Shown piece by piece: positions 1-64,000 of a stretch of 64,000 nucleotides of DNA. Every line of letters starts with the position of its first letter. The stretch's first letter is position 1. A program made the position numbers and the translations under genes. The stretch is taken from contig NZ_JAUSVO010000003.1 of assembly GCF_030814715.1 (NCBI RefSeq), positions 1 through 64,000 of the forward strand, in the 5' to 3' direction. Source of the stretch: Kaistia dalseonensis. GTDB taxonomy: Bacteria > Pseudomonadota > Alphaproteobacteria > Rhizobiales > Kaistiaceae. The notes below the pieces were generated by a model. That model made no database searches. It was not told the DNA's origin and was given only the letters and a program-made list of their open reading frames with translations.

Positions 1-282
1 GGCTCGGCCGGCATTGAGGGCGGCGCACAGCCGGTGCTCGACCTGCCGGCGCTCGCCTCCGAGACGCTGGCGGTCACGGCCGCCGAGACGATCTCAGCGT
101 TGGACCTCACCGCAAACGGCGCATTCCAATCGGTTTTCGCGGCGCTCTACGCCGATGCCGACATGCTGATCGGCGCGGGTAACGCGACCGGCGCGGGCGG
201 CGCCGTCACGCCGCTCCCCGCGAACACGCTCGTCGTCTACCGCGTGCCCAAGGGTCAGAAGATCCTGGCGAGGACCATCTGA
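1..282 (+). CDS. C-terminal part of an unrecognised, probably phage structural protein
   Basis: The reading frame is open from the first base of the window and ends in TGA at 280-282, so only the last 93 residues are visible. They are rich in Gly, Ala and Thr, with no catalytic motif and no membrane segment. The stop codon overlaps the ATG of the next gene (TGATG), which indicates translational coupling. Being coupled to an SGNH hydrolase and followed by a phage-type Dam methylase suggests a tail or virion component, but this is inference from context; I do not recognise the family. Confidence 0.6.
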   Translation, partial: GSAGIEGGAQPVLDLPALASETLAVTAAETISALDLTANGAFQSVFAALYADADMLIGAGNATGAGGAVTPLPANTLVVYRVPKGQKILARTI

Positions 283-1562
283 TGCTGGTGTCGCTCGGTC
301 GTATCGGCCAGATCGGGACGCCCGCCCGTCATAAGGCCGGGGCGCCGTTGGCCGAACGCATCGTCGCGACCCGTGGCCGCACCGCGCAAGGCGAGCAGAC
401 TGTGTTCTCCTCCCGGTCCATCGCCGTCGGGCGTGAACGCATCATCATCGGAGAAGACTGCGCAGCCATCAAGGTTCGCTATCTGGCCTGGATACAGCTT
501 GCCGCCGATCCGGGCGAGCGACCGATCACAAACGCGGTGACTATACAGGCAGTGGGCCTCGAAAAGGCCGATGGCAGCCTGACAGTGCCGATGTTGTTTG
601 CGGGCGCCGCGACCGCGCTGCTCGATCCGACGTCGACCGACAAATTCATGGATACCGACTATCTTCCGGCGACGGCTCTTGGATTGTCCAAGTTCTCGCG
701 CGGGGAGGAGTACTTTATCCGGACGCAGGCGAATTGCGGGGCGACCAATAGCAAATACCCCGTCAACAATCGCCTGCAGCAGCCGGGCGAAGGCAATGTC
801 GTGTATGCGGTCGGCACTTCCGGCGCGCCAACCGCTTATGGCACTGGCGCTGTCACAACTGGAACCGGCATCGTCTCGACCCACAGCGTGACGCCACAGG
901 CGGTTTTCGGCAGGACGTCGGGGCGCGTCCGCGCCTATGTCGCGTTGGGGGACAGCCTGACGGACGAGACCAACGATGCCAACACGACGGACAAGGCCGG
1001 CCGTGGATTTGCGCAGCGGGCCGCGCTCGACGCCAGCGGCCTCAATCCACTCGGCAACGTGGTGCATGGCATCGGCGGATCGACGCTCAAGGCATTCGCG
1101 ACCAATACCTCCTTGCGTTCGCTGGTCTATCAAAACGTCGACACGGCCGTGCTGTGCCTGGGCACCAATGACGTCTCCGATGTTGCGTCGACACCGGAGA
1201 ACATGCGCGACTACGCCCGCCAAGTCCGCGCGCAGTTGGCCGCCGGCGGCGTCAAACGCATCATCCAACTCCTGCCGGCGACCCGCGTCACGGCCGCCAC
1301 GGCTACACTCGCCCCGGCCGACCAGGTCGTCTACGACGCCAATTGGGACACTGGCGGGCTGATGGATCAGTTCCGCGCCGCCGTCGCGCCGGACGTGGGC
1401 TCGCAGCACCTGGACGTGTTGCTCGATGCGCGCGACTACATTTGCGACGCGAGCGACCGGCGCAAATTCGCCAGCGGCATGGTGCATACCGATGGCCTTC
1501 ATTGGGTTGCCGCTGCCCATGTGCTGATTGCCCAAGCAGTGCGTGCGGCGATCCTCGGGTAG
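282..1562 (+). CDS. SGNH/GDSL-type hydrolase with N-terminal beta-rich domain, phage-like
   Basis: A 426-residue protein. The C-terminal half carries the SGNH hydrolase blocks: GDSL with the nucleophile Ser near residue 224, GTND near 294-297, and a DGLH block near 403-406 that supplies the Asp and His. The first ~210 residues lack these motifs and look like a beta-rich binding or structural domain. Such hydrolases deacetylate or de-esterify surface polysaccharides and are common as tail-associated enzymes of phages and gene transfer agents. It starts at an ATG overlapping the stop of the preceding gene. The hydrolase fold is well supported; the phage role is inferred from the neighbours. Confidence 0.8.
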   Translation: MLVSLGRIGQIGTPARHKAGAPLAERIVATRGRTAQGEQTVFSSRSIAVGRERIIIGEDCAAIKVRYLAWIQLAADPGERPITNAVTIQAVGLEKADGSLTVPMLFAGAATALLDPTSTDKFMDTDYLPATALGLSKFSRGEEYFIRTQANCGATNSKYPVNNRLQQPGEGNVVYAVGTSGAPTAYGTGAVTTGTGIVSTHSVTPQAVFGRTSGRVRAYVALGDSLTDETNDANTTDKAGRGFAQRAALDASGLNPLGNVVHGIGGSTLKAFATNTSLRSLVYQNVDTAVLCLGTNDVSDVASTPENMRDYARQVRAQLAAGGVKRIIQLLPATRVTAATATLAPADQVVYDANWDTGGLMDQFRAAVAPDVGSQHLDVLLDARDYICDASDRRKFASGMVHTDGLHWVAAAHVLIAQAVRAAILG

Positions 1563-1710
1563 AGCGAGGCGGCTTAGGGCTGAAGGAGCGGGCGGCCCGG
1601 AAAGCGGGGGCCGTCCGGACTGCGGGATCAGGCGCCAACCACAAACCCGCACGACGCCAATAAGCTTAACGTCACGCCCGCCGCTGCTGTCGACAGCACG
1701 CCGAGGTGAC

Positions 1711-2535
1711 ATGATTCGGACGATCGAAGGTATGGAGACGAGTGAGTTTCGCACAGTCGAGGCAACGAGGCCTCTGGCTGGCTATATCGGTGGCAAGCGC
1801 AATCTGGCCGGCAGGCTGGTTGAGCGGATCGACCGCGTCCATCATCTGACCTATTGCGAGCCCTTCGTGGGGATGGGTGGCGTATTCCTGCGGCGGACAC
1901 GGGCGCCGCGATCCGAGGTGATCAACGATCGTTCCGGCGACGTAATCGGCTTCTTCCGCATCCTTCAGCGGCACTATGTGGCGTTTCTCGACTTCCTGCG
2001 ATTTCAGCTCACCAGCCGCCGCGAATTCGAACGCCTGAGCCTGACCGATCCGACCACATTGACCGATATCGAGCGCGCTGCGCGCTTCCTCTACCTTCAG
2101 CGCACCGCGTTCGGCGGGAAGGTCGTCGGGCGAAGCTTCGGCGTATCCCCGGATCGCCCTGGTCGTTTCGATGTCACCACGTTGGCGCCCATGCTGGAGG
2201 CCGTGCATGAGCGGTTGAGCGGCGTCGTGATCGAGTGCCTGCCTTATGCCGACGTCATCCGGCGCTATGATCGGCCCGAGACCCTGTTCTATCTCGACCC
2301 GCCCTATGCGGGCTCGGAGGGCGACTACGGGGCGGGCGCGTTCGTCTCTGCCGACTTCGCGCTGCTCGCCGACCAATTGCGTTCCATCGCCGGCCGTTTC
2401 ATTCTGTCCATCAACGACACGCCGATGGTGCGGGGCGTGTTCAAGGGGTTCCAGATGGATGCTGTCTCGACGACTTATTCGGTGTCGGCCAAGAGCCCAA
2501 CAAGGGCCTCTGAATTGATCATTAGCGGCCCCTAA
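1711..2535 (+). CDS. DNA adenine N6-methyltransferase, D12/Dam class
   Basis: A 274-residue protein with the order expected of alpha-group (Dam-type) methylases: an N-terminal GYIGGKR segment (residues 24-30), the SAM-binding FVGMGG motif near 51-56, a target-recognition region in the middle, and the catalytic DPPY tetrad at 196-199. It would transfer a methyl group from SAM to adenine N6 in a short site. The start at 1711 follows GAGG at 1703-1706; another Met lies 7 codons downstream. There is no cognate restriction enzyme nearby, so it is a solitary methylase, typical of phages, where it masks DNA. It is the last gene before a repeat-filled gap, so it may mark the edge of the phage island. 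Confidence 0.85.
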   Translation: MIRTIEGMETSEFRTVEATRPLAGYIGGKRNLAGRLVERIDRVHHLTYCEPFVGMGGVFLRRTRAPRSEVINDRSGDVIGFFRILQRHYVAFLDFLRFQLTSRREFERLSLTDPTTLTDIERAARFLYLQRTAFGGKVVGRSFGVSPDRPGRFDVTTLAPMLEAVHERLSGVVIECLPYADVIRRYDRPETLFYLDPPYAGSEGDYGAGAFVSADFALLADQLRSIAGRFILSINDTPMVRGVFKGFQMDAVSTTYSVSAKSPTRASELIISGP

Positions 2536-2599
2536 AATGGGGCTTTCGCGTGGTGCAAAACCAAGTGACGGTGACTGCAAAAGCAAGTGGCGCGCTTCA

Positions 2600-2739
2600 G
2601 CGGGCCCCCTCCCTAGCCCTCCCCCGCAAGCGGGAGAGGGGATGGACTGAGTCGCCCGATGGCCTGCCCCAATCCTGATGAAGTGCTCAGCCGGGCCCTC
2701 TCTCCCGCGCAGCGAGGGAGAGTTGGAGAGGGCGCCGCA
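2600..2739. repeat. dispersed palindromic intergenic repeat, copy 1
   Basis: The unit begins GGGCCCCCTCCCTAGCCC, contains a hairpin CCCCCGC-AA-GCGGGAG, and ends with a second inverted element, CCCTCTCTCCCG...AGGGAGAGTTGGAGAGGG. Copy 2 at 2801-2940 matches along the whole length, with scattered substitutions. Shorter relatives occur at 18916-19026 and 47752-47800. All lie between genes. The structure is that of a REP- or MITE-like non-coding repeat family with an inverted end pair. Confidence 0.8.
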
Positions 2740-2800
2740 TCCGCGGCCCAGCGCTTTCGCGGCAATCGACAGTCGTATCATCCGGCACTGTCCGCGCCTG

Positions 2801-2940
2801 GCGGGCCCCCTCCCTAGCCCTCCCCCGCAAGCGGGAGAGGGGATGGACCGGAGCCGCCCGACGGCCTGCCGCAGTCCGGATGAAGTACTCAGCCGAGCCC
2901 TCTCTCCCGCTTGCGGGGGAGAGTTGGAGAGGGGGCCGCA
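2801..2940. repeat. dispersed palindromic intergenic repeat, copy 2
   Basis: A second, slightly diverged copy of the 2600-2739 unit in the same orientation. The two share the CTCCCTAGCCCTCCCCCGC start, the middle GATGAAGT(G/A)CTCAGCC segment and the GAGAGTTGGAGAGGG end. The inner hairpin here is CTCCCGCTTGCGGGGGAG, more regular than in copy 1. A direct duplication of an intergenic element is the simplest explanation. Confidence 0.8.
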
Positions 2941-3086
2941 GCCAAAGCCCCCCACGGCGAGAAGCTTGTCCGGGCCATCCAGCCGTGAAATCCCAACGCG
3001 CGAGGCGGCATCACCGGAACCTTGCAGACATCACTTCAACTTGGCTCTATCCTGATAGAGCTTGGGACTGGTTGGGAGGAACCGCG

Positions 3087-3503
3087 ATGCCCGACGTGAT
3101 GCTGCACCATGTCTCGATCGTCGCGACGGACCTCGATCGATCGGTGGCGTTCTACCAGACCCTGTTCGAACTCGAGCGACTGCCCCGGCCGCCTTTTGCG
3201 ATTCCCGGCGCATGGCTCGGTTGTGGCGACCTGCAGATCCATATCGTCCACAATGCGGCCGGGACCTATAGATCGAACGCCGCGATCGACGTGAATGACG
3301 GTCATTTCGCCTTTCGCACCGACGATTTCGAGAAGGTGGTGGAGCGCCTCGCTGCCAATGGCTATCGCGAGGACGCGGCCGAAAGCGATCCGAAACGGGT
3401 CTTCGTCAACCGGCATGGCAAGGCAGGCTTCCCGCAGCTTTATCTGCTTGATCCAGACCGCAACATCGTCGAGGTGAACGGCGCGCCAGTCACCTGGCCC
3501 TGA
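3087..3503 (+). CDS. VOC-family (glyoxalase/dioxygenase-like) protein
   Basis: A 138-residue single-module VOC protein. It has the typical opening HHVSIVATDLDRSVAFY, a middle beta segment ending in HFAF, and the closing LLDPDRNIVEVN, whose Glu is a metal ligand in the family. Together the His and Glu pattern fits a divalent-metal site. The substrate cannot be told; family members include glyoxalase I, fosfomycin-resistance enzymes and extradiol dioxygenases. The start at 3087 was chosen because GGGAGGA lies 6 bases upstream and the conserved fold starts immediately; an upstream in-frame extension covers repeat DNA and is not credible. Confidence 0.85.
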   Translation: MPDVMLHHVSIVATDLDRSVAFYQTLFELERLPRPPFAIPGAWLGCGDLQIHIVHNAAGTYRSNAAIDVNDGHFAFRTDDFEKVVERLAANGYREDAAESDPKRVFVNRHGKAGFPQLYLLDPDRNIVEVNGAPVTWP

Positions 3504-3698
3504 TCCTGCGGCTCTGGCCGACACGACACATTCAGCCTGTTAAAGATTGCCTGCTAATCATCGGCCCGCGCGCGGGGAGCCGATTGGTGCTGGCCGCGCA
3601 AGGGAAAGTCGCGAAAACAGCAGGATGATCGGCGCTTTGATCCACTCCTTCACATGGTCTATTGCAGTCGCGGGTGCCTTGTTGCATGGGGGCAGGCA

Positions 3699-5141
3699 AT
3701 GACGGCGAGCAATTTCACGCTATTTCTGTCGGTGCTGCATTTCGCGCTCGCCTCGGCGGTGACGGTGCACGCCTTGCTAACGCGGATCACGCCGCCCTCC
3801 CAGATCGGCTGGATCGGCCTCGCCTGGCTCTCGCCCTATATCGGGCCGCTTCTCTATTTCCTGTTCGGCGTCAATCGCGTGCGGCGCAAGGCGATCAAGC
3901 TGACCGGCCCGGGCGAGGATGTCGACGCGCCGCCGTCGCGCTTCATCGTGCCGGCCGAGCAGATCGGCGACGGCCATGACGAGCATCTGGAGCCGCTGGC
4001 GAAATTCGGCCTGCGCATCACCGGACGCCCCCTCCTCTCCGGCAACGTGCTGACGCCGCTGGTCGATGGCGACAGCGCCTATCCCGAAATGGTCCGCGCC
4101 ATTGACGCGGCGCAGACGAGCGTGGCGCTCTGCAGTTTCATCTTCCATGATGACGAAGGTGGCGGACCGATCATCGACGCGCTGATTGCCGCGCATGGGC
4201 GCGGGATCGCGGTGCGCGTGCTCGTCGACGGGCTCGGCTCCGGCTATGTGAGGAGCCCAGCCTATGAGCGGCTGCGCGCCGCCGGCGTGCCGGCCGCCCG
4301 CTTCATGCATGAAGTGGCGCCGTGGAAGATGTCCTTCGTCAATTTGCGGAGCCACAAGAAGGTGCTCGTCATCGACGGACGGCACGGCTTCACCGGCGGC
4401 ATGAACATCGCCGCGGTCAACCTGTTCCGCCAGATCGCCGTCCCGGCCCGGGAGGCGGTGCAGGATGTGCATTTCCGCATCGAGGGTCCGGTCGTCGCAC
4501 ACCTGATGGAGACATTCGCCGAGGATTGGGCCTTCACCACCAAGGAAGTGCTCGGCGGCCCCGACTGGTTTCCCGCCGTCGAGGCGCCCGGCTCCGTACC
4601 GGCGCGCGGCATCGCCAGCGGCCCGGACGAAGACAATGAGAAGCTCATGTGGACCATGGCCGCGGCGATCGCCCGCGCCGAGAGCCGCATCCGCATCCTG
4701 ACGCCCTATTTCCTGCCGGACGATCGCATCAACTCGCAACTGATCCTGGCGGCGCTGCGCGGCGTCACGGTCGAACTGATCATTCCGGGCCAGTCCAACC
4801 ATTTCTACATGGATTGGGCGATGAACGCCTCGCTGGCGCCGCTGCTGCGGGCCGGCTGCGTGGTGCGCCGCACCGCCCCGCCCTTCGACCATTCCAAGCT
4901 CATGACGGTCGATGGCGCCTGGGTGCTGTTCGGCAGTGCCAATTGGGATGCGCGCAGCCTCAGGCTGAATTTCGAGTTCAACGTCGAAGCCTATTCCAAG
5001 GACTTCGCCACGACGGCCGATGCCATCATCGACGGCAAATGCGCCACGTCCGAGGAGGTCACGCTCAAGGCGCTCCGCTCGCGGCTGATCACAACGCGGC
5101 TTCGCGACGCCGCGGCGCGCCTCGCAACGCCCTACCTCTGA
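3699..5141 (+). CDS. cls: cardiolipin synthase, phospholipase D family
   Basis: A 480-residue inner-membrane enzyme that joins two phosphatidylglycerol molecules to form cardiolipin and glycerol. Two N-terminal membrane segments (about residues 5-25 and 33-55) precede two PLD domains, each with an HxK(x)4D motif: H219-K221-D226 and H398-K400-D405. The length matches ClsA-type synthases. I start at the ATG at 3699, after GGGGGCAGG, because the segment upstream lacks membrane character. It stands alone in its strand run. Assignment to the Cls family is firm; separation from other PLD-type transferases rests on the two-helix N-terminus. Confidence 0.9.
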   Translation: MTASNFTLFLSVLHFALASAVTVHALLTRITPPSQIGWIGLAWLSPYIGPLLYFLFGVNRVRRKAIKLTGPGEDVDAPPSRFIVPAEQIGDGHDEHLEPLAKFGLRITGRPLLSGNVLTPLVDGDSAYPEMVRAIDAAQTSVALCSFIFHDDEGGGPIIDALIAAHGRGIAVRVLVDGLGSGYVRSPAYERLRAAGVPAARFMHEVAPWKMSFVNLRSHKKVLVIDGRHGFTGGMNIAAVNLFRQIAVPAREAVQDVHFRIEGPVVAHLMETFAEDWAFTTKEVLGGPDWFPAVEAPGSVPARGIASGPDEDNEKLMWTMAAAIARAESRIRILTPYFLPDDRINSQLILAALRGVTVELIIPGQSNHFYMDWAMNASLAPLLRAGCVVRRTAPPFDHSKLMTVDGAWVLFGSANWDARSLRLNFEFNVEAYSKDFATTADAIIDGKCATSEEVTLKALRSRLITTRLRDAAARLATPYL

Positions 5142-5207
5142 GCGTTCGGAGCGTTTTCAGGCTCAACAATCCTCGAGAAGGTCACAAGGGCGAAACAGGC
5201 GCGAGCG

Positions 5208-5807
5208 TCACGACGCTTGCTCCCACGTTTCCCGTGCCATCTTTCCAGCCTGCTCCAGCCACGCTCGTCGCTCGTCGCGGGAGCTTGTCGCGACGACACC
5301 AAATAGCGCGCGGTTCACATGCTTCACGCCGCAGAATTCGAGAATGCACCGCCGCCAGATTTGATCGAGCGGGTCGCCGAAGTGATCCTTCTCGCGTTTG
5401 GCTGGTGTATTGCCGGTGTTCAGGATCAAAGCCCCGCGCGCCCGCAACAGGCCGACCGCCTCGTCCCCGCCGTCCACACCTTTGGCGAATGTGAACGCGG
5501 CCTCCTCGGCAAACACGCGATCGATCCAGCCCTTCATCATTGCCGGCGGTGCGCCCCAGCAATTGGGGTGAATGACAGCGAGCAGATCGCAGGCACGCAG
5601 CTCGGCAATATGCGCTGCGACTGTCTCGTCCGCAGTCGACGCGCCCCGAGCTTCGGACGCGGTCAGAAGCGGATCAAAGCCCTCTGCGTAAAGATCATGA
5701 AAGGCGACATCACACCCAACGGATATCCAAGCCGCCCGGACCGCTTCCGCCAGCGCGTGATTGAAACTCTCGGCAGCCGGATGGCCAACCACGACAAGTG
5801 CTTTCAC
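5208..5807 (-). CDS. NAD(P)H:quinone oxidoreductase / flavodoxin-fold reductase
   Basis: A 199-residue flavodoxin-fold protein of the NQO1/KefF type. The N-terminus VKALVVVGHPAAESFNHAL is the FMN- or FAD-phosphate-binding loop, and the PNCWGAPPAMMKGWIDRVF segment is the family's isoalloxazine and active-site loop. It would perform two-electron reduction of quinones. The GTG at 5807 is preferred because GGGGAGGGG lies just upstream and the fold begins there; a longer frame to 5942 adds unconserved residues. Neighbours give no operon context. Confidence 0.85.
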   Translation of the reverse strand: MKALVVVGHPAAESFNHALAEAVRAAWISVGCDVAFHDLYAEGFDPLLTASEARGASTADETVAAHIAELRACDLLAVIHPNCWGAPPAMMKGWIDRVFAEEAAFTFAKGVDGGDEAVGLLRARGALILNTGNTPAKREKDHFGDPLDQIWRRCILEFCGVKHVNRALFGVVATSSRDERRAWLEQAGKMARETWEQAS

Positions 5808-6063
5808 GAACCCCTCCCCAATGTGGTCTTCGCCTTGGAAAGGGTACCAAGCTTGCCGCTTGGCCCCCAGGACTTCAGTCCCGCGACAATCGCACCGAAG
5901 AGAGCCGCGAGGCGCCGCCCGATCCGCTTCCGAGCAGCTCAAACCTCTGTGGCTGCCGCATCACATTGGCGAGCAATGGGGCGATCTTGCTCCCGATCGG
6001 GATCAACGCGTAGCCTACCTGCGGCGGTGTCGCAACGGCGAAACAACCGCCAGAGCAAGAGCA

Positions 6064-7041
6064 TTAGAGCCAGCGGCGCCATTTGAAATAGACGAACGGG
6101 ATCACCGCCGAGATCACCATCGCGCCGAGCGCGACCGGATAGGCCCATTGCCAGTTGAGCTCCGGCATGTCGCGAAAGTTCATGCCGTAGATCGTGCCGA
6201 TCAGCATGGGCGGCAGCAGGATGGTCGATACGATCGTCAGGACGCCGAGCACCTGGTTCTGCTCATTGGTGACGAGGCCAAGTGTCGCATCGAGCAGGAA
6301 GGTGATCTTGTTCAGCACGAAGTTGACATGATCCTCGAGCGACCGCGTATCGCGCAGGGCGAGCTTCAGCCGCGCGCTCTGACCGCTGCTCTTCGGATTG
6401 GGATCGGGCACCATCGTCGCGGCAAACTGGATCAGCCGCTCCATCGAAGCGAGGCTCTCCCGCACCTTCGAGGCGAGATCACCCTGGAAGCCGATGCCGC
6501 TGATCAGCACGGAGAGCCGCCGTCCGTTCGGACGTGTGTTGGCACGGCGCATGAAGATTTCGCCGTTGAGCTTATCGACCGCCTGCGTGATGCGCTCCAG
6601 CACATCGGCGGTGCGATCGATGAAGGCTTCGAGCAGGCCGACGAAGACGCCGTTCGGCGAGGTGCAGGCCATGTCCGGCTTGGCGGCACGAGCCATGAAC
6701 TGGCGGAATGCGACCGGATTGGCGTAGCGAAGCGTCACGATCTTGCGCTTGCCGATGGCAAAGGAAAAGGGCGTCAGGGCCGGCTCGCCATCATCGACGC
6801 CGGAGAGCAGGCTCGCCGTCATCACGACGACGCCGTCCTCGACATAGAAGCGGCTGGAGAACTCGATCTCCTGCGTCTCCTCGCGTGTCGGAATTTCCGT
6901 GCCGAGGAAAGCCTCGGCCAACGCCTCCTCCCCCGCCGTCGGAGAAAACAGATCGACCCAGCTCGCTTCAGGCCCGATCGTATCGGACACGACAGGAAGA
7001 TCTGCCGGTCCGTTCGGACCGATCGTGTAAGCGGTCAGCAC
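6064..7041 (-). CDS. corA: CorA-type magnesium/divalent cation transporter
   Basis: A 325-residue CorA family protein. The long cytoplasmic N-terminal alpha/beta domain is followed by a coiled stalk and two C-terminal membrane helices. The signature YGMNF (residues ~285-289) closes the first helix, and the protein ends in the basic tail KWRRWL. CorA pentamers conduct Mg2+ (and Co2+/Ni2+) into the cell through the inner membrane. Full family length and an intact motif point to a functional channel. It is transcribed alone, convergent to nothing obvious; no Mg2+-sensing leader was recognised. Confidence 0.92.
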   Translation of the reverse strand: MLTAYTIGPNGPADLPVVSDTIGPEASWVDLFSPTAGEEALAEAFLGTEIPTREETQEIEFSSRFYVEDGVVVMTASLLSGVDDGEPALTPFSFAIGKRKIVTLRYANPVAFRQFMARAAKPDMACTSPNGVFVGLLEAFIDRTADVLERITQAVDKLNGEIFMRRANTRPNGRRLSVLISGIGFQGDLASKVRESLASMERLIQFAATMVPDPNPKSSGQSARLKLALRDTRSLEDHVNFVLNKITFLLDATLGLVTNEQNQVLGVLTIVSTILLPPMLIGTIYGMNFRDMPELNWQWAYPVALGAMVISAVIPFVYFKWRRWL

Positions 7042-7275
7042 GGCCGCACGTCCCGGATGCCAAGATCAATCATGCCAGCTTCCTTATCGAGAGGCAGTTT
7101 ACCACGTGTGACGACAGCCACTTGCACATGCACCATTCGTTTGTCATGACGACAACGACTTTTGCGGCAGCGCATCCGATGCCCGCGAAATCCGTTATCA
7201 TGACCCAGGCTCGCTCACCATCGGCCCTCCCGAGGTGAAAGCGTCGCGGGGCTAGCAGAAGAGGAAAACGGGATT

Positions 7276-7785
7276 ATGAAGAATTACTCGCTCAAGATCG
7301 CCGCAACGGCCGCGGCTCTGGCCTTCGCCGGCGCGGCTCACGCTGCCGACGTCAATGCCAGCGTCGAGGACGATGTGCGCGGCGGCGTGAAGGTCGGCAT
7401 TCTCCAGTGCGATATCGGTGCCGGCCTCGGCTACGTCATCGGTTCGGCCAAGGAAGTCGGCTGCACCTTCAAGCCGGCCGGCAAGGGCCGCGTCGAGCAG
7501 TACACCGGCAACATCAAGAAGCTCGGCGTCGACCTCGGCTACACCAGCCAGGGCACGCTGGTCTGGGCGGTGTTCGCCCCGGTCGCCGGCTATCACCGTG
7601 GCGCTCTCTCCGGTCTCTATCTCGGCGCGACCGCTGAGGCTACCGTCGTGGCCGGTCTCGGCGCCAACGTCCTGTTCGGCGGCACCGGCGGCGCGATCGC
7701 CCTGCAGCCGATCAGCGGCACCGGCCAGCTCGGCCTGAACGTCGCAGCCGGCGGCGCCGCCCTGACGCTGACGCCGACGCTCTGA
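7276..7785 (+). CDS. DUF992 secreted protein
   Basis: A 169-residue protein with a clear Sec signal peptide (MKNYSLKIAATAAALAF..., cleavage after AGAAHA, near residue 23). The mature part has the DUF992 pattern: GILQCDIGAGLGYVIGS, a CTF segment, GTLVWAVFAP, then Gly/Ala-rich strands with GLGANVLFGG and a closing LQP repeat. Two Cys residues probably form a disulfide in the periplasm. Function is unknown; the family is abundant in Hyphomicrobiales. A strong intrinsic terminator follows at 7812. Confidence 0.9.
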   Translation: MKNYSLKIAATAAALAFAGAAHAADVNASVEDDVRGGVKVGILQCDIGAGLGYVIGSAKEVGCTFKPAGKGRVEQYTGNIKKLGVDLGYTSQGTLVWAVFAPVAGYHRGALSGLYLGATAEATVVAGLGANVLFGGTGGAIALQPISGTGQLGLNVAAGGAALTLTPTL

Positions 7786-7811
7786 TCGCCCTCGAGGCGC
7801 TCTGAAGATCG

Positions 7812-7840
7812 AAAGGCCCGCGCCCCGCGCGGGCCTTTTT
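7812..7840 (+). terminator. intrinsic terminator of the DUF992 gene
   Basis: A perfect 11-bp stem, AAAGGCCCGCG (7812-7822) with CGCGGGCCTTT (7828-7838), closes a 5-base loop and runs directly into a T tract. It lies 26 bases past the stop codon. Confidence 0.9.
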
Positions 7841-8022
7841 CGTTGCCGGCTTGCTTCTCTTCGCACCTCCACCTCTATCAAGAAGAGGTGAAGGGGGCGC
7901 AGGCGGACCGGCTTGTCACGACGGGCAATCCCTGAGACCATGACATGCGGGCCGGGCTTCGGCTCCGGCCGGCGCATCCAGCATGATAATGACCCGAGAA
8001 CATTTCATGAACGGAGGAAGCC

Positions 8023-10101
8023 ATGGCAATCAGGGATGGAGGCGAGGCCGGCGCTCAAGCCGGCCCCAGAAAAACCGGCCCCAAGACGGTGGCGTTGATC
8101 GGCCCGCTCGGCAGCGGCAAGACCACGCTGATGGAGGCCATGCTGGCGCGCACCGGCGCCATCGCACGACAAGGCTCGGTCGACGACGGCACATCGGTCG
8201 GTGATGGCGCGCCCGAGGCGCGGTCGCATCACATGAGCGTCGAGCTGAACGTCGCCGAGACGGGCTTCATGGGCGAGCGCATCGCGCTGCTCGACTGCCC
8301 CGGATCGGTGGAATTCCAGCATGAGGGCGACGCGGCGCTCGCGATCGCCGATTGCGCAATCGTCGTCGCCGAGGCGGACGAGAAGAAGGTGCCGGCGCTG
8401 CAGGTGATCCTGCGCCATCTGGAAGATCACGGCATTCCGCGCATCCTGTTCCTCAACAAGATCGACAAGACCGCAAAGGGCGTCCAGGAGACGCTAGCCT
8501 TTCTGCAGCCGGCGAGCCGCGTGCCGCTGCTGCTGCGCCACATTCCGATCCGCCAGCACGATATCGTCACCGGCTTCGTCGACCTCGCGCTCGAACGCGC
8601 GTTTCTCTATCGCGAGCAGGCGCCGAGCGAGATCGTTGATTTGAGCGGACCGGAACGGGTGCGCGAGGCGGAGGCCCGCTATGCGATGCTGGAAAGGCTC
8701 GCCGATTATGACGACGCGCTGATGGAGGAATTGCTGGAAGACGTGCAGCCGTCGCGGGAGCGGGTCTTTTCCGATCTCGTCGCGGACATGCGCGCCGGCC
8801 TGCTCTGCCCGGTCATGATCGGCTCGGCGCTGCACGGCCACGGTGTCGGCCGGCTGCTGAAGGCGATCCGCCACGAGGCGCCCGACGTCGCCGATACGGC
8901 CGAACGGCTCGGCCTGCCCTCGGGCGCCGACGCTGTCGCGCAGGTCATCAAGACGGTCCATACCGGCCATGCTGGCAAGCTCTCCATCGCCCGCGTGCTG
9001 CGCGGAAACCTCTCCGACGGCGCCGAACTGAACGGTCCCGATGGAGCCGTCGGGCGTGTATCCGGACTGCTTCGCGTGATCGGGCAGCAGATGGCCAAGC
9101 GCGAGCCGGCCATGGCCGGCGAAATCGTCGGGCTCGGCAAGGTCGATGGCGCCCGCACGGGCATGACGCTCGGCACAGGCAAGGCGGCCCCGCCACAACT
9201 CGCCCCGCTCGCTTTGCCCGAGCCCGTGATCACGCTCGCCATCAGCCCGATCGAACGGCGCGATGATGCGAAGCTCTCCACCGCACTCGCCAAGCTCGGC
9301 GACGAAACGCCGACCTTGCAGGTGAGCCAGGACGAGGAGGTGGGTGAAATCCGGATCGGCGGCCAGGGCGAGATGCATTTGCGCGTCGCGCTCGAACGCC
9401 TCGCCGGACGCTACGGCCTCGCCGTCGAGACGAAGCCGCCGGCCATTCCCTATCGGGAGACGATCCGGGGCGAGACCTCGGTGCGCGGCCGCCACAAGAA
9501 GCAGTCCGGCGGCCATGGCCAGTTCGGCGATTGCGTGCTGGAGATCCGCCCGACCGAACGCGGCGCCGGCTTCCTGTTCCAGGATGCGATCACCGGCGGC
9601 GTGGTACCGCGAAACTACATTCCGGCGATCGAGGATGGTATTCGCGATGTACTCCGGAAGGGCGCGCTCGGCTTCCCCGTCGTCGATGTGGCGGTGCGTC
9701 TGGTCGACGGCTCCTATCACAGCGTCGATTCCTCCGATCAGGCGTTTCGCACGGCGGCACAGGTCGGAATGCGCGAAGGGTTGGAGCGATGCCGACCGGT
9801 GATGCTCGAACCCATGCTGCGGGTGACGGCGACAGTGCCCTCCGAGGCGAGCCCGCGCGTCAACATGATGGTGACGCAGCGCCGCGGACAGTTGCTCGGC
9901 TTCGACGCGCGGCCGGGTTGGCCGGGATGGGACATTGTCGAGGCGATCATTCCCGAGGCGGAAATGTCCGGGCTGATCGTCGAACTCCGGTCAGCGACAG
10001 CGGGGGTCGGCTCGTATGAGAGCCATTTCGACCATCTCGCCGAAGTGACGGGCCGACTGGCGGAGCAGATCGCCGAGCGCAGCGGCGTGCGCGCGGCCTG
10101 A
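8023..10101 (+). CDS. elongation factor G-like translational GTPase
   Basis: A 692-residue homologue of EF-G, from a divergent paralogue group found beside true fusA in alphaproteobacteria. The GTPase domain has G1 GPLGSGKT (27-34), G3 DCPG (91-94) and G4 NKID (145-148), followed by EF-G domains II-V including the GGQGEMHL and GGHGQFGD segments. G1 has an extra Ser and Leu compared with AHIDAGKT, G3 has Cys for Thr, and the usual RGITI switch-I element is missing. It probably binds GTP at the ribosome, but a canonical translocase role is doubtful. The start has a GGAGGAAG RBS. Confidence 0.85.
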   Translation: MAIRDGGEAGAQAGPRKTGPKTVALIGPLGSGKTTLMEAMLARTGAIARQGSVDDGTSVGDGAPEARSHHMSVELNVAETGFMGERIALLDCPGSVEFQHEGDAALAIADCAIVVAEADEKKVPALQVILRHLEDHGIPRILFLNKIDKTAKGVQETLAFLQPASRVPLLLRHIPIRQHDIVTGFVDLALERAFLYREQAPSEIVDLSGPERVREAEARYAMLERLADYDDALMEELLEDVQPSRERVFSDLVADMRAGLLCPVMIGSALHGHGVGRLLKAIRHEAPDVADTAERLGLPSGADAVAQVIKTVHTGHAGKLSIARVLRGNLSDGAELNGPDGAVGRVSGLLRVIGQQMAKREPAMAGEIVGLGKVDGARTGMTLGTGKAAPPQLAPLALPEPVITLAISPIERRDDAKLSTALAKLGDETPTLQVSQDEEVGEIRIGGQGEMHLRVALERLAGRYGLAVETKPPAIPYRETIRGETSVRGRHKKQSGGHGQFGDCVLEIRPTERGAGFLFQDAITGGVVPRNYIPAIEDGIRDVLRKGALGFPVVDVAVRLVDGSYHSVDSSDQAFRTAAQVGMREGLERCRPVMLEPMLRVTATVPSEASPRVNMMVTQRRGQLLGFDARPGWPGWDIVEAIIPEAEMSGLIVELRSATAGVGSYESHFDHLAEVTGRLAEQIAERSGVRAA

Positions 10102-10148
10102 TGCGGAGCGAGGGGACGAGTGGAACCGCGCGTTCCCTCCCCCCTCGC

Positions 10149-11672
10149 TCAGCCCTTGGCCGGCGTCCGGATGAAGATCCAGCCGACGATGCCGGCGAGG
10201 ATCGCCAACGCGCCGCAGATCAGCGAGGTGGCGGCAAAGCCGGCGATCGTCGCTTTCGACCAGAGCGCCGTGACGGCGGCCTGGTCGGTCCCGTCCGTGA
10301 TCATGCCGAGCATGCCGCCGAAACCGGCCGTGCGCACCAGCCGCCCCGCCTCGCCCGCATTGTCGCCGAGCACCACGTGAAATCCGATGCCGACCGCAAT
10401 GCCGAGGCTCGCGACGGCCAGCAGGCTCGCCACCCGAGCCACGGCATTGTTGATGCCGGACGCGGCGCCGTGGCGCTCCTCAGGCGCCGAATTCATGACG
10501 GCGGTCGAGAGCGGTGCGACGGTGATGCCCATGCCCGCCCCCATCAGCAGCATCGTCGGCACGATCGCGCGCCAGAAGCCGCCATCGGCCACGGCGAGCG
10601 CCAGCAGGCAGAAGGCGATGCCGGTCAGGATCGGCCCGAAGGTGAGGCTCGGCCTGACACCGATCTTGTCGGCAAGACCGCCGCCAAAACGCGACAGCAG
10701 GCCCATGACGATGACGAAGGGGAGAAAGACGGAGCCCGCCAGCGTCGCCGGATAGCCATGCGCCTGAATGAGCGCCGTCGGCAGGAAGAAGAGCGCACCG
10801 GACAGGGCGAAATAAAGCAGCAGCGTCAATATATTGACGCCTGCGAATGTCCGGTCGGCAAAGAGGCCGAGCGGCATCATCGGATTGCGGGCGCGCATCT
10901 CCCAGACGACGAAGCCGGCCAGCACCGCCGCGCCGAGGAGCGCGATCAGCGCATAGGGCGTGGCCGTCCCGTCCGGTGCCGGCTCCCCGAGCCGCGTCAG
11001 CCCGAAGGCGAGCAGGCCGAGACCGACAACGGCGAAGGCGCCACCGATCCAGTCCATGGCGACGGCGGCACGGGCACGATCGGCCGGCACGCGGCTGCGG
11101 CAGAGCCACCAGGCGATGATCGCGATCGGCAGGTTGATCAGGAAGATCCAGCGCCACGAGCCGATATCGACGAGCGCGCCGCCGATGACCGGGCCGATGG
11201 CGGGCGCGATCGACGACGCTGCGGCCCAGGTGCCGATCGCCCGGCCACGGCTCTCCGGCGGATAATGCGCCGAGATCAGCGCGAGCGAGCCCGGCACCAT
11301 CAGCGCGCCGCCGACGCCCTGAATGGCGCGGGCGAAGATCAACGCCTCCGGCGACCAGGCGAGGCCGCAAGCGGCCGAGGCAAAGCCGAACAGCGCAATG
11401 CCGATCATGAAGACGCGGCGAAGGCCAAAGGCGTCACCGGCTGCGCCGCCGAGCAGGGTGAAGGCGGCGAGCGTCAGCGTATAGGCATTCGAGGCCCATT
11501 GCGCCTCGCCGAAACCGGCGCCGAGGCCCGAGCGGATCGCCGGCAGGGCCACCGTGACAACGGACCCATCCATGAAGGCCATGCTGGAGGCGAGGATCGT
11601 CGCCAGCATGACGAAGGTTCGCGTGGTGGCGGAATTGGCCGATGCGGCGGGTCGGACGGCCTCTTGGTCCAT
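10149..11672 (-). CDS. DHA2-family (EmrB/QacA-type) MFS drug efflux permease
   Basis: A 507-residue MFS protein with about 14 hydrophobic segments, the hallmark of the 14-helix DHA2 drug:H+ antiporters. The segment VTVALPAI near the first helix and GGALVDIGSWRWIFLINLP after helix 5 (motif C region) are family signatures. Likely role: proton-driven export of hydrophobic compounds across the inner membrane. I start at the ATG at 11672, which follows GGGAGA at proper spacing; an upstream in-frame ATG has no RBS. No MarR or TetR regulator or membrane-fusion partner lies next to it. Confidence 0.88.
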   Translation of the reverse strand: MDQEAVRPAASANSATTRTFVMLATILASSMAFMDGSVVTVALPAIRSGLGAGFGEAQWASNAYTLTLAAFTLLGGAAGDAFGLRRVFMIGIALFGFASAACGLAWSPEALIFARAIQGVGGALMVPGSLALISAHYPPESRGRAIGTWAAASSIAPAIGPVIGGALVDIGSWRWIFLINLPIAIIAWWLCRSRVPADRARAAVAMDWIGGAFAVVGLGLLAFGLTRLGEPAPDGTATPYALIALLGAAVLAGFVVWEMRARNPMMPLGLFADRTFAGVNILTLLLYFALSGALFFLPTALIQAHGYPATLAGSVFLPFVIVMGLLSRFGGGLADKIGVRPSLTFGPILTGIAFCLLALAVADGGFWRAIVPTMLLMGAGMGITVAPLSTAVMNSAPEERHGAASGINNAVARVASLLAVASLGIAVGIGFHVVLGDNAGEAGRLVRTAGFGGMLGMITDGTDQAAVTALWSKATIAGFAATSLICGALAILAGIVGWIFIRTPAKG

Positions 11673-11774
11673 GTTTCGTCTCCCGCAACACATCGATTGT
11701 GCAGTTGCGATCAATCAATCGCACCGCAAGCCTTGAGGAATGCTCCGGCAACCCTAGCATTCTCTGGGGAGCGC

Positions 11775-12635
11775 ATGTGGTCTTTGTCGAGACGACGCTG
11801 GTCGCGACGATTGGCCGAAGCAGGCTGGCGGTCGATGATGCGATGTTCTCCATGGCTGATGACATTGGTGCTTGCCCTCGCGCTCGCACGCCCGGCGCAG
11901 GCCGACGATATTCCCGTCGATCTCGAGCTCGTTCTCGCCGTCGATGTCTCGCGCTCGATGGATCCCGACGAACAGGCGCTGCAGCGGCAGGGTTATATCA
12001 ATGCGCTGCGCCATGCGGAGGTCATCAACGCCATCAGGTCCGGGCCCTATGGGCGGATCGCGGTCACCTATTTCGAGTGGTCCGGCCCGGACGCGCAGGA
12101 AGTGATCGTCCCCTGGATGTTGATCGAAGATCCCGAAAGCGCCGATGCCGTGGCATCGCGCATCGCGCCCTCCTCCTCGTTCGGACGCTATGGCACGTCG
12201 ATCTCGTCGAGCCTCGCCTATGCGGCGACGCTGTTCGACCATAATGGCTTTGCCGGCCAGCATCTCACCATAGACGTCTCGGGCGACGGCCCCAACAATA
12301 TGGGCGGGCCAGTGGTTGTCGCGCGCGATGCCGTGGTCGCGCGCGGCATCACCATCAACGGGCTCCCAATCGTGCTGCGGCCGAGCCGCTTCAACGGCTT
12401 CGATATTGCCGATCTAGACCACTATTATCAGGGCTGCGTAGTGGGCGGCTTCGGCGCCTTCACCATTGCGGTCACCGCGACCGAGCAATTCGAGATCGCG
12501 ATCCGCCGCAAGCTGGTGCTCGAAATCTCGCAGGCCCGGCCACGCCTGATCCCGGCCGCCGCCGATGCGCCGACGCGCAGCGACATTGACTGCATGGTCG
12601 GCGAGAACCTGCGCGGGCGCTCGATGCAGCGATAA
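11775..12635 (+). CDS. DUF1194 von Willebrand-type secreted protein
   Basis: A 286-residue exported protein. A hydrophobic stretch (LMTLVLALALARPAQA) acts as signal peptide, after which DLELVLAVDVSRSMDPDEQ provides a MIDAS-like DxSxS metal site of a VWA fold. The next blocks, a YFEWSG strand and LTIDVSGDGPNN, are characteristic of DUF1194. Function is unknown; VWA folds usually mediate metal-dependent protein contacts. The 11775 start follows GGGGAG but with a short 3-base gap; an ATG at 11835, directly before the signal core, is a possible alternative. Confidence 0.82.
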   Translation: MWSLSRRRWSRRLAEAGWRSMMRCSPWLMTLVLALALARPAQADDIPVDLELVLAVDVSRSMDPDEQALQRQGYINALRHAEVINAIRSGPYGRIAVTYFEWSGPDAQEVIVPWMLIEDPESADAVASRIAPSSSFGRYGTSISSSLAYAATLFDHNGFAGQHLTIDVSGDGPNNMGGPVVVARDAVVARGITINGLPIVLRPSRFNGFDIADLDHYYQGCVVGGFGAFTIAVTATEQFEIAIRRKLVLEISQARPRLIPAAADAPTRSDIDCMVGENLRGRSMQR

Positions 12636-12720
12636 TCGCCCGCCAATGGTTGCGTCGGGCGGTCGCCTTCGCCAAGCTCGCGGGCGAATCCGACGCCTCC
12701 GACATAAGCGAGCCCGCACC

Positions 12721-13956
12721 GTGCGCCTTCTCTTCAGCCTCTGCCTCGCGGTTTTCCTGATGCACTCGACCAGCGCCGGCGCGGCCTCGCGCGACGCCGT
12801 CGAGCAGCAGTTCCAAAAGTGGCTTGCAACGACCGTTGCGGCGGATGCCACCAGGCGCGGTGTCTCCAGGGCCACGCTGACGCGGGCCTTTGACGGGTTG
12901 AAGCTCGACTGGTCGCTGCCCGACCTCGCCCCGCCCGGCGAGCCCGAGAAGCATGAGGCGCCGCAGCGCCAGGCGGAATTCTCCGGCCCGGCGCGCTATT
13001 TCAACGAGCCCAAGGTCGCGCAGCTCGCCAAGGCCGGACAGGCGCGCATGCAGCAATGGTCGAAGACGCTCGCCGCGATCGAGAAGACCTATGGCGTGCC
13101 CGCTTCGATCGTGGTCGCGATCTGGGGTCGCGAATCCGGCTATGGCGCCGCCAAGCTGCCCTACTCCGCCCTGTCGGCGCTCGCGACCGAAGCCTTCATG
13201 GGCGCGCGCAAGCAGAGCTTCTATGGCGAACTGCTCGCCGCGCTGGAGATCCTCCAGGGCGATCATATTTCCCAGTCCGAGATGAAGAGCTCATGGGCCG
13301 GGGCGCTCGGACAGCCGCAGTTCCTGCCTTCGAAATACCTCACCACCGCCGTCGACTTCGACCGCGACGGCAAGCGTGACATCTGGAACTCGGTGCCGGA
13401 CGTGCTCGGCTCGATCGCCAACTATCTCAGGGAGAATGGGTGGCAGCCGGGCGTCGGCTGGGGCGTCGAGGTGGTGCTGCCGCCCAACGTCTCCTGCAGC
13501 CTCGAAGGGCCTGAAAAGGGCCGGCCGCTCGCCGAATGGCAGGCCATGGGCGTGCGCACGGTCAGCGGCGGCCCGGTCACAGGCCGCAATCCGAAGCAGA
13601 TCGGCCATCTCATGATGCCCGCCGGGCGACTAGGTCCAGCCTTCATCGTCTCGAAGAACTTCTACATCCTGAAGACCTACAACGAGTCCGACCTCTATGC
13701 GCTCTTCATCGGCCACCTCGCCGATCGCATGCGCGGCGCTGGTCCGATGGCGCAGAGCTGGGCCGATATCGGCACCTTCAAGCGCTCGGATGTCGGGCGC
13801 ATGCAGGAGCGGCTGGAAGCGCGCGGCGTCGATGTCGGCACGGCCGACGGGCTGGTCGGCTTCAAGACGCGGATCGCGATCGGCGAATGGCAGACGGCCA
13901 ATGGCCGCGCGGCAACCTGTTTCCCGGATGCCGCGCTGCTGAAGGCGATCCGCTGA
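12721..13956 (+). CDS. lytic murein transglycosylase with C-terminal peptidoglycan-binding domain
   Basis: A 411-residue periplasmic enzyme of the MltB type that cleaves the MurNAc-GlcNAc bond and forms 1,6-anhydro-MurNAc. Signal peptide residues 1-22 (MHSTSAGA cleavage region); SLT_2 domain with catalytic Glu138 in IWGRESGYG and the GALGQPQFLPS substrate loop; a ~60-residue PG-binding-1 module at the end. The GTG at 12721 is the start, since it opens directly on the hydrophobic leader. It belongs to the same family as the gene at 16571, which lacks the C-terminal module. Confidence 0.9.
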   Translation: MRLLFSLCLAVFLMHSTSAGAASRDAVEQQFQKWLATTVAADATRRGVSRATLTRAFDGLKLDWSLPDLAPPGEPEKHEAPQRQAEFSGPARYFNEPKVAQLAKAGQARMQQWSKTLAAIEKTYGVPASIVVAIWGRESGYGAAKLPYSALSALATEAFMGARKQSFYGELLAALEILQGDHISQSEMKSSWAGALGQPQFLPSKYLTTAVDFDRDGKRDIWNSVPDVLGSIANYLRENGWQPGVGWGVEVVLPPNVSCSLEGPEKGRPLAEWQAMGVRTVSGGPVTGRNPKQIGHLMMPAGRLGPAFIVSKNFYILKTYNESDLYALFIGHLADRMRGAGPMAQSWADIGTFKRSDVGRMQERLEARGVDVGTADGLVGFKTRIAIGEWQTANGRAATCFPDAALLKAIR

Positions 13957-13961
13957 GCGGG

Positions 13962-14675
13962 TCAGACCAGCGCGCCGCCGCCATCGACATAGACGACGCT
14001 GCCGGTGATGTAGGGATTGGTCATGAAGGCCGCGATCTGGATCGCGATGTGGTCGCCCGTGCCGGCGACGCCCGCCGGCAAGCCGGCCGCGATCCGCTCC
14101 AGCAGCGCGCTGTGCTCGGCCTCGGTCTTGGTGCCCCAGAGCGGCGTATCCACGAAGCCGGGCGACACCGCGTTGACGCGGATCGGCGCCAGCTCCAGCG
14201 CCAGTCCCTTGGCCAGCGCCTCGACGGCGGCGTTGATCGCGCCCTGCAGCACCGCGCCCTTCTTCGGCCGAATGCTGAGAAAGCCCGAGACGAGGGTCAG
14301 CGAGCCGCCCGGCGCGATCTTCGCGGCGCGGGCGACGTGGAAGGCGCCCCAGAACTTCGACAGCATCGAGCCATAGGCGTCGTCGAGGTCGAAGGCCTTG
14401 ATCGGTGCCGACTTGGTGGCCGCGGCCGAAACCACGATGTGGTCGAAGGCCGGCAGCGCTTCGAAGAAGGCGGCCACGGCTGCGGCGTCGGTCGTGTCGA
14501 GCGAACGCGCATCGACGGCGCCGCCGAGGCTCGCTTTGGCGGCGGCCAGCTTCTCGGCGGAACGACCGGCGATCGTCACGTCTGCGCCCTCGGCCAGCGC
14601 ATGCCGCGCGGCCGCGAGCCCTATGCCCGAGCTGCCGCCCACGACCAGGACTTTCCTTCCATTCAGGCTCTTCAT
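13962..14675 (-). CDS. SDR-family protein lacking the YxxxK catalytic pair
   Basis: A 237-residue Rossmann protein with the cofactor motif GGSSGIG (residues 13-19) and the end VYVDGGGALV typical of short-chain dehydrogenases. The segment that should carry YxxxK reads GAVLQGAINAAVEAL, which places Gln and Asn where Tyr and Lys belong, while the preceding Ser (VSGF) is kept. It may bind NAD(P) without classic SDR catalysis or use another chemistry. The start has AAGGAG in good position. It is divergent from a LysR regulator that probably controls it. Confidence 0.85.
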   Translation of the reverse strand: MKSLNGRKVLVVGGSSGIGLAAARHALAEGADVTIAGRSAEKLAAAKASLGGAVDARSLDTTDAAAVAAFFEALPAFDHIVVSAAATKSAPIKAFDLDDAYGSMLSKFWGAFHVARAAKIAPGGSLTLVSGFLSIRPKKGAVLQGAINAAVEALAKGLALELAPIRVNAVSPGFVDTPLWGTKTEAEHSALLERIAAGLPAGVAGTGDHIAIQIAAFMTNPYITGSVVYVDGGGALV

Positions 14676-14751
14676 CGTCTCGCTCCTTGCTGCGTGATCC
14701 GAAGAGAGTGGCACTCTGGCCCGCTGTTGATAATAATGCGATCGATCAATC

Positions 14752-14776
14752 CATTCTTTCATCTTCGGCAAGAATG
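14752..14776. promoter_or_regulatory. LysR-type inverted-repeat operator candidate
   Basis: CATTCTT (14752-14758) and AAGAATG (14770-14776) form perfect 7-bp arms separated by 11 bases, the T-N11-A geometry of LysR-family sites. The site sits in the 114-bp gap between the SDR gene and the LysR gene, 13 bases before the regulator's ATG, where autorepression is usual. Confidence 0.6.
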
Positions 14777-14789
14777 AACGCGGCAGCGC

Positions 14790-15737
14790 ATGAACAATAT
14801 CGACAGCATCATGGATTTCACGGTCTTCGTGCGCATCGTCGCCGAAGGCAGCCTCTCGGGCGCGGCGCGCAGCCTCTCCATGTCGCTCGCCGTGATCTCC
14901 AAGCGGCTGGCGCGGCTGGAAGACAGGCTGGGCGTGCGGCTGATCCATCGCACCACGCGCCGCCTCAGCCTCACCGAGGAAGGCCTCGCCTTCCATGAGC
15001 GTTGCGTGCGCATCCTCGCCGAGATCGAGGAGGCGCAGGAGATGGTCGCCAATCGCAGCCGCCACGCGACGGGGCTGCTGCGTGTCACCGCCTCGGCCGC
15101 CTTCGCCCGCCGGCAGCTCGCCCCGCGGCTCGGCCGTTTTCACGCGCTCTATCCCGATATTCGCGTCCAGATGATCGTGACCGACACGCTGCTCGACCTG
15201 GTCAAGGAAGGCATCGACGTGGCGATCCGCCAGGCGGCGCTCGCCGATTCGAGCCTGATGGTCCGCCGCCTCGCGCCGACCTGCCGCGTCATCTCCGCCG
15301 CACCGGCCTATATCGCGGCGCGCGGCGCGCCCGTCGTCCCCGCCGATCTCGTCCGGCATGATTGCATCATCTTCGGCGATCCGCCCGTCTCGGAGTGGAC
15401 CTTCATGAGCGCGACGAACGATCCCGTCAGCGTGCGGATCGACGGCGTGCTGAGCACGAATGATGGCGAGGTCGCCCATGCCGCGGCACTGGCTGGCCTC
15501 GGCATCGTGCGCAAGACCTTCTGGGATGTGTCCGACGACATCGCAGCGGGAAGGCTGGTGCCGCTCCTGACCGATTATCCGATTCCCGCATTTCCGGTTC
15601 AGGCGGTCTACCCAACGGGCCGCCACCTTGCACCGAAGCTGCGCGTGTTTCTCGATTTCATGGTGGCGGAGATGAAGTCGGTCGAGCATGGACCGGCCGG
15701 GCCGGCACTCAACACGGCGCTCGACATGGCCGACTAA
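14790..15737 (+). CDS. LysR-family transcriptional regulator
   Basis: A 315-residue regulator. Residues ~5-65 form the winged helix-turn-helix (VRIVAEGSLSGAARSLSMSLAVISKRLARLEDRLG), followed by the linker helix and a two-lobe co-inducer domain (~90-300). The RLxHRTTRRLSLTEEG stretch is the standard wing region. It is divergent from the SDR gene at 14675, the normal layout of a LysR regulator and its target, and an inverted repeat of LysR type lies between. The effector cannot be predicted from sequence. Confidence 0.92.
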   Translation: MNNIDSIMDFTVFVRIVAEGSLSGAARSLSMSLAVISKRLARLEDRLGVRLIHRTTRRLSLTEEGLAFHERCVRILAEIEEAQEMVANRSRHATGLLRVTASAAFARRQLAPRLGRFHALYPDIRVQMIVTDTLLDLVKEGIDVAIRQAALADSSLMVRRLAPTCRVISAAPAYIAARGAPVVPADLVRHDCIIFGDPPVSEWTFMSATNDPVSVRIDGVLSTNDGEVAHAAALAGLGIVRKTFWDVSDDIAAGRLVPLLTDYPIPAFPVQAVYPTGRHLAPKLRVFLDFMVAEMKSVEHGPAGPALNTALDMAD

Positions 15738-15795
15738 GCATCCCCCTTACGAATCAGGTGTGATTGTCCTATCCTGAGTGCGTCGTCAACAATCG

Positions 15796-15810
15796 AAAGG
15801 AGGTGATCCT
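15796..15810 (+). promoter_or_regulatory. extended Shine-Dalgarno, perfect anti-SD complement
   Basis: GAAAGGAGGTGATCC (15795-15809) complements the 3' tail of bacterial 16S rRNA over its whole length, and AGGAGG stands 6-7 bases before a GTG at 15811. Such long pairing is very unusual for an ordinary start and argues that the tiny ORF behind it is translated, or that ribosome capture itself is the purpose. Confidence 0.65.
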
Positions 15811-15888
15811 GTGTCTCATTGTCGTTCGCCGCGTCTGTCGGGTCCAATGGTCCAGGTCTCTGCTTTTGTAGGGATTTGCGCCGCGTGA
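15811..15888 (+). CDS. 25-residue leader peptide or small protein upstream of the YaiI gene
   Basis: GTG start and TGA stop enclose 25 codons reading V/M-SHCRSPRLSGPMVQV and ending SAFVGICAA. It is not annotated by length-based gene finders. Support comes from the extraordinary 15-base anti-SD match just upstream and from its place ahead of a 12-bp GNRA-loop hairpin (15932-15959) and a gene. The peptide has no run of a single amino acid codon, so a classic amino-acid attenuator is not obvious. It may be a leader peptide or a free small protein; I do not recognise a family. Confidence 0.5.
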   Translation: MSHCRSPRLSGPMVQVSAFVGICAA

Positions 15889-15931
15889 CCGGCCTTTGCC
15901 AGGCCTTGTGTCTGGTCGCGATCTGACAATG

Positions 15932-15959
15932 GAAGGGTCGTCCGAGAGGGCGGCCCTTC
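15932..15959 (+). terminator. hairpin before the YaiI gene, terminator or attenuator
   Basis: GAAGGGTCGTCC pairs with GGGCGGCCCTTC over 12 bp (three G-U pairs) around a GAGA tetraloop, followed by TCATTTCC, a weak U-rich tail. It ends 19 bases before the next start codon. The segment upstream (GGCCT...AGGCC, then CCAG...CTGG) can form competing stems. Confidence 0.5.
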
Positions 15960-15978
15960 TCATTTCCAGAGTTCCGAT

Positions 15979-16464
15979 ATGTCCCGTCCGATCCAGATCT
16001 ACGTCGATGCCGATGCCTGCCCGGTCAAGGCCGAGGTCTACAAGGTTGCCGAGCGCCATCGCCTGCGCGTCTTCGTTGTCGCAAACAGTCCGATTGCGGT
16101 ACCGCGTGATCCACTGATCGAGCGTGTCACGGTCCCCGGCGGCATGAACATCGCCGATGACTGGATCGCCGAGCGCGCGGTGCGCGGCGACATCGTCATC
16201 ACCGCAGATGTCCCGCTCGCGGATCGCTGCGTCAAGACGGGCGCCGATGTCATCGGCCCCACGGGCAAGGCCTTCACCGAATCATCGATCGGCATGGCGC
16301 TCGCAACGCGCAATCTCCTGGAAGATCTGCGCTCCGCCGGCGCGATCACGGGCGGCCCGCGCCCCTTCTCGCCGCGTGACCGCTCCGCCTTCCTGTCGGC
16401 GCTCGATCTCGCCATCGTGCGGCTCAAGCGGGCCGGCTTCGGCCATGACAAGAATGTCACATGA
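15979..16464 (+). CDS. YaiI/YqxD-family protein (UPF0178, DUF188)
   Basis: A 161-residue protein with the DUF188 pattern: [18 protein letters not shown] at the N-terminus, then [12 protein letters not shown], the [25 protein letters not shown] core with conserved acidic residues, and FTESSIG...[10 protein letters not shown]. The acidic layout resembles a PIN-like nuclease fold, and a nuclease role is a common guess, but no activity is established. The start lies shortly after a hairpin and a leader ORF, so expression may be controlled after initiation. An inverted repeat GCCTCAA/TTGAGGC follows the stop. Confidence 0.88.
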
Positions 16465-16570
16465 AGTCTGCCTCAACCTCACAGTAACACTTGAGGCGTC
16501 ATGATCGGCTTGCGGGCAACGCGCCCCCCGGCGTAGTGAAACGCGCCTCCCGCAGAGACAAGGGCTGATC

Positions 16571-17398
16571 ATGAGACTGTCGATACTCCGCCTTCCGGCT
16601 CTTGCGCTCGGCCTGGCCCTCGCTGCAGGGCTCGGCCAAGCGAGTGCCGCAACTTGTGGCAAGAACCCGTCCGAGTTCCCCGCCTGGCTGCAGGACTTCA
16701 AGGCCGAGGCGGTCGCGAGCGGAATCTCGCAGCGCACGGTCAATGCAGCGCTCAACGGCGTGACTTATGATTCGCAAGTCATTCGGCTCGACCGCAACCA
16801 GAAACACTTCAAGCAGCCCTTCGAAGTCTATTCGAAGCGTGTCGTCTCTTCCGGTCGTGTAGCGCGCGGCAAGCAGCTCCTGAAGCAATATTCCAATGCG
16901 CTCGCTCGCATCGAGAAGGCCTATGGCGTTCCCGGCCCGATCCTGATCGCGATCTGGGGCATGGAGACGGATTTCGGCGCCGGCAGCGGCAACATGTCGA
17001 CATTCCGCTCGCTCGCGACGCTGGCTTTCGATTGCCGCCGCACGGATTTCTTCCAGGAACAGCTGCTGGACGCGCTCAAGATCGTCGAGCGCGGCGACCT
17101 GCAGCCCGGCGACATGCGCGGCGCCTGGGCCGGCGAAATCGGCCAGACCCAGTTCATGGCCTCGTCCTATGTCCGCTTCGCGGTTGATTTCGATGGCGAC
17201 GGCCATGCAGACCTGCGCCACAGCCCCGTCGACGTGCTGGCCTCGACCGCCAATTATCTCAAGGGCTATGGCTGGCAGCGCGGCGGCAGCTGGGAAGAAG
17301 GCTCGGCCAATTTCAACGTGCTGCGGCAGTGGAACAAGGCCGAAGTCTACGCCAAGAGCGCGGCGCTCTTCGCCGACAAGCTCGTCGGCAAGCAATAA
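16571..17398 (+). CDS. lytic murein transglycosylase, SLT_2 type
   Basis: A 275-residue secreted enzyme. The signal peptide covers residues 1-27 (cleavage after GQASA), and the single SLT_2 domain has the catalytic Glu132 in IWGMETDFGAG and the EIGQTQFMASSY loop; VDFDGDGHADL supplies a calcium-binding-like loop. It lacks the C-terminal peptidoglycan-binding module of the 12721 gene, so it is the short form of the same family and should act less processively on the wall. Single gene, with its own ATG and a weak upstream AGG element. Confidence 0.9.
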   Translation: MRLSILRLPALALGLALAAGLGQASAATCGKNPSEFPAWLQDFKAEAVASGISQRTVNAALNGVTYDSQVIRLDRNQKHFKQPFEVYSKRVVSSGRVARGKQLLKQYSNALARIEKAYGVPGPILIAIWGMETDFGAGSGNMSTFRSLATLAFDCRRTDFFQEQLLDALKIVERGDLQPGDMRGAWAGEIGQTQFMASSYVRFAVDFDGDGHADLRHSPVDVLASTANYLKGYGWQRGGSWEEGSANFNVLRQWNKAEVYAKSAALFADKLVGKQ

Positions 17399-17446
17399 TC
17401 CGGCAGGCCTTGCGGTCGCCGCGGTTTCGACCGACAAACCGCGGCG

Positions 17447-18700
17447 ATGAACACGGATATTCCCCCCGCGCTGAAAAGCGTCACCATCATCGGCGCCGGC
17501 CCGGCCGGGTTGATCGCCGCCGAGCGGCTGGCCATGGCCGGCTTTGCCGTGACGGTCCATGACCGCATGCCTTCCGTCGGGCGCAAGCTGCTCATGGCGG
17601 GTCGCGGCGGCCTGAACCTGACCCATAGCGAGCCGATCGAGACGTTCCTGGCGCGCTATGGCGAGAGCGCCGCGCGTCTGGCGTCGCTCATCGCAGCCTT
17701 TCCGCCTGAGGCGTTGCGGCAATGGTCCGAGGCGCTCGGCGAGCCGACCTTTGTCGGATCGAGCGGCCGCGTCTTTCCGCGCTCGCTCAAGGCCTCTCCC
17801 CTCCTCCGCGCCTGGCTGCGCCGGCTGGATACCGTCGGCGTCCGATTCGCGCTCCGCCAGGACTGGCGCGGCTTCGATGCCTATGGCGCCAACGTCTTTG
17901 CGCTCCCCGATGGCGAGATGACCGCCGTGAAATCCGGTGCGACCTTGCTGGCTCTGGGCGGCGCGAGCTGGCCGCGCCTTGGCTCGAACGGCGCATGGGC
18001 GTCGATCCTCTCCGATCGCGGCGTGGCGATCACGCCGCTGCGGCCGGCTAATGTCGGCTTTCGCGCGGCCTGGTCGCCCATGTTCCGCGAGCGCTTTGCC
18101 GGGACGCCGCTGAAGACGATCACGCTCGGCTTCGAGGGACAGACCATTCGGGGCGAAGCGCTGATCACGCAATATGGCATCGAGGGCGGCGCGATCTATG
18201 CGCTGTCGGCGCCACTGCGCGAGGCGATCGCGCGCGCGGGCTCGGCGCGCCTCGTCATCGATCTCTGTCCGCAACGCTCGCAAGCCGAACTGGCGCAGCG
18301 GATCGCGGCCCAGAAACCTGGCCAATCGCTCGCCAATCTCCTGCGCAAGGCGGCCGCCCTGCCCCCGGTCGCGATCAACCTGCTGCGCGAAACCGCAGGC
18401 CAGCCCTTGCCGCGCGACGCGGACTCCCTCGCCGGCCTGATCAAGGCCGCCCCATTGGTCCTGACCGGCATTGAGGGCCTGGAGCGGGCGATCTCGACGG
18501 CGGGCGGCGTCTCATGGGATGCGCTGGACGAGCACATGATGCTGAAGGCGCTGCCCGGCGTGTTCGTCGCCGGCGAAATGATCGACTGGGAAGCGCCCAC
18601 CGGCGGCTATCTGCTGCAGGCAAGCTTCGCCACCGGCGTGGCAGCGGCCGAGGGGATCGCGGCATGGCTGGGCGCGGAAATGCCGGCCACGCCGCGCTGA
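17447..18700 (+). CDS. FAD-dependent oxidoreductase, HI0933/TIGR03862 flavoprotein
   Basis: A 417-residue flavoprotein. The FAD dinucleotide loop GAGPAG lies at 16-21, followed by GRKLLMAGRGGLNLTHS, the family's second FAD contact; the C-terminal GVFVAGEMIDWEAPTGGYLLQ closes the FAD site. The group (BaiN/YhiN-like) reduces C=C bonds in a few studied cases, but substrates of most members are unknown. Length is typical. It lies 49 bases after the transglycosylase, on the same strand, though co-transcription is only possible. Confidence 0.88.
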   Translation: MNTDIPPALKSVTIIGAGPAGLIAAERLAMAGFAVTVHDRMPSVGRKLLMAGRGGLNLTHSEPIETFLARYGESAARLASLIAAFPPEALRQWSEALGEPTFVGSSGRVFPRSLKASPLLRAWLRRLDTVGVRFALRQDWRGFDAYGANVFALPDGEMTAVKSGATLLALGGASWPRLGSNGAWASILSDRGVAITPLRPANVGFRAAWSPMFRERFAGTPLKTITLGFEGQTIRGEALITQYGIEGGAIYALSAPLREAIARAGSARLVIDLCPQRSQAELAQRIAAQKPGQSLANLLRKAAALPPVAINLLRETAGQPLPRDADSLAGLIKAAPLVLTGIEGLERAISTAGGVSWDALDEHMMLKALPGVFVAGEMIDWEAPTGGYLLQASFATGVAAAEGIAAWLGAEMPATPR

Positions 18701-18739
18701 AGCACCTCATCTGTTGATTGAACCATCGGCCCACTCAGG

Positions 18740-18855
18740 CCGTCATCCCCGCGAAAGCGGGGACCCATTCAGCCTGATCCGCCGGACGTGCGAACCAATC
18801 ATTTTCACGGCTGGATGGGTCCCGGGTCTCCGCTGCGCTTCGCCCGGGATGACGG
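18740..18855. repeat. long imperfect intergenic palindrome (REP-like)
   Basis: The element begins CCGTCATCCCCGCGAAAGC and ends with CTTCGCCCGGGATGACGG; inner arms GGACCCATTCAGCC and GGCTGGATGGGTCC also pair. Each arm has its own small GC hairpin. This is the common alphaproteobacterial extragenic palindrome carrying the GTCATCCCCGC...GGGGACCCA signature. It lies between convergent genes and may aid transcription termination. Confidence 0.8.
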
Positions 18856-18915
18856 AGCGGTTCTTCAGATCGGTTGCAGCCTAAATCCCCCATCAGGCGA
18901 AAGGCACTTCGTTCT

Positions 18916-19026
18916 TTCCCTCTCCCGCTTGCGGGGGAGGGTCAGGGAGGGGGCCCAAGCGCCGAGACCGGTGAAGACGAGCCCCCTCTCCGGCTCTCCC
19001 CCGCTCTCGCGGGAGAGAGGGAAGGC
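18916..19026. repeat. dispersed palindromic intergenic repeat, distant copy
   Basis: This belongs to the same family as the 2600/2801 copies: hairpin CTCTCCCGCTTGCGGGGGAG, GGGAGGGGGCCC, then CCCCCTCTCCGGCTCTCCC with a second hairpin CCCGCTCTCGCGGG ending in GAGAGAGGGAAGGCCGGG. It lies just past the 3' end of the 8-oxoguanine deaminase gene, next to the REP-like palindrome. Confidence 0.7.
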
Positions 19027-19059
19027 CGGGCCTGCGCCAGCATCGGGACATGAGCCGCC

Positions 19060-20412
19060 TTAGGCGGAAAGACCCTGCATGCGCCTTGCATGGACGGCAT
19101 GCTCGCGCAGCACGTCGCCAAGCGCCGCCGCGACCGGGCGACTGTCCTCGACGAGCACCGCGCCATTGACGATCGTCGTGCCGGCGACCGCCGGGCCGCA
19201 GCGCAGCCAGGCTTCGACGGGATCGCTATGCGCCCCCGCGAGCGCGACATCCGTCATCGACCAGACGACCAGATCGGCGCAGGCGCCCGGCCGCAAATGG
19301 CCGATTTCGTCGTCCCAGCCGAGACAGGCCGCGCCACCGCGCGTGGCGATATCGAGCGCGTCGCGCGCCGACATCGATTGCGGGCCGTTCCGATAGCGGC
19401 CGAGCAACATGGCCATGCGCGCCTCCAGCCACATGGAGGCATGGTCCGTCGAGGCCGATCCGTCGCAGCCGAGCCCGACCTGCATGCCGCGCGCCCGCAG
19501 ATGCATCGCATCGGCGGAACCGCCGCCGATCATCATGTTCGAGCAGGGACATTGCACGGCGCAGACGCCGGCATGGGCGAGCCGACCGATTTCCGCCTCG
19601 CTCGGATAGATGTAATGCGCGACCCAGGCGCGCTTGCCGGCCCATCCGACGCGCTCGAGATATTCGGTCGGCGTACAGCCATAGACTTCGGCGCTGTAGA
19701 CGTCCTCGTCATGATCCTCGGCAAGGTGCGTGTGCAGCCGCAGATCATATTGCTCGGCCAGCCTGGCCGATTCCGACATGATGCGTTCCGTGACCGAGAA
19801 CAGTGAGCAAGGCGCCAGCGCCACGCGCGTCATCGCGCCAGCCGCAGCGTCATGATAGGCCTCGACCAGTCGAACGCTGTCCTCGAGGATCGCATCCTCG
19901 CTCTGCACGACAGAAGCGGGCGGCAGGCCGCCATCCTCCACCGAGCGCGTCATGGAACCGCGCGTCGCCAGAAAGCGGAAGCCGAGGTCGCGGCCGGCGC
20001 GGATCTGGGCGTCAATCAGGCGCGGCTTCGGATGGACATACATGTGGTCCATCGAGGTGGTGCAGCCGCCCAGCAGCAATTCGACCATGGCGACATAGGT
20101 CGAGGCATAGACGGAGTCCTCCGTGAGCCCGGCCCAGAGCGGATAGAGCCCGGTCAGCCACTGGAACAGCGAGCCATTGGTCACCGGCGCATAGGCGCGG
20201 GTGAGATTCTGGTACATGTGATGATGGGCGTTGATCAGCCCCGGCGTCACCAGCTTGCCGCCGGCATCGACGGTGCGCGCGGCCGAAGGTTCCTCGCCGG
20301 CCTTGCCGACGGAATGGACCCGGCGGTCCTTGATGGCGACCCAGCCGGCAGGGATCTCCCAACCGCGATCGACATAGACATAGGCATTGCTGACAAGCAG
20401 ATCGACGAGCAT
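19060..20412 (-). CDS. 8-oxoguanine deaminase, amidohydrolase superfamily
   Basis: A 450-residue amidohydrolase of the 8-oxoguanine deaminase/hydroxydechloroatrazine-like group. The metal-binding HxH is at 63-65 (NAHHHMYQNLTRAY), followed by the HTHLAED block with the second His and catalytic Glu, a later HYI segment and GCDGSASTD with the metal Asp. It would convert 8-oxoguanine to urate, releasing ammonia. The ATG has GGAGGG 6 bases upstream. It is last in a same-strand run with a ModE-type protein and an ABC permease and ATPase, which hints at uptake and salvage of modified purines, but this link is inference. Confidence 0.88.
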   Translation of the reverse strand: MLVDLLVSNAYVYVDRGWEIPAGWVAIKDRRVHSVGKAGEEPSAARTVDAGGKLVTPGLINAHHHMYQNLTRAYAPVTNGSLFQWLTGLYPLWAGLTEDSVYASTYVAMVELLLGGCTTSMDHMYVHPKPRLIDAQIRAGRDLGFRFLATRGSMTRSVEDGGLPPASVVQSEDAILEDSVRLVEAYHDAAAGAMTRVALAPCSLFSVTERIMSESARLAEQYDLRLHTHLAEDHDEDVYSAEVYGCTPTEYLERVGWAGKRAWVAHYIYPSEAEIGRLAHAGVCAVQCPCSNMMIGGGSADAMHLRARGMQVGLGCDGSASTDHASMWLEARMAMLLGRYRNGPQSMSARDALDIATRGGAACLGWDDEIGHLRPGACADLVVWSMTDVALAGAHSDPVEAWLRCGPAVAGTTIVNGAVLVEDSRPVAAALGDVLREHAVHARRMQGLSA

Positions 20413-20621
20413 TCGAAACCCTCCTGATGGTCGTCATGAAACCCGGCGAAGCCGCGTATCGGCCTCGTCGCGCCATGATCCCTGTCCCAGGAGTTGCGAA
20501 GTCCGGATCGTCATCGGCCATCGGCCGAACGGGTCATTTCCGTGTCGCGCGGCATTCACCAGCACGAGCAGCTTATTGAGAGCAGGAGAGAGGCATGCCT
20601 GTCAATGGAGCAGAGCGAGGC

Positions 20622-21005
20622 TCAGGCCTCGTCCGCGCTCGCTGGCCCGGTCGCGAGATATCCATGCAGTTCCGCGAGGCCGGATGCGATCGCGGCATTG
20701 GCCTCCGCCTCCATCGCGCGATACCGCGCCAGCACCTGCCGACCAGTCTCGGTCAGGCGCGCCGAACCGCCGCCGCCGGAGCCGCCCTTCTCGGTTTCGA
20801 CGAGCGGCGCGCGAAAGGCCTGGTTCATTTCCCGCACCAGCGTCCATACGCGCTTGCCGCTCATGCCGAGCTTCGTTCCGGCGGCCACGAGCGATCCGGT
20901 CGCGACGATCGCCTCGAGCAGATCCGCCTTGCCGGGGCCAAAGGCGAAGCCCGGTTTCAGCACGATGCGGAAGCGCAGGCCTTCGGTCTGGTTGGGGACG
21001 CGCAT
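20622..21005 (-). CDS. ModE-type N-terminal winged-helix DNA-binding protein
   Basis: A 127-residue protein corresponding only to the DNA-binding half of ModE: KADLLEAIVATGSLVAAGTKLGMSGKRVWTLVREMNQ is the LysR-like helix-turn-helix, followed by a wing (GGSGGGGSARLTETG) and a C-terminal dimerising helix. It lacks the Mop/TOBE domains that bind molybdate. It may act alone or borrow a sensor. Its neighbours are an ABC permease upstream and 8-oxoguanine deaminase downstream on the same strand, but the window also contains a mod operon with a Mo-box about 5 kb away. Confidence 0.85.
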   Translation of the reverse strand: MRVPNQTEGLRFRIVLKPGFAFGPGKADLLEAIVATGSLVAAGTKLGMSGKRVWTLVREMNQAFRAPLVETEKGGSGGGGSARLTETGRQVLARYRAMEAEANAAIASGLAELHGYLATGPASADEA

Positions 21006-21077
21006 GATGATGACGGCTCGCGGAATCGACGGGCCGCCATATTGCGAAAAGCCGGCCCGTCCGTCGATGCCGTTTCG

Positions 21078-22073
21078 CTATTCCTGCTGGCGCAGGCTGC
21101 GGATGCGGTCGAACATCACCGCGATGATGATGAAGGTTCCGACGAAGGCGAGTTGCCAGAAGGTCGAGATGCCGAGCAGGATCAGGCTGTTGCGGATGAC
21201 CTCGATCAGCGCGGAGCCGACGACGGCGCCGAAGGCCGTGCCCACGCCACCGGCCAGATTGGCGCCGCCGATGACGACCGCCGCGATGACCGAGAGCTCC
21301 ATGCCCTGCCCGAGATTGGTGGTGACGCCGCCGAGCCAGCCGACTTCGAGAATGCCGGCGATGCCGGCGGTCAGCGCCGAGATGATGTAGACGATCACCT
21401 TGATGCGCTTGACGGGAACGCCGGTCAGCGTCGCCGCGTGCTCATTGCCGCCGATCGCGAAGATGTGGCGGCCGAAGCGTGTCCAGCGGAAGACGAAGCC
21501 CGTGATCAGCGCCAGGACCACGAGGACGATCACCGGATTGGCGATGCCGAGCGTCGTGCCGCCGCCGAGCCAAAGCAGAATGTCCTGATCGGGCCCGAAC
21601 TGGTAGACCATCTTGTTGTTGGAGGTGACCATGGCGAGGCTGCGCGCGATCGACAGCATGCCGAGCGTCACCACAAAGGGCGGCATGCCCATATAGGCGA
21701 TGAGCAATCCGTTCACGAGGCCGACGGCGAGCGAGGCGGCGATGGCCGCCCCCGCGCCGACCCAGATCGGATAGCCCGCGCTCATCGTCATGCCGCAGAT
21801 GATCGCCGCGAGGCAGAGCGTCGAGCCGACCGAAAGGTCGATACCGCCCGTCACGATGACCACGGTCATGCCGAGCGCGATGATGCCGACAAAGGCGAAA
21901 TTGCGCGTGACGTTGAAGAGGTTCTTCTGCGTCGCAAAGGTGTCGGTCATGACCGAAAGAACGAGACAGGCGAGCACCACGGCCATGAAGACCCAGAAGG
22001 TCTGCCGTGAGAACAGCCAGGAAAGGCTGCTGTGCGTCTGTCGGTTGATCGTGTCGTCGAGCGAAACGGTCAT
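21078..22073 (-). CDS. ribose/xylose-type ABC transporter permease
   Basis: A 331-residue inner-membrane permease of the RbsC family with 8-10 hydrophobic segments. The motif region GGIDLSVGSTLCLAAI and the later VKRIKVIVYIISALTAGIAGILEVGWLGG with the EAA-like contact loop are typical. It forms the channel for a pentose-, hexose- or nucleoside-like substrate. The matching ATPase gene precedes it by 28 bases, and the binding-protein gene is divergent at 23378, so the three make one importer. Substrate is undetermined. Confidence 0.9.
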   Translation of the reverse strand: MTVSLDDTINRQTHSSLSWLFSRQTFWVFMAVVLACLVLSVMTDTFATQKNLFNVTRNFAFVGIIALGMTVVIVTGGIDLSVGSTLCLAAIICGMTMSAGYPIWVGAGAAIAASLAVGLVNGLLIAYMGMPPFVVTLGMLSIARSLAMVTSNNKMVYQFGPDQDILLWLGGGTTLGIANPVIVLVVLALITGFVFRWTRFGRHIFAIGGNEHAATLTGVPVKRIKVIVYIISALTAGIAGILEVGWLGGVTTNLGQGMELSVIAAVVIGGANLAGGVGTAFGAVVGSALIEVIRNSLILLGISTFWQLAFVGTFIIIAVMFDRIRSLRQQE

Positions 22074-22101
22074 TAGCTGAATTCCTCCCCTCGTTCCGCT
22101 C

Positions 22102-22842
22102 TCAGGCGCGTTCGATCGCGCCGGTAATCAGGCCCGTAACTTCCTCCGGCGAGCTGTCGGCGACGCGCTTGTCCGCCACCTTGGTGCCACGCCGCAGCAC
22201 CACCAGACGGTCGCAGACCGCGAAGACGTCGGGCATGCGGTGGCTGATCAGCACGACGGCGATGCCCTGGTCCTTGAGCCGGTGGATGAGGTTCAGCACC
22301 TCGGCGACCTGGCGCACCGAGATCGCGGCGGTCGGCTCGTCCATCAGCACGATCTTGGCGTCGGAGAGCCGCGTGCGCGCGATCGCGACGGCCTGCCGCT
22401 GGCCGCCCGACATCTGCTTGACTAGATCGCGCGGGCGCGTCTCCGACTTCAGCTCCTTGAACAGTTCGCCGGCGCGCTTGTACATCGCCGCATAGTCGAG
22501 AATGCTGATCGGGCCGAAGCCCTTGCGGATTTCTCGGCCGAGGAAGACGTTGGCCGCCGCCGTCAGATTGTTGCAGAGCGCGAGGTCCTGGTAGACGACC
22601 TCGATGCCATTGTCCCGCGCCTCGATCGGCTTGTGGAAATGCACCTCGCGATTGTCGATCCGGATCGTTCCATGCGAGGGCCGGAAATTACCGGCCATGA
22701 TCTTGACCAGCGTCGACTTGCCGGCGCCGTTATCGCCCATCAGGCCGACGACACCGCCGGCCTCCAGTTCCAGCGAAACGTCGTTCAACGCCTGGATGGC
22801 GCCGAAATGCTTGGATATGCCGCTGAGTTCCAGGACTGGCAC
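22102..22842 (-). CDS. ABC importer ATP-binding protein, single-domain sugar type
   Basis: A 246-residue ABC ATPase: Walker A GDNGAGKST, Q-loop near VVYQDLALC, signature MSGGQRQAVA, Walker B IVLMDEPTAA and the H-loop His in LISHRMPD. Unlike RbsA it carries one ATPase domain rather than two, as in FrcA-like importers, so it should work as a homodimer on the RbsC-type permease encoded next. The GTG at 22842 is the start: GGAGGAG lies just before it, and conserved sequence (VPVLELSGISKHFG) begins there; the upstream extension is Arg/Lys-rich and not family-like. Confidence 0.9.
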   Translation of the reverse strand: MPVLELSGISKHFGAIQALNDVSLELEAGGVVGLMGDNGAGKSTLVKIMAGNFRPSHGTIRIDNREVHFHKPIEARDNGIEVVYQDLALCNNLTAAANVFLGREIRKGFGPISILDYAAMYKRAGELFKELKSETRPRDLVKQMSGGQRQAVAIARTRLSDAKIVLMDEPTAAISVRQVAEVLNLIHRLKDQGIAVVLISHRMPDVFAVCDRLVVLRRGTKVADKRVADSSPEEVTGLITGAIERA

Positions 22843-23377
22843 CCGGCTCTCCTCCCTGCGTCGCCCGGTTTTCCGGTGCGTTTTCCCCTCCGCCAGCACC
22901 TTGCGGCGCCGACACCTCGTTTCACCCATTAGTCGGACGTATTGGCTTCGTCAACGCGAACGTCTGGGCCCGGCACGAATCGATGATTTGAATCGAAACA
23001 ACGCTCGGCGGCATCAAGTTTCAGCGCGCCATATCTATTTCGGCAATTGTGTATTTTAGTTCCACCAAAAATACCGTTGTTCTAGAAATATTGCGGCGCA
23101 ACATAATGAAAACGCAATGCAACAACATCGTTTTCATCGGACCAATGCGATTGACTTTCACCTGTTTCGGTTTTTAGGTGTTGGCCGTTCGCGACCCGCA
23201 TCGCGCGTAGGTCAGGGAGGGGAGGCCCGGACTGGCCGGGATGCGGGGCGCGAGCACGAAAACGCTTGATCGCGAAATTCGGGACCCAACCCGGGGTGCG
23301 ACGAGCGCAATGAATGGGCCAGCTTCATCCAGAGGGCATGGTCCATCGCATTTCGTACAATGTCTCGGGAGGAGACC
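22843..23377. promoter_or_regulatory. divergent promoter region of the sugar-type ABC importer
   Basis: A 535-bp gene-free stretch between the ATPase gene (leftward) and the binding-protein gene (rightward). Its central part (about 22980-23180) is much richer in A and T than the surroundings, as expected of promoters in a high-GC genome. It contains a 9-bp inverted repeat (23106-23137) and a TTGACT box at 23151. The edge near 23378 has a strong RBS, GGGAGGAG. Confidence 0.6.
23106..23137. promoter_or_regulatory. inverted-repeat operator candidate in the ABC importer promoter
   Basis: ATGAAAACG (23106-23114) and CGTTTTCAT (23129-23137) are perfect 9-bp arms separated by 14 bases. The site lies in the A+T-rich centre of the divergent region, upstream of a TTGACT promoter-like box. 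No regulator of LacI, DeoR or ROK type is next to it, so its protein must be encoded elsewhere or be the ModE-like protein. Confidence 0.5.
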
Positions 23378-24370
23378 ATGAAGAAAGCACTCGCGATACT
23401 GTCGTTCGCCGCGACCGCGCTCACGCTGTCGATCGGCGCCGCTTCCGCTGAAGACAAGGTGCTCGCAATCGTCGTGAAGGGCCTCGACAATCCCTTCTTC
23501 GAGGAGATCCACAAGGGTTGCGAGAAGTGGAACGCCGAGAACAAGGGCAAGGGCTATACCTGCCTTTATACCGGCCCCGCCTCCAGCAATGACGAAGCCG
23601 GCGAAGTCCAGATCGTGGACGACCTTCTGACGAAGGGCGTGGCCGCGATGGCAATCTCGCCGTCCAATGCTCCGGCCATGGCGAACTTGCTCAAGACGCG
23701 CAAGCCCACCATTCCGATCATGACGACCGACGCCGACCTGAACAAGGAAGACGCCGCTCTGCGCAAGGCCTATCTCGGCACCGACAATTACCTGATGGGC
23801 GTCCAGATGGGCGAGCAGCTCCAGAAGCTGAAGCCGAAGGGCGGCACGGTCTGCCTCCAGCTCGGCAATGTGGCGGCGGCCAACATCGCCGCACGCGCCG
23901 CCGGTGTCCGCGATACGCTCGCCGGCGCCAAGGATGTCGCATCGCTGACCGGCCAGAATGGCTGGACGGAGCCGGCCGGTTGCCCGCTCTTCACCAATGA
24001 CCAGATCGATCTGGCGAACCAGCAGATGACGGACACCTTCACCGCCAATCCGAAGCTCGACGCCTTCGTGCTCGTCGGCGGCTGGGCGCAGTTCGCCCCG
24101 CAGGCCTATGCCCAGGTCACCGACCAGGTCATGGACCGCCTGAAGAGCAAGGACCTCGTGATCATCGCCGGCGACACGCTGCCGCCGCAGATGGACGCGC
24201 TGAAGGCCGGCCGCAGCCACGCCCAGATCGGCCAGCGGCCGTTCGAGATGGGCTACAAGGCGCCCGACATCATGATCAAGCTGATCAATGGCGAGAAGGT
24301 CGACGAGATCCAGTTCACGGGCCTCGACACCTGCCTGCCCGACAATGCCGATAGCTGCCTGGCAAAATAA
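23378..24370 (+). CDS. periplasmic sugar-type ABC substrate-binding protein
   Basis: A 330-residue periplasmic binding protein, type 1 (LacI-like) fold. The signal peptide MKKALAILSFAATALTLSIG is cleaved after ASA, near residue 23. The mature protein starts KVLAIVVKGLDNPFFEEIHKG, typical of ribose- and galactose-type receptors, and has a VDDLLTKGVAAMAISPSNA region near the hinge. Several Cys residues (GCEKW, YTCLY, VCLQL, AGCPLF, DTCLPDNADSC) suggest disulfides, unusual for this family. Start at the ATG at 23378 after GGGAGGAG. It feeds the permease and ATPase encoded on the opposite strand. Confidence 0.9.
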   Translation: MKKALAILSFAATALTLSIGAASAEDKVLAIVVKGLDNPFFEEIHKGCEKWNAENKGKGYTCLYTGPASSNDEAGEVQIVDDLLTKGVAAMAISPSNAPAMANLLKTRKPTIPIMTTDADLNKEDAALRKAYLGTDNYLMGVQMGEQLQKLKPKGGTVCLQLGNVAAANIAARAAGVRDTLAGAKDVASLTGQNGWTEPAGCPLFTNDQIDLANQQMTDTFTANPKLDAFVLVGGWAQFAPQAYAQVTDQVMDRLKSKDLVIIAGDTLPPQMDALKAGRSHAQIGQRPFEMGYKAPDIMIKLINGEKVDEIQFTGLDTCLPDNADSCLAK

Positions 24371-24397
24371 CAACCACAAATCCGGGTTGCAGACCTC

Positions 24398-24420
24398 GGG
24401 GCGCTTCGGCGCCCCTTTTC
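24398..24420 (+). terminator. intrinsic terminator of the binding-protein gene
   Basis: GGGGCGC-TTCG-GCGCCCC is a perfect 7-bp stem with a UUCG tetraloop, followed by TTTTCTTT. It lies 27 bases past the stop codon. Confidence 0.9.
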
Positions 24421-24556
24421 TTTGGCCGGTCACCAACCTTTGAAGGAACGAAGCGACGCGCACGCCTCTTTAAGCCGGACCGAAACATGGCCGCGCTTGA
24501 CCGCGGCCGGCGGCGCTGCACATTGGCGGCAGTTATTCCGAAAGAGGCCTTCCCGA

Positions 24557-24910
24557 ATGCCCAATCTGCTTTCCCCGGTAATCGCGCCGGTGCTGCTCCT
24601 CATCGCCTCGAACGTCTTCATGACGACGGCGTGGTACTGGCACCTGAAATTCGCGACGACCTCGCTCTGGAAGGTCATCCTGATCAGCTGGGTGATCGCG
24701 CTGTTTGAATATTGCCTTGCGGTGCCGGCGAACCGGATCGGGCATCAGGTCTATTCGGCGGCCCAGCTCAAGACGATGCAGGAGGTGATCACCCTCGTCG
24801 TCTTCGCCATTTTCTCGGCGCTCTATCTGAAGGAACCGCTCGGCTGGAACCACCTGGTCGGGTTCACGCTGATCGCGGGCGGGGCGGCCTTCATCTTCCA
24901 CAAGTTCTGA
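24557..24910 (+). CDS. DMT-superfamily small membrane protein, DUF486
   Basis: A 117-residue integral membrane protein with four hydrophobic segments (about residues 8-24, 38-56, 72-92 and 98-115), the usual DUF486 size. The motif LIASNVFMTTAWYWHLK opens the first helix, and YLKEPLGWNHLVGF links the last two. It may be a small transporter of the drug/metabolite type, but no substrate is known. The ATG at 24557 is chosen because family similarity starts there; the frame extends upstream without RBS. Confidence 0.85.
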   Translation: MPNLLSPVIAPVLLLIASNVFMTTAWYWHLKFATTSLWKVILISWVIALFEYCLAVPANRIGHQVYSAAQLKTMQEVITLVVFAIFSALYLKEPLGWNHLVGFTLIAGGAAFIFHKF

Positions 24911-24952
24911 TCGACCGCGGCGCGGCGGCCGAGAGCCGGGCGGCGTGAACGA

Positions 24953-25210
24953 TCAGCCGTTCACGTCGACCAGCGTGATGCGCGGCAGCATCCGGTCGGC
25001 CAGCGAGCTCTGCGGCTCGCCGGTCATCTTGGCCTGCTGGGTGCGAATGCCGTCCGCATCGATCACGGTGCCGCCGGCAATGCCGCCAAATGTATGGACC
25101 ACGGCGATCGCGACGATCACCGCCGCATAGGCCGCCATCCAGACATAAAACAGTCGGCGGGCGGCGGTCTCTCGGCGTGGGCTAGCGCGGTGGAATGTAT
25201 CGTTGGTCAT
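24953..25210 (-). CDS. small single-pass membrane protein of unknown function
   Basis: An 85-residue protein. A basic, polar N-terminus (MTNDTFHRASPRRETAARR) precedes one membrane helix (FYVWMAAYAAVIVAIAVVHTFGG) and a polar tail of ~40 residues, so the positive-inside rule predicts a cytoplasmic N-terminus. The ATG at 25210 has GGGGA 8 bases upstream and is preferred to ATG 25225. I do not recognise a family. A cluster of TTAA motifs with CtrA-like spacing lies 105-130 bp upstream, suggesting cell-cycle or envelope control. Confidence 0.6.
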   Translation of the reverse strand: MTNDTFHRASPRRETAARRLFYVWMAAYAAVIVAIAVVHTFGGIAGGTVIDADGIRTQQAKMTGEPQSSLADRMLPRITLVDVNG

Positions 25211-25314
25211 CTGTTCGTTCCCCATCTCGTCTGTTCGACCACGCCATTCAGAGCGCCAAGTGAGGCCTCCATTCGGAGGCATTGTGACCGTCGACGACAG
25301 ATATCGTGTTCAAA

Positions 25315-25338
25315 TTAAGGCAGTTAAGCAGAGGTTAA
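25315..25338 (-). promoter_or_regulatory. CtrA-type TTAA cluster upstream of the small membrane protein gene
   Basis: TTAA at 25315, 25324 and 25335; the last two are spaced TTAA-N7-TTAA, the consensus of the alphaproteobacterial cell-cycle regulator CtrA. Another TTAACC lies near 25353. Four TTAA in 45 bp are unexpected in DNA of this GC content. Confidence 0.45.
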
Positions 25339-25476
25339 AAAGCCTTGCCGGAGCTTAACCTTAGCCAGAAAAGCTGAAGCGGTCTGTGATGCCGGTCACT
25401 TGGCCGGCGACAGCGGAACGCCGCCGGCGAAGACGCACCTTCCCGGCTGCAACAGGCCTCGGTGGATAGCCGCCGA

Positions 25477-26097
25477 TCAGGGGCGCCAGTCGAGCCCGAC
25501 ATGGCGCGGACGGGCCGCGACGCGGGCGAGCCAGGCGCTGACGGCGGGATAGCGGGCGAGATCGTAATCCGCCTCCCCGGCCACATGCGTATAGGCATAG
25601 AGCGCGATATCGGCGATCGAGAAGGACGGGCCGGCGAAGAAATCGCTCGCCTTGAGCCGATCCTCCATGATCGAGAGGACGCGATTGCCTTTCTCGCGCC
25701 ATTCCTCGATCCGGTGCGCCATGGTCTCGCGCCCGCCGGGAATATAATGCAGCCAGTTGCGGGCGACCGCGATCACCGGCTCGTGGCTGTACTGCTCGAA
25801 GAACAGCCACTGATAGCAGAGCGCACGCTCATAGCGGTCGACCGGAATGAGATCGCTGCCCTCGGCCAGATGCAGGAGCATGGCGTTCGATTCGGAGAGC
25901 GGGCGGCCATCCGGCAGGATGAGCAGCGGCACCTGCGCATTGGGATTGAGCGCCAGGAAATCCGGCGACGTCGTCTGGCCGCTGCCCTTCCGGAAATCGA
26001 CGATCTCGAAGGGAATGCCGAGTTCGTGCATCGCCAAGCGGGGCTTGTAGCAATTGCCCGAGAACTGCATCGAATAGAGCGTGTGGATGGCGGCCAT
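25477..26097 (-). CDS. glutathione S-transferase family protein
   Basis: A 206-residue GST. The thioredoxin-fold half has a TLYSMQFSGNCYKPRLAMHELG start with Ser and Cys near residues 8-15 that can activate glutathione, the cis-Pro segment NAQVPLLIL and the SNAMLLHLAEG (ESxAI-like) glutathione-binding motif. The helical half carries SIADIALYAYTHVAGEADYDL, the conserved N-capping box. It would conjugate or reduce with glutathione in the cytoplasm. Start at the ATG at 26097, 8 bases after GGGGA. Divergent from modA. Confidence 0.9.
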   Translation of the reverse strand: MAAIHTLYSMQFSGNCYKPRLAMHELGIPFEIVDFRKGSGQTTSPDFLALNPNAQVPLLILPDGRPLSESNAMLLHLAEGSDLIPVDRYERALCYQWLFFEQYSHEPVIAVARNWLHYIPGGRETMAHRIEEWREKGNRVLSIMEDRLKASDFFAGPSFSIADIALYAYTHVAGEADYDLARYPAVSAWLARVAARPRHVGLDWRP

Positions 26098-26211
26098 GAT
26101 CATGTTCCCCTGCAACCTGCAGGCTAGCCGACGCGCGGCGCCCACGTCCAATTCCAAAACGTTCTGTATCGATCAATCTCGGCAATGAATGACCGGCGGC
26201 AATTGATCATC

Positions 26212-26237
26212 TCGATATTTCCATGCAGAAATATCGA
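26212..26237. promoter_or_regulatory. Mo-box, ModE-type operator before modA
   Basis: TCGATATTTC (26212-26221) and GAAATATCGA (26228-26237) are perfect 10-bp arms around a 6-base spacer CATGCA. Arm sequence and spacing fit ModE-family operators, which have the form (A/T)TCG.TAT..-N6-..ATA.CGA. The site ends 22 bases before the modA ATG, where a bound repressor would block transcription when molybdate is plentiful. Confidence 0.8.
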
Positions 26238-26259
26238 TGACAGAGCCAAGGAGAATTCC

Positions 26260-27057
26260 ATGTCGATCAACCGCCTTCGTCGCGGCCTCGTGCTGCTCGG
26301 CAGCCTCGCCTTCCTGACGACGCCGCTCGGCGCGACGCTGGCACACGCGGCCGACGTCACCGTCTTTGCCGCGGCGAGCCTCAAGAATGCACTCGACAAT
26401 GCCGCCGGCCTCTACAAGGAGAAGACCGGCAAGGGCGTCGCGATCAGCTATGCGGCCTCCTCCAACCTCGCCAAGCAGATCGAGGCCGGCGCACCGGCCG
26501 ACATCTTCTTCTCCGCCGATCTCGACTGGATGGACTATCTCGCCAAGAAGGACCTGATCGATCCGGCGACCCGCGTCACGCTGCTCGGCAATACGCTCGT
26601 GCTGGTCGCGCCGGTCGATTCGACCGCCTCGCTCACCATCGCCAAGGACTTCCCGCTCGCCGCCGCCCTCGGTACCGACGGCAAGCTTGCCATGGGCAGC
26701 GTCGCCTCGGTCCCCGCCGGCAAGTATGGCAAGGCGGCGTTGACCGCGCTCGGCGTGTGGCCCGCGGTCGAATCGCATGTCGCGCAGGCCGATAATGTCC
26801 GCGCCGCGCTCGCCTTCGTCGCCAAGGGCGAGGCGCCGTTCGGCATCGTCTACGGCACCGACGCGAAGTCGGAGAAGGGCGTGAAGGTCGTGGGCACCTT
26901 CCCCGAAGACAGCCATCCGCCGATCGTCTATCCGATCGCCAAGGTTGCCGCCTCGGCCAATCCGGATGCCAAGGCGTTCCTCGATTTCCTGCTTTCGCCG
27001 GAGGCCAGGCCGAGCTTTGAGGCCCAGGGTTTCACGATCCTCGGCGCCAAGGGCTGA
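26260..27057 (+). CDS. modA: molybdate-binding protein ModA
   Basis: A 265-residue periplasmic binding protein for molybdate. Signal peptide residues 1-31 (cleavage after TLAHA); the mature start DVTVFAAASLKNALD is the classic ModA oxyanion loop with Ser and Ala contacts, followed by YAASSNLAKQIEAGAPADIFFSAD and the hinge region AFVAKGEAPFGIVYGTDA with a conserved Tyr. It hands molybdate to ModB. AAGGAG precedes the ATG at 26260 by 6 bases. First gene of a five-gene operon, controlled by the Mo-box. Confidence 0.95.
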   Translation: MSINRLRRGLVLLGSLAFLTTPLGATLAHAADVTVFAAASLKNALDNAAGLYKEKTGKGVAISYAASSNLAKQIEAGAPADIFFSADLDWMDYLAKKDLIDPATRVTLLGNTLVLVAPVDSTASLTIAKDFPLAAALGTDGKLAMGSVASVPAGKYGKAALTALGVWPAVESHVAQADNVRAALAFVAKGEAPFGIVYGTDAKSEKGVKVVGTFPEDSHPPIVYPIAKVAASANPDAKAFLDFLLSPEARPSFEAQGFTILGAKG

Positions 27058-27061
27058 GGCC

Positions 27062-27268
27062 GTGAAGCTCAGCGCACGCAACCAGATCCCCGGCACGATC
27101 GTCGCGGTCGAAAAAGGCCAGACCACGGCCGGCGTGAAGATCGATGTCGGCCACGGCATCATCATCACCTCCTCGATCACCAATGAGGCGGTCGACGATC
27201 TCGGCCTCGCGGTTGGCGATACCGCGACCGCGATCATCAAGGCCTCCGATGTGATCGTGGGCAAATGA
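27062..27268 (+). CDS. Mop/molbindin, single-TOBE molybdate-binding protein
   Basis: A 68-residue protein that is one Mop (TOBE) domain: LSARNQIPGTIVAVEKGQ, then VKIDVGHGIIITSSITNEAV, and VGDTATAIIKASDVIV. Molbindins assemble as hexamers and store molybdate in the cytoplasm. The GTG at 27062 lies 5 bases after the modA stop. The stop codon overlaps the start of the next gene (ATGA). The TOBE domain of ModC is a close sequence relative, so this gene may have arisen from it. Confidence 0.9.
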   Translation: MKLSARNQIPGTIVAVEKGQTTAGVKIDVGHGIIITSSITNEAVDDLGLAVGDTATAIIKASDVIVGK

Positions 27269-27789
27269 CCCGCGCACACCTCCGCGTCGCCGCGCTGGCG
27301 CTCACGCTCGCCTTTGGCGGCCTTGTTCGCGCGTTCGCCGGCGAAGCCGCCACGGCCGCTCAGGACGCCGTCGCGGCGGATGTCGTGGTGCTCGGCGGTG
27401 CCGTCGCCAAGCCGATCGAGCTCACGGAGGCCGCCCTGCGCGGCCTCCCGCGAACCGAGATCGACATCGCGTTCGAGACGAGCAAGGGTCGAGAGAGCGC
27501 CCGCTATGCCGGCGCGCTGCTCTGGCCGCTGCTGCAGAGCGCCGGTCTCGCCGATGCGAGCGGCAAGAACCCGGGCCTCCGCCACACGCTGATGATCACG
27601 GGCCGCGACGGCTATGTCGTTGCCCTCGCCTTCGGCGAACTCGATCCGCATTTCGAAGGCAAGTCCGTCATCCTCGCCTATGAGGGCGGCACGCCGCCTG
27701 CCTCGTTCCGGAACCTCCAGCTCGTCGTGCCGGGCGACGCTCATGGCGGCCGGAGCGTCAAGGACATTGCGCGCATCGACGTGCGCTAG
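27265..27789 (+). CDS. SUOX-fold molybdopterin-binding-like exported protein
   Basis: A 174-residue protein with a signal peptide (RVAALALTLAFGGLVRAFA, cleaved near 25-26). The mature part matches the oxidoreductase molybdopterin-binding (sulfite-oxidase) fold in its short form: ELTEAALRGLP, YAGALLWPLLQSAGL, then ITGRDGYVVALAFGEL and a closing VVPGD.HGGRSVKDIARIDV. It has no Cys in the region where the Mo-ligand Cys of sulfite oxidase would sit, so it may bind cofactor weakly or not be an enzyme. It overlaps the mop gene by 4 bases and so belongs to the molybdate operon. Confidence 0.85.
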   Translation: MTRAHLRVAALALTLAFGGLVRAFAGEAATAAQDAVAADVVVLGGAVAKPIELTEAALRGLPRTEIDIAFETSKGRESARYAGALLWPLLQSAGLADASGKNPGLRHTLMITGRDGYVVALAFGELDPHFEGKSVILAYEGGTPPASFRNLQLVVPGDAHGGRSVKDIARIDVR

Positions 27790-27836
27790 GGCCACGCCCT
27801 AACATGACCCGCCGCCACCCGAACGAATCGGATCGC

Positions 27837-28532
27837 ATGAATCTCGATTTCACGCCCGACGAGTTGAACGCGATCAGCTTGAGCCTGAAGGTTTCGATCG
27901 TCGCGACACTGGCGAGCCTGCCCTTCGGCGTTGCGATGGCGCTGCTGCTCGCGCGTGGCCGCTTCTGGGGCCGCACGCTGCTCGACGGCATCGTGCATCT
28001 GCCGCTCGTCATGCCGCCAGTCGTGACCGGCTATCTGCTGCTGCTGACCTTCGGCCGCAAGGGACCGATCGGTGCCTTTCTCGACCAGAATTTCGGCATC
28101 GTCTTCGCCTTTCGCTGGACCGGCGCGGCGCTCGCCTGCGCGGTGATGGGCTTTCCGCTGATGGTGCGCGCCGTCCGCCTCTCGATCGAAGCAGTCGATC
28201 GCCGGCTCGAGCAGGCAGCCGAGACGCTCGGGGCGGGCCACGCCGTCGTTTTCCTGACCATCACGCTGCCGCTGATCCTGCCGGGCATATTGGCGGGGTT
28301 CGTGCTCTCCTTTGCCCGCGCGCTCGGCGAATTCGGCGCGACGATCACATTCGTCTCCAATATTCCGGGCGAGACCCAGACCATCCCCTCCGCCATCTAT
28401 GCGCTGATCCAGACGCCCGACGGCGATGCGGCAGCATTGCGATTGACGGCGATCTCGATCCTGATCGCGCTCGCCGCGCTGATCGTCTCGGAATTGATCG
28501 CGCGCCGCTTCTCCAGGGAGGCGGCGCTGTGA
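27837..28532 (+). CDS. modB: molybdate ABC transporter permease ModB
   Basis: A 231-residue inner-membrane permease with five hydrophobic segments. The start reads NLDFTPDELNAISLSLKVS, as in ModB, and the EAA loop (EQAAETLGAGHAVVFLTITLPLILPGILAG) is the ATPase contact. The end of the gene overlaps the modC start (GTGA). An ATG at 27804 is also in frame, but 27837 gives normal family length. It moves molybdate from ModA to the cytoplasm. Confidence 0.93.
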   Translation: MNLDFTPDELNAISLSLKVSIVATLASLPFGVAMALLLARGRFWGRTLLDGIVHLPLVMPPVVTGYLLLLTFGRKGPIGAFLDQNFGIVFAFRWTGAALACAVMGFPLMVRAVRLSIEAVDRRLEQAAETLGAGHAVVFLTITLPLILPGILAGFVLSFARALGEFGATITFVSNIPGETQTIPSAIYALIQTPDGDAAALRLTAISILIALAALIVSELIARRFSREAAL

Positions 28533-29596
28533 CGCTGTCAATCGCAGTCCGGCGCCGGCTCGGCAATTTCGCGCTCGATGTCTCCTTCGAGGCGGGCGAC
28601 GGCATCACCGTGCTCTTCGGTCGCTCCGGTTCCGGCAAGACGACGCTGGTCAATCTGATCGCAGGGCTGGCACGGCCGGATCATGGCCGCATCGCGATCG
28701 GCGATCATGTGCTGGTCGATACCGAGCGCGGCATCTTCCTGCCGCCCCCTGCCCGCCGCATCGGCTATGTCTTCCAGGAAGGCCGGCTCTTTCCGCACCT
28801 CTCCGTCCGCTCCAACCTGCTCTACGGCCGCTGGCTGACGCCGCGCGCCGCGCGCTGGGGCAGGCTCGAGGATGTCGTCGAGCTGCTCGCGATCGGCTCT
28901 CTGCTGGGGCGTCGGCCGCGCGATCTCTCCGGCGGCGAGAAGCAGCGCGTCGCGATCGGCCGCGCCCTGCTCGCAAGCCCGCAATGTCTGCTGATGGACG
29001 AACCGCTCGCAGCACTCGACCGCGAGCGCAAGGCGGAGATCCTGCCCTTCATCGAGCGGCTGCGCGATGAAATGAAGCTCCCGATCGTCTATGTGAGCCA
29101 TGCGGTCGAGGAGGTCGCGCGGCTGGCCGACACGGTCGTGCTGATTGATGGCGGCCGCGTCGCGGCGATCGGCCCCGTCGGGCAGGTCTTCGCGCATCTC
29201 GATGGTGCGGGCGACTGGGATGTCGGCGCGGTGCTCACGGCGCGGATCGTGGAACAGGACGAGGCCGGCGGCGTGACGCGGCTCGATCATCCGGCGGGCC
29301 GCCTCACCGTCCAGAAGATCACGGGGCAGATCGGCGACGCGGTGCGGGTCAGGATCCGCGACCGCGACGTGACGCTCGCCATCGGCGAACCTGGCCGCCT
29401 TTCGGTCCGCAACCGCCTCGCCGGAACAATCGTGGCGCTGGACGAGAAGCCCGGCCATGACGTCGCCGTGCGGCTGGATCTCGCCGGGGCGCCGATGATC
29501 GCCCGCGTGACGCGCGAGGCGGCTGATGAGCTGGGTCTCAGATCCGGCCTTCCGGTGACCGCGCTGATCAAGGCCGTCGCGCTGGACGGCCGCTGA
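28529..29596 (+). CDS. modC: molybdate ABC transporter ATPase ModC
   Basis: A 355-residue protein: ABC domain (1-230) with Walker A GRSGSGKTT, Q-loop VFQEGRLFPHL, signature LSGGEKQRVAIGR, Walker B LLMDEPLAALD and the H-loop SHAVEEV, then a regulatory di-TOBE/Mop domain (about 285-350) with VRNRLAGTIVALDEKPGHD, which senses cytoplasmic oxyanion. A GTG start overlaps the modB stop. A complete ModABC importer with a Mop domain is thus present. Confidence 0.94.
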   Translation: MTLSIAVRRRLGNFALDVSFEAGDGITVLFGRSGSGKTTLVNLIAGLARPDHGRIAIGDHVLVDTERGIFLPPPARRIGYVFQEGRLFPHLSVRSNLLYGRWLTPRAARWGRLEDVVELLAIGSLLGRRPRDLSGGEKQRVAIGRALLASPQCLLMDEPLAALDRERKAEILPFIERLRDEMKLPIVYVSHAVEEVARLADTVVLIDGGRVAAIGPVGQVFAHLDGAGDWDVGAVLTARIVEQDEAGGVTRLDHPAGRLTVQKITGQIGDAVRVRIRDRDVTLAIGEPGRLSVRNRLAGTIVALDEKPGHDVAVRLDLAGAPMIARVTREAADELGLRSGLPVTALIKAVALDGR

Positions 29597-29601
29597 TCGG
29601 A

Positions 29602-30000
29602 TCAGGCCGGACAGGCGCCGCGCAGTTCCTTGCCGTCGGCGACGATGCGAACCTTGGCCGTGCCGCTGCTCATCATGCCCAGCTGCTGCGCCGCAGCCCG
29701 GGAGACATCGATCACGCGACCGCCGACAAACGGTCCGCGATCATTGATGCGGACCACGACATACTTGCCATTCTTGAGATTTTCGACCCGGACGCGGGTC
29801 CCGAAGGGAAGAGAACGATGGGCTGCCGTGAGGGCGCCCGGATTGTTGCGCTCGCCGCTCGCGGTCCGTCCGCCGAGCTTGTACCACGATGCCCTCCCGC
29901 ATTGCGTGCCGGCCTCGGCCGGCTTCGTACCCACGGAATAGACCGCGCCGGCGGCCGTGAACGCGACCGCGAGGGCCGCATAACGAAACTTGGAACTCAC
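29602..30000 (-). CDS. rlpA: RlpA-like septal ring lytic transglycosylase / DPBB protein
   Basis: A 132-residue secreted protein. After an Ala-rich signal ([19 protein letters not shown], cleavage near PAEA), the double-psi beta-barrel reads [38 protein letters not shown] and then [29 protein letters not shown], with the Asp and His of the active site. RlpA cleaves peptide-free glycan at the septum. It lacks the SPOR domain of long RlpAs, as short alphaproteobacterial forms do. The GTG at 30000 follows GGAGA; the upstream ATG is outside the leader. Confidence 0.88.
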
Positions 30001-30171
30001 CCCGGATCTCTCCGTTATCGCGCTCGCTGGCGCGGACCACACCCATTCATGAAACAACCTTGGCTTCGTTGTTAATCGTTAGGGTGAAAAGGGGCGAGAT
30101 TTGGGCGGAGGATTGTTCACTATTTCGCAACGAATTCGGGAGGCGGAAAGGCCTCCCGCACACCGCGAAAA

Positions 30172-30963
30172 TTAGGCGGCTTTGATTCTCTCGATCAGCG
30201 CCATTGCGGCGAAGGGCGCCTTGGGCTTGAAGCCATTGATCATATAGACGAACACGTCACGCGGCACTTCAGCCTTCGGCGCCTCAGTAAGCAACGGCAG
30301 GTTGTCCGCAACGCCACCCCTGCGCCAGGCCTGGGCACGCTCGTGCCAGAGGTCGAGCGCGTCTTCCGAATAGCCGTTCTCGTGCTCTTCGCCCGCATCC
30401 ATCAGCCGGGCATAGACGAAATCCGCCGTCTGATCGGCAATCTGGGGGAACTTCGCGGAATCGGCCGTGATGATCGCGACGCCATATTGGCGGGCCAGGG
30501 CCACGAATTCCGGCACCTGGAAACTCTCGTGCCGAACCTCGACGGCGTGGCGAAGCCGCCGGCCGTCGACCGACTTCGGCAGCAGCGCCAGGAAGGCCTC
30601 GAAATCCGCGGGATCGAACTTCTTGGTGTCCATGAACTGCCAGTTGATCGGCCCGAGCTTGTCGCCGAGTTCCGTGATCCCGCTGGTGACAAAGCGCTCG
30701 ATGGACTCCCCCGCCTCGGCGAGGACGCGCCGGTTGGTCGTGAAGCGCGAGCCCTTCAGCGCGAAGACGAAGCCGTCCGGCGTCTCATCGGCCCATTTGC
30801 GGAAACTCTCCGGTTTTTGCGAGCCGTAATAGGTTCCATTGATCTCGATCGATGTAAGCTTGCTGCTCGCATGCGAAAGTTCGCGCTTCTGAGGCAATCC
30901 GGCGGGATAGAAGCCGCCGCGCCAAGGTTCGAAGACCCAACCACCAATGCCGACCCTGATCAT
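30172..30963 (-). CDS. DUF72 (YecE-like) protein
   Basis: A 263-residue TIM-barrel protein of the DUF72 family: IRVGIGGWVFEPWRGGFYP at the start, FSEINGTYY-type segment (TSIEINGTYYGSQ), FVFALKGSRFTTNRR, then the AVEVRHESF block and a C-terminal VYMINGFKPKAPFAAM (the family's YFNN-like end). Function is unproven, though an endonuclease or sugar-isomerase-like fold is often suggested. The ATG at 30963 follows GGGAGAG. Single gene. Confidence 0.88.
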   Translation of the reverse strand: MIRVGIGGWVFEPWRGGFYPAGLPQKRELSHASSKLTSIEINGTYYGSQKPESFRKWADETPDGFVFALKGSRFTTNRRVLAEAGESIERFVTSGITELGDKLGPINWQFMDTKKFDPADFEAFLALLPKSVDGRRLRHAVEVRHESFQVPEFVALARQYGVAIITADSAKFPQIADQTADFVYARLMDAGEEHENGYSEDALDLWHERAQAWRRGGVADNLPLLTEAPKAEVPRDVFVYMINGFKPKAPFAAMALIERIKAA

Positions 30964-31040
30964 GTCACTCTCCCCGGAACGCGAATGGGAACGCGAAAGC
31001 ACCTTCCAGCGTTCTATCGCCAGGCTACAGGAGACCTAAG

Positions 31041-31283
31041 ATGATTTTTCGTTCCAAGCCACCCGTTATCGCACCCGCCATGTCGACGGGCGAACGCACG
31101 GCGTCGGTTCTCGCCGGCCTCTTCCTCGCCGCCGTCGCGGTGCGGCCACGGCCCAACAGGCTGTTGTCCGTGCTGGCGCTGGCGACCGGCTCCTACCTCG
31201 CCTATCGCGGCGCGACGGGCACCTGCCCGCTGAGCGAAGCGATCGAGGACCGGGTGCACTGCTCGGAGAAGAGCCACCGCTGA
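31041..31283 (+). CDS. DUF2892 small inner-membrane protein
   Basis: An 80-residue protein with two short hydrophobic stretches (about 21-36 and 41-56) and the closing TGTCPLSEAI, the DUF2892 signature in which the Cys-Pro follows the second helix. Related domains form the membrane part of YgaP rhodanese proteins. Role unknown. It begins at an ATG after GGAGACCTAAG. Confidence 0.8.
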   Translation: MIFRSKPPVIAPAMSTGERTASVLAGLFLAAVAVRPRPNRLLSVLALATGSYLAYRGATGTCPLSEAIEDRVHCSEKSHR

Positions 31284-31330
31284 CGGCGGCTTTTCCTATG
31301 GCGCGCAGCGTTGCCCTGCGCGCCTATTTC

Positions 31331-31612
31331 TCAGGTGCGGCGCTCGCCGTCACCTCGGGCGCGGCGCTTGACGATCGCGCCCCAGATGAGCAGCACGATG
31401 ATTGCGCCGACAATGGCGCCGATGAAACCGGCCCGCTGATCCGGTCCATACCAGCCGACCTTCTGGCCGATCCAGGTCGCGACGAACGCGCCGGCAATGC
31501 CGAGGATGATCGTCAGGATGAACCCCTTGGGTTCATTGTCGCCAGGCATGATGAATTTGGCGATCACGCCCGCCACGAAACCGATGATAATCGTCCAGAT
31601 GATGCCGCCCAT
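31331..31612 (-). CDS. GlsB/YeaQ/YmgE-family stress-response membrane protein
   Basis: A 93-residue membrane protein, with GGIIWTIIIGFVAGVIAKFIMPGD at the start, GFILTIILGIAGAFVATWIG in the middle and a third helix GAIVGAIIVLLIWGAIV. This is the transglycosylase-associated (Transgly_assoc) family, induced by general or osmotic stress in several bacteria. It ends in a charged RRARGDGERR tail. Single gene between two oppositely coded neighbours. Confidence 0.92.
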   Translation of the reverse strand: MGGIIWTIIIGFVAGVIAKFIMPGDNEPKGFILTIILGIAGAFVATWIGQKVGWYGPDQRAGFIGAIVGAIIVLLIWGAIVKRRARGDGERRT

Positions 31613-31697
31613 AAAGCGCTCCTCGCTTGTGATGCCGTTCGTTCCCCCCGAGCGGTAGCAAGGCGATGTTGCACGGAGTCCAGTGATTTGGCGAGGG

Positions 31698-32117
31698 CTA
31701 GTCCAGCTTTACGCCACCGCGCAGCGCCTTGACGCCCGAGCGCTTGGCCTTGCCTTCGAGCCGCTTCTTCTTCGAGGCGAGCGTTGGCCGCGTCGCGCGC
31801 CGCGGCGTCGGTGGCGGCAGGGCTTCCTGGATCAGGGCGACCAGCCGCTCCAGCGCATCGGCGCGGTTGCGGGCCTGATCGCGAAAGCGCTGGGCGGTGA
31901 TGACGATGACGCCGTCCTGCGTCAGCTTGGAGCCGGCGAGCCGCATCAGCCGCACAGCGACGGGATCGGAGAGCGCCGGCGACCGCCGCGCATCAAAGCG
32001 CAGTTGCACCGCGCTCGAGACCTTGTTGACGTTCTGACCGCCGGGTCCTGAAGCGCGGATGAAGGTCTCCTGGATCTCGCTCTCGTCCAGCGCGATATCG
32101 TCGGTGATGCGGATCAT
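31698..32117 (-). CDS. arfB: peptidyl-tRNA hydrolase ArfB, ribosome rescue
   Basis: A 139-residue release-factor-like protein with the GGQ motif in RASGPGGQNVNKVSSAVQLRFD (residues ~22-43), which hydrolyses peptidyl-tRNA on stalled ribosomes, and a basic tail (SKKKRLEGKAKRSGVKALR) that enters the empty mRNA channel. It lacks the codon-recognition domain of RF1 and RF2. Length is right for ArfB. Confidence 0.93.
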   Translation of the reverse strand: MIRITDDIALDESEIQETFIRASGPGGQNVNKVSSAVQLRFDARRSPALSDPVAVRLMRLAGSKLTQDGVIVITAQRFRDQARNRADALERLVALIQEALPPPTPRRATRPTLASKKKRLEGKAKRSGVKALRGGVKLD

Positions 32118-32162
32118 GAGGCCCCCTCCAGGAGAGGCGCTGCCGCCCTGTACGTGGCGGCC

Positions 32163-32426
32163 TTATTTCGTGGCGGCCTTGGCCTCTGCAATGCCGCCAT
32201 CATAGGCCGCGCAGATCTGGTCGAGATCCGTCGTATTCTCTGCGACGCGGGCGACATTGATCTGCTTCTGCTTCCAGACGAGTTCCTGCGAAGGATTCTT
32301 CGCCACGATCGCCTTGACCAGGCTCGCATATTCGATCGACTTGGCCTGCAATTCGTCTGCCGTGCAGGCGAAAGCCGCGGGGCTCGCGGCGAAAAGAAGC
32401 GAAAGAGCCAATAATGTCCGGCGCAT
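32163..32426 (-). CDS. small secreted protein of unknown function
   Basis: An 87-residue protein with a clear signal peptide (MRRTLLALSLLFAASPAAFA, cleavage before CTADEL). The mature ~67 residues are helical, start at a Cys two residues from the cleavage point, and contain another Cys near the end, giving a likely disulfide. It could not be assigned to a family, though similar small periplasmic helical proteins are common in this order. It lies just upstream of arfB on the same strand (46-bp gap). Confidence 0.65.
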   Translation of the reverse strand: MRRTLLALSLLFAASPAAFACTADELQAKSIEYASLVKAIVAKNPSQELVWKQKQINVARVAENTTDLDQICAAYDGGIAEAKAATK

Positions 32427-32615
32427 CGGCTGAAATCCTCGTCTCAAAGCCAGTCCCCGATTCGATATAGAAGGTTGCGCGATAAGTTGCACCTCTGCTT
32501 GCCGCGACATTCAGGCGGGCTCAAGGCCGAACACTACTCCAACGAGAATACTGGCGTCGCGCGGATGGCTTCCCTATCGTGCCGCTCGATCGTCTGGACC
32601 TCGGAGGAAGCCGCC

Positions 32616-33443
32616 ATGACCCATCCTGTTCTCGCCCCGAACCATGTCGCTGTCGTCACCGGCGGCGCCGCGGGCATCGGCCTCGCCGCAGCGCGCAAAT
32701 TCGTCTCGCTCGGCCTCAAGGTCGCCATCGCCGATTGCCGGCAAGAAGCGCTCGATGCGGCCGCTGCCACGCTCGGGCCGGATGTGCTCGCCATGCGGGT
32801 CGACGTCGCGAACCGCGCCGATGTCGAGGCGCTGAAGGACGCCGTCTACCAGCGCTTCGGCGCGGTCCATGTGCTGATGAACAATGCCGGCACGGGCAAT
32901 GGCGGCCCGGCGCTGGGCGACCTGCCCGATTGGCAGCGCGTGATCGGCACCAATCTCTGGGGCGTGGTCAATGGCGTGCAGGTCTTCGTGCCGGAAATGC
33001 TGAACAACGCCACCCCCGCCCTCGTCATCAACACCGGCTCCAAGCAGGGCATCACGACCCCACCCGGGGATACCGCCTATAACGTCTCGAAGGCTGGCGT
33101 GAAGGTGTTGACCGAGGCGCTGCAGCACGAACTGCGCAACAAGGATGGCGCGCGGATCAGCGTCCATCTGCTCATTCCCGGCTTCGTCTGGACCGGCCTC
33201 ACCTCGGGCGCGAAGACCGACAAGCCCGCCGGCGCATGGACGCCCGAACAGACCATCGACTTCATGCTGGAATCGCTCGATCGCGGCGATTTCTACATCC
33301 TCTGCCCTGACAATGAGGTCGATCGCGCCACCGACGAGAAGCGCATCCTCTGGGCCGCCGGCGACATCGTCGAAAACCGCCCGCCCCTCTCGCGCTGGCA
33401 CAAGGACTATGGCGACGCGTTCAAGGCCTTCCTGAAAGGCTAG
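32616..33443 (+). CDS. short-chain dehydrogenase/reductase
   Basis: A 275-residue SDR with the cofactor loop TGGAAGIG (residues 15-22), NNAGTG, the catalytic Ser in INTGSKQG and intact YNVSKAG (YxxxK). The Asp in ADCRQEA after strand 2 predicts NAD(H) preference. A long C-terminal part follows the core (PEQTIDFMLESLDRGDFYILCPDN...), typical of one SDR subgroup. The ATG at 32616 follows GGAGGAAG. Compare with the gene at 13962, which lacks YxxxK. Confidence 0.9.
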   Translation: MTHPVLAPNHVAVVTGGAAGIGLAAARKFVSLGLKVAIADCRQEALDAAAATLGPDVLAMRVDVANRADVEALKDAVYQRFGAVHVLMNNAGTGNGGPALGDLPDWQRVIGTNLWGVVNGVQVFVPEMLNNATPALVINTGSKQGITTPPGDTAYNVSKAGVKVLTEALQHELRNKDGARISVHLLIPGFVWTGLTSGAKTDKPAGAWTPEQTIDFMLESLDRGDFYILCPDNEVDRATDEKRILWAAGDIVENRPPLSRWHKDYGDAFKAFLKG

Positions 33444-33618
33444 GCAAAGGGCCCGGTTGCTGCCGCGACGCGGGCACAGTCGGGCTCCCCTAGCGAATAT
33501 TGCATCGCGATGTCATTCTGTGCGCCGCAATGATCCATGGCGGTTCGGGACCGGCTTGCCATGGCGCGTGCGTCACCGTCGAGGGAACCCCCGGTCCCGA
33601 GAGATCCAATAGGCATTC

Positions 33619-34764
33619 ATGAGCGGCGCCATCTTCGCCCTGACCGTCAACGTGACCGTGGCGCTGCTCGTCGCCCTGACGTTCCTGATCTTTTCGCGCA
33701 CGCGCAACGTATCCCCGGGCGTGCAGTGGTTCGCCTTGAGCTTCGCCGTCGGCGCGCTCACGCCGCTGAGCGAGATCCTGGTGCGCGCCACACCTTTCCC
33801 CGGCTTTTTCGTCGCGACCAGCTTCGGCACGTTCTGCCTCGCCTTCCTGCTCATGGCCCATGGCCTCGCCGTCTATTACGGCACGAAACTGCCGCGCTGG
33901 CTGTTGCCGGGCATGCTGACGGCCTCGCTCGGCGGACGCGCGGTCATGTGGCCGGGGCCGCGCAACAGCCTGCCCTATGAACTGCTCTATCAGTTTCCCT
34001 TCGCGCTAACCCTCGCGCTCGGCGGCGGTGTCATCCTGAAGGCGTCGCGGCATCGACCGCTCGATCTCCTGCTCGCCGCCATGTTCTTCCTCGTGGCGCT
34101 GCATTTCCTGATCAAGCCCTTCGCGGCCGTCACCTTCGGCTCCGGCCCGACCGCGCGCGACTATATCGGCAGCGTCTACGCGCTGATCTCGCAATCCATC
34201 ACCGGCATCCTGCTGGTCGGCACGGCGCTGTCGCTGCTGCTCGTGGTGGTCCGCGACATGCTGGATATGGCGGAGACACATGCCGATCGCGACATGCTTT
34301 CCGGCCTTCTCAACCGGCGCGCCTTCGACCGCGAGGCGGCGAAGCTTCTCGCGAGCGCCATCGCGCGCAAGAGCCGGATCGCGGCACTGATGTTCGACCT
34401 CGACCACTTCAAGGCCGTGAACGACACCTTCGGCCATCCCGCGGGCGACGCGGTGATCCAGGCTTTCGCCCGGCATCTGCACGCCCAACTGCCGAGCAAC
34501 GCCATTATCGGGCGGACGGGCGGCGAGGAATTCTCTGTCGCGCTGCCGATCGCCGACGGTGCGGAACACGCGGCCGAGCGCGTGCGCGAGGCCATGGCGC
34601 TGCAGACCTTTCCGGAGATCGACCCGCGGCTGGCGGTGACAGTGAGCTGCGGCATCACGGAATCGACTCCGGACGATACGCTGCGCACACTGATGGTGCG
34701 CAGCGACAGTGCGCTCTACAACGCCAAGCGCCAGGGCCGCGACCGCGTCATGGCGGTCGCCTGA
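33619..34764 (+). CDS. membrane-bound diguanylate cyclase
   Basis: A 381-residue protein that makes cyclic di-GMP. The first ~210 residues hold six or seven membrane helices, a 7TM-like sensor without a recognised ligand. After a linker helix (DMLDMAETHADRD) comes a GGDEF domain with substrate loop LMFDLDHFKAVNDTFGHPAGD and GGEEF at 301-305, the active form of the signature. The RxxD inhibitory site is absent (the residues before GRTGGEEF are PSNAII), so product feedback is unlikely. Single gene. Confidence 0.9.
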   Translation: MSGAIFALTVNVTVALLVALTFLIFSRTRNVSPGVQWFALSFAVGALTPLSEILVRATPFPGFFVATSFGTFCLAFLLMAHGLAVYYGTKLPRWLLPGMLTASLGGRAVMWPGPRNSLPYELLYQFPFALTLALGGGVILKASRHRPLDLLLAAMFFLVALHFLIKPFAAVTFGSGPTARDYIGSVYALISQSITGILLVGTALSLLLVVVRDMLDMAETHADRDMLSGLLNRRAFDREAAKLLASAIARKSRIAALMFDLDHFKAVNDTFGHPAGDAVIQAFARHLHAQLPSNAIIGRTGGEEFSVALPIADGAEHAAERVREAMALQTFPEIDPRLAVTVSCGITESTPDDTLRTLMVRSDSALYNAKRQGRDRVMAVA

Positions 34765-34829
34765 CGCAGGGGCTATGGCGGGAGAAGCGAGGGCGCGCCA
34801 TAGTAGCGGCTCCTGCCAGGGAGGGTGCC

Positions 34830-35552
34830 ATGACTATCCGCGGCTCGTTCTTCTCCATTCTCGTCTCCGGCCTGATCGCGACCGCCGCATCGGCCGAGAC
34901 GCTGCCTCTGCCGGCCAATCTGATCGGGGCGGCGAGCGAACCCGGCGCGGCGCTGCTGATCGGCGCCGAGGCCCGCACGGCCTATTTCCCACTCGCCGAC
35001 AATTTCGTCACGCAGAAAACCCAGTCCTTCTGCGGCGTCGCCTCCATGGTCATGGTGCTGAACGCATCGGGTGTGCCAGCGCCCGCCGTGCCGGAATATG
35101 AGCCCTACCGCACCTTCACGCAGGATAATCTGCTCGACGCACGCACCGATGCGATCGTCCCGCGCGAGACGATCCTGAAGCAGGGCATGACGCTCGACCA
35201 GCTCGGCGGCGTGCTCGCAACGCAGCCGCTCAGTGTCACCGTCCGCCATGCCGGCGATACGACGCTCGACGCCTTCCGGAACGAGGCGCGGGACCATCTC
35301 GCGTCCCCCGGCCAGTTCGTCGTGATCAACTATCTCCGCAAGGCGCTCGGTCAGGAAACCGGCGGCCATATCTCGCCGCTCGCCGCCTATGACGCGGAGG
35401 AGGACCGCTTCCTGATCCTCGACGTCGCCCGCTACAAATACCCGCCCGTCTGGGTCAAGGCCGATGAGCTGTTCGCCGCGATGAATACGCCGGACAAGGA
35501 CAATGCGAACAAGACACGCGGTTATGTGCTGGTGACCAAGAAGGGCGACTGA
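34830..35552 (+). CDS. phytochelatin-synthase-family papain-like peptidase/transferase
   Basis: A 240-residue protein with a signal peptide (1-22) and the phytochelatin-synthase catalytic triad: Cys68 in TQSFCGVAS, His180 in TGGHISPLAAYD and Asp198 in ILDVARYKYPPVWV. Bacterial members are usually short, cleaving glutathione to gamma-Glu-Cys rather than making long phytochelatins. Export suggests action on periplasmic thiols. The next gene begins only 2 bases after its stop. Confidence 0.87.
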   Translation: MTIRGSFFSILVSGLIATAASAETLPLPANLIGAASEPGAALLIGAEARTAYFPLADNFVTQKTQSFCGVASMVMVLNASGVPAPAVPEYEPYRTFTQDNLLDARTDAIVPRETILKQGMTLDQLGGVLATQPLSVTVRHAGDTTLDAFRNEARDHLASPGQFVVINYLRKALGQETGGHISPLAAYDAEEDRFLILDVARYKYPPVWVKADELFAAMNTPDKDNANKTRGYVLVTKKGD

Positions 35553-35554
35553 CG

Positions 35555-36676
35555 GTGGCTGACAGAAGGAACGGCAAGGGCGAGCCGACGCGCCGGACCA
35601 TGCTCGCGGGCGCGTTCGGCGCCGCGCTGGCGCCCGTGCTCTCGGTGCCGTTCGCCGGGCTGCTGATGCCAACGCGCGCCGCGGCCGAGGCCGGCGCCGC
35701 CATGCCCATGGCGCGCGAAGTCCCCGCTCGCCTGCTGCCGGTGCCGAGCACGGTCAGTCCGGAGTTGCAGGCCGTTGTCGGCGCGCCGTTGCCGGCGGGA
35801 TGGCAGGACATTCCGGCCGATGCGGATGGCTGGCGCAGCCTGCAACGCCTGAGCGGCGCGGGGCCGCACCCCATCCTCGCCGAAATCAGGCAGAAGCTTC
35901 GCGTCGACGTGACGGCGGACAAGATCGGCGGCATCCCGGTCTTCATCTCGACACCGCGCGATCTGCCGGTGGCCAACCGCAATCGCCTCCTCCTGCATCT
36001 GCATGGCGGGGGCTATGTGTTCTTCCCCGGCGAGATCGGGGCCGGCGAAGGCATGATGATGGCGGGCTATGGCCGGTTTCGCGTCGTCTCGGTCGATTAC
36101 CGCATGGCGCCCGACTTCCCCTTTCCCGCCGGGCTCGACGATGCGACCGCCGTCTGGAAAGCGCTCACGGCCAGCAATGACCCGAAGCGGATGGCGGTAT
36201 TCGGCACGTCGGCCGGCGGCGGACTGACGCTCTCGCTGATGCTGAAGGCAAACGCCGCCGGCCTGCCGCTTCCCGCCGCCATCGCGCCCGGCAGTCCCTG
36301 GGTCGATCTCGCCGGCAAGAGCGATTCCCTCGCCACCAACGCCTTTGTCGATAATGTCCTCGTCTCGGAGACAGGCTGGCTCGGGGCGGCGGCAGAGCTC
36401 TATGCCGGCGGGCAGCCACTCGACACGCCGCTGATCTCGCCGATCTATGGCGATTTCGCCGGATTGCCGCCGGCGATCCTCACCTCCGGCACGCGTGACC
36501 TCCTGCTCAGCGACACCATCCGCGCCCACCGCAAGCTGCGCCGCGCCGGCGTCGAAGCGGCCCTGCAGGTGTTCGAGGGCGAAAGCCACGCCCAGTTCCT
36601 GACGCCCTTCGTCCCGGAAACCGAAGAAGCCTTCACCGAGATCGCAGCGTTTTTCGACCGGCATCTGACCGTCTGA
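35555..36676 (+). CDS. alpha/beta hydrolase (HSL-type esterase), exported
   Basis: A 373-residue hydrolase. The N-terminal RRTMLAGAFGAALAP looks like a Tat or Sec signal with twin Arg; the oxyanion motif HGGG is at 150-153, the nucleophile elbow GTSAGG has Ser219, and Asp (SGTRDLLLSDT) and His (GESHAQF) complete the triad. This is the hormone-sensitive-lipase-like (bHSL) esterase class. A GTG start lies 2 bases after the previous stop, so it is co-transcribed with the phytochelatin-synthase-like gene; the joint role is unclear. Confidence 0.88.
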   Translation: MADRRNGKGEPTRRTMLAGAFGAALAPVLSVPFAGLLMPTRAAAEAGAAMPMAREVPARLLPVPSTVSPELQAVVGAPLPAGWQDIPADADGWRSLQRLSGAGPHPILAEIRQKLRVDVTADKIGGIPVFISTPRDLPVANRNRLLLHLHGGGYVFFPGEIGAGEGMMMAGYGRFRVVSVDYRMAPDFPFPAGLDDATAVWKALTASNDPKRMAVFGTSAGGGLTLSLMLKANAAGLPLPAAIAPGSPWVDLAGKSDSLATNAFVDNVLVSETGWLGAAAELYAGGQPLDTPLISPIYGDFAGLPPAILTSGTRDLLLSDTIRAHRKLRRAGVEAALQVFEGESHAQFLTPFVPETEEAFTEIAAFFDRHLTV

Positions 36677-36718
36677 GCGGAAGCCGATCCGCATCCGCCA
36701 TACTGGAAGGACAACCGC

Positions 36719-37105
36719 ATGCAGCCTGCAACTGACCCGATTGACTTGTTGGAGCGCTACGGGACGCTGATCAATCAGCACCGGTTTGAGGTTCTGGCGC
36801 CACTGATCGACGCCGATGCGATCTTCTGGTTCAACGATGGCTCATTCAGCGGCCTCGACTCCATCAGGACGGCTTTCGAGACAACATGGGCGCGCTATCC
36901 CGAGGAACGATACTGGCTGGAGGATGTCAGCTGGATTGCCCGCTCGAGCGATGCGGCGAGTTGCCTCTACCGCTTCCGCTGGAATGCGACCATTGACGGT
37001 CGCCCGGCCTCAGGCAGCGGACGCGGCACCACCATCATGCGATGCACCGATGGCATATGGCGGATCATCCACGAACATCTGAGCGCGGAACCGAAGAAAG
37101 CCTGA
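36719..37105 (+). CDS. nuclear-transport-factor-2-like (SnoaL) protein
   Basis: A 128-residue single-domain protein with a cone-shaped NTF2 fold pattern: LLERYGTLINQHRFEVLAPLIDADAIFW, a helical turn, the strand SCLYRFRWNATIDG, and an end GTTIMRCTDGIWRIIHEHLS. Such folds are isomerases, dehydratases or scaffolds; no catalytic residue can be set. Single small gene near the hydrolase. Confidence 0.8.
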   Translation: MQPATDPIDLLERYGTLINQHRFEVLAPLIDADAIFWFNDGSFSGLDSIRTAFETTWARYPEERYWLEDVSWIARSSDAASCLYRFRWNATIDGRPASGSGRGTTIMRCTDGIWRIIHEHLSAEPKKA

Positions 37106-37117
37106 CACTGAAGCGCT

Positions 37118-37687
37118 TCAGCGTCGCGCCGCCTCCCGCTTCTCGCTGGCCCTCCGTATCGAGGTCAGCACGCGGCCGCGGATCAGCCCGCTGACCGGGC
37201 GGATGAGATACCAATAGGGCGCGAATTTTCTACGCGAGACAGGATCGGGGCAGAATATCCGAGTCTCCGTGGTCAGTTTCGTCAGTCCGCCGGCACCGGG
37301 CTCGGTGGAGAAGCCGAGGACCAGCTTCGCGATGCCAGGCCTGTCGAAGGCGCGGAATGCCGTTCCGTCCGCTATGGACACCAGCCCGAAATCGGAGCGC
37401 CAGAACTGACCAACGAGGCCATAGACCAGCTCGCTGCCATCGCGCCGATCGAGAAGCGTGAAATTGTCCAAGCTGAAGGTCGGCGGCAAACCCGCTCGCC
37501 GGCCGCCAAGCCAGCCTGCAAGCCGCATAGGGATTTCCCGCACTCCGATCATCGCGCGGAAGAACGGGTCCGATTCCGCCCGATAGGCCGAAGCGGCTTC
37601 GATGATCGTGTCCGGTCGGGCAGCTACATTCCGACAGTGGCGTTCGCTGAAATCGTAATCCGGCAAGTAATCGTCGAGCATCGACAC
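37118..37687 (-). CDS. hypothetical protein with DUF2867-like features
   Basis: A 189-residue soluble protein without signal or membrane segment. The segments DIIEAASAYRAESDPFFRAMIGVREIPMRL and ELVYGLVGQFWRSDF and the closing FCPDPVSRRKFAPYWYLIRPVSGLIRG resemble a lipid- or ligand-binding SRPBCC-like family sometimes called DUF2867; this is a guess from pattern. Function unknown. Confidence 0.65.
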   Translation of the reverse strand: MSMLDDYLPDYDFSERHCRNVAARPDTIIEAASAYRAESDPFFRAMIGVREIPMRLAGWLGGRRAGLPPTFSLDNFTLLDRRDGSELVYGLVGQFWRSDFGLVSIADGTAFRAFDRPGIAKLVLGFSTEPGAGGLTKLTTETRIFCPDPVSRRKFAPYWYLIRPVSGLIRGRVLTSIRRASEKREAARR

Positions 37688-37824
37688 ACCAACCTCCAGC
37701 CGGTCCGATCAAGAATCGGCATCACGACAGATATGGACCTTTCCTCGACGTGCAGCGACAGCCACCAAGTCTCCGCCACTTGAGCCCGTTCCGGAGCACA
37801 GTCATCAGGGCCTGATCACAGAAG

Positions 37825-40683
37825 CTATGAACGCCTCGGACCTTTCTTGCCGGCATGGCTGCCCGCTCGTCCGCCGAATGACCGCCCGCCCGGGCGGTGG
37901 TTGGTCGTCATCGGATCGGGGCGCTTCGGCGTCTCGCGCTCGTCGGCGGCGAGCGAGGTCAGGTTCGAGCTGGCGCCCATCTCGTCGAGCGTCGGCTTGC
38001 GTGCCTTCCCCGCCGGGACTTCGGTACGCTTGACCGTCATCTCGTCCAGATCGTTCTTGCGCGCGCGTGTCGCCGGCTCGGGCGGCAGGTTGGCGGCGCG
38101 GCCATATTTCTTGTCGCCCTGATAGCCGCCCGTGCGATCGTCGATCGCCGTCTGGCGCGCCAGCGGATCGTCGGCAATGGCGAGTTCGGTTTCCTTGAGG
38201 CGCTTGATCTCGTCGCGCAGACGCGCGGCCGTCTCGAATTCGAGGTTCATCGCCGCCTCGCGCATCCGCTTTTCGAGATCGTCGAGATGCGCCTTGAGAT
38301 TGTTGCCGACGAGCGCCGTATCGGCCATGCCCGCATCGACGGTGACATGGTCCTGCTCATAGACCGACGCCATGATGTCGCCGATCGACTTCTTGATCGA
38401 TTCCGGCGTGATGCCGTGCTCGATATTATAAGCCGTCTGCTTCTCGCGCCGGCGCGCCGTCTCCGCCATCGCCCGCTCCATCGAGCCGGTGATGTGATCG
38501 GCATAGAGCACGACCTTGCCGTCGACGTTTCGAGCCGCGCGCCCGATGGTCTGGATCAGCGAGGTCTCGGAGCGCAGGAAGCCTTCCTTGTCGGCATCGA
38601 GGATCGCGACCAGCGCGCATTCGGGGATGTCGAGGCCTTCGCGCAGCAGGTTGATGCCGATCAGCACGTCGAAGGCGCCGAGACGCAGATCGCGGATGAT
38701 CTCGATCCGCTCCAGCGTATCGACGTCGGAATGCATATAGCGGACGCGCACGCCATTTTCGTGCAGATATTCCGTCAGGTCTTCGGCCATGCGCTTGGTC
38801 AGCGTCGTGACCAGCGTGCGATAGCCCTTCTTCGCCACCTCGCGAACCTCGCCAAGCAGATCGTCGACCTGGCTCTTTGCGGGGCGGATCTCGACGGGCG
38901 GATCGATCAGCCCGGTCGGGCGGATGACCTGTTCGGTGAACACGCCGCCGGTTGCCTCCATCTCCCAGGTGCCGGGCGTGGCCGAGACGTGGACCGTCTG
39001 CGGGCGCATCGCGTCCCATTCCTCGAAGCGCAATGGCCGGTTGTCCATGCAGGACGGCAGGCGGAAGCCATATTCGGCCAGCGTCGCCTTGCGCCTGAAG
39101 TCGCCGCGATACATGCCGCCGATCTGCGGGATCGTGACATGGCTCTCATCCGCGAAGACCAGCGCGTTGTCGGGCAGATATTCGAACAGCGTTGGCGGCG
39201 GCTCGCCGGGAAGGCGGCCGGTCAGATAGCGCGAATAGTTCTCGATGCCGGCGCAGGCGCCGGTTGCCTCCATCATCTCGATGTCGAACCGGCAGCGCTG
39301 CTCCAGACGCTGCGCCTCCAGCAGGCGACCCGCGGCCTCGAGTTCGGCGAGGCGCATGCGCAGTTCCGCCTTGATCGAGGCGATGGCCTGGTTGAGCGTC
39401 GGTTTCGGCGTCACATAGTGCGAATTCGCGTAGACCTTGACGAATTTCAGGTCCGACGTCTTCTGCCCCGTCAGCGGGTCGAACTCGGTGATGCTCTCGA
39501 CCTCGTCGCCGAACAGCGACAGCCGCCAGGCGCGATCTTCAAGGTGGGCCGGGAAGATCTCGACCGTATCGCCGCGCACGCGGAACGTGCCGCGAATGAA
39601 GTTCACGTCGGAGCGCTTGTATTGCAGCGCCACGAGATCGGCGAGCAACTGGCGCTGGTCGAGCTTTTCGCCGAGCTCGATGCCGAAGGTCATCGCGGTG
39701 TAGGTCTCGACCGAGCCGATACCATAGATGCAGGAAACCGAAGCGACGATGATGACGTCGTCACGCTCGAGCAACGAGCGCGTCGCCGAGTGACGCATGC
39801 GGTCGATCTGCTCGTTGACCGAGGATTCCTTCTCGATATAGGTGTCCGTCCGCGGCACATAGGCCTCGGGCTGGTAGTAGTCGTAATAAGAGACGAAATA
39901 TTCGACCGCGTTGTCCGGGAAGAACGACTTGAACTCGCCATAGAGCTGGGCGGCAAGCGTCTTGTTCGGCGCGAGGATCAGCGCCGGACGCTGCGTCTCC
40001 TCGATGATCTTCGCCATGGTGAAGGTCTTGCCGGAACCCGTCACGCCGAGCAGGACCTGGTCGCGCTCATGCGCCGCGACACCGGCGACGAGTTCGCGGA
40101 TCGCATTCGGCTGGTCGCCGCGCGGCTCGAATGGCGAGACGATCTGGAACGGCTTGCCGCCTTCCGATTTTTCCGGCCGCGGCGGACGGTGCGGCACCCA
40201 GGTCTTGTCGCGCACTTCCGGACGGCCGCTCTCGATCAGCGCGCTCAGCGCCGCGACCGTCGCCGTCACGGAGGACGAGGCGAGGCTCGATCCGGCGATC
40301 GCCTCGGCCTCCTCCAGCCCGATATCCAGGCCCGAGACAGGCATCAGTCCGCTCGCGGCGCGCTCACGGGCCGAGCCGGCAATGCCGATGGAGGTCCCGC
40401 GCCCGGATTTGTGGGTGGTCGAGGCCGCCTTGCCGCCCTTGTCCTGCCTGGCACCCTTGGCCTTCTTCTCCGCGTCGACCGGCAGGTCGACGAGCTGCAT
40501 GCGCTCGGGCCGCGCGCGCGGCGCGCGTTTCGGCTTCGGCGCGATCGGCTCTGCATCGGCTGCGCGCGCGATCTCGTCCATCCAGTCGGCAATGTTGCCT
40601 GACAGCGGTTCGCCGGTGGGTGCGCCTTCGAACGAAGCCTGCGGAGATTCGCCGAAGCCGGTGTTTTTAGGAGGTCTGGCCAT
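37825..40683 (-). CDS. uvrB: excinuclease ABC subunit B UvrB, with long terminal extensions
   Basis: A 952-residue UvrB, about 280 longer than the E. coli protein. The core starts near residue 178 ([19 protein letters not shown]), with P-loop GVTGSGKT at 213-220, the [12 protein letters not shown] beta-hairpin, the [10 protein letters not shown] DExx box and the helicase motif [12 protein letters not shown]. The UvrC-binding coiled coil ([24 protein letters not shown]) lies near 835-860. The first ~175 residues are Lys/Ala/Ser-rich, low complexity, and the tail (~90) is basic. Both extensions occur in other alphaproteobacteria. It acts with UvrA and UvrC in nucleotide excision repair. Confidence 0.95.
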
Positions 40684-40730
40684 GGGTACGAAAGTAGAAC
40701 GACTCAGGCCGGATTTGAAGGGTCGGATGC

Positions 40731-40762
40731 TTGAAAGTTTTGGTCTGAGCTATAAACTAGTT
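40731..40762 (+). promoter_or_regulatory. putative promoter/operator of the toxin-antitoxin pair
   Basis: TTGAAA (40731-40736) and TAAACT (40753-40758) with a 16-base spacer form a weak sigma70-like promoter, and the palindrome AACTAGTT (40755-40762) overlaps the -10. Antitoxins usually repress their own promoter through such palindromes. It lies 27 bases before the antitoxin ATG, in the gap shared with uvrB. Confidence 0.4.
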
Positions 40763-40788
40763 GAAACAACCAACCAGAAAGTGGTGCC

Positions 40789-41028
40789 ATGATTACGGTC
40801 GGTGCCTTCGAGGCCAAGACGCATCTGTCATCTCTGCTCGACCGCGTCGCGGCTGGCGAGGAAGTCCTTATCACCAAGCATGGCAAGCCGATCGCCCGGC
40901 TCATTGGAGCGCAGCAGCCTGATCGTGAGCGCATTGAAGCGGCCTGGAACGAATTGGTGGAGCTCCGGAAGGGACAGACGCTGGGCGGGCTGTCATGGAA
41001 GGAACTGCGCGATGAGGGTCGGCGTTGA
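40789..41028 (+). CDS. Phd/YefM-family antitoxin
   Basis: A 79-residue antitoxin. The start MITVGAFEAKTHLSSLLDRVAAGEEVLITKHGKPIARL is the Phd/YefM DNA-binding and dimerisation fold, and the C-terminal ~30 residues (RERIEAAWNELVELRKGQ) are the toxin-binding tail. Its stop overlaps the TTG start of the downstream PIN toxin, the layout of a type II pair. No other antitoxin is nearby. Confidence 0.92.
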   Translation: MITVGAFEAKTHLSSLLDRVAAGEEVLITKHGKPIARLIGAQQPDRERIEAAWNELVELRKGQTLGGLSWKELRDEGRR

Positions 41029-41438
41029 CGGCGTTCGTCATCGATAGCTCGATCGCGCTAACATGGTGCTTCATGGACGAGGTCACCCCGGCGACGGATG
41101 CGTTGGCGGCGGTGGTGCGGCGCGAGGGCGCCTTGGTGCCTTCGCTCTGGCAATGGGAGATCGCCAACGTCTTGCTGCATGCGGAGCGCCGAAACCGTAT
41201 CGGAGCCGGCGAAGCCGCGCAGTGTCTACGCCTTCTCGGCCAGATGCCTATCGTCATTGACGATATCGATCGCGACCGGACATGGCGCGAGACGTTCGCT
41301 ATTGCCCGATTGCAGCGCCTGACGATCTACGATGCCGCCTATCTGGAACTCGCCCTTCGCAGCGGGCTACCCCTGGCGACACTCGACCGCGACCTGGCCA
41401 AAGCCTGCCGCGCCATGGGGATCGAAACGGCGCCATAG
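41025..41438 (+). CDS. vapC: VapC-type PIN-domain toxin ribonuclease
   Basis: A 137-residue PIN-domain protein with the acidic residues FVIDSSI (Asp7), WEIANVL (Glu), YDAAYLELA (Asp) and TLDRDLA (Asp) that bind Mg2+/Mn2+ in VapC ribonucleases. The start is TTG at 41025, since the TGA of the antitoxin gene overlaps it (TTGA) and the fold begins there (FVIDSSIALTW). It would cleave tRNA or other RNA when the antitoxin is lost. Confidence 0.9.
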   Translation: MTAFVIDSSIALTWCFMDEVTPATDALAAVVRREGALVPSLWQWEIANVLLHAERRNRIGAGEAAQCLRLLGQMPIVIDDIDRDRTWRETFAIARLQRLTIYDAAYLELALRSGLPLATLDRDLAKACRAMGIETAP

Positions 41439-41571
41439 GGCGCATATCAGGAACTGATCGGAATTCTTCGACGAGATGTCGGCTCGGGAGAGCTTCGCCC
41501 GTCTTAATCTCGTGGCCATTCGCCGGCACGCTCCAATTGCCGTGCGCCGCCGACTTCATGAGGAGAAGACC

Positions 41572-41991
41572 ATGCGTTTCATGATGCTGATGATCCCCAA
41601 GGGCTATGAGGACGCCGCGCCCGGCACCATGCCGGATGTCGAGGCTGTGGCCGCGATGATGAAATATAACGACGCGCTGAAGGAGGCCGGCGTGCTGGTC
41701 GCGCTCGATGGATTGCATCCGCCATCCATGGGCGCGCGGGTCTCCTTCGAAGGCGGCAAGCCGATCGTCACCGATGGCCCCTTTGCGGAGGCGAAGGAAG
41801 TGCTCGGCGGCTACTGGATGATCCGCGTCAACTCGCGCCAGGAAGCGATCGACTGGGCCAAGCGCTGCCCGGCCGGCGACAATGAGGTGATCGAGATCCG
41901 CCAGGTCCAGGAGTTCGACGACTTCCCCGGCGAGATCCAGGCGGAAATTTCCGCCTATCCCGGCCTGCTCGATGGCGCCAAGGCACCATGA
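41572..41991 (+). CDS. YCII-related / DGPF-domain protein
   Basis: A 139-residue ferredoxin-like protein: MRFMMLMIPKGYEDAAPG, EALKEAGVLVALDGLHPPS and TDGPFAEAKEVLGGYWMIRV, the DGPF-type YCII family often encoded next to ECF sigma factors. There is none nearby. Catalysis is not established; His and Asp pairs in the fold suggest a small-molecule site. GAGGAGAAG precedes the ATG. Confidence 0.85.
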   Translation: MRFMMLMIPKGYEDAAPGTMPDVEAVAAMMKYNDALKEAGVLVALDGLHPPSMGARVSFEGGKPIVTDGPFAEAKEVLGGYWMIRVNSRQEAIDWAKRCPAGDNEVIEIRQVQEFDDFPGEIQAEISAYPGLLDGAKAP

Positions 41992-42010
41992 TGTCGCTCG
42001 GAGCACGCCC

Positions 42011-42508
42011 ATGCTGACCTTGCCCGAGATCGTCGAGCGCTCGGCCCAACCCTATCTCGCCATCGCCGTCACGACGACGATGGACGATCTCTCGACCCTG
42101 GCGCCGAAGACGATCGATGCGCTGATGGAACATGCCGCCATGCGCGGCATCGATCCTGCCGGACCGATCTTCTTCAAATATGATTTCATCCGCATGCCCG
42201 ACCGGCTGGAGATCGAAGTCGGCTTTCCGACGACCGCCCTCCTCGCCGCGGACGAGACGGTCAGGAGCGGCATGCTCCCCGCCGGCCGTTTCGCAACCGT
42301 GACCTATCGCGGACCTTATGACGGCCTCTATGACGCCAATGCCGTGCTGATCGGCTGGGCGAAGGAGAGGGGCCTGCGCTGGGATGTCGAGACGACGCCA
42401 TCGGGCGATCGCTTCGGCTGCCGGCTCGAAATCTATGTCACCGACCCTGTGACCGTGCCCGATCCGAAGGATTGGGAAACGGAGCTGGCGATCCGTCTCG
42501 CCGCATGA
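42011..42508 (+). CDS. GyrI-like/AraC effector-binding domain protein
   Basis: A 165-residue protein of the GyrI-like small-molecule-binding superfamily: the SAQPYLAIAVTTTMDDL strand, GPIFFKYDFIRMPDRLEIEVGFP and the YRGPYDGLYDANAVLIGWAKERGL motif. It has no DNA-binding domain, so it is a stand-alone effector module. It lies 19 bases after the DGPF gene and may be co-transcribed. Start at the ATG at 42011, 7 bases after GGAG. Confidence 0.82.
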   Translation: MLTLPEIVERSAQPYLAIAVTTTMDDLSTLAPKTIDALMEHAAMRGIDPAGPIFFKYDFIRMPDRLEIEVGFPTTALLAADETVRSGMLPAGRFATVTYRGPYDGLYDANAVLIGWAKERGLRWDVETTPSGDRFGCRLEIYVTDPVTVPDPKDWETELAIRLAA

Positions 42509-42634
42509 GCGCGTGAGCGGCGGCGTCGACGCCGCTCCGCCGCCCTTGCCGAACCCGCCCTCTTGCCTCTGGGGCCTGCGCCGCCTACGCAACGGGCGTG
42601 GCCGGCATGGCCGTCATGCGCAAGGAGCGAACCG

Positions 42635-42853
42635 ATGGACAGCCCGATCCTCACCGCCCGCATCATCCAGCTCGAGACGCGGCTCGCCTATCAGGACCAG
42701 ACGATCGAGGACCTGAACGCGGCCGTGACGGCGCAGTGGAAGGATATCGATCTCCTGCGCCGCCAACTCGCCAAGTTGACCGAAGAGGTCAAGGAAGCTG
42801 CACTGCATGCGCGCGAGCCGAACGCACCCGAACCGCCGCCGCCCCATTACTGA
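42635..42853 (+). CDS. slyX: SlyX-family protein
   Basis: A 72-residue coiled-coil protein: ILTARIIQLETRLAYQDQTIEDLNAAVTAQWKDIDLLRRQLAKLTEEV is almost entirely heptad-like, and the end NAPEPPPPHY is the SlyX tail. It is found widely in proteobacteria; its role is unknown. The ATG at 42635 has AAGGAG upstream. It sits between the effector-binding protein and the cNMP-TrxR gene. Confidence 0.9.
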   Translation: MDSPILTARIIQLETRLAYQDQTIEDLNAAVTAQWKDIDLLRRQLAKLTEEVKEAALHAREPNAPEPPPPHY

Positions 42854-42954
42854 TCTTCCACATCATCGCAACCAACGTATGATCCCAATTGTCCGGCATT
42901 TCGGACAAGATCGAAACCAGAGGGTGGTCGACGCAGCGGTGAAGGAGAGCGGGC

Positions 42955-44649
42955 ATGGCTTCGAGTGTTGAGAACCGGCGCGACCAGATGTTTCCGACAC
43001 TCGAGGCGGCCGAGATCGCGCGGCTGACGCGATTTGGCACGCCGGTGACCTATCCCGACGGCGCGCACATGATCGCGGCTGGCGCGGTGGCGCGTGGCAT
43101 GTTCGTCATCCTGGCGGGCCATGTCGAGGTGTCGCGGCGCGATGCGGCCGACACCGAGCAACTGGTCGCAAATCAGGGGCCTGGTAGCTTCGTTGCCGAG
43201 CTCGGCCAATTGTCCGAGCGTCCCGCCCTCGTCGACGCCTATGCCAGGGGCGAGGTCGAGGCGTTGGTGATCCCCTCCGACAAGCTGCGCGCCTTGATGA
43301 TCGCCGAGGCGGAACTCGGCGAGCGGATCATGCGCGCGCTGATCCTGCGCCGTGTCGGACTGATCGAGTCCGGAGCGGGCGCTGTCATCGTCGGCGGTTC
43401 CGATCTCGGCGATGTCCTCCGGCTGCAGAATTTCCTGCGGCGCAACGGACAGCCCTATCAGCGGCTCGATCCCGTGGCCGATCCGGCCGCGCAGGCCATC
43501 ATCGAACGCTTCCATCTGAGCCAGGAGGAGATGCCGATCGTCATCTGCCCCGCCGGTCAGATCCTGCGCAACCCTTCGGAGACCGAACTCGCTCGCTGCA
43601 TCGGCCTCGTCGGCCCGATTGATCCCGATCATCTCTATGACGTCGCCGTGATTGGCGCCGGCCCGGCCGGCCTCGCCACCGCCGTGTATGCGGCATCGGA
43701 GGGCCTGTCGGTGCTGGTGCTCGACACGCGCGCCTTTGGCGGCCAGGCAGGCGCCTCGGCGCGGATCGAGAACTATCTCGGCTTTCCCACCGGCATCACC
43801 GGCATGGCGCTGATGGCGCGCGCCTATAATCAGGCGCAGAAATTCGGTGCCGATCTCGCCATCCCCGATGAAGTCACCTGCCTGGAAGATGCCCCGGTCA
43901 ACGGCGAAGCGCGCTTCCGCCTGACGCTCGGGCCAGACGAGCACGCGAATGCGCGCACCGTGGTGGTCGCCAGCGGCGCCCGCTATCGCCGCCCTGATAT
44001 TCCGAACATCGAGAGCTTCGAGCTCTCGAGCATCCATTACTGGGCCTCGCCGCTCGAGCGGAAGCTCTGCAGCGAACAGGAGGTCGTGCTCGTCGGCGGC
44101 GGCAATTCGGCCGGACAAGCCACGGTGTTTCTCGCCGGCCAGGCCAAAAAGGTCTGGTTGCTGATCCGCGGGCCGAGCCTGGAAGCCAGCATGTCGCGCT
44201 ATCTGATCGACCGGATCGCGTCGCTGCCCAATGTCGAACTCGTCACGGAGAGCGAGATCACGGCGCTGGACGGCGAGGCCGGCATCCTCGAAGCCGTGAG
44301 CTGGACCAACCGGAGCATCGGCGTGGTGACCACGCGGCCGATCCGCCATGTGTTTCTCTTCATCGGCGCCGATCCGAACACCGCCTGGCTCGCCGATTGC
44401 CGCGTGGCGCTCGACAAGAAGGGCTTCGTGCTGACCGGAGCCGACAATGCCGGCATCGATCGCTTCCCGCTCGAGACCAGCCGGCGGGGCGTGTTCGCCG
44501 TCGGCGACGTGCGCTCCGGATCGGTGAAGCGCGTTGCGGCCGCCGTTGGCGAGGGCGCGCAGGTCGTCGCCGCCATCCATGCCTATCTCGCCGCCCACCC
44601 CGTGGCCCCTGCCCCCGGACAACCCGCGCCTGAAAGGATATCCGCATGA
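42955..44649 (+). CDS. cyclic-nucleotide-binding/glutaredoxin-like/thioredoxin-reductase-like fusion
   Basis: A 564-residue three-part protein. Residues ~15-130 form a cNMP-binding beta-roll (EIARLTRFGTPVTYPDGAHMIAAG, GMFVILAGHVEVS). Residues ~140-215 resemble a glutaredoxin-like fold (LRLQNFLRRNGQPYQRLD, EEMPIVICPAGQILRNPSETELARC) without the CxxC redox pair. Residues ~228-560 are a thioredoxin-reductase-like FAD/NADPH domain: GAGPAG at 234-239, GGGNSAG at 381-387 and DVRSG. The site that carries CATC in TrxR reads HYWASP, so there is no dithiol. It may pass electrons by another route. Its stop overlaps the start of a UBP zinc-finger gene (ATGA). Confidence 0.9.
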   Translation: MASSVENRRDQMFPTLEAAEIARLTRFGTPVTYPDGAHMIAAGAVARGMFVILAGHVEVSRRDAADTEQLVANQGPGSFVAELGQLSERPALVDAYARGEVEALVIPSDKLRALMIAEAELGERIMRALILRRVGLIESGAGAVIVGGSDLGDVLRLQNFLRRNGQPYQRLDPVADPAAQAIIERFHLSQEEMPIVICPAGQILRNPSETELARCIGLVGPIDPDHLYDVAVIGAGPAGLATAVYAASEGLSVLVLDTRAFGGQAGASARIENYLGFPTGITGMALMARAYNQAQKFGADLAIPDEVTCLEDAPVNGEARFRLTLGPDEHANARTVVVASGARYRRPDIPNIESFELSSIHYWASPLERKLCSEQEVVLVGGGNSAGQATVFLAGQAKKVWLLIRGPSLEASMSRYLIDRIASLPNVELVTESEITALDGEAGILEAVSWTNRSIGVVTTRPIRHVFLFIGADPNTAWLADCRVALDKKGFVLTGADNAGIDRFPLETSRRGVFAVGDVRSGSVKRVAAAVGEGAQVVAAIHAYLAAHPVAPAPGQPAPERISA

Positions 44650-44954
44650 GCGATGAATGTTCGCACACGGCCAGCATCCGCGTCGTCAAGCCCAGCGCGC
44701 GCGGTTGCGAGGAATGCCTGAAGACCGGCAGCATGTGGGTGCATCTGCGCCTCTGCCGCAGTTGCGGCCATGTCGGCTGCTGCGACCAATCTCCGAACCG
44801 CCACGCGACGCGCCATTTCCAGGCGACCGGCCACCCGATCATCGAAGGCTACGACCCGCCCGAGGGCTGGGGCTGGTGCTACATCGACGAGGTCTTCCTC
44901 GACCTCGGCGACAACACGACCCCGCAGGACGGCCCGATCCCACGCTACGTGTAG
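44646..44954 (+). CDS. UBP-type zinc-finger protein
   Basis: A 102-residue protein that is a single ZnF-UBP domain, the fold that binds the free C-terminus of ubiquitin in eukaryotes. Cys5, His7, Cys21, Cys24, Cys37, Cys40, Cys45, Cys46, His53, His57 and His63 provide the usual cross-braced ligands, with the signature LRLCRSCGHVGCCDQSPNRHATRHF. Bacteria lack ubiquitin, so the natural ligand must be another free C-terminus or a partner. Coupling by a 4-base overlap to the TrxR-like fusion strongly suggests a shared pathway. Confidence 0.9.
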   Translation: MSDECSHTASIRVVKPSARGCEECLKTGSMWVHLRLCRSCGHVGCCDQSPNRHATRHFQATGHPIIEGYDPPEGWGWCYIDEVFLDLGDNTTPQDGPIPRYV

Positions 44955-45077
44955 GCCGGTTTTGCAACCTTTAATTATATCGACAATGCAATATCCGTAT
45001 AAGTTGTAATGATCGCTTGACTCGCGCATTCTGATCCGCGCGGCCAGGCAGCGGCCTGCCGCAATGCGGGGGCGATC

Positions 45078-46898
45078 ATGGATGATGGGCTCGTGACGGT
45101 CTGCACGGCGGATGGCCTTGGCCAGTCGCTGTGCGAAGCATCGATATGGCTGCTGAGCACCAACGGCGTTCTCGGCGCCTGGATACCGTTGCTGATCGGC
45201 TTTGCGACGGTGTTCTTCACCATACTGGTGAACCACAGCACGCGGCTCAACCGCTTCAAGCGCATCCATGGCTTCTCGCAGAACTTCGCACCGCGGCCGT
45301 TTGCCGAGGATACGCGCACCGATGCAGGGTCCGCCAAGGACGACGGCACGACGTCTGACGATGACTGGCTACGCCGCCGCGATATTCGCTATTCATCCTC
45401 GCTGGAGTTCGTCGTCACCAAATATGTGACCGATCTCGACGAGGTGCTGAAGCCGAATGACTTCGATCGGCTGAAGAAGCTCGATCGCGAGGACGATGGC
45501 TCCAGCGAAATCGAATATCTGGTCAACCGCATCCGCTGCTACAGCATGCCCGTCAATCGTCGGACGCTGTTCTACGCCCTGCCCTTCATGGCGGCGATCA
45601 CGGTCGGCTGGTCGCTCGCGCTCGCCCCGACGCCATTTCTCGACCTGTTCGACAAGACGATGGCGACGCCCGGCGCCACGCAGACAGAGCCCTGCCGTTT
45701 CGATCCGACGATCCTGTCGCTGGCCTTTCTCGGCGCCTATGTCTCCGTTCTGACGATGCTCGTGCGCGCTGTCAGCCTGTTCGATCTCGGCCCGACGACC
45801 TTCTTTCGCGCGCTGCTCCACGTCGTCGGCGCCTTCGTCGCCGGCATTATCGTCTGGAACGTGCTGCTGGCCATCTTCGGCAACGACATTTGCGGCGGGC
45901 GCCTGTCGGGCGCGTTCTATCCCTTCATCTTCGCCGTCGGCTTCGTGCCGGATGCCGGCCTGCAATTCGTCCTGTCCTCGATCCTCAGCGCCATGGAAGC
46001 GCCCATCAAGCAGACCAAGACCGAGCAGCCGACCGAAGAGCAAGCCGAGAATCGGCTCGTCTTTCCGGCCGGCCTGCTGAATTTCCTGAAACTGACCGAT
46101 GGCCGGTTTGCCCGCGCCACCAAGTCGATACCGCTCGACGTGATCGATGGCGTCGATTTCTTCACCCGCTTCCGCCTGAGCGAGGCCGGCGTGCAGGAGG
46201 TGCAGAACCTCGCCGTCGCCAACCCGATCCTGCTCTATGTCGAGACGCCCTATGGCATCTACCAGACCATAGACTGGGTCGGGCAGGCGCAGCTCTGCAC
46301 GGTCGTCGGGCCGGAGCGCTTCCTGATGCTGCGGCAGTTCAACATCCGCACGGTCTTCGATCTCGAACGCGCGGTGCTGAGCATCAAGTCGACCACGCAA
46401 CTGCGCAAGATCATCGCCGGCATCCTGCTCATGACCACCAACACGATGCGCGACATCGAGATCCTGAGTGGATCGCCCTTCCCGGACATGAACAATCCGG
46501 CCTCCGGCGCCAAGAAGACCGCCGAGGAATATACGCGCTGGGCGATCCAGCAGGCCTCGACCGCCACCAAATATCGGTTCAAGCTCGCCCGTGACCCGGC
46601 AATCCTGCCGGCGGCCACGGGAGGCCGACCCATAGCGGGCTATTATGTCTGGCCGAACGCACAGCCAGCCGGCACGCGCCACTATGCGGCCTTCGAGATC
46701 CAGAACGACAAGAGGAGCCAGATCTACGACATCTTCGAAATGGATGATGACGATGCGACCATCAAGCATATGGTGCGCGTCATCATGGATGATCTGCATG
46801 TGATGCGCCTGCGCCAGATCTGGGAAAGCATAGGCCGTACGCTCGGCAGCGATGCCGCGACGCTCGACGATTCCGAGGATGCTTTCATGGGCGCGTAG
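45078..46898 (+). CDS. 606-residue membrane protein of unknown function
   Basis: An orphan protein with about five membrane helices (residues ~34-52, 165-188, 212-236, 245-268, 283-306), a polar, acidic segment (~70-160) between the first two, and a ~290-residue C-terminal cytoplasmic part. This contains the segment FFTRFRLSEAGVQEVQNLAVANPILLYVETPYG, then IDWVGQAQLCTVVG, which looks like two helix-hairpin-helix-like units. I recognise no enzyme motif or family. The start lies after GGGGGCG with an A+T-rich region upstream. Neighbours (a UBP protein, a ParA ATPase) do not indicate a role. Confidence 0.8.
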   Translation: MDDGLVTVCTADGLGQSLCEASIWLLSTNGVLGAWIPLLIGFATVFFTILVNHSTRLNRFKRIHGFSQNFAPRPFAEDTRTDAGSAKDDGTTSDDDWLRRRDIRYSSSLEFVVTKYVTDLDEVLKPNDFDRLKKLDREDDGSSEIEYLVNRIRCYSMPVNRRTLFYALPFMAAITVGWSLALAPTPFLDLFDKTMATPGATQTEPCRFDPTILSLAFLGAYVSVLTMLVRAVSLFDLGPTTFFRALLHVVGAFVAGIIVWNVLLAIFGNDICGGRLSGAFYPFIFAVGFVPDAGLQFVLSSILSAMEAPIKQTKTEQPTEEQAENRLVFPAGLLNFLKLTDGRFARATKSIPLDVIDGVDFFTRFRLSEAGVQEVQNLAVANPILLYVETPYGIYQTIDWVGQAQLCTVVGPERFLMLRQFNIRTVFDLERAVLSIKSTTQLRKIIAGILLMTTNTMRDIEILSGSPFPDMNNPASGAKKTAEEYTRWAIQQASTATKYRFKLARDPAILPAATGGRPIAGYYVWPNAQPAGTRHYAAFEIQNDKRSQIYDIFEMDDDDATIKHMVRVIMDDLHVMRLRQIWESIGRTLGSDAATLDDSEDAFMGA

Positions 46899-47033
46899 GG
46901 TCTCGCGGCCCGTGGCCGGCTAGACCGATACGCTGCCAGCGAGCAACCCTTTCCTCGCAATTGTCTTGATGCCATGGCGGGATGATGCATTGTCTCGCCC
47001 TAGGGCGCGATCAGGGCGAGGTAAAGAGCTTTC

Positions 47034-47681
47034 ATGGCCGGAAAAGTGCTTGTTGTCTCGCAGCAGAAGGGCGGTTCGGGCAAGACGACGCTGACGGCTC
47101 ATCTTGCCGTCGCGCTCGCCAAAGGCCTGCCCGTCGCCGTGCTCGACGTGGACCCGCAGGGCAGTCTCGGCCAGTGGTTCGAGCGACGCGAGCAGCGGCT
47201 GGGCGAAGAGGACATAGACCTCCAGTTCCGAACCGCGAGCGGCTGGGGCGCCAAGCGGGAAGCGCGCAGCCTCGCGCGCGACCATGCGATCGTCGTGGTC
47301 GACACGCCGCCCCGCTCCGATCTCGAAACGCGGCACGCGATCGAGGCCGCCGATCTGGTGGTCGTGCCGGTCCAGCCGACGCCGGTCGACCTCTGGGCGA
47401 CGACGGCGACACTGGAACTGATCGCCAAGAGCGAGCGCGACGCGCTTCTCGTCATCAACCGCGCGCTCGCCCGCGCCGGCACGACGGACCAGATGCTGCA
47501 GGCGATCGAGAAGCTGGGCGCGACGGTGGCGCAAACCCAGATCGGTAACCGCGTCGCCTTTGCGACATCGATGGGTATTGGCGGCACGGTGCTGGAAGCC
47601 GCCCCGAAGAGCAAGGCGGCGCTCGAAGTGCTGTCGCTCTCGGTCGAGATCCTGAGGGTCATCGAAAGCGGCGGGGCCTGA
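47034..47681 (+). CDS. orphan ParA/MinD-family ATPase
   Basis: A 215-residue P-loop ATPase with the deviant Walker A KGGSGKTT (12-19), the Asp-rich switch LDVDPQGSLGQWF and the Walker B-like VVVDTPPRSDLETRHA. Such ParA proteins use ATP-dependent dimerisation on DNA or membrane to position a cargo. There is no parB or cargo gene nearby, and the protein lacks the helix-turn-helix of plasmid ParA types. Likely it positions a chromosome-encoded cargo such as chemoreceptors or a polysaccharide system; the cargo is unknown. Confidence 0.88.
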   Translation: MAGKVLVVSQQKGGSGKTTLTAHLAVALAKGLPVAVLDVDPQGSLGQWFERREQRLGEEDIDLQFRTASGWGAKREARSLARDHAIVVVDTPPRSDLETRHAIEAADLVVVPVQPTPVDLWATTATLELIAKSERDALLVINRALARAGTTDQMLQAIEKLGATVAQTQIGNRVAFATSMGIGGTVLEAAPKSKAALEVLSLSVEILRVIESGGA

Positions 47682-47751
47682 GGACCTACCTTCTCCTCCC
47701 CGAGCCATGCCATGAGCAGCCGTCGGCCACGGCGTTTTTCGACAGAAGAAG

Positions 47752-47800
47752 CGCCCCCTCTCCATCTCTCCCCCGCTTTGCGGGAGAGAGGGCTGGACGG
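47752..47800. repeat. dispersed palindromic intergenic repeat, short copy
   Basis: GCCCCCTCTCCATCTCTCCC, then the hairpin CCCCGC-TTT-GCGGGAG and GAGAGGGCTGGA: a shortened member of the 2600/18916 repeat family. It lies between the convergent parA-like gene and minE. Confidence 0.65.
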
Positions 47801-47832
47801 AGCGCTTCATCGTCAGCGCGAAAGGCCGGGCC

Positions 47833-48117
47833 TCAGGCCGCGGCCGTCTTTGTGTCGGTCTGCCGGCGGCGGATCGGGTTCGGCAGTTCGATCTCGACTT
47901 CGAGCGTCGAGACCGCGTCGCCGCGCTGCATCTTCACCTGGACATTGTCCTTGGGGATGTCGACATGGCGCGCGATCACCGCGAGGATCTCCTCGCGCAG
48001 CACGCCGATCAGGTCGCTCGCCCCTGCGGAGACACGCTCATGCTGCAGCAGGATCTGCAGCCGGTCGCGCGCGACGGGCGCGGAGCGCTGTGGCTTGAAG
48101 AAGTTGAAGATGGTCAT
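47833..48117 (-). CDS. minE: cell division topological specificity factor MinE
   Basis: A 94-residue protein. The N-terminal membrane-binding helix (MTIFNFFK) and anti-MinCD region ([17 protein letters not shown]) are followed by the beta-sheet dimer domain [38 protein letters not shown]. MinE stimulates the MinD ATPase and drives pole-to-pole oscillation that keeps the Z-ring at midcell. Its start overlaps the minD stop, as the last gene of minCDE. Confidence 0.95.
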
Positions 48118-48929
48118 GCCGCCCTCCGGCCGAACAGCTTGCTCATCAGGCCGCGACGTTCCATCGGCACGACCATCGGGATCTCCTCGCCTTCGAGGCG
48201 CCGGGCGGCGTCGATATAGGCCTTGGCCGGTGCACTGTCGCCATCGACGAGGGTGACCGGGCAGCCGACATTCGAGGCGTTCAGCACGGCCTCGCTCTCG
48301 GGAATGATGCCGAGCAGCGGGATCGAGAGGATTTCGAGGACGTCGTCGACCTTGAGCATCTGCCCGCGCTCGGCGCGCGCCGCGTCATAGCGGGTCAGCA
48401 GCAGGTGCTTCTCCATATATTCGCCGCGCTCGGCCTTGGCCGTCTTCGCGTCGAGCATGCCGATGATCCGGTCGGAATCGCGCACCGAGGAAACCTCGGG
48501 GTTCGTCACCACGACAGCGACATCCGCATGACGCATGGCGAGCATAGCGCCGCGTTCGATGCCGGCGGGTGAATCGCAGACGATCCAGTCGAAATGCTCG
48601 CGCAATTCGTCCATCACGCGGGCAACGCCCTCCGACGTCAGCGCATCCTTGTCGCGGGTCTGCGAGGCCGGCAGCAGGAAGAGCGTGTCGAGCCGCTTGT
48701 CGCGGATCAGCGCCTGCTGCAGCTTCGCCTCGCCCTGGACCACATTGATCAGGTCATAGACGACGCGCCGCTCGGCCCCCATGACGAGATCCAGATTGCG
48801 CAGGCCGACGTCGAAATCGACGACAGCGACCTTGTTGCCGTTCATAGCGAGCGCCGCGCCGATCGCAGCTGTCGACGTGGTCTTGCCGACCCCGCCCTTG
48901 CCCGATGTCACCACGAGTACCTGAGACAT
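48114..48929 (-). CDS. minD: septum site-determining protein MinD
   Basis: A 271-residue ATPase: the deviant Walker [11 protein letters not shown] (9-18), [18 protein letters not shown] and the end [13 protein letters not shown], an amphipathic membrane-targeting helix that is essential for MinD. On ATP binding it dimerises on the inner membrane and recruits MinC. AAGGAGAG precedes the ATG, and there is an 18-bp gap to minC and a 4-base overlap with minE. All functional residues appear intact. Confidence 0.96.
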
Positions 48930-48947
48930 TTCTCTCTCCTTGCTGGC

Positions 48948-49655
48948 TCAGGCCAGCGCCGCCATGTTCATCTTGTCGTTTGCGAGCCAGGCCTGGACCG
49001 CGCGCCCCCGGAAGGACGGGTCGATTTCGTCCGCGGTCTGGTAGAGCCCGTCGATCGCAATCAGCTCGGCCTCGAACTTCTGGCAGAAGATCCGCGCCGC
49101 GGCATTGCCGGTGGAGCCAGCGATAGCGCGCCCGCGCAGCGTCCCGTAGATGTGGACGGAGTTCCCCGCGATGATCTCTGCGCCCGATGCGACGGAGCCG
49201 AGCACGGTGACATCGCCCTGCGGGAAGATGATCGACTGGCCGGAACGCACCGGTTGCTCGATCAGCAGCGAGGGGATCGTCCGTTCGACGAAGCCCTGCT
49301 GTTTGGGTGGCTCGGCGGAAGGCTTGTGCAGAATTTCCGTCTGCTTGCCGCCCGAAACCGAAGGCGGCATGCCGAAACCGAGCCAGGACGGATCGGCGCC
49401 CTCGACCCCCATCACCTTGATCTCGCGCTTGAACAGCGTCTCGATCAGGTCCGTGAAATCACGCTTGGTGATGGCGAGGCCAGTGACGTCGAGAATGACG
49501 GGCCGGCTCGCGAAATAGCCCTGCGAGCGGCCAGCTAGCTTGTCGAGCTCGGCGAGCCATTCGTCGAGCGGCAGTTCGGGAGCAAGGACGGTCGCGAGGA
49601 AGGACCGGCCTCTGAAACGGATCGCTGCGCGGGTTTGTTGAGCTTTGTTCGCCAC
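48948..49655 (-). CDS. minC: septum formation inhibitor MinC
   Basis: A 235-residue inhibitor of FtsZ polymerisation. The N-terminal domain (RAAIRFRGRSFLATVLAPELPLDEWLAELDKLAG) and the C-terminal beta-helix (VRSGQSIIFPQGDVTVLGSVASGAEIIAGNSVHIYGTLRGRA) are both present; the latter binds MinD. I choose the GTG at 49655, which starts ANKAQQTRAAIRF; an in-frame TTG at 49682 has no RBS. A CtrA-type TTAA-N7-TTAA site lies 45 bp upstream. It heads the minCDE operon. Confidence 0.9.
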   Translation of the reverse strand: MANKAQQTRAAIRFRGRSFLATVLAPELPLDEWLAELDKLAGRSQGYFASRPVILDVTGLAITKRDFTDLIETLFKREIKVMGVEGADPSWLGFGMPPSVSGGKQTEILHKPSAEPPKQQGFVERTIPSLLIEQPVRSGQSIIFPQGDVTVLGSVASGAEIIAGNSVHIYGTLRGRAIAGSTGNAAARIFCQKFEAELIAIDGLYQTADEIDPSFRGRAVQAWLANDKMNMAALA

Positions 49656-49699
49656 GGTCGCTGTTTGCCTTCTGTTAAGCAATTTGTGCGGCCGCGTGG

Positions 49700-49714
49700 T
49701 TAATGAAGCGTTAA
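49700..49714 (-). promoter_or_regulatory. CtrA-binding site candidate of the minCDE promoter
   Basis: TTAA-TGAAGCG-TTAA matches the TTAA-N7-TTAA consensus of the alphaproteobacterial cell-cycle regulator CtrA exactly; a further TTAA lies at 49675. The site is 45 bp upstream of minC, within the expected promoter. CtrA control of minCDE is reported for Sinorhizobium meliloti. Confidence 0.7.
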
Positions 49715-49958
49715 TTCGCGCAATGAGCCCTGTTGAGAAGTCCCGGAAATGCGAGGTTTTTCAATGCCGAGGGGGTTGGAGTTTTTTTCCCGCCCCCGCG
49801 GGCCAGCCGGCGCCGGAAAGGCTCCCGTGGCGGCATGCCGCAGGGTCACCGCCACGCCTTAACGGAACCCTCCGACGAATCGCGGTGGGCGACCGGGCAG
49901 GCTCCTGCCGTGCCCGGCGCGGTCAGCTGCGCCTTGGCTCCCTCGTGTGCGAGGCGCC

Positions 49959-51023
49959 TTAGCCGATGGCGCTCTGCGCCGGCTCGGCCTTGGCGGCGAC
50001 GGCCTTGCGGACCGCCGGGGCGACCTTGGTGCCGTAAAGCTCGATCGACTTCATCATCTTGTCGTGCGGCAGCGTGCCGACCGAGAACTGGATCATGAAG
50101 CGGTCATGGTTGAAGAGCTCGTGCTGGTAGAGGATCTTCTCGGTCACTTCCGCCGGACTGCCGACGAACAGCGCGCCATTCAACCGGCGCTGCGCCTCGA
50201 ACTGCCCGCGCGTCGTCGGCGGCCAGCCGCGCTCGCGGCCGATGCGGCTCATCTGGTCGGCAAAGGGCGGGAAGGCGATATCGGCCGCATCCTGCGAATT
50301 CTCGGCGATGAAGCCATGCGAATTGATGCCGACACGTAGAGTGGAAGGATCGGTGCCCCCTTCCCGCGCCGCGCGGTGATAGAGATCGACCAGCGGCTGG
50401 AAATGGGCGGGATTGCCGCCGATGATCGCGATGGCGAGCGGCAGGCCCATGACGCCGGCACGTGCCACGGATTGCGGCGTGCCGCCGACCGCGATCCAGA
50501 TCGGCAGCGGGTCCTGCACGGGACGCGGATAGACGCCGCGATCATGGATGGCGGCGCGCAGCTTGCCTTCCCATGTCACGCGCTCGCTCTCGCGCAGCGC
50601 CAGCAAAAGATCGAGCTTCTCCGCGAAGAGATCGTCATAGTCGGCGAGGTCGTAGCCGAAGAGCGGGAAGGACTCGATGAACGAACCCCGCCCGGCCATG
50701 ATTTCGGCGCGGCCCTTGGAAATCAGGTCCAGTGTCGAGAATTGCTGGAACACGCGCACCGGGTCATCCGAGCTCAGCACCGTGACCGCGCTCGTCAGGC
50801 GAATGGTGCGCGTGCGGGCGGCTGCGGCGGCCAGCAGCACGGCCGGCGCCGAGATCACATAGTCGGGACGGTGATGTTCGCCGAGCCCGAAGACGTCGAG
50901 GCCGAGTTGGTCGGCGAGCTCGATTTCCTCCAGCAAATTGCTGATGCGCTGCTGCGGGCTGATGCCGGCGCCGGTGACGGGATCCGCAATGGCGTCGCCG
51001 AACGTATAGATGCCGAGTTCCAT
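49959..51023 (-). CDS. luciferase-like (LLM class) flavin-dependent oxidoreductase
   Basis: A 354-residue TIM-barrel flavin-dependent monooxygenase. Signature segments are [48 protein letters not shown] and [23 protein letters not shown], typical of the LLM subgroup. These use reduced FMN from a separate reductase to oxidise aldehydes, sulfonates or similar compounds; no reductase is adjacent. Divergent from the DUF1993 gene. A small CCTCG/CGAGG hairpin follows its stop (49939-49952). Confidence 0.9.
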
Positions 51024-51183
51024 GGATCACCTCGCTTGCGGCGCCTGCCCGAATGGTATCGCCCTGCTGCTCCACCCTATATGGCATTGAGCGACAACCT
51101 CTATTATCCACCCTGCGAAGACAGACCGTCCACCGGCATCAATCGGGATGGCGGCAAACCGGCCCAACAGGCGAGCCCATGCG

Positions 51184-51759
51184 ATGACGCTTTCGATGTA
51201 CGGCGCTTCGGTGCCGGTCTTTATTTCGATGCTCGAGAACAGTTCCGCCATCCTCGGCAAGGCCGAGGCGTTTGCGGTCGAAAAAGGACTGGACCCGGCG
51301 GGGCTGCTCCGTCTGAGGCTCGCGCCCGACATGCTGCCGCTGGTGCTGCAGGTCCACATCATCACGGACGGGGCGCGCGGCAGCGCCGCAAGGCTGGCCG
51401 GACGGCCGTTGCCATCGGCCGAGGCGCTGGATTTCGCTGTCTTCAATCGGGGTGATGAGGGGCAGTTCAGCGCGGCGGAGGAGAGCTTCGCGGCTCTTGG
51501 AGCGCGGCTCCAGCGTAGCCTCGACTATCTCCGCGCGCTGCGGCCGGATGAGATCGACGGCTCGGAAGAGCGGCCGGTCGTCCTTGCGATGGGTGGCAGA
51601 ACGCGGAGTTTCGAGGGCCTGCCCTTCCTGCTGCACTACGCGCTGCCGAACTTCTATTTCCACGTCGCAATGATCTACGCGATCCTGCGCCATGCGGGCG
51701 TCGCGCTCGGCAAGCGCGACTATGAGGGTGCGCCGGTCTATGTGAGCGGCGCACGCTGA
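51184..51759 (+). CDS. DUF1993 (DinB-like) protein
   Basis: A 191-residue four-helix bundle protein of the DUF1993 family: MTLSMYGASVPVFISMLENSSAILGKAEAFA, PDMLPLVLQVHIITDGARGSAARLAG and the closing PNFYFHVAMIYAILRHAGVALGKRDYEG, with His residues in the bundle that could bind a metal. No activity is known. Weak RBS; the ATG at 51184 is preferred because the family sequence starts there. Confidence 0.87.
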   Translation: MTLSMYGASVPVFISMLENSSAILGKAEAFAVEKGLDPAGLLRLRLAPDMLPLVLQVHIITDGARGSAARLAGRPLPSAEALDFAVFNRGDEGQFSAAEESFAALGARLQRSLDYLRALRPDEIDGSEERPVVLAMGGRTRSFEGLPFLLHYALPNFYFHVAMIYAILRHAGVALGKRDYEGAPVYVSGAR

Positions 51760-51769
51760 TCCTTGGGCC

Positions 51770-52540
51770 TCAGAGGCAGGGATGCGTGAAGGTGCATTCC
51801 TGCTGCGGCGACTGCGGCAGGCCGGGCGGCGGCGGCGGGCGCGTCTGCTGGCCCGGCCCGGGCGGGAAGCCCGGCGGTGGCGGCTGAACCTGCTGCTGCC
51901 CGTTGTTCGGCGGTGGCGGCGGCCGGTTCGGCGGCGGCTGGTTGCCACCCTGGCCCTGGTTTGGCGGCGGGCGCTGTCCGCCCTGCTGGGGCGGCGGTGG
52001 TCCGTTGCCGGGCCGTCCATAACCCGGAGGCGGCGGGCGATAGCCGGGCCCGCCATAGCCGGGCGGTGGCGGCGGTCGGTTGCCCGGGCCGTAATAGGGT
52101 GGTGGCGGTGGCCGGTTGCCTGGGCCGTAATAAGGCGGCGGCGGAGGCGGTCGGTAACCGGGCCCATAATAGGGCGGCGGCCGATAGCCGGGGCCGTAAT
52201 AGGGCGGCGGATAGCCGGGCTCGATGATGACTGGCGGCGGCACGATCACGGGCGGGCCGCGATAGACTGGCGGCGGGCCGCGCATGCCCTCGAGATAATT
52301 GTCGGAAACCCAGCCGGGCGGACCGCCCTGCGTCACCTGGCACCAGCCGCCCGTGCAGCCGAGAATATCTACGCCGACACCGGCCGGCAGCGTGCCGAGC
52401 TTGGGATAATTGGTGCCCGGGCCAGTGCGGATATTCACATTGCCGGTCGTGAAGGCGTCCTGGGCCTGCGCGGCGGCGAGCGGTGCGAACAGGCCCGCAG
52501 CCATCAACGCGCCGGCAAGCAGCCTGGACATACGCATCAT
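51770..52540 (-). CDS. SH3-domain protein with long proline-rich repeat tail
   Basis: A 256-residue secreted protein. After a signal peptide (RLLAGALMAAGLFAPLAAAQA) comes one bacterial SH3 domain (FTTGNVNIRTGPGTNYPKLGTLPAG, WCQVTQGGPPGWVSDNYLEG), which binds wall peptides, and then ~160 residues of proline-rich repeats such as PPPYYGPGYRPP and PPPPPYYGPGNRPP. The DNA holds matching imperfect repeats at 52080-52220. The start is the ATG at 52540 or, with better spacing to GGAGG, 52537. It is probably a periplasmic or wall-associated protein. Confidence 0.85.
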   Translation of the reverse strand: MMRMSRLLAGALMAAGLFAPLAAAQAQDAFTTGNVNIRTGPGTNYPKLGTLPAGVGVDILGCTGGWCQVTQGGPPGWVSDNYLEGMRGPPPVYRGPPVIVPPPVIIEPGYPPPYYGPGYRPPPYYGPGYRPPPPPPYYGPGNRPPPPPYYGPGNRPPPPPGYGGPGYRPPPPGYGRPGNGPPPPQQGGQRPPPNQGQGGNQPPPNRPPPPPNNGQQQVQPPPPGFPPGPGQQTRPPPPPGLPQSPQQECTFTHPCL

Positions 52541-52795
52541 CAACCTCCTTGGGCACAGAGCCCTGATCGTCACCGGCGCAACCGCCCATCGAGGCGCTGC
52601 AAGAAGGCGCCGGTCTGCTTCAACGTTTCGCCTCGTGGCCCGTTCCAGAGCCGAATCGACGGCATGATAGCCGTTCAAATGCGGTTCCGCGCGGCCCCGC
52701 AAGCGGCCGATGCGCGCGGCCTCGCGGACTCCGGTTGCCGTTCCCCTGCGCTTCCCCTAAATGACGTTCACCCCAATAGGCCGGAATTTGCCTGA

Positions 52796-53566
52796 ATGTC
52801 CGAAATCGACAAGACAACCGCCAAGAAGGAACCTTCCAAGGAAGGGCTTGGCGGCACGATCCGCGTCTTCGCCGAGGCGCTGATCATCGCGCTGATCGTG
52901 CGGACATTCCTGTTCCAGCCCTTCGAGATTCCATCGGGCTCCCTGATCCCGACGCTCGAAATCGGCGACTATCTGTTCGTCTCCAAATATTCCTACGGCT
53001 ATTCGCGCTACTCCTTCCCCTTCGGCGCGGCGCCGTTTTCAGGCCGCATCTGGGGCACGATGCCCAAGCAGGGCGATATCGTCGTCTTCAAGGGCCCGAA
53101 GGACAATTCGACCGATTTCATCAAGCGCGTGATCGGCCTGCCCGGCGACACGGTGCAGGTGAGCGAAGGCCGGCTCTACATCAACGACAAGCTGGTCGAG
53201 CGGAAGGAAATCGCCCCCTACCAGACGCGCGATTTCTTCGGCAACACGATCGAGGCGCCGCGCTACGAAGAGACGCTGCCGGACGGCGTCGTGCACCAGA
53301 TCATCGAGATCGAGGGTGATCGCGGCAGCTTCGACAATACGCCGAAATATGAAGTGCCCCCGGGCCATCTGTTCATGATGGGCGACAATCGCGACAATTC
53401 CGCCGACAGCCGCGACATGAACTCGATGGGCTTCGTGCCTTACGAGAACGTCGAGGGCAAGGCGCAGGTGATCTTCTTCTCGGTCGATCAGGACGCCCGG
53501 ATCTGGGAATTCTGGCGTTGGCCGTGGACGGTGCGCTGGAACCGCATCTTCACCTCGATCAACTGA
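52796..53566 (+). CDS. lepB: signal peptidase I LepB
   Basis: A 256-residue inner-membrane peptidase that removes Sec and Tat signal peptides. A membrane helix (residues ~22-40) precedes the catalytic Ser49 in SGSLIPTLEIGDYLFV; the general-base Lys110 is in DFIKRVIGLPGD, and the last box reads GDNRDNSADSR. The usual SGSM box reads SGSL here, with Leu in place of Met next to the catalytic Ser. The other residues are conserved, so activity is expected. Single gene with ATG and weak RBS. Confidence 0.93.
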   Translation: MSEIDKTTAKKEPSKEGLGGTIRVFAEALIIALIVRTFLFQPFEIPSGSLIPTLEIGDYLFVSKYSYGYSRYSFPFGAAPFSGRIWGTMPKQGDIVVFKGPKDNSTDFIKRVIGLPGDTVQVSEGRLYINDKLVERKEIAPYQTRDFFGNTIEAPRYEETLPDGVVHQIIEIEGDRGSFDNTPKYEVPPGHLFMMGDNRDNSADSRDMNSMGFVPYENVEGKAQVIFFSVDQDARIWEFWRWPWTVRWNRIFTSIN

Positions 53567-53709
53567 TCGCTGGTTCAGGCGCGGCACGCGGCGCGCCTGG
53601 TTTTCTCGCATCGCACAGTGCAAATCCTACGGATGCTGCATTGCAAAATTCATAAGGCTGACGTCTAACTAATGATAGCGGTTCGCCGCTTCATTCCCGG
53701 ACGCCATCC

Positions 53710-54885
53710 ATGCCGATCGCACTCTTTGCGCTGACCATTGCCTCCTTCGGCATTGGGACCACCGAATTCGTCATCATGGGCCTGTTGCCGGATGTGGCAC
53801 GCGATCTCGGCGTGTCGATCCCGAGCGCCGGCCTGCTGATCACCGGCTATGCGCTGGGCGTGGTCGTTGGCGGGCCGATCATCGCGATCGCCACCGCCAA
53901 GCTGCCGCGCAAGACAACCCTCGTCGGCCTCGCCGCCCTCTTCGTCATCGGCAATCTCTTCTGCGCCATCGCGCCGAATTACGGGTTCCTGATGGCTGCC
54001 CGCATCGTCACGGCGCTCGGGCATGGCGCCTTCTTTGGCATTGGCGCCGTCGTCGCCGCCGACCTCGTGCCGCGCGACCAGCGCGCCCGCGCGCTCTCCA
54101 TGATGTTCGCAGGGTTGACGCTCGCCAACATCCTCGGCGTCCCGGCCGGAACCGCGCTGGGGCAAGCGTTCGGCTGGCGGTCGACCTTCTGGGTCGTCGT
54201 CGCCATCGGCCTCGTCTCCGTCGCTGCCATCCTCGCCTGGGTTCCGCGCGCCCGGGGCGTCATGGCGCCCGTCAGCATCGTCAGCGAATTCCGCGTGTTC
54301 CGGAAGAAGCAGGTCTGGCTCGCCATGCTCATCAGCGTCGCGGCCTCGGCGAGCATGTTCTCGGTCTTCACCTATATCGCGCCGATCCTGCAGACGATCA
54401 CCGGCGTCTCGCCCCATGGCGTCACCTGGATCCTGCTGCTGTTCGGCCTCGGCATCACGATCGGCAATCTGGTCGGCGGCCGCCTCGCCGACTGGAACCA
54501 GATGGCGACGATCATCGGCGCGCTGACGCTGCTGACCTTCGTGCTGGCGCAGTTCACGCTGTCGAGCCACTCGCTGATCGGCGCCTGCCTCACGATCTTC
54601 GTCTGGGGCTTGCTGCTGTTCGCGCTCGTGCCGCCGCTGCAGATGCGCGTGATCGAATGCGCGTCGGAGGCGCCCAACCTCGCCTCCACGCTCAATCAGG
54701 GCGCCTTCAATCTCGGCAATGCCACCGGCGCCTGGGCCGGCGGCGCGGCGATCACGCTCGGCATGACCTTCGACCAGCTCCCGCTGCTCGGCAGCCTGCT
54801 GGCACTGGTCGGCCTCGGCGTCGCGATCTTCTCGCAGGGCCTCTCCAGGCGCGAAAAAGAGCCGACCCCCGTCGCCGCTGAATAG
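53710..54885 (+). CDS. MFS transporter, arabinose-efflux-permease type (DHA1)
   Basis: A 391-residue transporter with twelve hydrophobic segments. The start PIALFALTIASFGIGTTEFVIMGLLP is the AraJ/YdhP/SotB opening motif, and VPAGTALGQAFGWRSTFWVVV after helix 5 is the antiporter motif C region. It probably exports sugars or drugs by proton exchange. An A+T-rich segment at 53630-53690 likely holds the promoter. No regulator adjacent. Confidence 0.9.
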   Translation: MPIALFALTIASFGIGTTEFVIMGLLPDVARDLGVSIPSAGLLITGYALGVVVGGPIIAIATAKLPRKTTLVGLAALFVIGNLFCAIAPNYGFLMAARIVTALGHGAFFGIGAVVAADLVPRDQRARALSMMFAGLTLANILGVPAGTALGQAFGWRSTFWVVVAIGLVSVAAILAWVPRARGVMAPVSIVSEFRVFRKKQVWLAMLISVAASASMFSVFTYIAPILQTITGVSPHGVTWILLLFGLGITIGNLVGGRLADWNQMATIIGALTLLTFVLAQFTLSSHSLIGACLTIFVWGLLLFALVPPLQMRVIECASEAPNLASTLNQGAFNLGNATGAWAGGAAITLGMTFDQLPLLGSLLALVGLGVAIFSQGLSRREKEPTPVAAE

Positions 54886-55154
54886 ATGCGGCGGTCATCC
54901 GCCGGGCATTGGAAGATGGACGGGACGGCCGACCGGCCATCTCCCGACCGGCAGCGGCGCCATGCACCCCTTCGCCGGCATGCGCCCCGCCCACAGGTCG
55001 CGCGCCATCGCCGAACGCGTATGGCGACGATGGCCGGCGGCAGGGCCAACCTCACGCGCGATGCGTCGATCTGGAATCAATGAAAACGCACCACCTGCGG
55101 CGCGACAAGCGCGCCGTCAGGTCGGTCGGGCGGACAGCCTTGCCCGCGGGCGCG
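54886..55154. other. gene-free stretch between an MFS gene and a small ORF
   Basis: A 270-bp GC-rich stretch with short overlapping frames on both strands and no RBS, signal or family pattern. I see no gene, promoter or repeat in it that I can support. Confidence 0.5.
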
Positions 55155-55445
55155 TCAGGCGCTCCGCTTCAGCGCCACACGCGGTGGCAGGACCGAACGG
55201 GCGGCCACGGCATGGACATGTGCGCCGGCGCTGCGCGTGCGATCCAGCCACTGCGCGCGCGGTGACGGCAGGTCGAGCCCACGCGGCGCCATCAGGCGCG
55301 CCTCGAAAGCCGACCCCTGTCCCGCGCCTGCCTGCGCAGTGACCACGGAATCATCAAACGGGTTCTCCCCGAACGCGGCGCTCGGCAGCATGATGCTGAC
55401 CCAGACAGCCCCGGCGGCAAGCAGATTATCAGCTCCCATCCTCGT
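55155..55445 (-). CDS. possible small secreted protein
   Basis: A frame of about 96 codons. Reading from the ATG at 55445 gives MTRMGADNLLAAGAVWVSIM followed by LPSAAFG, a plausible signal peptide, and a polar tail (ENPFDDSVVTAQAGAGQG...) with no known motif. GGGGTG lies near the proposed start. The surrounding region has no other gene, and an A+T-rich stretch upstream may be its promoter. It could be a real but poorly conserved protein or a chance frame. Confidence 0.4.
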   Translation of the reverse strand, partial: TRMGADNLLAAGAVWVSIMLPSAAFGENPFDDSVVTAQAGAGQGSAFEARLMAPRGLDLPSPRAQWLDRTRSAGAHVHAVAARSVLPPRVALKRSA

Positions 55446-55607
55446 CATCACGACACCCCAAGAACCGAAACTCGGTATAAACGGCCACTGCCCAAATGCG
55501 TTCCGGCGAGCGCCGATTTATTGCGCTCGCCGGAAGATCTTTGTTTCAGTCTGCAATATGCAGTGACCGTGCCAATATGATGACGATCCTGAGGTTTTTC
55601 GGACCGA

Positions 55608-56504
55608 TCAGCCGAGATTCGCTTTCAGGAAGGCCACCGTTCGTGACCAGGCCAGATCGGCCGCCTTCTTGTCGTAGCGGGCGGCTGACGTGTCGTTGTT
55701 GAAGGCGTGATTGGCGCCCTCATAGACGAAGACCTGGTAGTCGACGCCGGCCGATTTGAGCGCCGCCTCATAGGCCGGAATGCCGGCATTGATGCGGTCG
55801 TCCAGACCCGCATAATGAAGCATCAGCTTTGCCTTGATCTTAGGCACGTCGCCGGCCGGTGGTTGCATGCCGTAATAGGCGACCCCGGCAGCGAGATCAG
55901 GTGCGGCAACCGCGATGCGATTGACCAGCCCGCCACCCCAGCAGAAGCCGATCACGCCCACCTTGCCGTTGGAGGCGGGATTGGCCTTCAGATATTCAAC
56001 CGCCGCAATGGCATCGGTGAGTGACGCCTCCGGCGCGAGTTTGCCGATCATGTTGCGCGCCTGGTCCTCATCGGCCGGCGTACCCCCACTGCGCGACAGG
56101 AGATCGATACCCAGCGCCAGGAAGCCCTCGGTCGCGAAGCGCCGCGTCACATCCTCGATATGCGGATTGAGGCCGCGATTCTCATGAATGACGAGTACGG
56201 CCGGGAGCTTGCCCGCCGCATCCTTCGGCTTGGCGAGAAGGCCCGAAAGCTCGGTTTCGTCAGCGGAGGGAAAGGACACCCGCTCGGTCACGATCCGCGC
56301 GTCGTCCGGCGCGAAGACGGCCGCATGAGCCTTGTCGGCGGCGAGCATCGGCACGATCGCCGCGGCGGCCGCGGACCCTCCGGCCAGACGACCGAGCTTA
56401 TCCATGAAGCCACGGCGGTCGAGCGTCAGATGGGTATATTCGTCATAGAGGTTGATCATCTCCTGGGTGATGGCGGGGGACTTCGTTTCGACAGTCTCGG
56501 TCAT
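55608..56504 (-). CDS. dienelactone-hydrolase-family protein, Tat-exported
   Basis: A 298-residue alpha/beta hydrolase with the DLH catalytic triad: Cys188 in GFCWGGG, Asp near 235-236 in AGLDDRINAG and His266 in EGANHAFNN. An N-terminal cytoplasmic part (~28 residues) precedes DRRGFMDKLGRLAGGSAAAAAIVPMLAADKAHA, whose RRGFM and hydrophobic core look like a Tat signal. It would hydrolyse lactones or esters in the periplasm. This long leader before the twin Arg is typical of the exported DLH subgroup. Single gene. Confidence 0.88.
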   Translation of the reverse strand: MTETVETKSPAITQEMINLYDEYTHLTLDRRGFMDKLGRLAGGSAAAAAIVPMLAADKAHAAVFAPDDARIVTERVSFPSADETELSGLLAKPKDAAGKLPAVLVIHENRGLNPHIEDVTRRFATEGFLALGIDLLSRSGGTPADEDQARNMIGKLAPEASLTDAIAAVEYLKANPASNGKVGVIGFCWGGGLVNRIAVAAPDLAAGVAYYGMQPPAGDVPKIKAKLMLHYAGLDDRINAGIPAYEAALKSAGVDYQVFVYEGANHAFNNDTSAARYDKKAADLAWSRTVAFLKANLG

Positions 56505-57028
56505 CAGTCTCTCCTCATGGCGGACTGATACGAATTGGCGCGGTGGGTCCCAGGATCAAGACGTTACGGAAGGCGCCGAGGCGATCGGCCTTCCGGCTCG
56601 AACCATAACGTCCAGCCACGCGCCATCCGGTTTTTTCCGATCGAAGAGATCCGACAGACGATCCGGACGAATCGTACGGTCAGGTGAAGATCAGGCACGA
56701 AGATCGCGTGCGCTGAAACCCGAATTTCACACCGGCATCAATATTAAGGGTCAAAGCCTGCACCGACCTGAAGTCCATGATCTGTCTTACTCTTGGTAAG
56801 CAATGCCATTGCCTTCCGGGCGTTCGTGCCGCATTATTTGACCGCAAGGGCAGGCAAAGACCCGACGGAGACTGGACGAACGCGCGTTGGATGGCAGCAT
56901 CCACGGGTGGCTGACATAGACGGCCGAACGATAACCGGAAGACGCTGAGACCTTTCGCCGACTTCTGAATGCCTGAGTGAGACCGGCCGTTGCAGTGCGG
57001 CCGGAAGCGGAGTGGGAAAGGATCAGCA
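56505..57028 (+). promoter_or_regulatory. long upstream region of the cold-shock gene
   Basis: A 524-bp stretch without a supportable gene. It likely holds the promoter and a long 5' UTR of the cold-shock gene at 57029, as in many cspA genes, whose leaders fold differently in the cold. One clean short palindrome, GCAATG-C-CATTGC, occurs at 56800-56812. Both strands have open frames here, but none has a credible RBS or protein pattern. Confidence 0.45.
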
Positions 57029-57241
57029 ATGCGCCAGACTGGTACGGTCAAGTTCTTCAACGCTTCGAAGGGCTTTGGCTTCATTACACCGGATGACGGC
57101 GGCAAGGACGTGTTCGTCCATGTCACCGCCGTGGAGCGTTCGGGCATTTCGGGCCTCAATGACGGCATGCGGATCTCGTACGAGACCGAGCCGGACAAGC
57201 GCGGCAAGGGGCCAAAGGCCGTCGATCTCCAGCCCGCCTGA
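57029..57241 (+). CDS. cspA: cold-shock protein, CspA family
   Basis: A 70-residue OB-fold protein that binds single-stranded RNA and DNA. RNP1 KGFGFI is at 14-19 and RNP2 VFVHV near 28-32, both intact; VKFFNASKGFGFITPDDGGKDVFVHV is the classic Csp pattern. It melts RNA secondary structure in the cold or acts as a growth-phase RNA chaperone. AAAGGA precedes the ATG by 7 bases. A terminator follows at 57276. Confidence 0.95.
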   Translation: MRQTGTVKFFNASKGFGFITPDDGGKDVFVHVTAVERSGISGLNDGMRISYETEPDKRGKGPKAVDLQPA

Positions 57242-57275
57242 GGCTGAGCGAGATTAACCGGGAGGGCTTCGAGAG

Positions 57276-57300
57276 GCCGCCGCTCATCCGGCGGCTTCTT
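57276..57300 (+). terminator. intrinsic terminator of the cold-shock gene
   Basis: GCCGCCG (57276-57282) and CGGCGGC (57289-57295) form a 7-bp stem with a 6-base loop, followed by TTCTT. It lies 34 bases past the cspA stop. Confidence 0.75.
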
Positions 57301-57638
57301 GCCTTTGTGCGCCGCAATGGCCGCCATCGGGCCCGTTCAGGCCGATCCCACGCGCCCAAAGCCCAAGGAAAAGCTCGCCTTTGGGGCGCCTTCCACATTC
57401 ATTCAATTTCGCGAACAAAAGTGATCGCGCAATTTCGATCGCGCTCTATATACTGATTCTCAATGGAGATTCGCGCTGATCCACCATGCGCCCGACGTTG
57501 AGCTCGATATGAGAAGCACTCTAGGCGGTCTACGCCGGAACGTTTCTTGCTCGGATCGGAATTGGCACCGAAAGGTCCGCTTTCGATAGTCGACTTGTTG
57601 CACTGCGTTTTCCACCCGATCAAGCGCGAGGATCGGCC
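57301..57638. other. gene-free stretch before the YbjN gene
   Basis: About 340 bp without a gene. The central part (about 57400-57470) is A+T-rich with a TATATACTGATT segment and a direct repeat of GATCGCGC (57422 and 57440), so it probably holds the ybjN promoter. No clear operator found. Confidence 0.45.
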
Positions 57639-58142
57639 ATGAGCCTCATCGAATTCGAGACAGAAGACCGTCAGTCTAATCCGGTCGACATGATCGAGCA
57701 TATCGCTGCGATCAATGACTGGAGCTTCGAACGGTCGGGCGACGACGAGATCACGATCTCGATCGGCGGCGGCTGGTGCGATTACCATGTCTCCTTCTCC
57801 TGGATGGAGGACATGGAAGCGGTTCATCTCGCCTGCGCCTTCGATCTCAAGGTGACCGAACCGCGCAAGACCGAGGTCACGCGGCTGCTTTCCCTCGTGA
57901 ACGAACAGCTCTGGATCGGCCATTTCGACCTCTGGAGCAAGGAAGGCGTCGTCATGTACCGCCAGACCATGCTGCTGGCCGGCGGCGCCGAGCCGAACAG
58001 CGCCCAAGTCGAGGGCCTGCTCGAAAACGCGGTCGAGAGCTGCGAACGCTATTATCAGGCGTTCCAGTTCGTCGTCTGGGCCGGCAAGTCGGCGGCCGAG
58101 GCGCTGGAGACCGTGATGTTCGAGACGGTCGGCGAAGCCTGA
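57639..58142 (+). CDS. YbjN-domain protein
   Basis: A 167-residue protein of the YbjN family (type III secretion chaperone-like fold): PVDMIEHIAAINDWSFERSGDDEITISIGGGWCDYHVSFSW, LLSLVNEQLWIGHFDLWSKEGVVMYRQTM and the long C-terminal helix CERYYQAFQFVVWAGKSAAEAL. In alphaproteobacteria the gene is found next to proC, as here, although a relic ABC gene now lies between them. A chaperone-like or stress role is suspected. Confidence 0.9.
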   Translation: MSLIEFETEDRQSNPVDMIEHIAAINDWSFERSGDDEITISIGGGWCDYHVSFSWMEDMEAVHLACAFDLKVTEPRKTEVTRLLSLVNEQLWIGHFDLWSKEGVVMYRQTMLLAGGAEPNSAQVEGLLENAVESCERYYQAFQFVVWAGKSAAEALETVMFETVGEA

Positions 58143-58245
58143 CGCACGGACCAGCCGTTCCGACCACGATCCGCTGCCATGGCCGGCGTCAACCGGCCAT
58201 GGTGACCATCGGCTGGATCGATCTGCCTCCCCTGTCTCGCCCCCA

Positions 58246-58660
58246 TCAGGCCGAGCGCTCGTTGAGCGTGGCCAGCACGCGGTCCTGCTGCTCGATCGAC
58301 GGTTGGGCTGCGTGCGGGCGGCGATAGACGCCGCCGCTCTTTCCGAGCAGGTCGGCATGCCGGCCTTGCTCGACGATCGCGCCATCCTTGACGACGAGGA
58401 TGCTATCGGCCCGCGTGATCGTGGCGAGGCGATGCGCGATGACCAATGTCGTGCGACCGACCGGCAATTCGGCGAGCGATTCCTGGATCGCGCTCGGTGA
58501 CGAACACATCCTGTTGCACGATGCCGATCTGGCCGCGCAACGATTTCGGCGTCGTGTCGCGAATATCGATGCCATCTATGGTGATGGTGATCGTGATCGC
58601 GCCCGACTCGAACCCAGCCCGCCGGCCGATCCGGCGCGCCCCATGGATGGGAAATTGGCC
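58246..58660 (-). pseudogene. decayed ABC exporter ATPase (ABCB/MsbA type) relic
   Basis: On the minus strand, one frame encodes [19 protein letters not shown] followed by IVQQDVFV, the segment before and including the Q-loop of an ABC exporter ATPase. A different frame continues at [41 protein letters not shown] to a stop at 58246, the end of such a domain with its H-loop. Walker A, the LSGGQ signature and Walker B are missing and the two parts are out of frame, so an internal deletion plus frameshift has removed ~70 residues. The gene is dead. It sits between ybjN and proC. Confidence 0.8.
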
Positions 58661-58767
58661 CGCGCGACACTTCGGTCACCGCGCGCCGGAACCGAACGCA
58701 AAACCGGGTCCCACTTTGGCGCGCTATGCTCTAGACAAGGCTGGTCTCGAAAAAGCGCGGTTCATCC

Positions 58768-59592
58768 ATGTCGTTTTCTTCCCTCACCCCCTCCTCCCCC
58801 CTGATCCTGATCGGCGCCGGCAAGATGGGGGGCGCGCTCCTCACCGGCTGGCTCGCGCGCGGCCTCGACCCGAAGGCCGTCATCGTCGTCGACCCCGCGC
58901 CGCCGGCCGAGACACGGGCGCTGCTGGAACATTATGGCGTCGCGCACCGCACCACCCCGCCCGAGGGCGTCAAGGCGCGCGTCCTGCTCCTCGCCGTCAA
59001 GCCGCAGATGATGGGGGCGGCCCTCCCCGCCGTCCATGCGCTGGTCGGGCCTCAGACGATCACGGTCTCGATCGCCGCCGGCACCACCATCGCCACGCTC
59101 GAGGCGGCACTTGGCGGCGCGATCGTGCGCGCCATGCCGAACACGCCGGCGCAGGTCAGCCGCGGCATGACGGGCGTCTACGCCAATGCCGCCGTGCCGG
59201 CAGATGGCCGCGCACTGGTGACGGCGCTGCTCGACGCGGTCGGCGAAGTCGGCTGGGTCGAGAGCGAGAGCCTGATCGACACGGTGACAGCCGTCTCGGG
59301 TTCGGGCCCGGCCTATGTGTTTCTGCTGGTCGAGGCGCTGGCGGAAGCGGGCGTCGCGGCCGGCTTTAGCGCGGAACAGGCGGCGCGCTTCGCTCGCCAG
59401 ACCATCATCGGCGCGGGCGAATTGCTGAACCAGTCGGATCTGCCGGCCGACATTCTGCGCAAGAACGTCACCTCGCCGAACGGCACCACGGCGGTCGCGC
59501 TCGCGGTGCTGATGGACGCCGACGGCTTTGGCCCGTTGCTTGGCCGCGCTGTCGCCGCCGCCAAGCGCCGCGCCGAAGAACTCGCCGGATAG
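58768..59592 (+). CDS. proC: pyrroline-5-carboxylate reductase ProC
   Basis: A 274-residue enzyme that reduces pyrroline-5-carboxylate to proline with NADPH, the last step of proline synthesis. GAGKMGGAL at 16-24 is the Rossmann loop; VRAMPNTPAQVSRGMTGVY and the C-terminal VSGSGPAYVFLLVEALAEAGV are the substrate region. The C-terminal dimerisation helices are present and length is normal. It starts at an ATG next to the relic. Confidence 0.95.
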   Translation: MSFSSLTPSSPLILIGAGKMGGALLTGWLARGLDPKAVIVVDPAPPAETRALLEHYGVAHRTTPPEGVKARVLLLAVKPQMMGAALPAVHALVGPQTITVSIAAGTTIATLEAALGGAIVRAMPNTPAQVSRGMTGVYANAAVPADGRALVTALLDAVGEVGWVESESLIDTVTAVSGSGPAYVFLLVEALAEAGVAAGFSAEQAARFARQTIIGAGELLNQSDLPADILRKNVTSPNGTTAVALAVLMDADGFGPLLGRAVAAAKRRAEELAG

Positions 59593-59671
59593 GCCGATCT
59601 GCCGATTTCGACGCGATCCGGCCTCGCCCTCGCCACGAGCGTTCCCTAGATTGGGGAAAACAGGAGATGAG

Positions 59672-60358
59672 ATGATGGCGAACGAAGAAACCAAGGCTCG
59701 GATCGTCGACGCGTTTCTGGCCCTGCTTGGGCGCAAGCCTTTTGGCGAGGTCGGGCTCACCGAAATCGCCGACGAGGCCGGAATTTCGCTCGGCGAACTG
59801 CGCGGCGCGTTTGACGGCAAGATATCGATCCTCGCCGATTTCACGCGCCGGATCGACCGCGCCGTGCTCGATGGCGTTGAGCCCGCCTCGGACGAGGACA
59901 CCAGCCGCGATCGCCTGTTCGACATTGTGATGCGCCGGCTCGACCTGCTCGCGCCCTACAAGGATGCGCTCGGCCATCTCGAAGCCTCGGCCCGGCGTGA
60001 TCCGGGCCTCGCGCTCTGCCTGAACCGAATTGCGCTCGATTCCGCCCGCTTCATGCTGGCGGCGGCCGGTGTTTCGACCGGCGGACTGCAGGGCGCCGCC
60101 CGCGCGCAGGGTTTCGTCGTGATCATGGCGCGGATCATTCCGATCTGGCGCGCCGATACCGATCCCGACCAGTCGCGCACCATGGCGGCGCTCGACCGCG
60201 CGCTGGAGCGGGCGACCGACTGGTCGCGCCGTGCCGACCGGGCCGGCCATGCGCTCTGCGCCCTTGCCCGCCGCATCGATCGCCACCGCCCGAGCCGCGC
60301 GCGGCAGGCCGAGCCTCAGGCAGGCCCCGCAGAGGCGAGCGAACAGCCCGCCGCTTGA
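59672..60358 (+). CDS. TetR-family transcriptional regulator
   Basis: A 228-residue regulator. The helix-turn-helix is KARIVDAFLALLGRKPFGEVGLTEIADEAGISLGELRGAF, followed by a ligand-binding helical domain (~70-200) and a disordered Ala/Pro/Arg-rich tail. AGGAG precedes the ATG at 59672 by 5 bases (a second ATG follows). It is probably in one unit with proC upstream or with csaA downstream (54-bp gap), but no target is obvious. Ligand unknown. Confidence 0.88.
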   Translation: MMANEETKARIVDAFLALLGRKPFGEVGLTEIADEAGISLGELRGAFDGKISILADFTRRIDRAVLDGVEPASDEDTSRDRLFDIVMRRLDLLAPYKDALGHLEASARRDPGLALCLNRIALDSARFMLAAAGVSTGGLQGAARAQGFVVIMARIIPIWRADTDPDQSRTMAALDRALERATDWSRRADRAGHALCALARRIDRHRPSRARQAEPQAGPAEASEQPAA

Positions 60359-60412
60359 CGGCACGGCACGCGGCCATGCTAGTTCGGATCCGGACACATA
60401 CGGAGACGGGCC

Positions 60413-60766
60413 ATGGACGCGGCGGCATCGCAGACGATCAGCTTCGACGATTTCCTCAAGGTGGATATCCGCGCGGGAACCATCGTCGAAGCCGTGCCGT
60501 TCCCCGAGGCGCGCAAGCCGGCCTACAAGCTGGTTATCGATTTCGGGCCTGAAATCGGCCGCAAGAAATCCTCGGCGCAGATCACCAAATACTACACGAC
60601 CAATGAACTGGTCGGCCGGCAGGTCATGGCGGTGGTCAACTTCCCGCCGCGGCAGATCGGCCCGTTCATGTCGGAAGTGCTGACGCTCGGCATGCCGGAT
60701 GGCGAAGGCAATGTCGTGCTGACCGCGATCGAGCGCACCGTGCCCAATGGCGGCCGCCTGTACTGA
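60413..60766 (+). CDS. csaA: tRNA-binding protein CsaA
   Basis: A 117-residue protein with an OB-fold tRNA-binding domain like the C-terminal part of Met-tRNA synthetase: FLKVDIRAGTIVEAVPFPEARKPAYKLVIDFG, KKSSAQITKYYTTNELVGRQVMAVVNFPPRQIGPFMSEVL and the end GGRLY. CsaA was named for a secretion chaperone role in Bacillus and acts as a tRNA-binding dimer. Single module of the usual size. Confidence 0.93.
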   Translation: MDAAASQTISFDDFLKVDIRAGTIVEAVPFPEARKPAYKLVIDFGPEIGRKKSSAQITKYYTTNELVGRQVMAVVNFPPRQIGPFMSEVLTLGMPDGEGNVVLTAIERTVPNGGRLY

Positions 60767-60818
60767 CACGGCGCCAGCACACAGTGTTCACCCAACTGGC
60801 GCTTATCGGGCGACGGCC

Positions 60819-60846
60819 TGTTCACTAGATTGAGATCAATCGAACA
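60819..60846. promoter_or_regulatory. nested inverted repeat before the two-module VOC gene
   Basis: GATTG-AGAT-CAATC (60828-60841) is flanked by TGTTC (60819) and GAACA (60842), giving nested palindromes; another TGTTCAC occurs at 60784. It ends 15 bases before the ATG at 60862 and may be an operator for that gene. No nearby regulator is assigned, though the TetR gene is 0.5 kb upstream. Confidence 0.45.
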
Positions 60847-60861
60847 GAACAGGAGATCGCA

Positions 60862-61692
60862 ATGAGTGATCCCATCGTTGCCGAACACGCCCTGCCCTTC
60901 GCACTGACCCGCCCGATCCATGTGGCGGAAGTCGGCCTGAAGGCGCACGACGTCGAGAAAGTTGCCGACTATTATCGCGCCGTGCTCGGCCTGGAGACGA
61001 TCTTCACCGGCGGCGGCCGGATTGCGCTCGGCGCGGGCGGCAAGGTGCTGCTCGACATTGCGCCGCTTCCGCCCGGTGGCCTTGCCGATGATCCGCGCAG
61101 CGCCGGCCTCTTCCACACCGCCTTCCTGATGCCGACCCGCGCCGATCTCGCGCGCTGGATCGTGCATGCCGCCGGCAAGCGGTTCCCGGTCGACGGCATG
61201 GCCGACCATCTCGTCAGCGAGGCCTTCTACCTGACCGATCCGGAAGGCAATGGCGTCGAGATCTATTCCGACCGGCCGCAAAGGGACTGGGGCTGGGACG
61301 GGAAGAGCGTCCGCATGGCGACCGACCCGCTCGATGTCGACGCGATCGTGCGCGCCGGCGGGAATCCGCCGCCGCCCCAGGCGGGCGCGCCGGAGGGTTT
61401 GAGCATCGGCCATGTCCATCTGCGCGTCGGCGATGCCGGTCCTGCCGGCGAATGGTGGACCTCGGTGGTGGGCCTCGACGAGACGGCGCGGATGCGCGGG
61501 GCGAGCTTCCTCTCCTCCGGCGGCTACCATCACCACATTGCCGCCAATAGCTGGCAGAGTCGTGGTGCCGGCCAGCGCGATCCGAAGCGCAGCGGTCTTG
61601 CCTATGTGATGCTGACCGGCTCCGGCGTGACGACCGAGCGCGAACTGGTCGATCCATGGGGCACCGTGATCCGCATGACGCCGGGCGCCTGA
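60862..61692 (+). CDS. two-module VOC protein, catechol-2,3-dioxygenase/CatE-like
   Basis: A 276-residue protein with two VOC modules (about 18-135 and 175-270). The first starts IHVAEVGLKAHDVEKVADYYRAVLGL; FHTAFLM holds a metal-ligand His candidate and GNGVEIYSDRP a Glu; the second has IGHVHLRVGDAGPAGEWWTSVVGL and HHHIAANSW. The set (His, His, Glu) fits an Fe(II)/Mn(II) extradiol-dioxygenase-like site, as in CatE proteins. Substrate unknown. AGGAG precedes the ATG by 8 bases. Confidence 0.87.
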   Translation: MSDPIVAEHALPFALTRPIHVAEVGLKAHDVEKVADYYRAVLGLETIFTGGGRIALGAGGKVLLDIAPLPPGGLADDPRSAGLFHTAFLMPTRADLARWIVHAAGKRFPVDGMADHLVSEAFYLTDPEGNGVEIYSDRPQRDWGWDGKSVRMATDPLDVDAIVRAGGNPPPPQAGAPEGLSIGHVHLRVGDAGPAGEWWTSVVGLDETARMRGASFLSSGGYHHHIAANSWQSRGAGQRDPKRSGLAYVMLTGSGVTTERELVDPWGTVIRMTPGA

Positions 61693-61746
61693 CACAAGAC
61701 CCCGGCTTGAACCCGCCGTCTCAGGGCCGGTTCGAGCCGGACATGC

Positions 61747-63267
61747 TCACGCCGGGATGCGGATAGTCGCGATCAGGCCGCGCACCGGCGCCGGGGCGAG
61801 CGTGACGTCGCCGCCATGGGCGCGCGCAATGTCGCGGGCGATCGGCAGGCCGAGACCCGTGCCGCTGTCATCCAGGGTCCGCGCCTCGTCGCGCCGATAG
61901 AACGGGCGGAACACGGTTTCGAGTTCGCTTTCGGGAATCCCCGGCCCGTCATCCTCGACATTCACGACCAGCCAGCCATCATCGTGCGCGGCCCTGATCG
62001 CGACATGCTCGCCGTGACGACATGCATTCATCACGAGATTGCCGAGCGCGCGCTTGAAATCGCCTGGACGGATGCTGACGATCGGATCACCGACAAAGGT
62101 GCTGATCACGTCATGGCCGACGCGGTTCGCCTCCTCCGCTACCTCGTCGACCAGCACGCTCATATTGGTCGGCACGGTGGGCCCGCCCGTGTCGCCCCGC
62201 GCAAAGGCGAGATAGCCCTCCAGCATGCGCTGCATGTCGTCGACATCCTTGCGCATGGCGCAGACATCGTCGTTCTCGCGCAGCAGCGCCAGTTGCAGGC
62301 GGAAGCGCGTCAGCACGGTCCTCAGATCGTGGCTGACGCCGGCGAGCATGGCGGTGCGCTGCTCGATCTGGCGCTGGATGCGATCGCGCATCTCGATGAA
62401 ACTCGCTCCCGCCCGCCGCACCTCGCGCGCCCCGCGCGGCTTGAAATCCGGAATCTCGCGGCCCTTGCCGAAGCTCTCCGAGGCATCGGCCAATTGCTGG
62501 ATCGGGCGGATCTGGTTGCGCAGGAAGGCAATCGCGATCACCAGCAGCACGAGGCTGGTGCCGACCATCCAGAAGATGAAGATCTCGGAATTCGAGGCAT
62601 AGGTCTGGCTGCGCCGGGCGAGCACGCGCAGCACCTTGTCGCCGAGCTGGATCCGAACCTCGACCAGGTTGGACTTGCCGAGCGTATCGATCCAGAACGG
62701 CTTGGCGATCTGCGTGCTGATCTCGCTCGAAAGCGCACTGTCGAGCAGCGAAAAGAAGGGCTTGGGCGCGGCTGGCGGCAACGGCTCGCCGGGTACGACC
62801 GAGATGATCAGGCCAAGCCTGTCCTGCGCGATGCGGATGATCTGCTGGTAGGTCGGATCCTGCGGATAGGTGTCAATCAGGTCGACGATCGCCGCAATAT
62901 CGCGGACCGTCGCCGCCGAAAGGCGCCGCGTCACCGTCTGCCAGTGGCGCTCCATGAAGACGAAGGCGACGACCGATTGCAGGATGACGATCGGCGCGAT
63001 GATGATGATGAGGGCGCGGGCATAGAGCCCCTTGGGCATCGCCTCGCCGAGGCGGGCGCCGAACCAGCGATAAGGCGCGAGCATCAAGTCGATCGCCGGC
63101 TGCGCCTTGCGGAGATTGCGCCGCATGGCGTTGATGGCGGGCGAGCGGCCGAAGCGGCGAACGGCGGCGACCGCCGGCCAATCGGCCCAGGAGCCGATCC
63201 GGCCGGTCCTGTGGAAAGGGTGCGGCAGGTTATCCGTCAGGAGCCCGCCCTCCCGAGGGAGGTCCAT
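61747..63267 (-). CDS. EnvZ-like sensor histidine kinase
   Basis: A 506-residue kinase. A cytoplasmic N-terminus (~80) precedes TM1 (~85-105), a ~120-residue periplasmic sensor, TM2 (~229-249), HAMP, and the H-box GVSHDLRTVLTRF with phospho-acceptor His313. The ATPase domain has LVMNACRHGEH (N-box), VEDDGPGIPESELE (G1) and GTGLGLPIARDI (G2). The usual Pro after HDLRT is Val, as in many alphaproteobacterial EnvZ-like kinases. It is transcribed 16 bases after an OmpR-type response regulator. Confidence 0.92.
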   Translation of the reverse strand: MDLPREGGLLTDNLPHPFHRTGRIGSWADWPAVAAVRRFGRSPAINAMRRNLRKAQPAIDLMLAPYRWFGARLGEAMPKGLYARALIIIIAPIVILQSVVAFVFMERHWQTVTRRLSAATVRDIAAIVDLIDTYPQDPTYQQIIRIAQDRLGLIISVVPGEPLPPAAPKPFFSLLDSALSSEISTQIAKPFWIDTLGKSNLVEVRIQLGDKVLRVLARRSQTYASNSEIFIFWMVGTSLVLLVIAIAFLRNQIRPIQQLADASESFGKGREIPDFKPRGAREVRRAGASFIEMRDRIQRQIEQRTAMLAGVSHDLRTVLTRFRLQLALLRENDDVCAMRKDVDDMQRMLEGYLAFARGDTGGPTVPTNMSVLVDEVAEEANRVGHDVISTFVGDPIVSIRPGDFKRALGNLVMNACRHGEHVAIRAAHDDGWLVVNVEDDGPGIPESELETVFRPFYRRDEARTLDDSGTGLGLPIARDIARAHGGDVTLAPAPVRGLIATIRIPA

Positions 63268-63283
63268 GTCCCGCGATCGGCCA

Positions 63284-64000
63284 TCACGCCTCCGTCACCA
63301 GCCGGTAGCCGACACCGCGCACCGTCTGCAGATAGAGCGGATTGGCCGGATCGATCTCGATCTTGCGCCTAAGCCGGTTGATCTGCACATCGATCGTGCG
63401 CTCGCCCGCCGGCTCATCCTCGGCGAGAAGCGACAGGCGCGGCACGGTGTCGTTCGGCGTCGCGGCAAAGACGGCCATGATCTGGCGCTCGCGATCCGTG
63501 AGGCGGATGACCTCCTGCCCCCGCTTCAACTCACGCCGGCCGATATGGAAGGTGAACGGGCCGAAGCGGAGTTGCTCGATCAACGGCGCGGGCGCGGCCG
63601 GGGCACCGCGCTTCAGGATCGCGTTGATCCTGAGCACCAGCTCGCGCGGCTCGAACGGCTTGCCGAGATAATCGTCGGCGCCGCCCTCGAGGCCGATGAT
63701 GCGGTGCTCGATCTCGGCGCGCGCCGTCAGCATCAGGATCGGGACGTCCATGCTCTGGCGCAGGCTGCGCAACAGCTCGACACCGCTCTCGCCCGGCATC
63801 ATCACGTCGAGCACCAGCAGGTCGAACGTCATGCCGGCGAGCCGGCTGCGCGCCTCCGCCGCATTGGCCGCGACATCGACGCGGAAGCCGTTATCGGTCA
63901 GATAGCGCGAGAGCAGCGTGCGGATGCGCTGGTCATCGTCAATGACGAGAAGATGCGGCGCATCATCCGCAAGCGGCGCTAGTTCCGGGCTGGCCAATCC
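63284..64000 (-). CDS. OmpR-family response regulator, 5' end at window edge
   Basis: A two-domain regulator. The receiver has the acidic pair in LVIDDDQR, the phospho-acceptor Asp (~64) in LLVLDVMMPG, the conserved Thr in LMLTARA and Lys in DDYLGKPFEP. The effector is an OmpR winged helix (GERTIDVQINRLRRKIEIDPANPLYLQTVRGVGYRL). A TTG at 63997 could start it, but the frame is open to the last base, so the true start may lie outside. It is the partner of the downstream EnvZ-like kinase. Confidence 0.9.
   Translation of the reverse strand, partial: GLASPELAPLADDAPHLLVIDDDQRIRTLLSRYLTDNGFRVDVAANAAEARSRLAGMTFDLLVLDVMMPGESGVELLRSLRQSMDVPILMLTARAEIEHRIIGLEGGADDYLGKPFEPRELVLRINAILKRGAPAAPAPLIEQLRFGPFTFHIGRRELKRGQEVIRLTDRERQIMAVFAATPNDTVPRLSLLAEDEPAGERTIDVQINRLRRKIEIDPANPLYLQTVRGVGYRLVTEA

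Follow-up and report, generated by a model that had tools for sequence, protein, structure and literature searches.

Two overlapping genes of Kaistia dalseonensis, located in the 64,000-nt stretch of DNA analysed here (the window), raise the question of what a zinc finger of the ubiquitin-binding UBP type does beside a flavoprotein resembling thioredoxin reductase (TrxR), in a bacterium, where we know of no ubiquitin partner to be expected for such a finger. The original prediction described the upstream gene product as a fusion of cyclic-nucleotide-binding, glutaredoxin-like and TrxR-like domains without redox cysteines and the downstream product as a UBP finger with all zinc ligands, and proposed that a nucleotide-gated flavoenzyme passes electrons or signals to a protein that the finger recognises by its C-terminus. 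Here, the two genes are called A and B.

Both open reading frames were recovered at the positions and lengths first described, including the shared stop and start (Table 1), and Pfam, fold and profile matches agreed with the domains that had been assigned to them. The A-B pair stands alone among its neighbours in the window: SlyX and GyrI-like genes lie on its upstream side, a gene for a 606-aa protein without a Pfam match and then one for a ParA/MipZ-like ATPase follow downstream, and minE, a MinD/ParA-type ATPase gene and minC are found beyond the pair on the opposite strand.

Table 1 Features of the A-B locus, with positions in the window.
Feature	Position	Strand	Basis
Gene A: cyclic-nucleotide-binding (CNB) + glutaredoxin-like + TrxR-like flavoprotein, 564 aa	42955..44649	+	ORF, Pfam, AF2 model
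CNB domain, residues 31-115 of A	43045..43299	+	PF00027, 54.6 bits
Middle domain of A with a glutaredoxin fold and no CxxC, residues 139-224	43369..43626	+	AF2, Foldseek, profile
TrxR-like FAD/NAD(P)H domain, residues 228-534 of A	43636..44556	+	PF07992; VIA-align
Lost redox site YWASP, residues 362-366 of A (TrxR: YCAxC)	44038..44052	+	Alignment
Cys372 of A, conserved single cysteine, motif E368-x3-C372	44068..44070	+	114/118 rows
ATGA shared by stop of A and start of B	44646..44649	+	ORF reading
Gene B: stand-alone zf-UBP protein, 102 aa	44646..44954	+	PF02148, 51.7 bits; relative 2IDA
C45-C46-D47 of B, D47 at the place of HDAC6 R1155	44778..44786	+	Asp in 125/127; USP16 alignment

The N-terminal part of A belongs to the cNMP_binding family (PF00027, 54.6 bits against a cut-off of 27.5) and carries both E82 and R89 of the CNB pocket. 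Among the 106 aligned A rows without a receiver-domain motif, E82 was kept in 99 and R89 in 71, the latter being missing in 35, and Rhodococcus A also lacks R89. Modelling of the fusion had been suggested together with the original prediction, and AF2, supplied with an alignment of the window's protein and 30 related-locus rows, gave a full-length model with a pLDDT of 84 and a pTM of 0.73. The middle domain modelled alone took a glutaredoxin fold (pLDDT 89.9), for which Mrx1 (2LQO) was the top match both in Foldseek and by profile (E = 2.1e-4); a Pfam scan of the window's own middle domain gave no match, and PF00462 exceeded its cut-off in a relative (L314). The C-terminal part has the two-domain FAD and NAD(P)H fold of thioredoxin reductase (Pyr_redox_2, PF07992, 113 bits), with a VIA-align Z of 34 to the TrxR structures 3cty and 5mh4. 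The domain arrangement of the model is nearest to the FR form of TrxR (rmsd 2.6 to 5mh4, compared to 6.0 to the FO form 5mjk), which is weak evidence that A may adopt an FR-like conformation.

We assessed the pairing of A and B in 299 genomes of the window's phylum, its own genome included, searching the same genomes for both genes with a threshold of E ≤ 1e-80 for A. zf-UBP was present in 10 genomes and A in 29, and A lay beside B, within about 400 nt, in all 10 zf-UBP genomes (Fisher P = 1e-11 for co-occurrence, relatedness ignored). A scan of genome contigs yielded at least 593 stretches with relatives of B, from which the best 80 loci were kept, so that this set leans to the window's own subfamily. 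A strong match to A lay within 6 kb of B at 55 of these 80 loci; by our estimate, chance would place A in a 12-kb surrounding of a 5-Mb genome at well under 1 locus per 100. For the other 25 loci, 22 genomes contained a match to A, elsewhere in the genome in 21 cases and as a partial local copy in one (L090), while no match was found in three metagenome assemblies, those of L069, L077 and L088. When A proteins from genomes with UBP were compared with those from genomes lacking it, the leading differences were at L193, R89 and F13, and these may follow subclades only. One locus labelled Actinobacteria (L059) was rejected as an actinobacterial case, since its phylum sample repeats four zf-UBP matches of the window's phylum, to which its genome thus belongs.

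Gene arrangement varied among the 55 linked loci from the best 80, with the order A>B at 40, B>A at 7 and opposite strands at 8; a 4-nt overlap like the window's occurred at 9 of the 40 A>B loci elsewhere, and no A-B fusion was found among the 55. The UBP fusions that did turn up were to a CNB-histidine kinase, an antiporter or a membrane protein. On a tree of A, built from 97 of the 118 aligned rows by a quick method that gave long-branch warnings, the arrangement of the linked genes changed at least six times. Genes that stay linked despite rearrangement classically act together, and the survival of the A-B linkage through at least six such changes indicates joint function for A and B. The functional link originally proposed, which was to fail if the genes were adjacent only here, is thus strongly supported by both linkage and co-occurrence, in 10 of the 10 zf-UBP genomes of the phylum, at 55 of the best 80 loci and, with fewer neighbouring cases, in other phyla, and we regard it as very likely.

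Two other phyla were searched with a looser threshold for A of 1e-60. In that of the L100 genome (Terriglobia, Acidobacteriota), 149 genomes included 29 with zf-UBP (28 over the cut-off), 27 with A and 20 with both (Fisher P = 2e-12, relatedness ignored), while the phylum of the L097 genome (Thermomicrobiales; NCBI Thermomicrobiota), which GTDB presumably places in Chloroflexota, had 33, 24 and 15, respectively, among 151 genomes (P = 2e-6, relatedness ignored). The two genes were near each other in 5 of the 20 Terriglobia-phylum genomes that have both and in 2 of the 15 from the Thermomicrobiales phylum, many of the assemblies being in small contigs. The Terriglobia-phylum cases were adjacent genes in G458, G349, G467 and G396 and an A-kinase-UBP order in G455, and the Thermomicrobiales-phylum cases were neighbouring genes in G653 and G643. 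At 1e-60, A was not found in 9 of 29 and 18 of 33 UBP genomes, respectively. zf-UBP also occurred in other settings, namely as a tail of a cation:proton antiporter and beside FUSC or DUF5996, and some zf-UBP genes had no A within the stretch examined. These genomes and settings indicate that B without a neighbouring A is common outside Proteobacteria, and it occurs inside Proteobacteria too; UBP zinc fingers are spread over several bacterial phyla.

Within the same two phyla, 30 chosen regions were examined, 29 of them centred on A and the remaining one on a UBP gene. A CNB-histidine kinase lay directly beside A′, a form of A headed by a receiver domain (REC), in 10 of the 30. Each of the nine A′ proteins scanned carried the receiver domain, seven of these belonging to the ten kinase loci, with the kinase loci L305, L311 and L312 outside the scan. 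The UBP gene came next after the CNB-histidine kinase at L303 and L305, and at L304 a single 558-aa ORF adjoining A′ combined UBP, CNB and HATPase. UBP was therefore found beside both CNB-headed A and REC-headed A′, and the presence of either domain on one flavoprotein core points to an output module controlled either by phosphorylation or by a CNB domain, such that a signal-gated flavoprotein is supported as an architecture, as predicted from domain content. No match to the CNB-histidine kinase was found among the best 80 of at least 593 B loci, and other histidine kinases or response regulators were nearby at some of the 80 loci and on plasmids. Two rhizobial plasmid records had a histidine kinase, two response regulators, UBP and A in a row, and Agrobacterium pusense had UBP-A without the histidine kinase and response regulators.

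Plasmid records contained zf-UBP/B in 87 cases and A in 104, and all actinobacterial evidence comes from such records. Plasmids of Nocardia, R. aetherivorans and Streptomyces angustmyceticus had the order dnaK-grpE-dnaJ-cbpM-clpB-trx-UBP-A, which in Nocardia is followed by a DUF1931 gene, and Rhodococcus PD04 and DK17 showed parts of the dnaK...trx-UBP-A order. In R. opacus, UBP and A are unannotated between trx and DUF1931, where zf-UBP DNA was present (H94), and in one Streptomyces chaperone operon A followed right behind trx, with no room for UBP. The thioredoxin of the Rhodococcus operon has a WCAPC site and a Trx2-type zinc ribbon scoring 25.9 bits, compared to a cut-off of 27.1. A Trx2-type thioredoxin above the zinc-ribbon cut-off adjoins UBP in Rhodomicrobium (L067), the only one of the best 80 of at least 593 loci with such a thioredoxin in the stretch examined.

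Whether a third gene travels with the pair had also been asked originally, and none was universal in a Pfam census of neighbouring ORFs at the best 80 loci, which covered 79 ORFs around the 25 loci lacking a full A nearby and, for the 55 linked loci, 106 of their 167 listed neighbour ORFs. MFS_1 was the leading family in the first group (5 of 79 ORFs) and alpha/beta hydrolase in the second (6 of 106). When ORFs were clustered across 90 loci (the best 80 plus 10 plasmid loci), A was present at 60, alpha/beta hydrolase was the next commonest identifiable neighbour (18 of 90), and a short-chain dehydrogenase and a histidine-kinase-like protein each occurred at 11 of 90, based on a crude choice of the longest non-overlapping ORFs that includes antisense frames.

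The cysteines of A were assessed in an alignment in which 160 matches gave 118 unique rows past a length filter, window included. The window's A has five cysteines (198, 215, 309, 372 and 482) and no CxxC in the whole protein. YWASP replaces the redox-active CxxC of the NADPH domain of thioredoxin reductase, and cysteine occurred at position 363, 365 or 366 in none of the 118 rows. In the middle domain, the place of a CxxC or CxxS glutaredoxin active site reads LGDV, and V154 occupies the profile-alignment column of Mrx1 C17, which we take to be the last cysteine of its CxxC. A CxxC anywhere in A was found in 8 of the 118 rows, three at single places and five, in receiver-type rows (L208, L210, L212, L217 and L224), shared at window position 333, which precedes the flavin domain's ATG motif and is off the TrxR site. 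We therefore rejected a CxxC elsewhere in A as restoring a TrxR-type dithiol, given that the window has none and the few in other rows are off that site.

The description of A as being without redox cysteines thus held for dithiol motifs and failed as a statement about every conserved cysteine, because position 372 is Cys in 114 of the 118 rows, window included, and A is not simply cysteine-less. Position 368 is Glu in all 118 rows. In the model, a helix (366-372) after the lost CxxC site ends at C372, and neither of the two aligned TrxR sequences has a cysteine at this place. Cys at 372 was conserved alike in linked rows (58 of 59), rows with UBP elsewhere in the genome (19 of 20) and rows without UBP (18 of 18), indicating a trait of A itself and not of the pairing. 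Judged by this conservation, C372 is the strongest candidate functional residue of A and the main caveat to calling A a dead TrxR, a label that fits the window's protein insofar as it has no CxxC. Overall, A is probably a flavoprotein with a mode of action other than the classical one of TrxR.

Comparison with known systems places A near several flavoproteins. Low-Mr thioredoxin reductase (TrxB) shares the FAD and NAD(P)H domains, whereas A lacks the CxxC, has Cys372 and carries CNB and glutaredoxin-fold domains in front; the TrxR equivalog TIGR01292 scored 194.8 bits, below its cut-off of 343.45. AhpF, like A, has a Trx-fold part ahead of its TrxR-like part, and in AhpF this N-terminal part carries a CxxC. 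The AhpF structure 1hyu was the top whole-chain Foldseek match, but A differs in having one glutaredoxin-like domain, a CNB input and no CxxC in either part, and the AhpF equivalog TIGR03140 scored 143.6 bits against a cut-off of 502.9. TrxR-like ferredoxin/flavodoxin NADP reductases work without a CxxC, and those of Bacillus cereus, FNR1 and FNR2, match the core of A by fold (8c16, Z 29.1; 6gar, Z 27.4), while A differs from them in its input domain, glutaredoxin-fold domain and UBP partner. Homologues of A beside UBP in Rhodococcus and Streptomyces are annotated by NCBI as 'cyclic nucleotide-binding domain-containing thioredoxin-disulfide reductase', without the UBP partner being part of the annotation. 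The name implies a disulfide reductase activity that the sequences, with their missing CxxC, do not support.

B belongs to the zf-UBP family (PF02148, 51.7 bits against a cut-off of 22.7) and is closely related to 2IDA (E = 7.2e-56; residues 4-102 of 102 aligned), a solved stand-alone bacterial UBP protein with the molecule name 'Hypothetical protein' only. Of 127 bacterial fingers, at least 118 retained each of eleven putative zinc ligands of B (C5, H7, C21, C24, C37, C40, C45, H53, H57, H63 and C78), consistent with the ligand set first described as complete. Asp takes the place of HDAC6 R1155 in 125 of the 127, and in 47 of 49 within a subset from Pfam or plasmid records that was not selected on the motif. 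This column, the second after the Cys of CCD or CGR, was matched by ungapped alignment of the bacterial fingers to USP16, on the assumption that HDAC6, with its published G1154 and R1155, reads CGR here as USP16 does. Arg at this position is a mark of fingers that bind the ubiquitin C-terminus, and the window has D47 instead. The counterpart of HDAC6 Y1156, position 48 of B, is mainly D, S or Q among the 127 fingers, C46 was kept in 125, and the pocket residues W77 and Y79 were mostly kept (115 and 102, respectively).

Both R1155 and Y1156 are required for RLRGG binding by HDAC6 (PMC12000391). The pockets of USP20 and USP33 carry Glu (E55 and E86), and these fingers show no measurable affinity for the ubiquitin end and recognise [KR]xxL[NED] motifs inside proteins (PMC13376213). 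We placed E86 in the same column by a 2uzg alignment in which the gap can be moved one residue either way. The bacterial fingers share an acidic pocket residue with USP20 and USP33, whose fingers are part of deubiquitinases, whereas the bacterial ones read CCD. The bacterial sequences suggest an acidic pocket, and Asp in place of the anchoring Arg of HDAC6 makes it unlikely that B reads free C-termini, contrary to the original prediction; by analogy, the most likely target of the bacterial finger is a protein surface or an internal segment. We considered a USP20/33-type docking motif in A as the target of B and rejected it, as [KR]xxL[NED] was not conserved (no single position had it in more than 6 of the 59 linked rows).

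A and B form a conserved two-protein module, and we give about even chances to our best reading of it, as a signal-gated NAD(P)H flavoprotein and a peptide-binding adaptor that act in redox or proteotoxic stress. In the biochemistry that we infer, the input domain (a CNB in the window's protein, a REC in relatives of the two further phyla) would gate the flavin core of A, which may still take hydride from NAD(P)H. With the CxxC relay lost, classical thioredoxin reduction would not follow, and Cys372 would be a candidate site for redox chemistry or sensing with a single thiol. B would serve as the adaptor of A and bring in or hold a client, its acidic pocket binding a folded partner or a non-terminal stretch of peptide and not a free carboxylate. 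Through the module, signals from nucleotides or phosphorylation and the redox state of the cell could be coupled to dealing with damaged proteins, in actinobacteria together with DnaK, ClpB and thioredoxin, or, with the histidine kinases found elsewhere, to two-component output. We propose the protein-quality-control role tentatively.

Part of the same evidence would also be expected if A were still a thiol reductase, the one thiol of Cys372 linking the flavin to a TrxC-type thioredoxin or to C46 of B; A would then be an unusual thioredoxin reductase and not a dead one. The conservation of C372 (114 of 118), E368 (118 of 118) and C46 (125 of 127 bacterial fingers) fits such a relay, as do the trx-UBP-A operons of Rhodococcus, Nocardia and Streptomyces and the Trx2-type thioredoxin adjoining UBP in Rhodomicrobium. 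However, C372 lies at the far end of helix 366-372, while the CATC of TrxR is at its start, and L067 alone among the best 80 of at least 593 loci has such a thioredoxin, and we consider the relay unlikely. To a similar degree, we doubt that A senses NAD(P)H or redox state without catalysis and reports to a two-component system, with B as no more than a structural subunit or kinase-docking part; the loss of CxxC in both redox domains, the REC or CNB inputs, the neighbouring CNB-histidine kinases and the UBP-CNB-HATPase fusion are consistent with this role, but none of the best 80 of at least 593 loci had a match to that kinase.

Recognition by B of the free C-terminus of some protein, as eukaryotic UBP fingers recognise the diglycine end of ubiquitin, would agree with a true zf-UBP domain over the Pfam cut-off and a pocket in which W77 and Y79 are mostly kept (115 and 102 of 127). 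Since both residues that HDAC6 requires for RLRGG binding are replaced, R1155 by Asp in 125 of 127 fingers and Y1156 mainly by D, S or Q, we judge it very unlikely. Most improbable is that the linkage reflects hitch-hiking on stress islands or plasmids without joint action: many copies are plasmid-borne (87 records with B and 104 with A), but the linkage outlasts at least six changes of order or strand, and A was found elsewhere in the genome in 21 of the 25 unlinked cases among the best 80 loci.

Beyond the two-protein module, bacterial UBP fingers might be ubiquitin-independent readers of damaged or unfolded protein, forming with A a redox-controlled switch that passes clients to the DnaK/ClpB disaggregase or reports them to a histidine kinase, a prokaryotic parallel in function to what the zinc finger of HDAC6 does in the aggresome pathway; we regard this extension as a long shot. 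Both protein types are already named in public annotation and their folds are known, and the new element is the combination of A and B, together with contexts that suggest a function. In the PMC literature, covered through titles and abstract starts among the matches listed and with subscription journals mostly outside it, neither the pair nor a function of bacterial UBP fingers was described.

These results indicate that many soil bacteria pair a ubiquitin-type zinc finger with a signal-gated flavin enzyme lacking the reactive cysteine pair. A family annotated as 'thioredoxin-disulfide reductase' is thereby flagged as missing the residues that its name implies. The main proteobacterial kind of UBP protein gains a constant partner and a pocket that predicts which ligands should bind and which should not, and UBP genes gain two operon contexts, one with disaggregase chaperones and the other with histidine kinases.

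A gene for a DUF5996 protein adjoins the zf-UBP gene in both Arthrobacter and Oscillatoria, making DUF5996 a second recurrent partner of UBP across phyla. The pair, formed by the CNB–glutaredoxin-fold–flavin-domain gene A and the UBP gene, is followed at ten loci, mostly in Bradyrhizobium, by two further genes: one for a small conserved protein of ~169 aa that by eye resembles a membrane protein, the other for an alpha/beta hydrolase. In the window, the pair lies directly upstream of a 606-aa ORF that was also judged membrane-like by eye and had no match in a Pfam search. Among the receiver-headed versions of A, five share a CxxC at the position equivalent to residue 333 of the window's A protein (L208, L210, L212, L217 and L224), on the N-terminal side of the flavin-domain ATG motif.

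The zf-UBP finger also occurs at the C-terminus of membrane proteins, namely an annotated cation:proton antiporter of Deinococcus ficus and a second protein that resembles it by eye. Relatives of zf-UBP are further encoded in one phage record and in three IMG/VR viral contigs.

On five actinobacterial plasmids, operons are ordered dnaK-(grpE)-dnaJ-cbpM-clpB-trx(-UBP)(-A), where trx is a thioredoxin gene and parentheses mark genes not always present, and FUSC and PsiE lie close to one of them. The gene content of these operons may resemble that of the proteobacterial transmissible locus of stress tolerance.

Coordinates and loci of the features described
Feature	Record or locus	Coordinates
606-aa ORF	The window	45078-46898
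zf-UBP relative, Tunturiibacter phage Tunturi_3	PP885686.1	63743-64027
zf-UBP relatives, viral contigs	L229-L231	
Antiporter with zf-UBP finger	L014	2216-4252
Membrane protein with zf-UBP finger	L178	
DUF5996 gene beside UBP	L019, L020	
Pair, ~169-aa protein, alpha/beta hydrolase	L040, L044, L046, L049, L051-L053, L060, L064, L065	
Plasmid chaperone operons	L318, L319, L323, L324, L325
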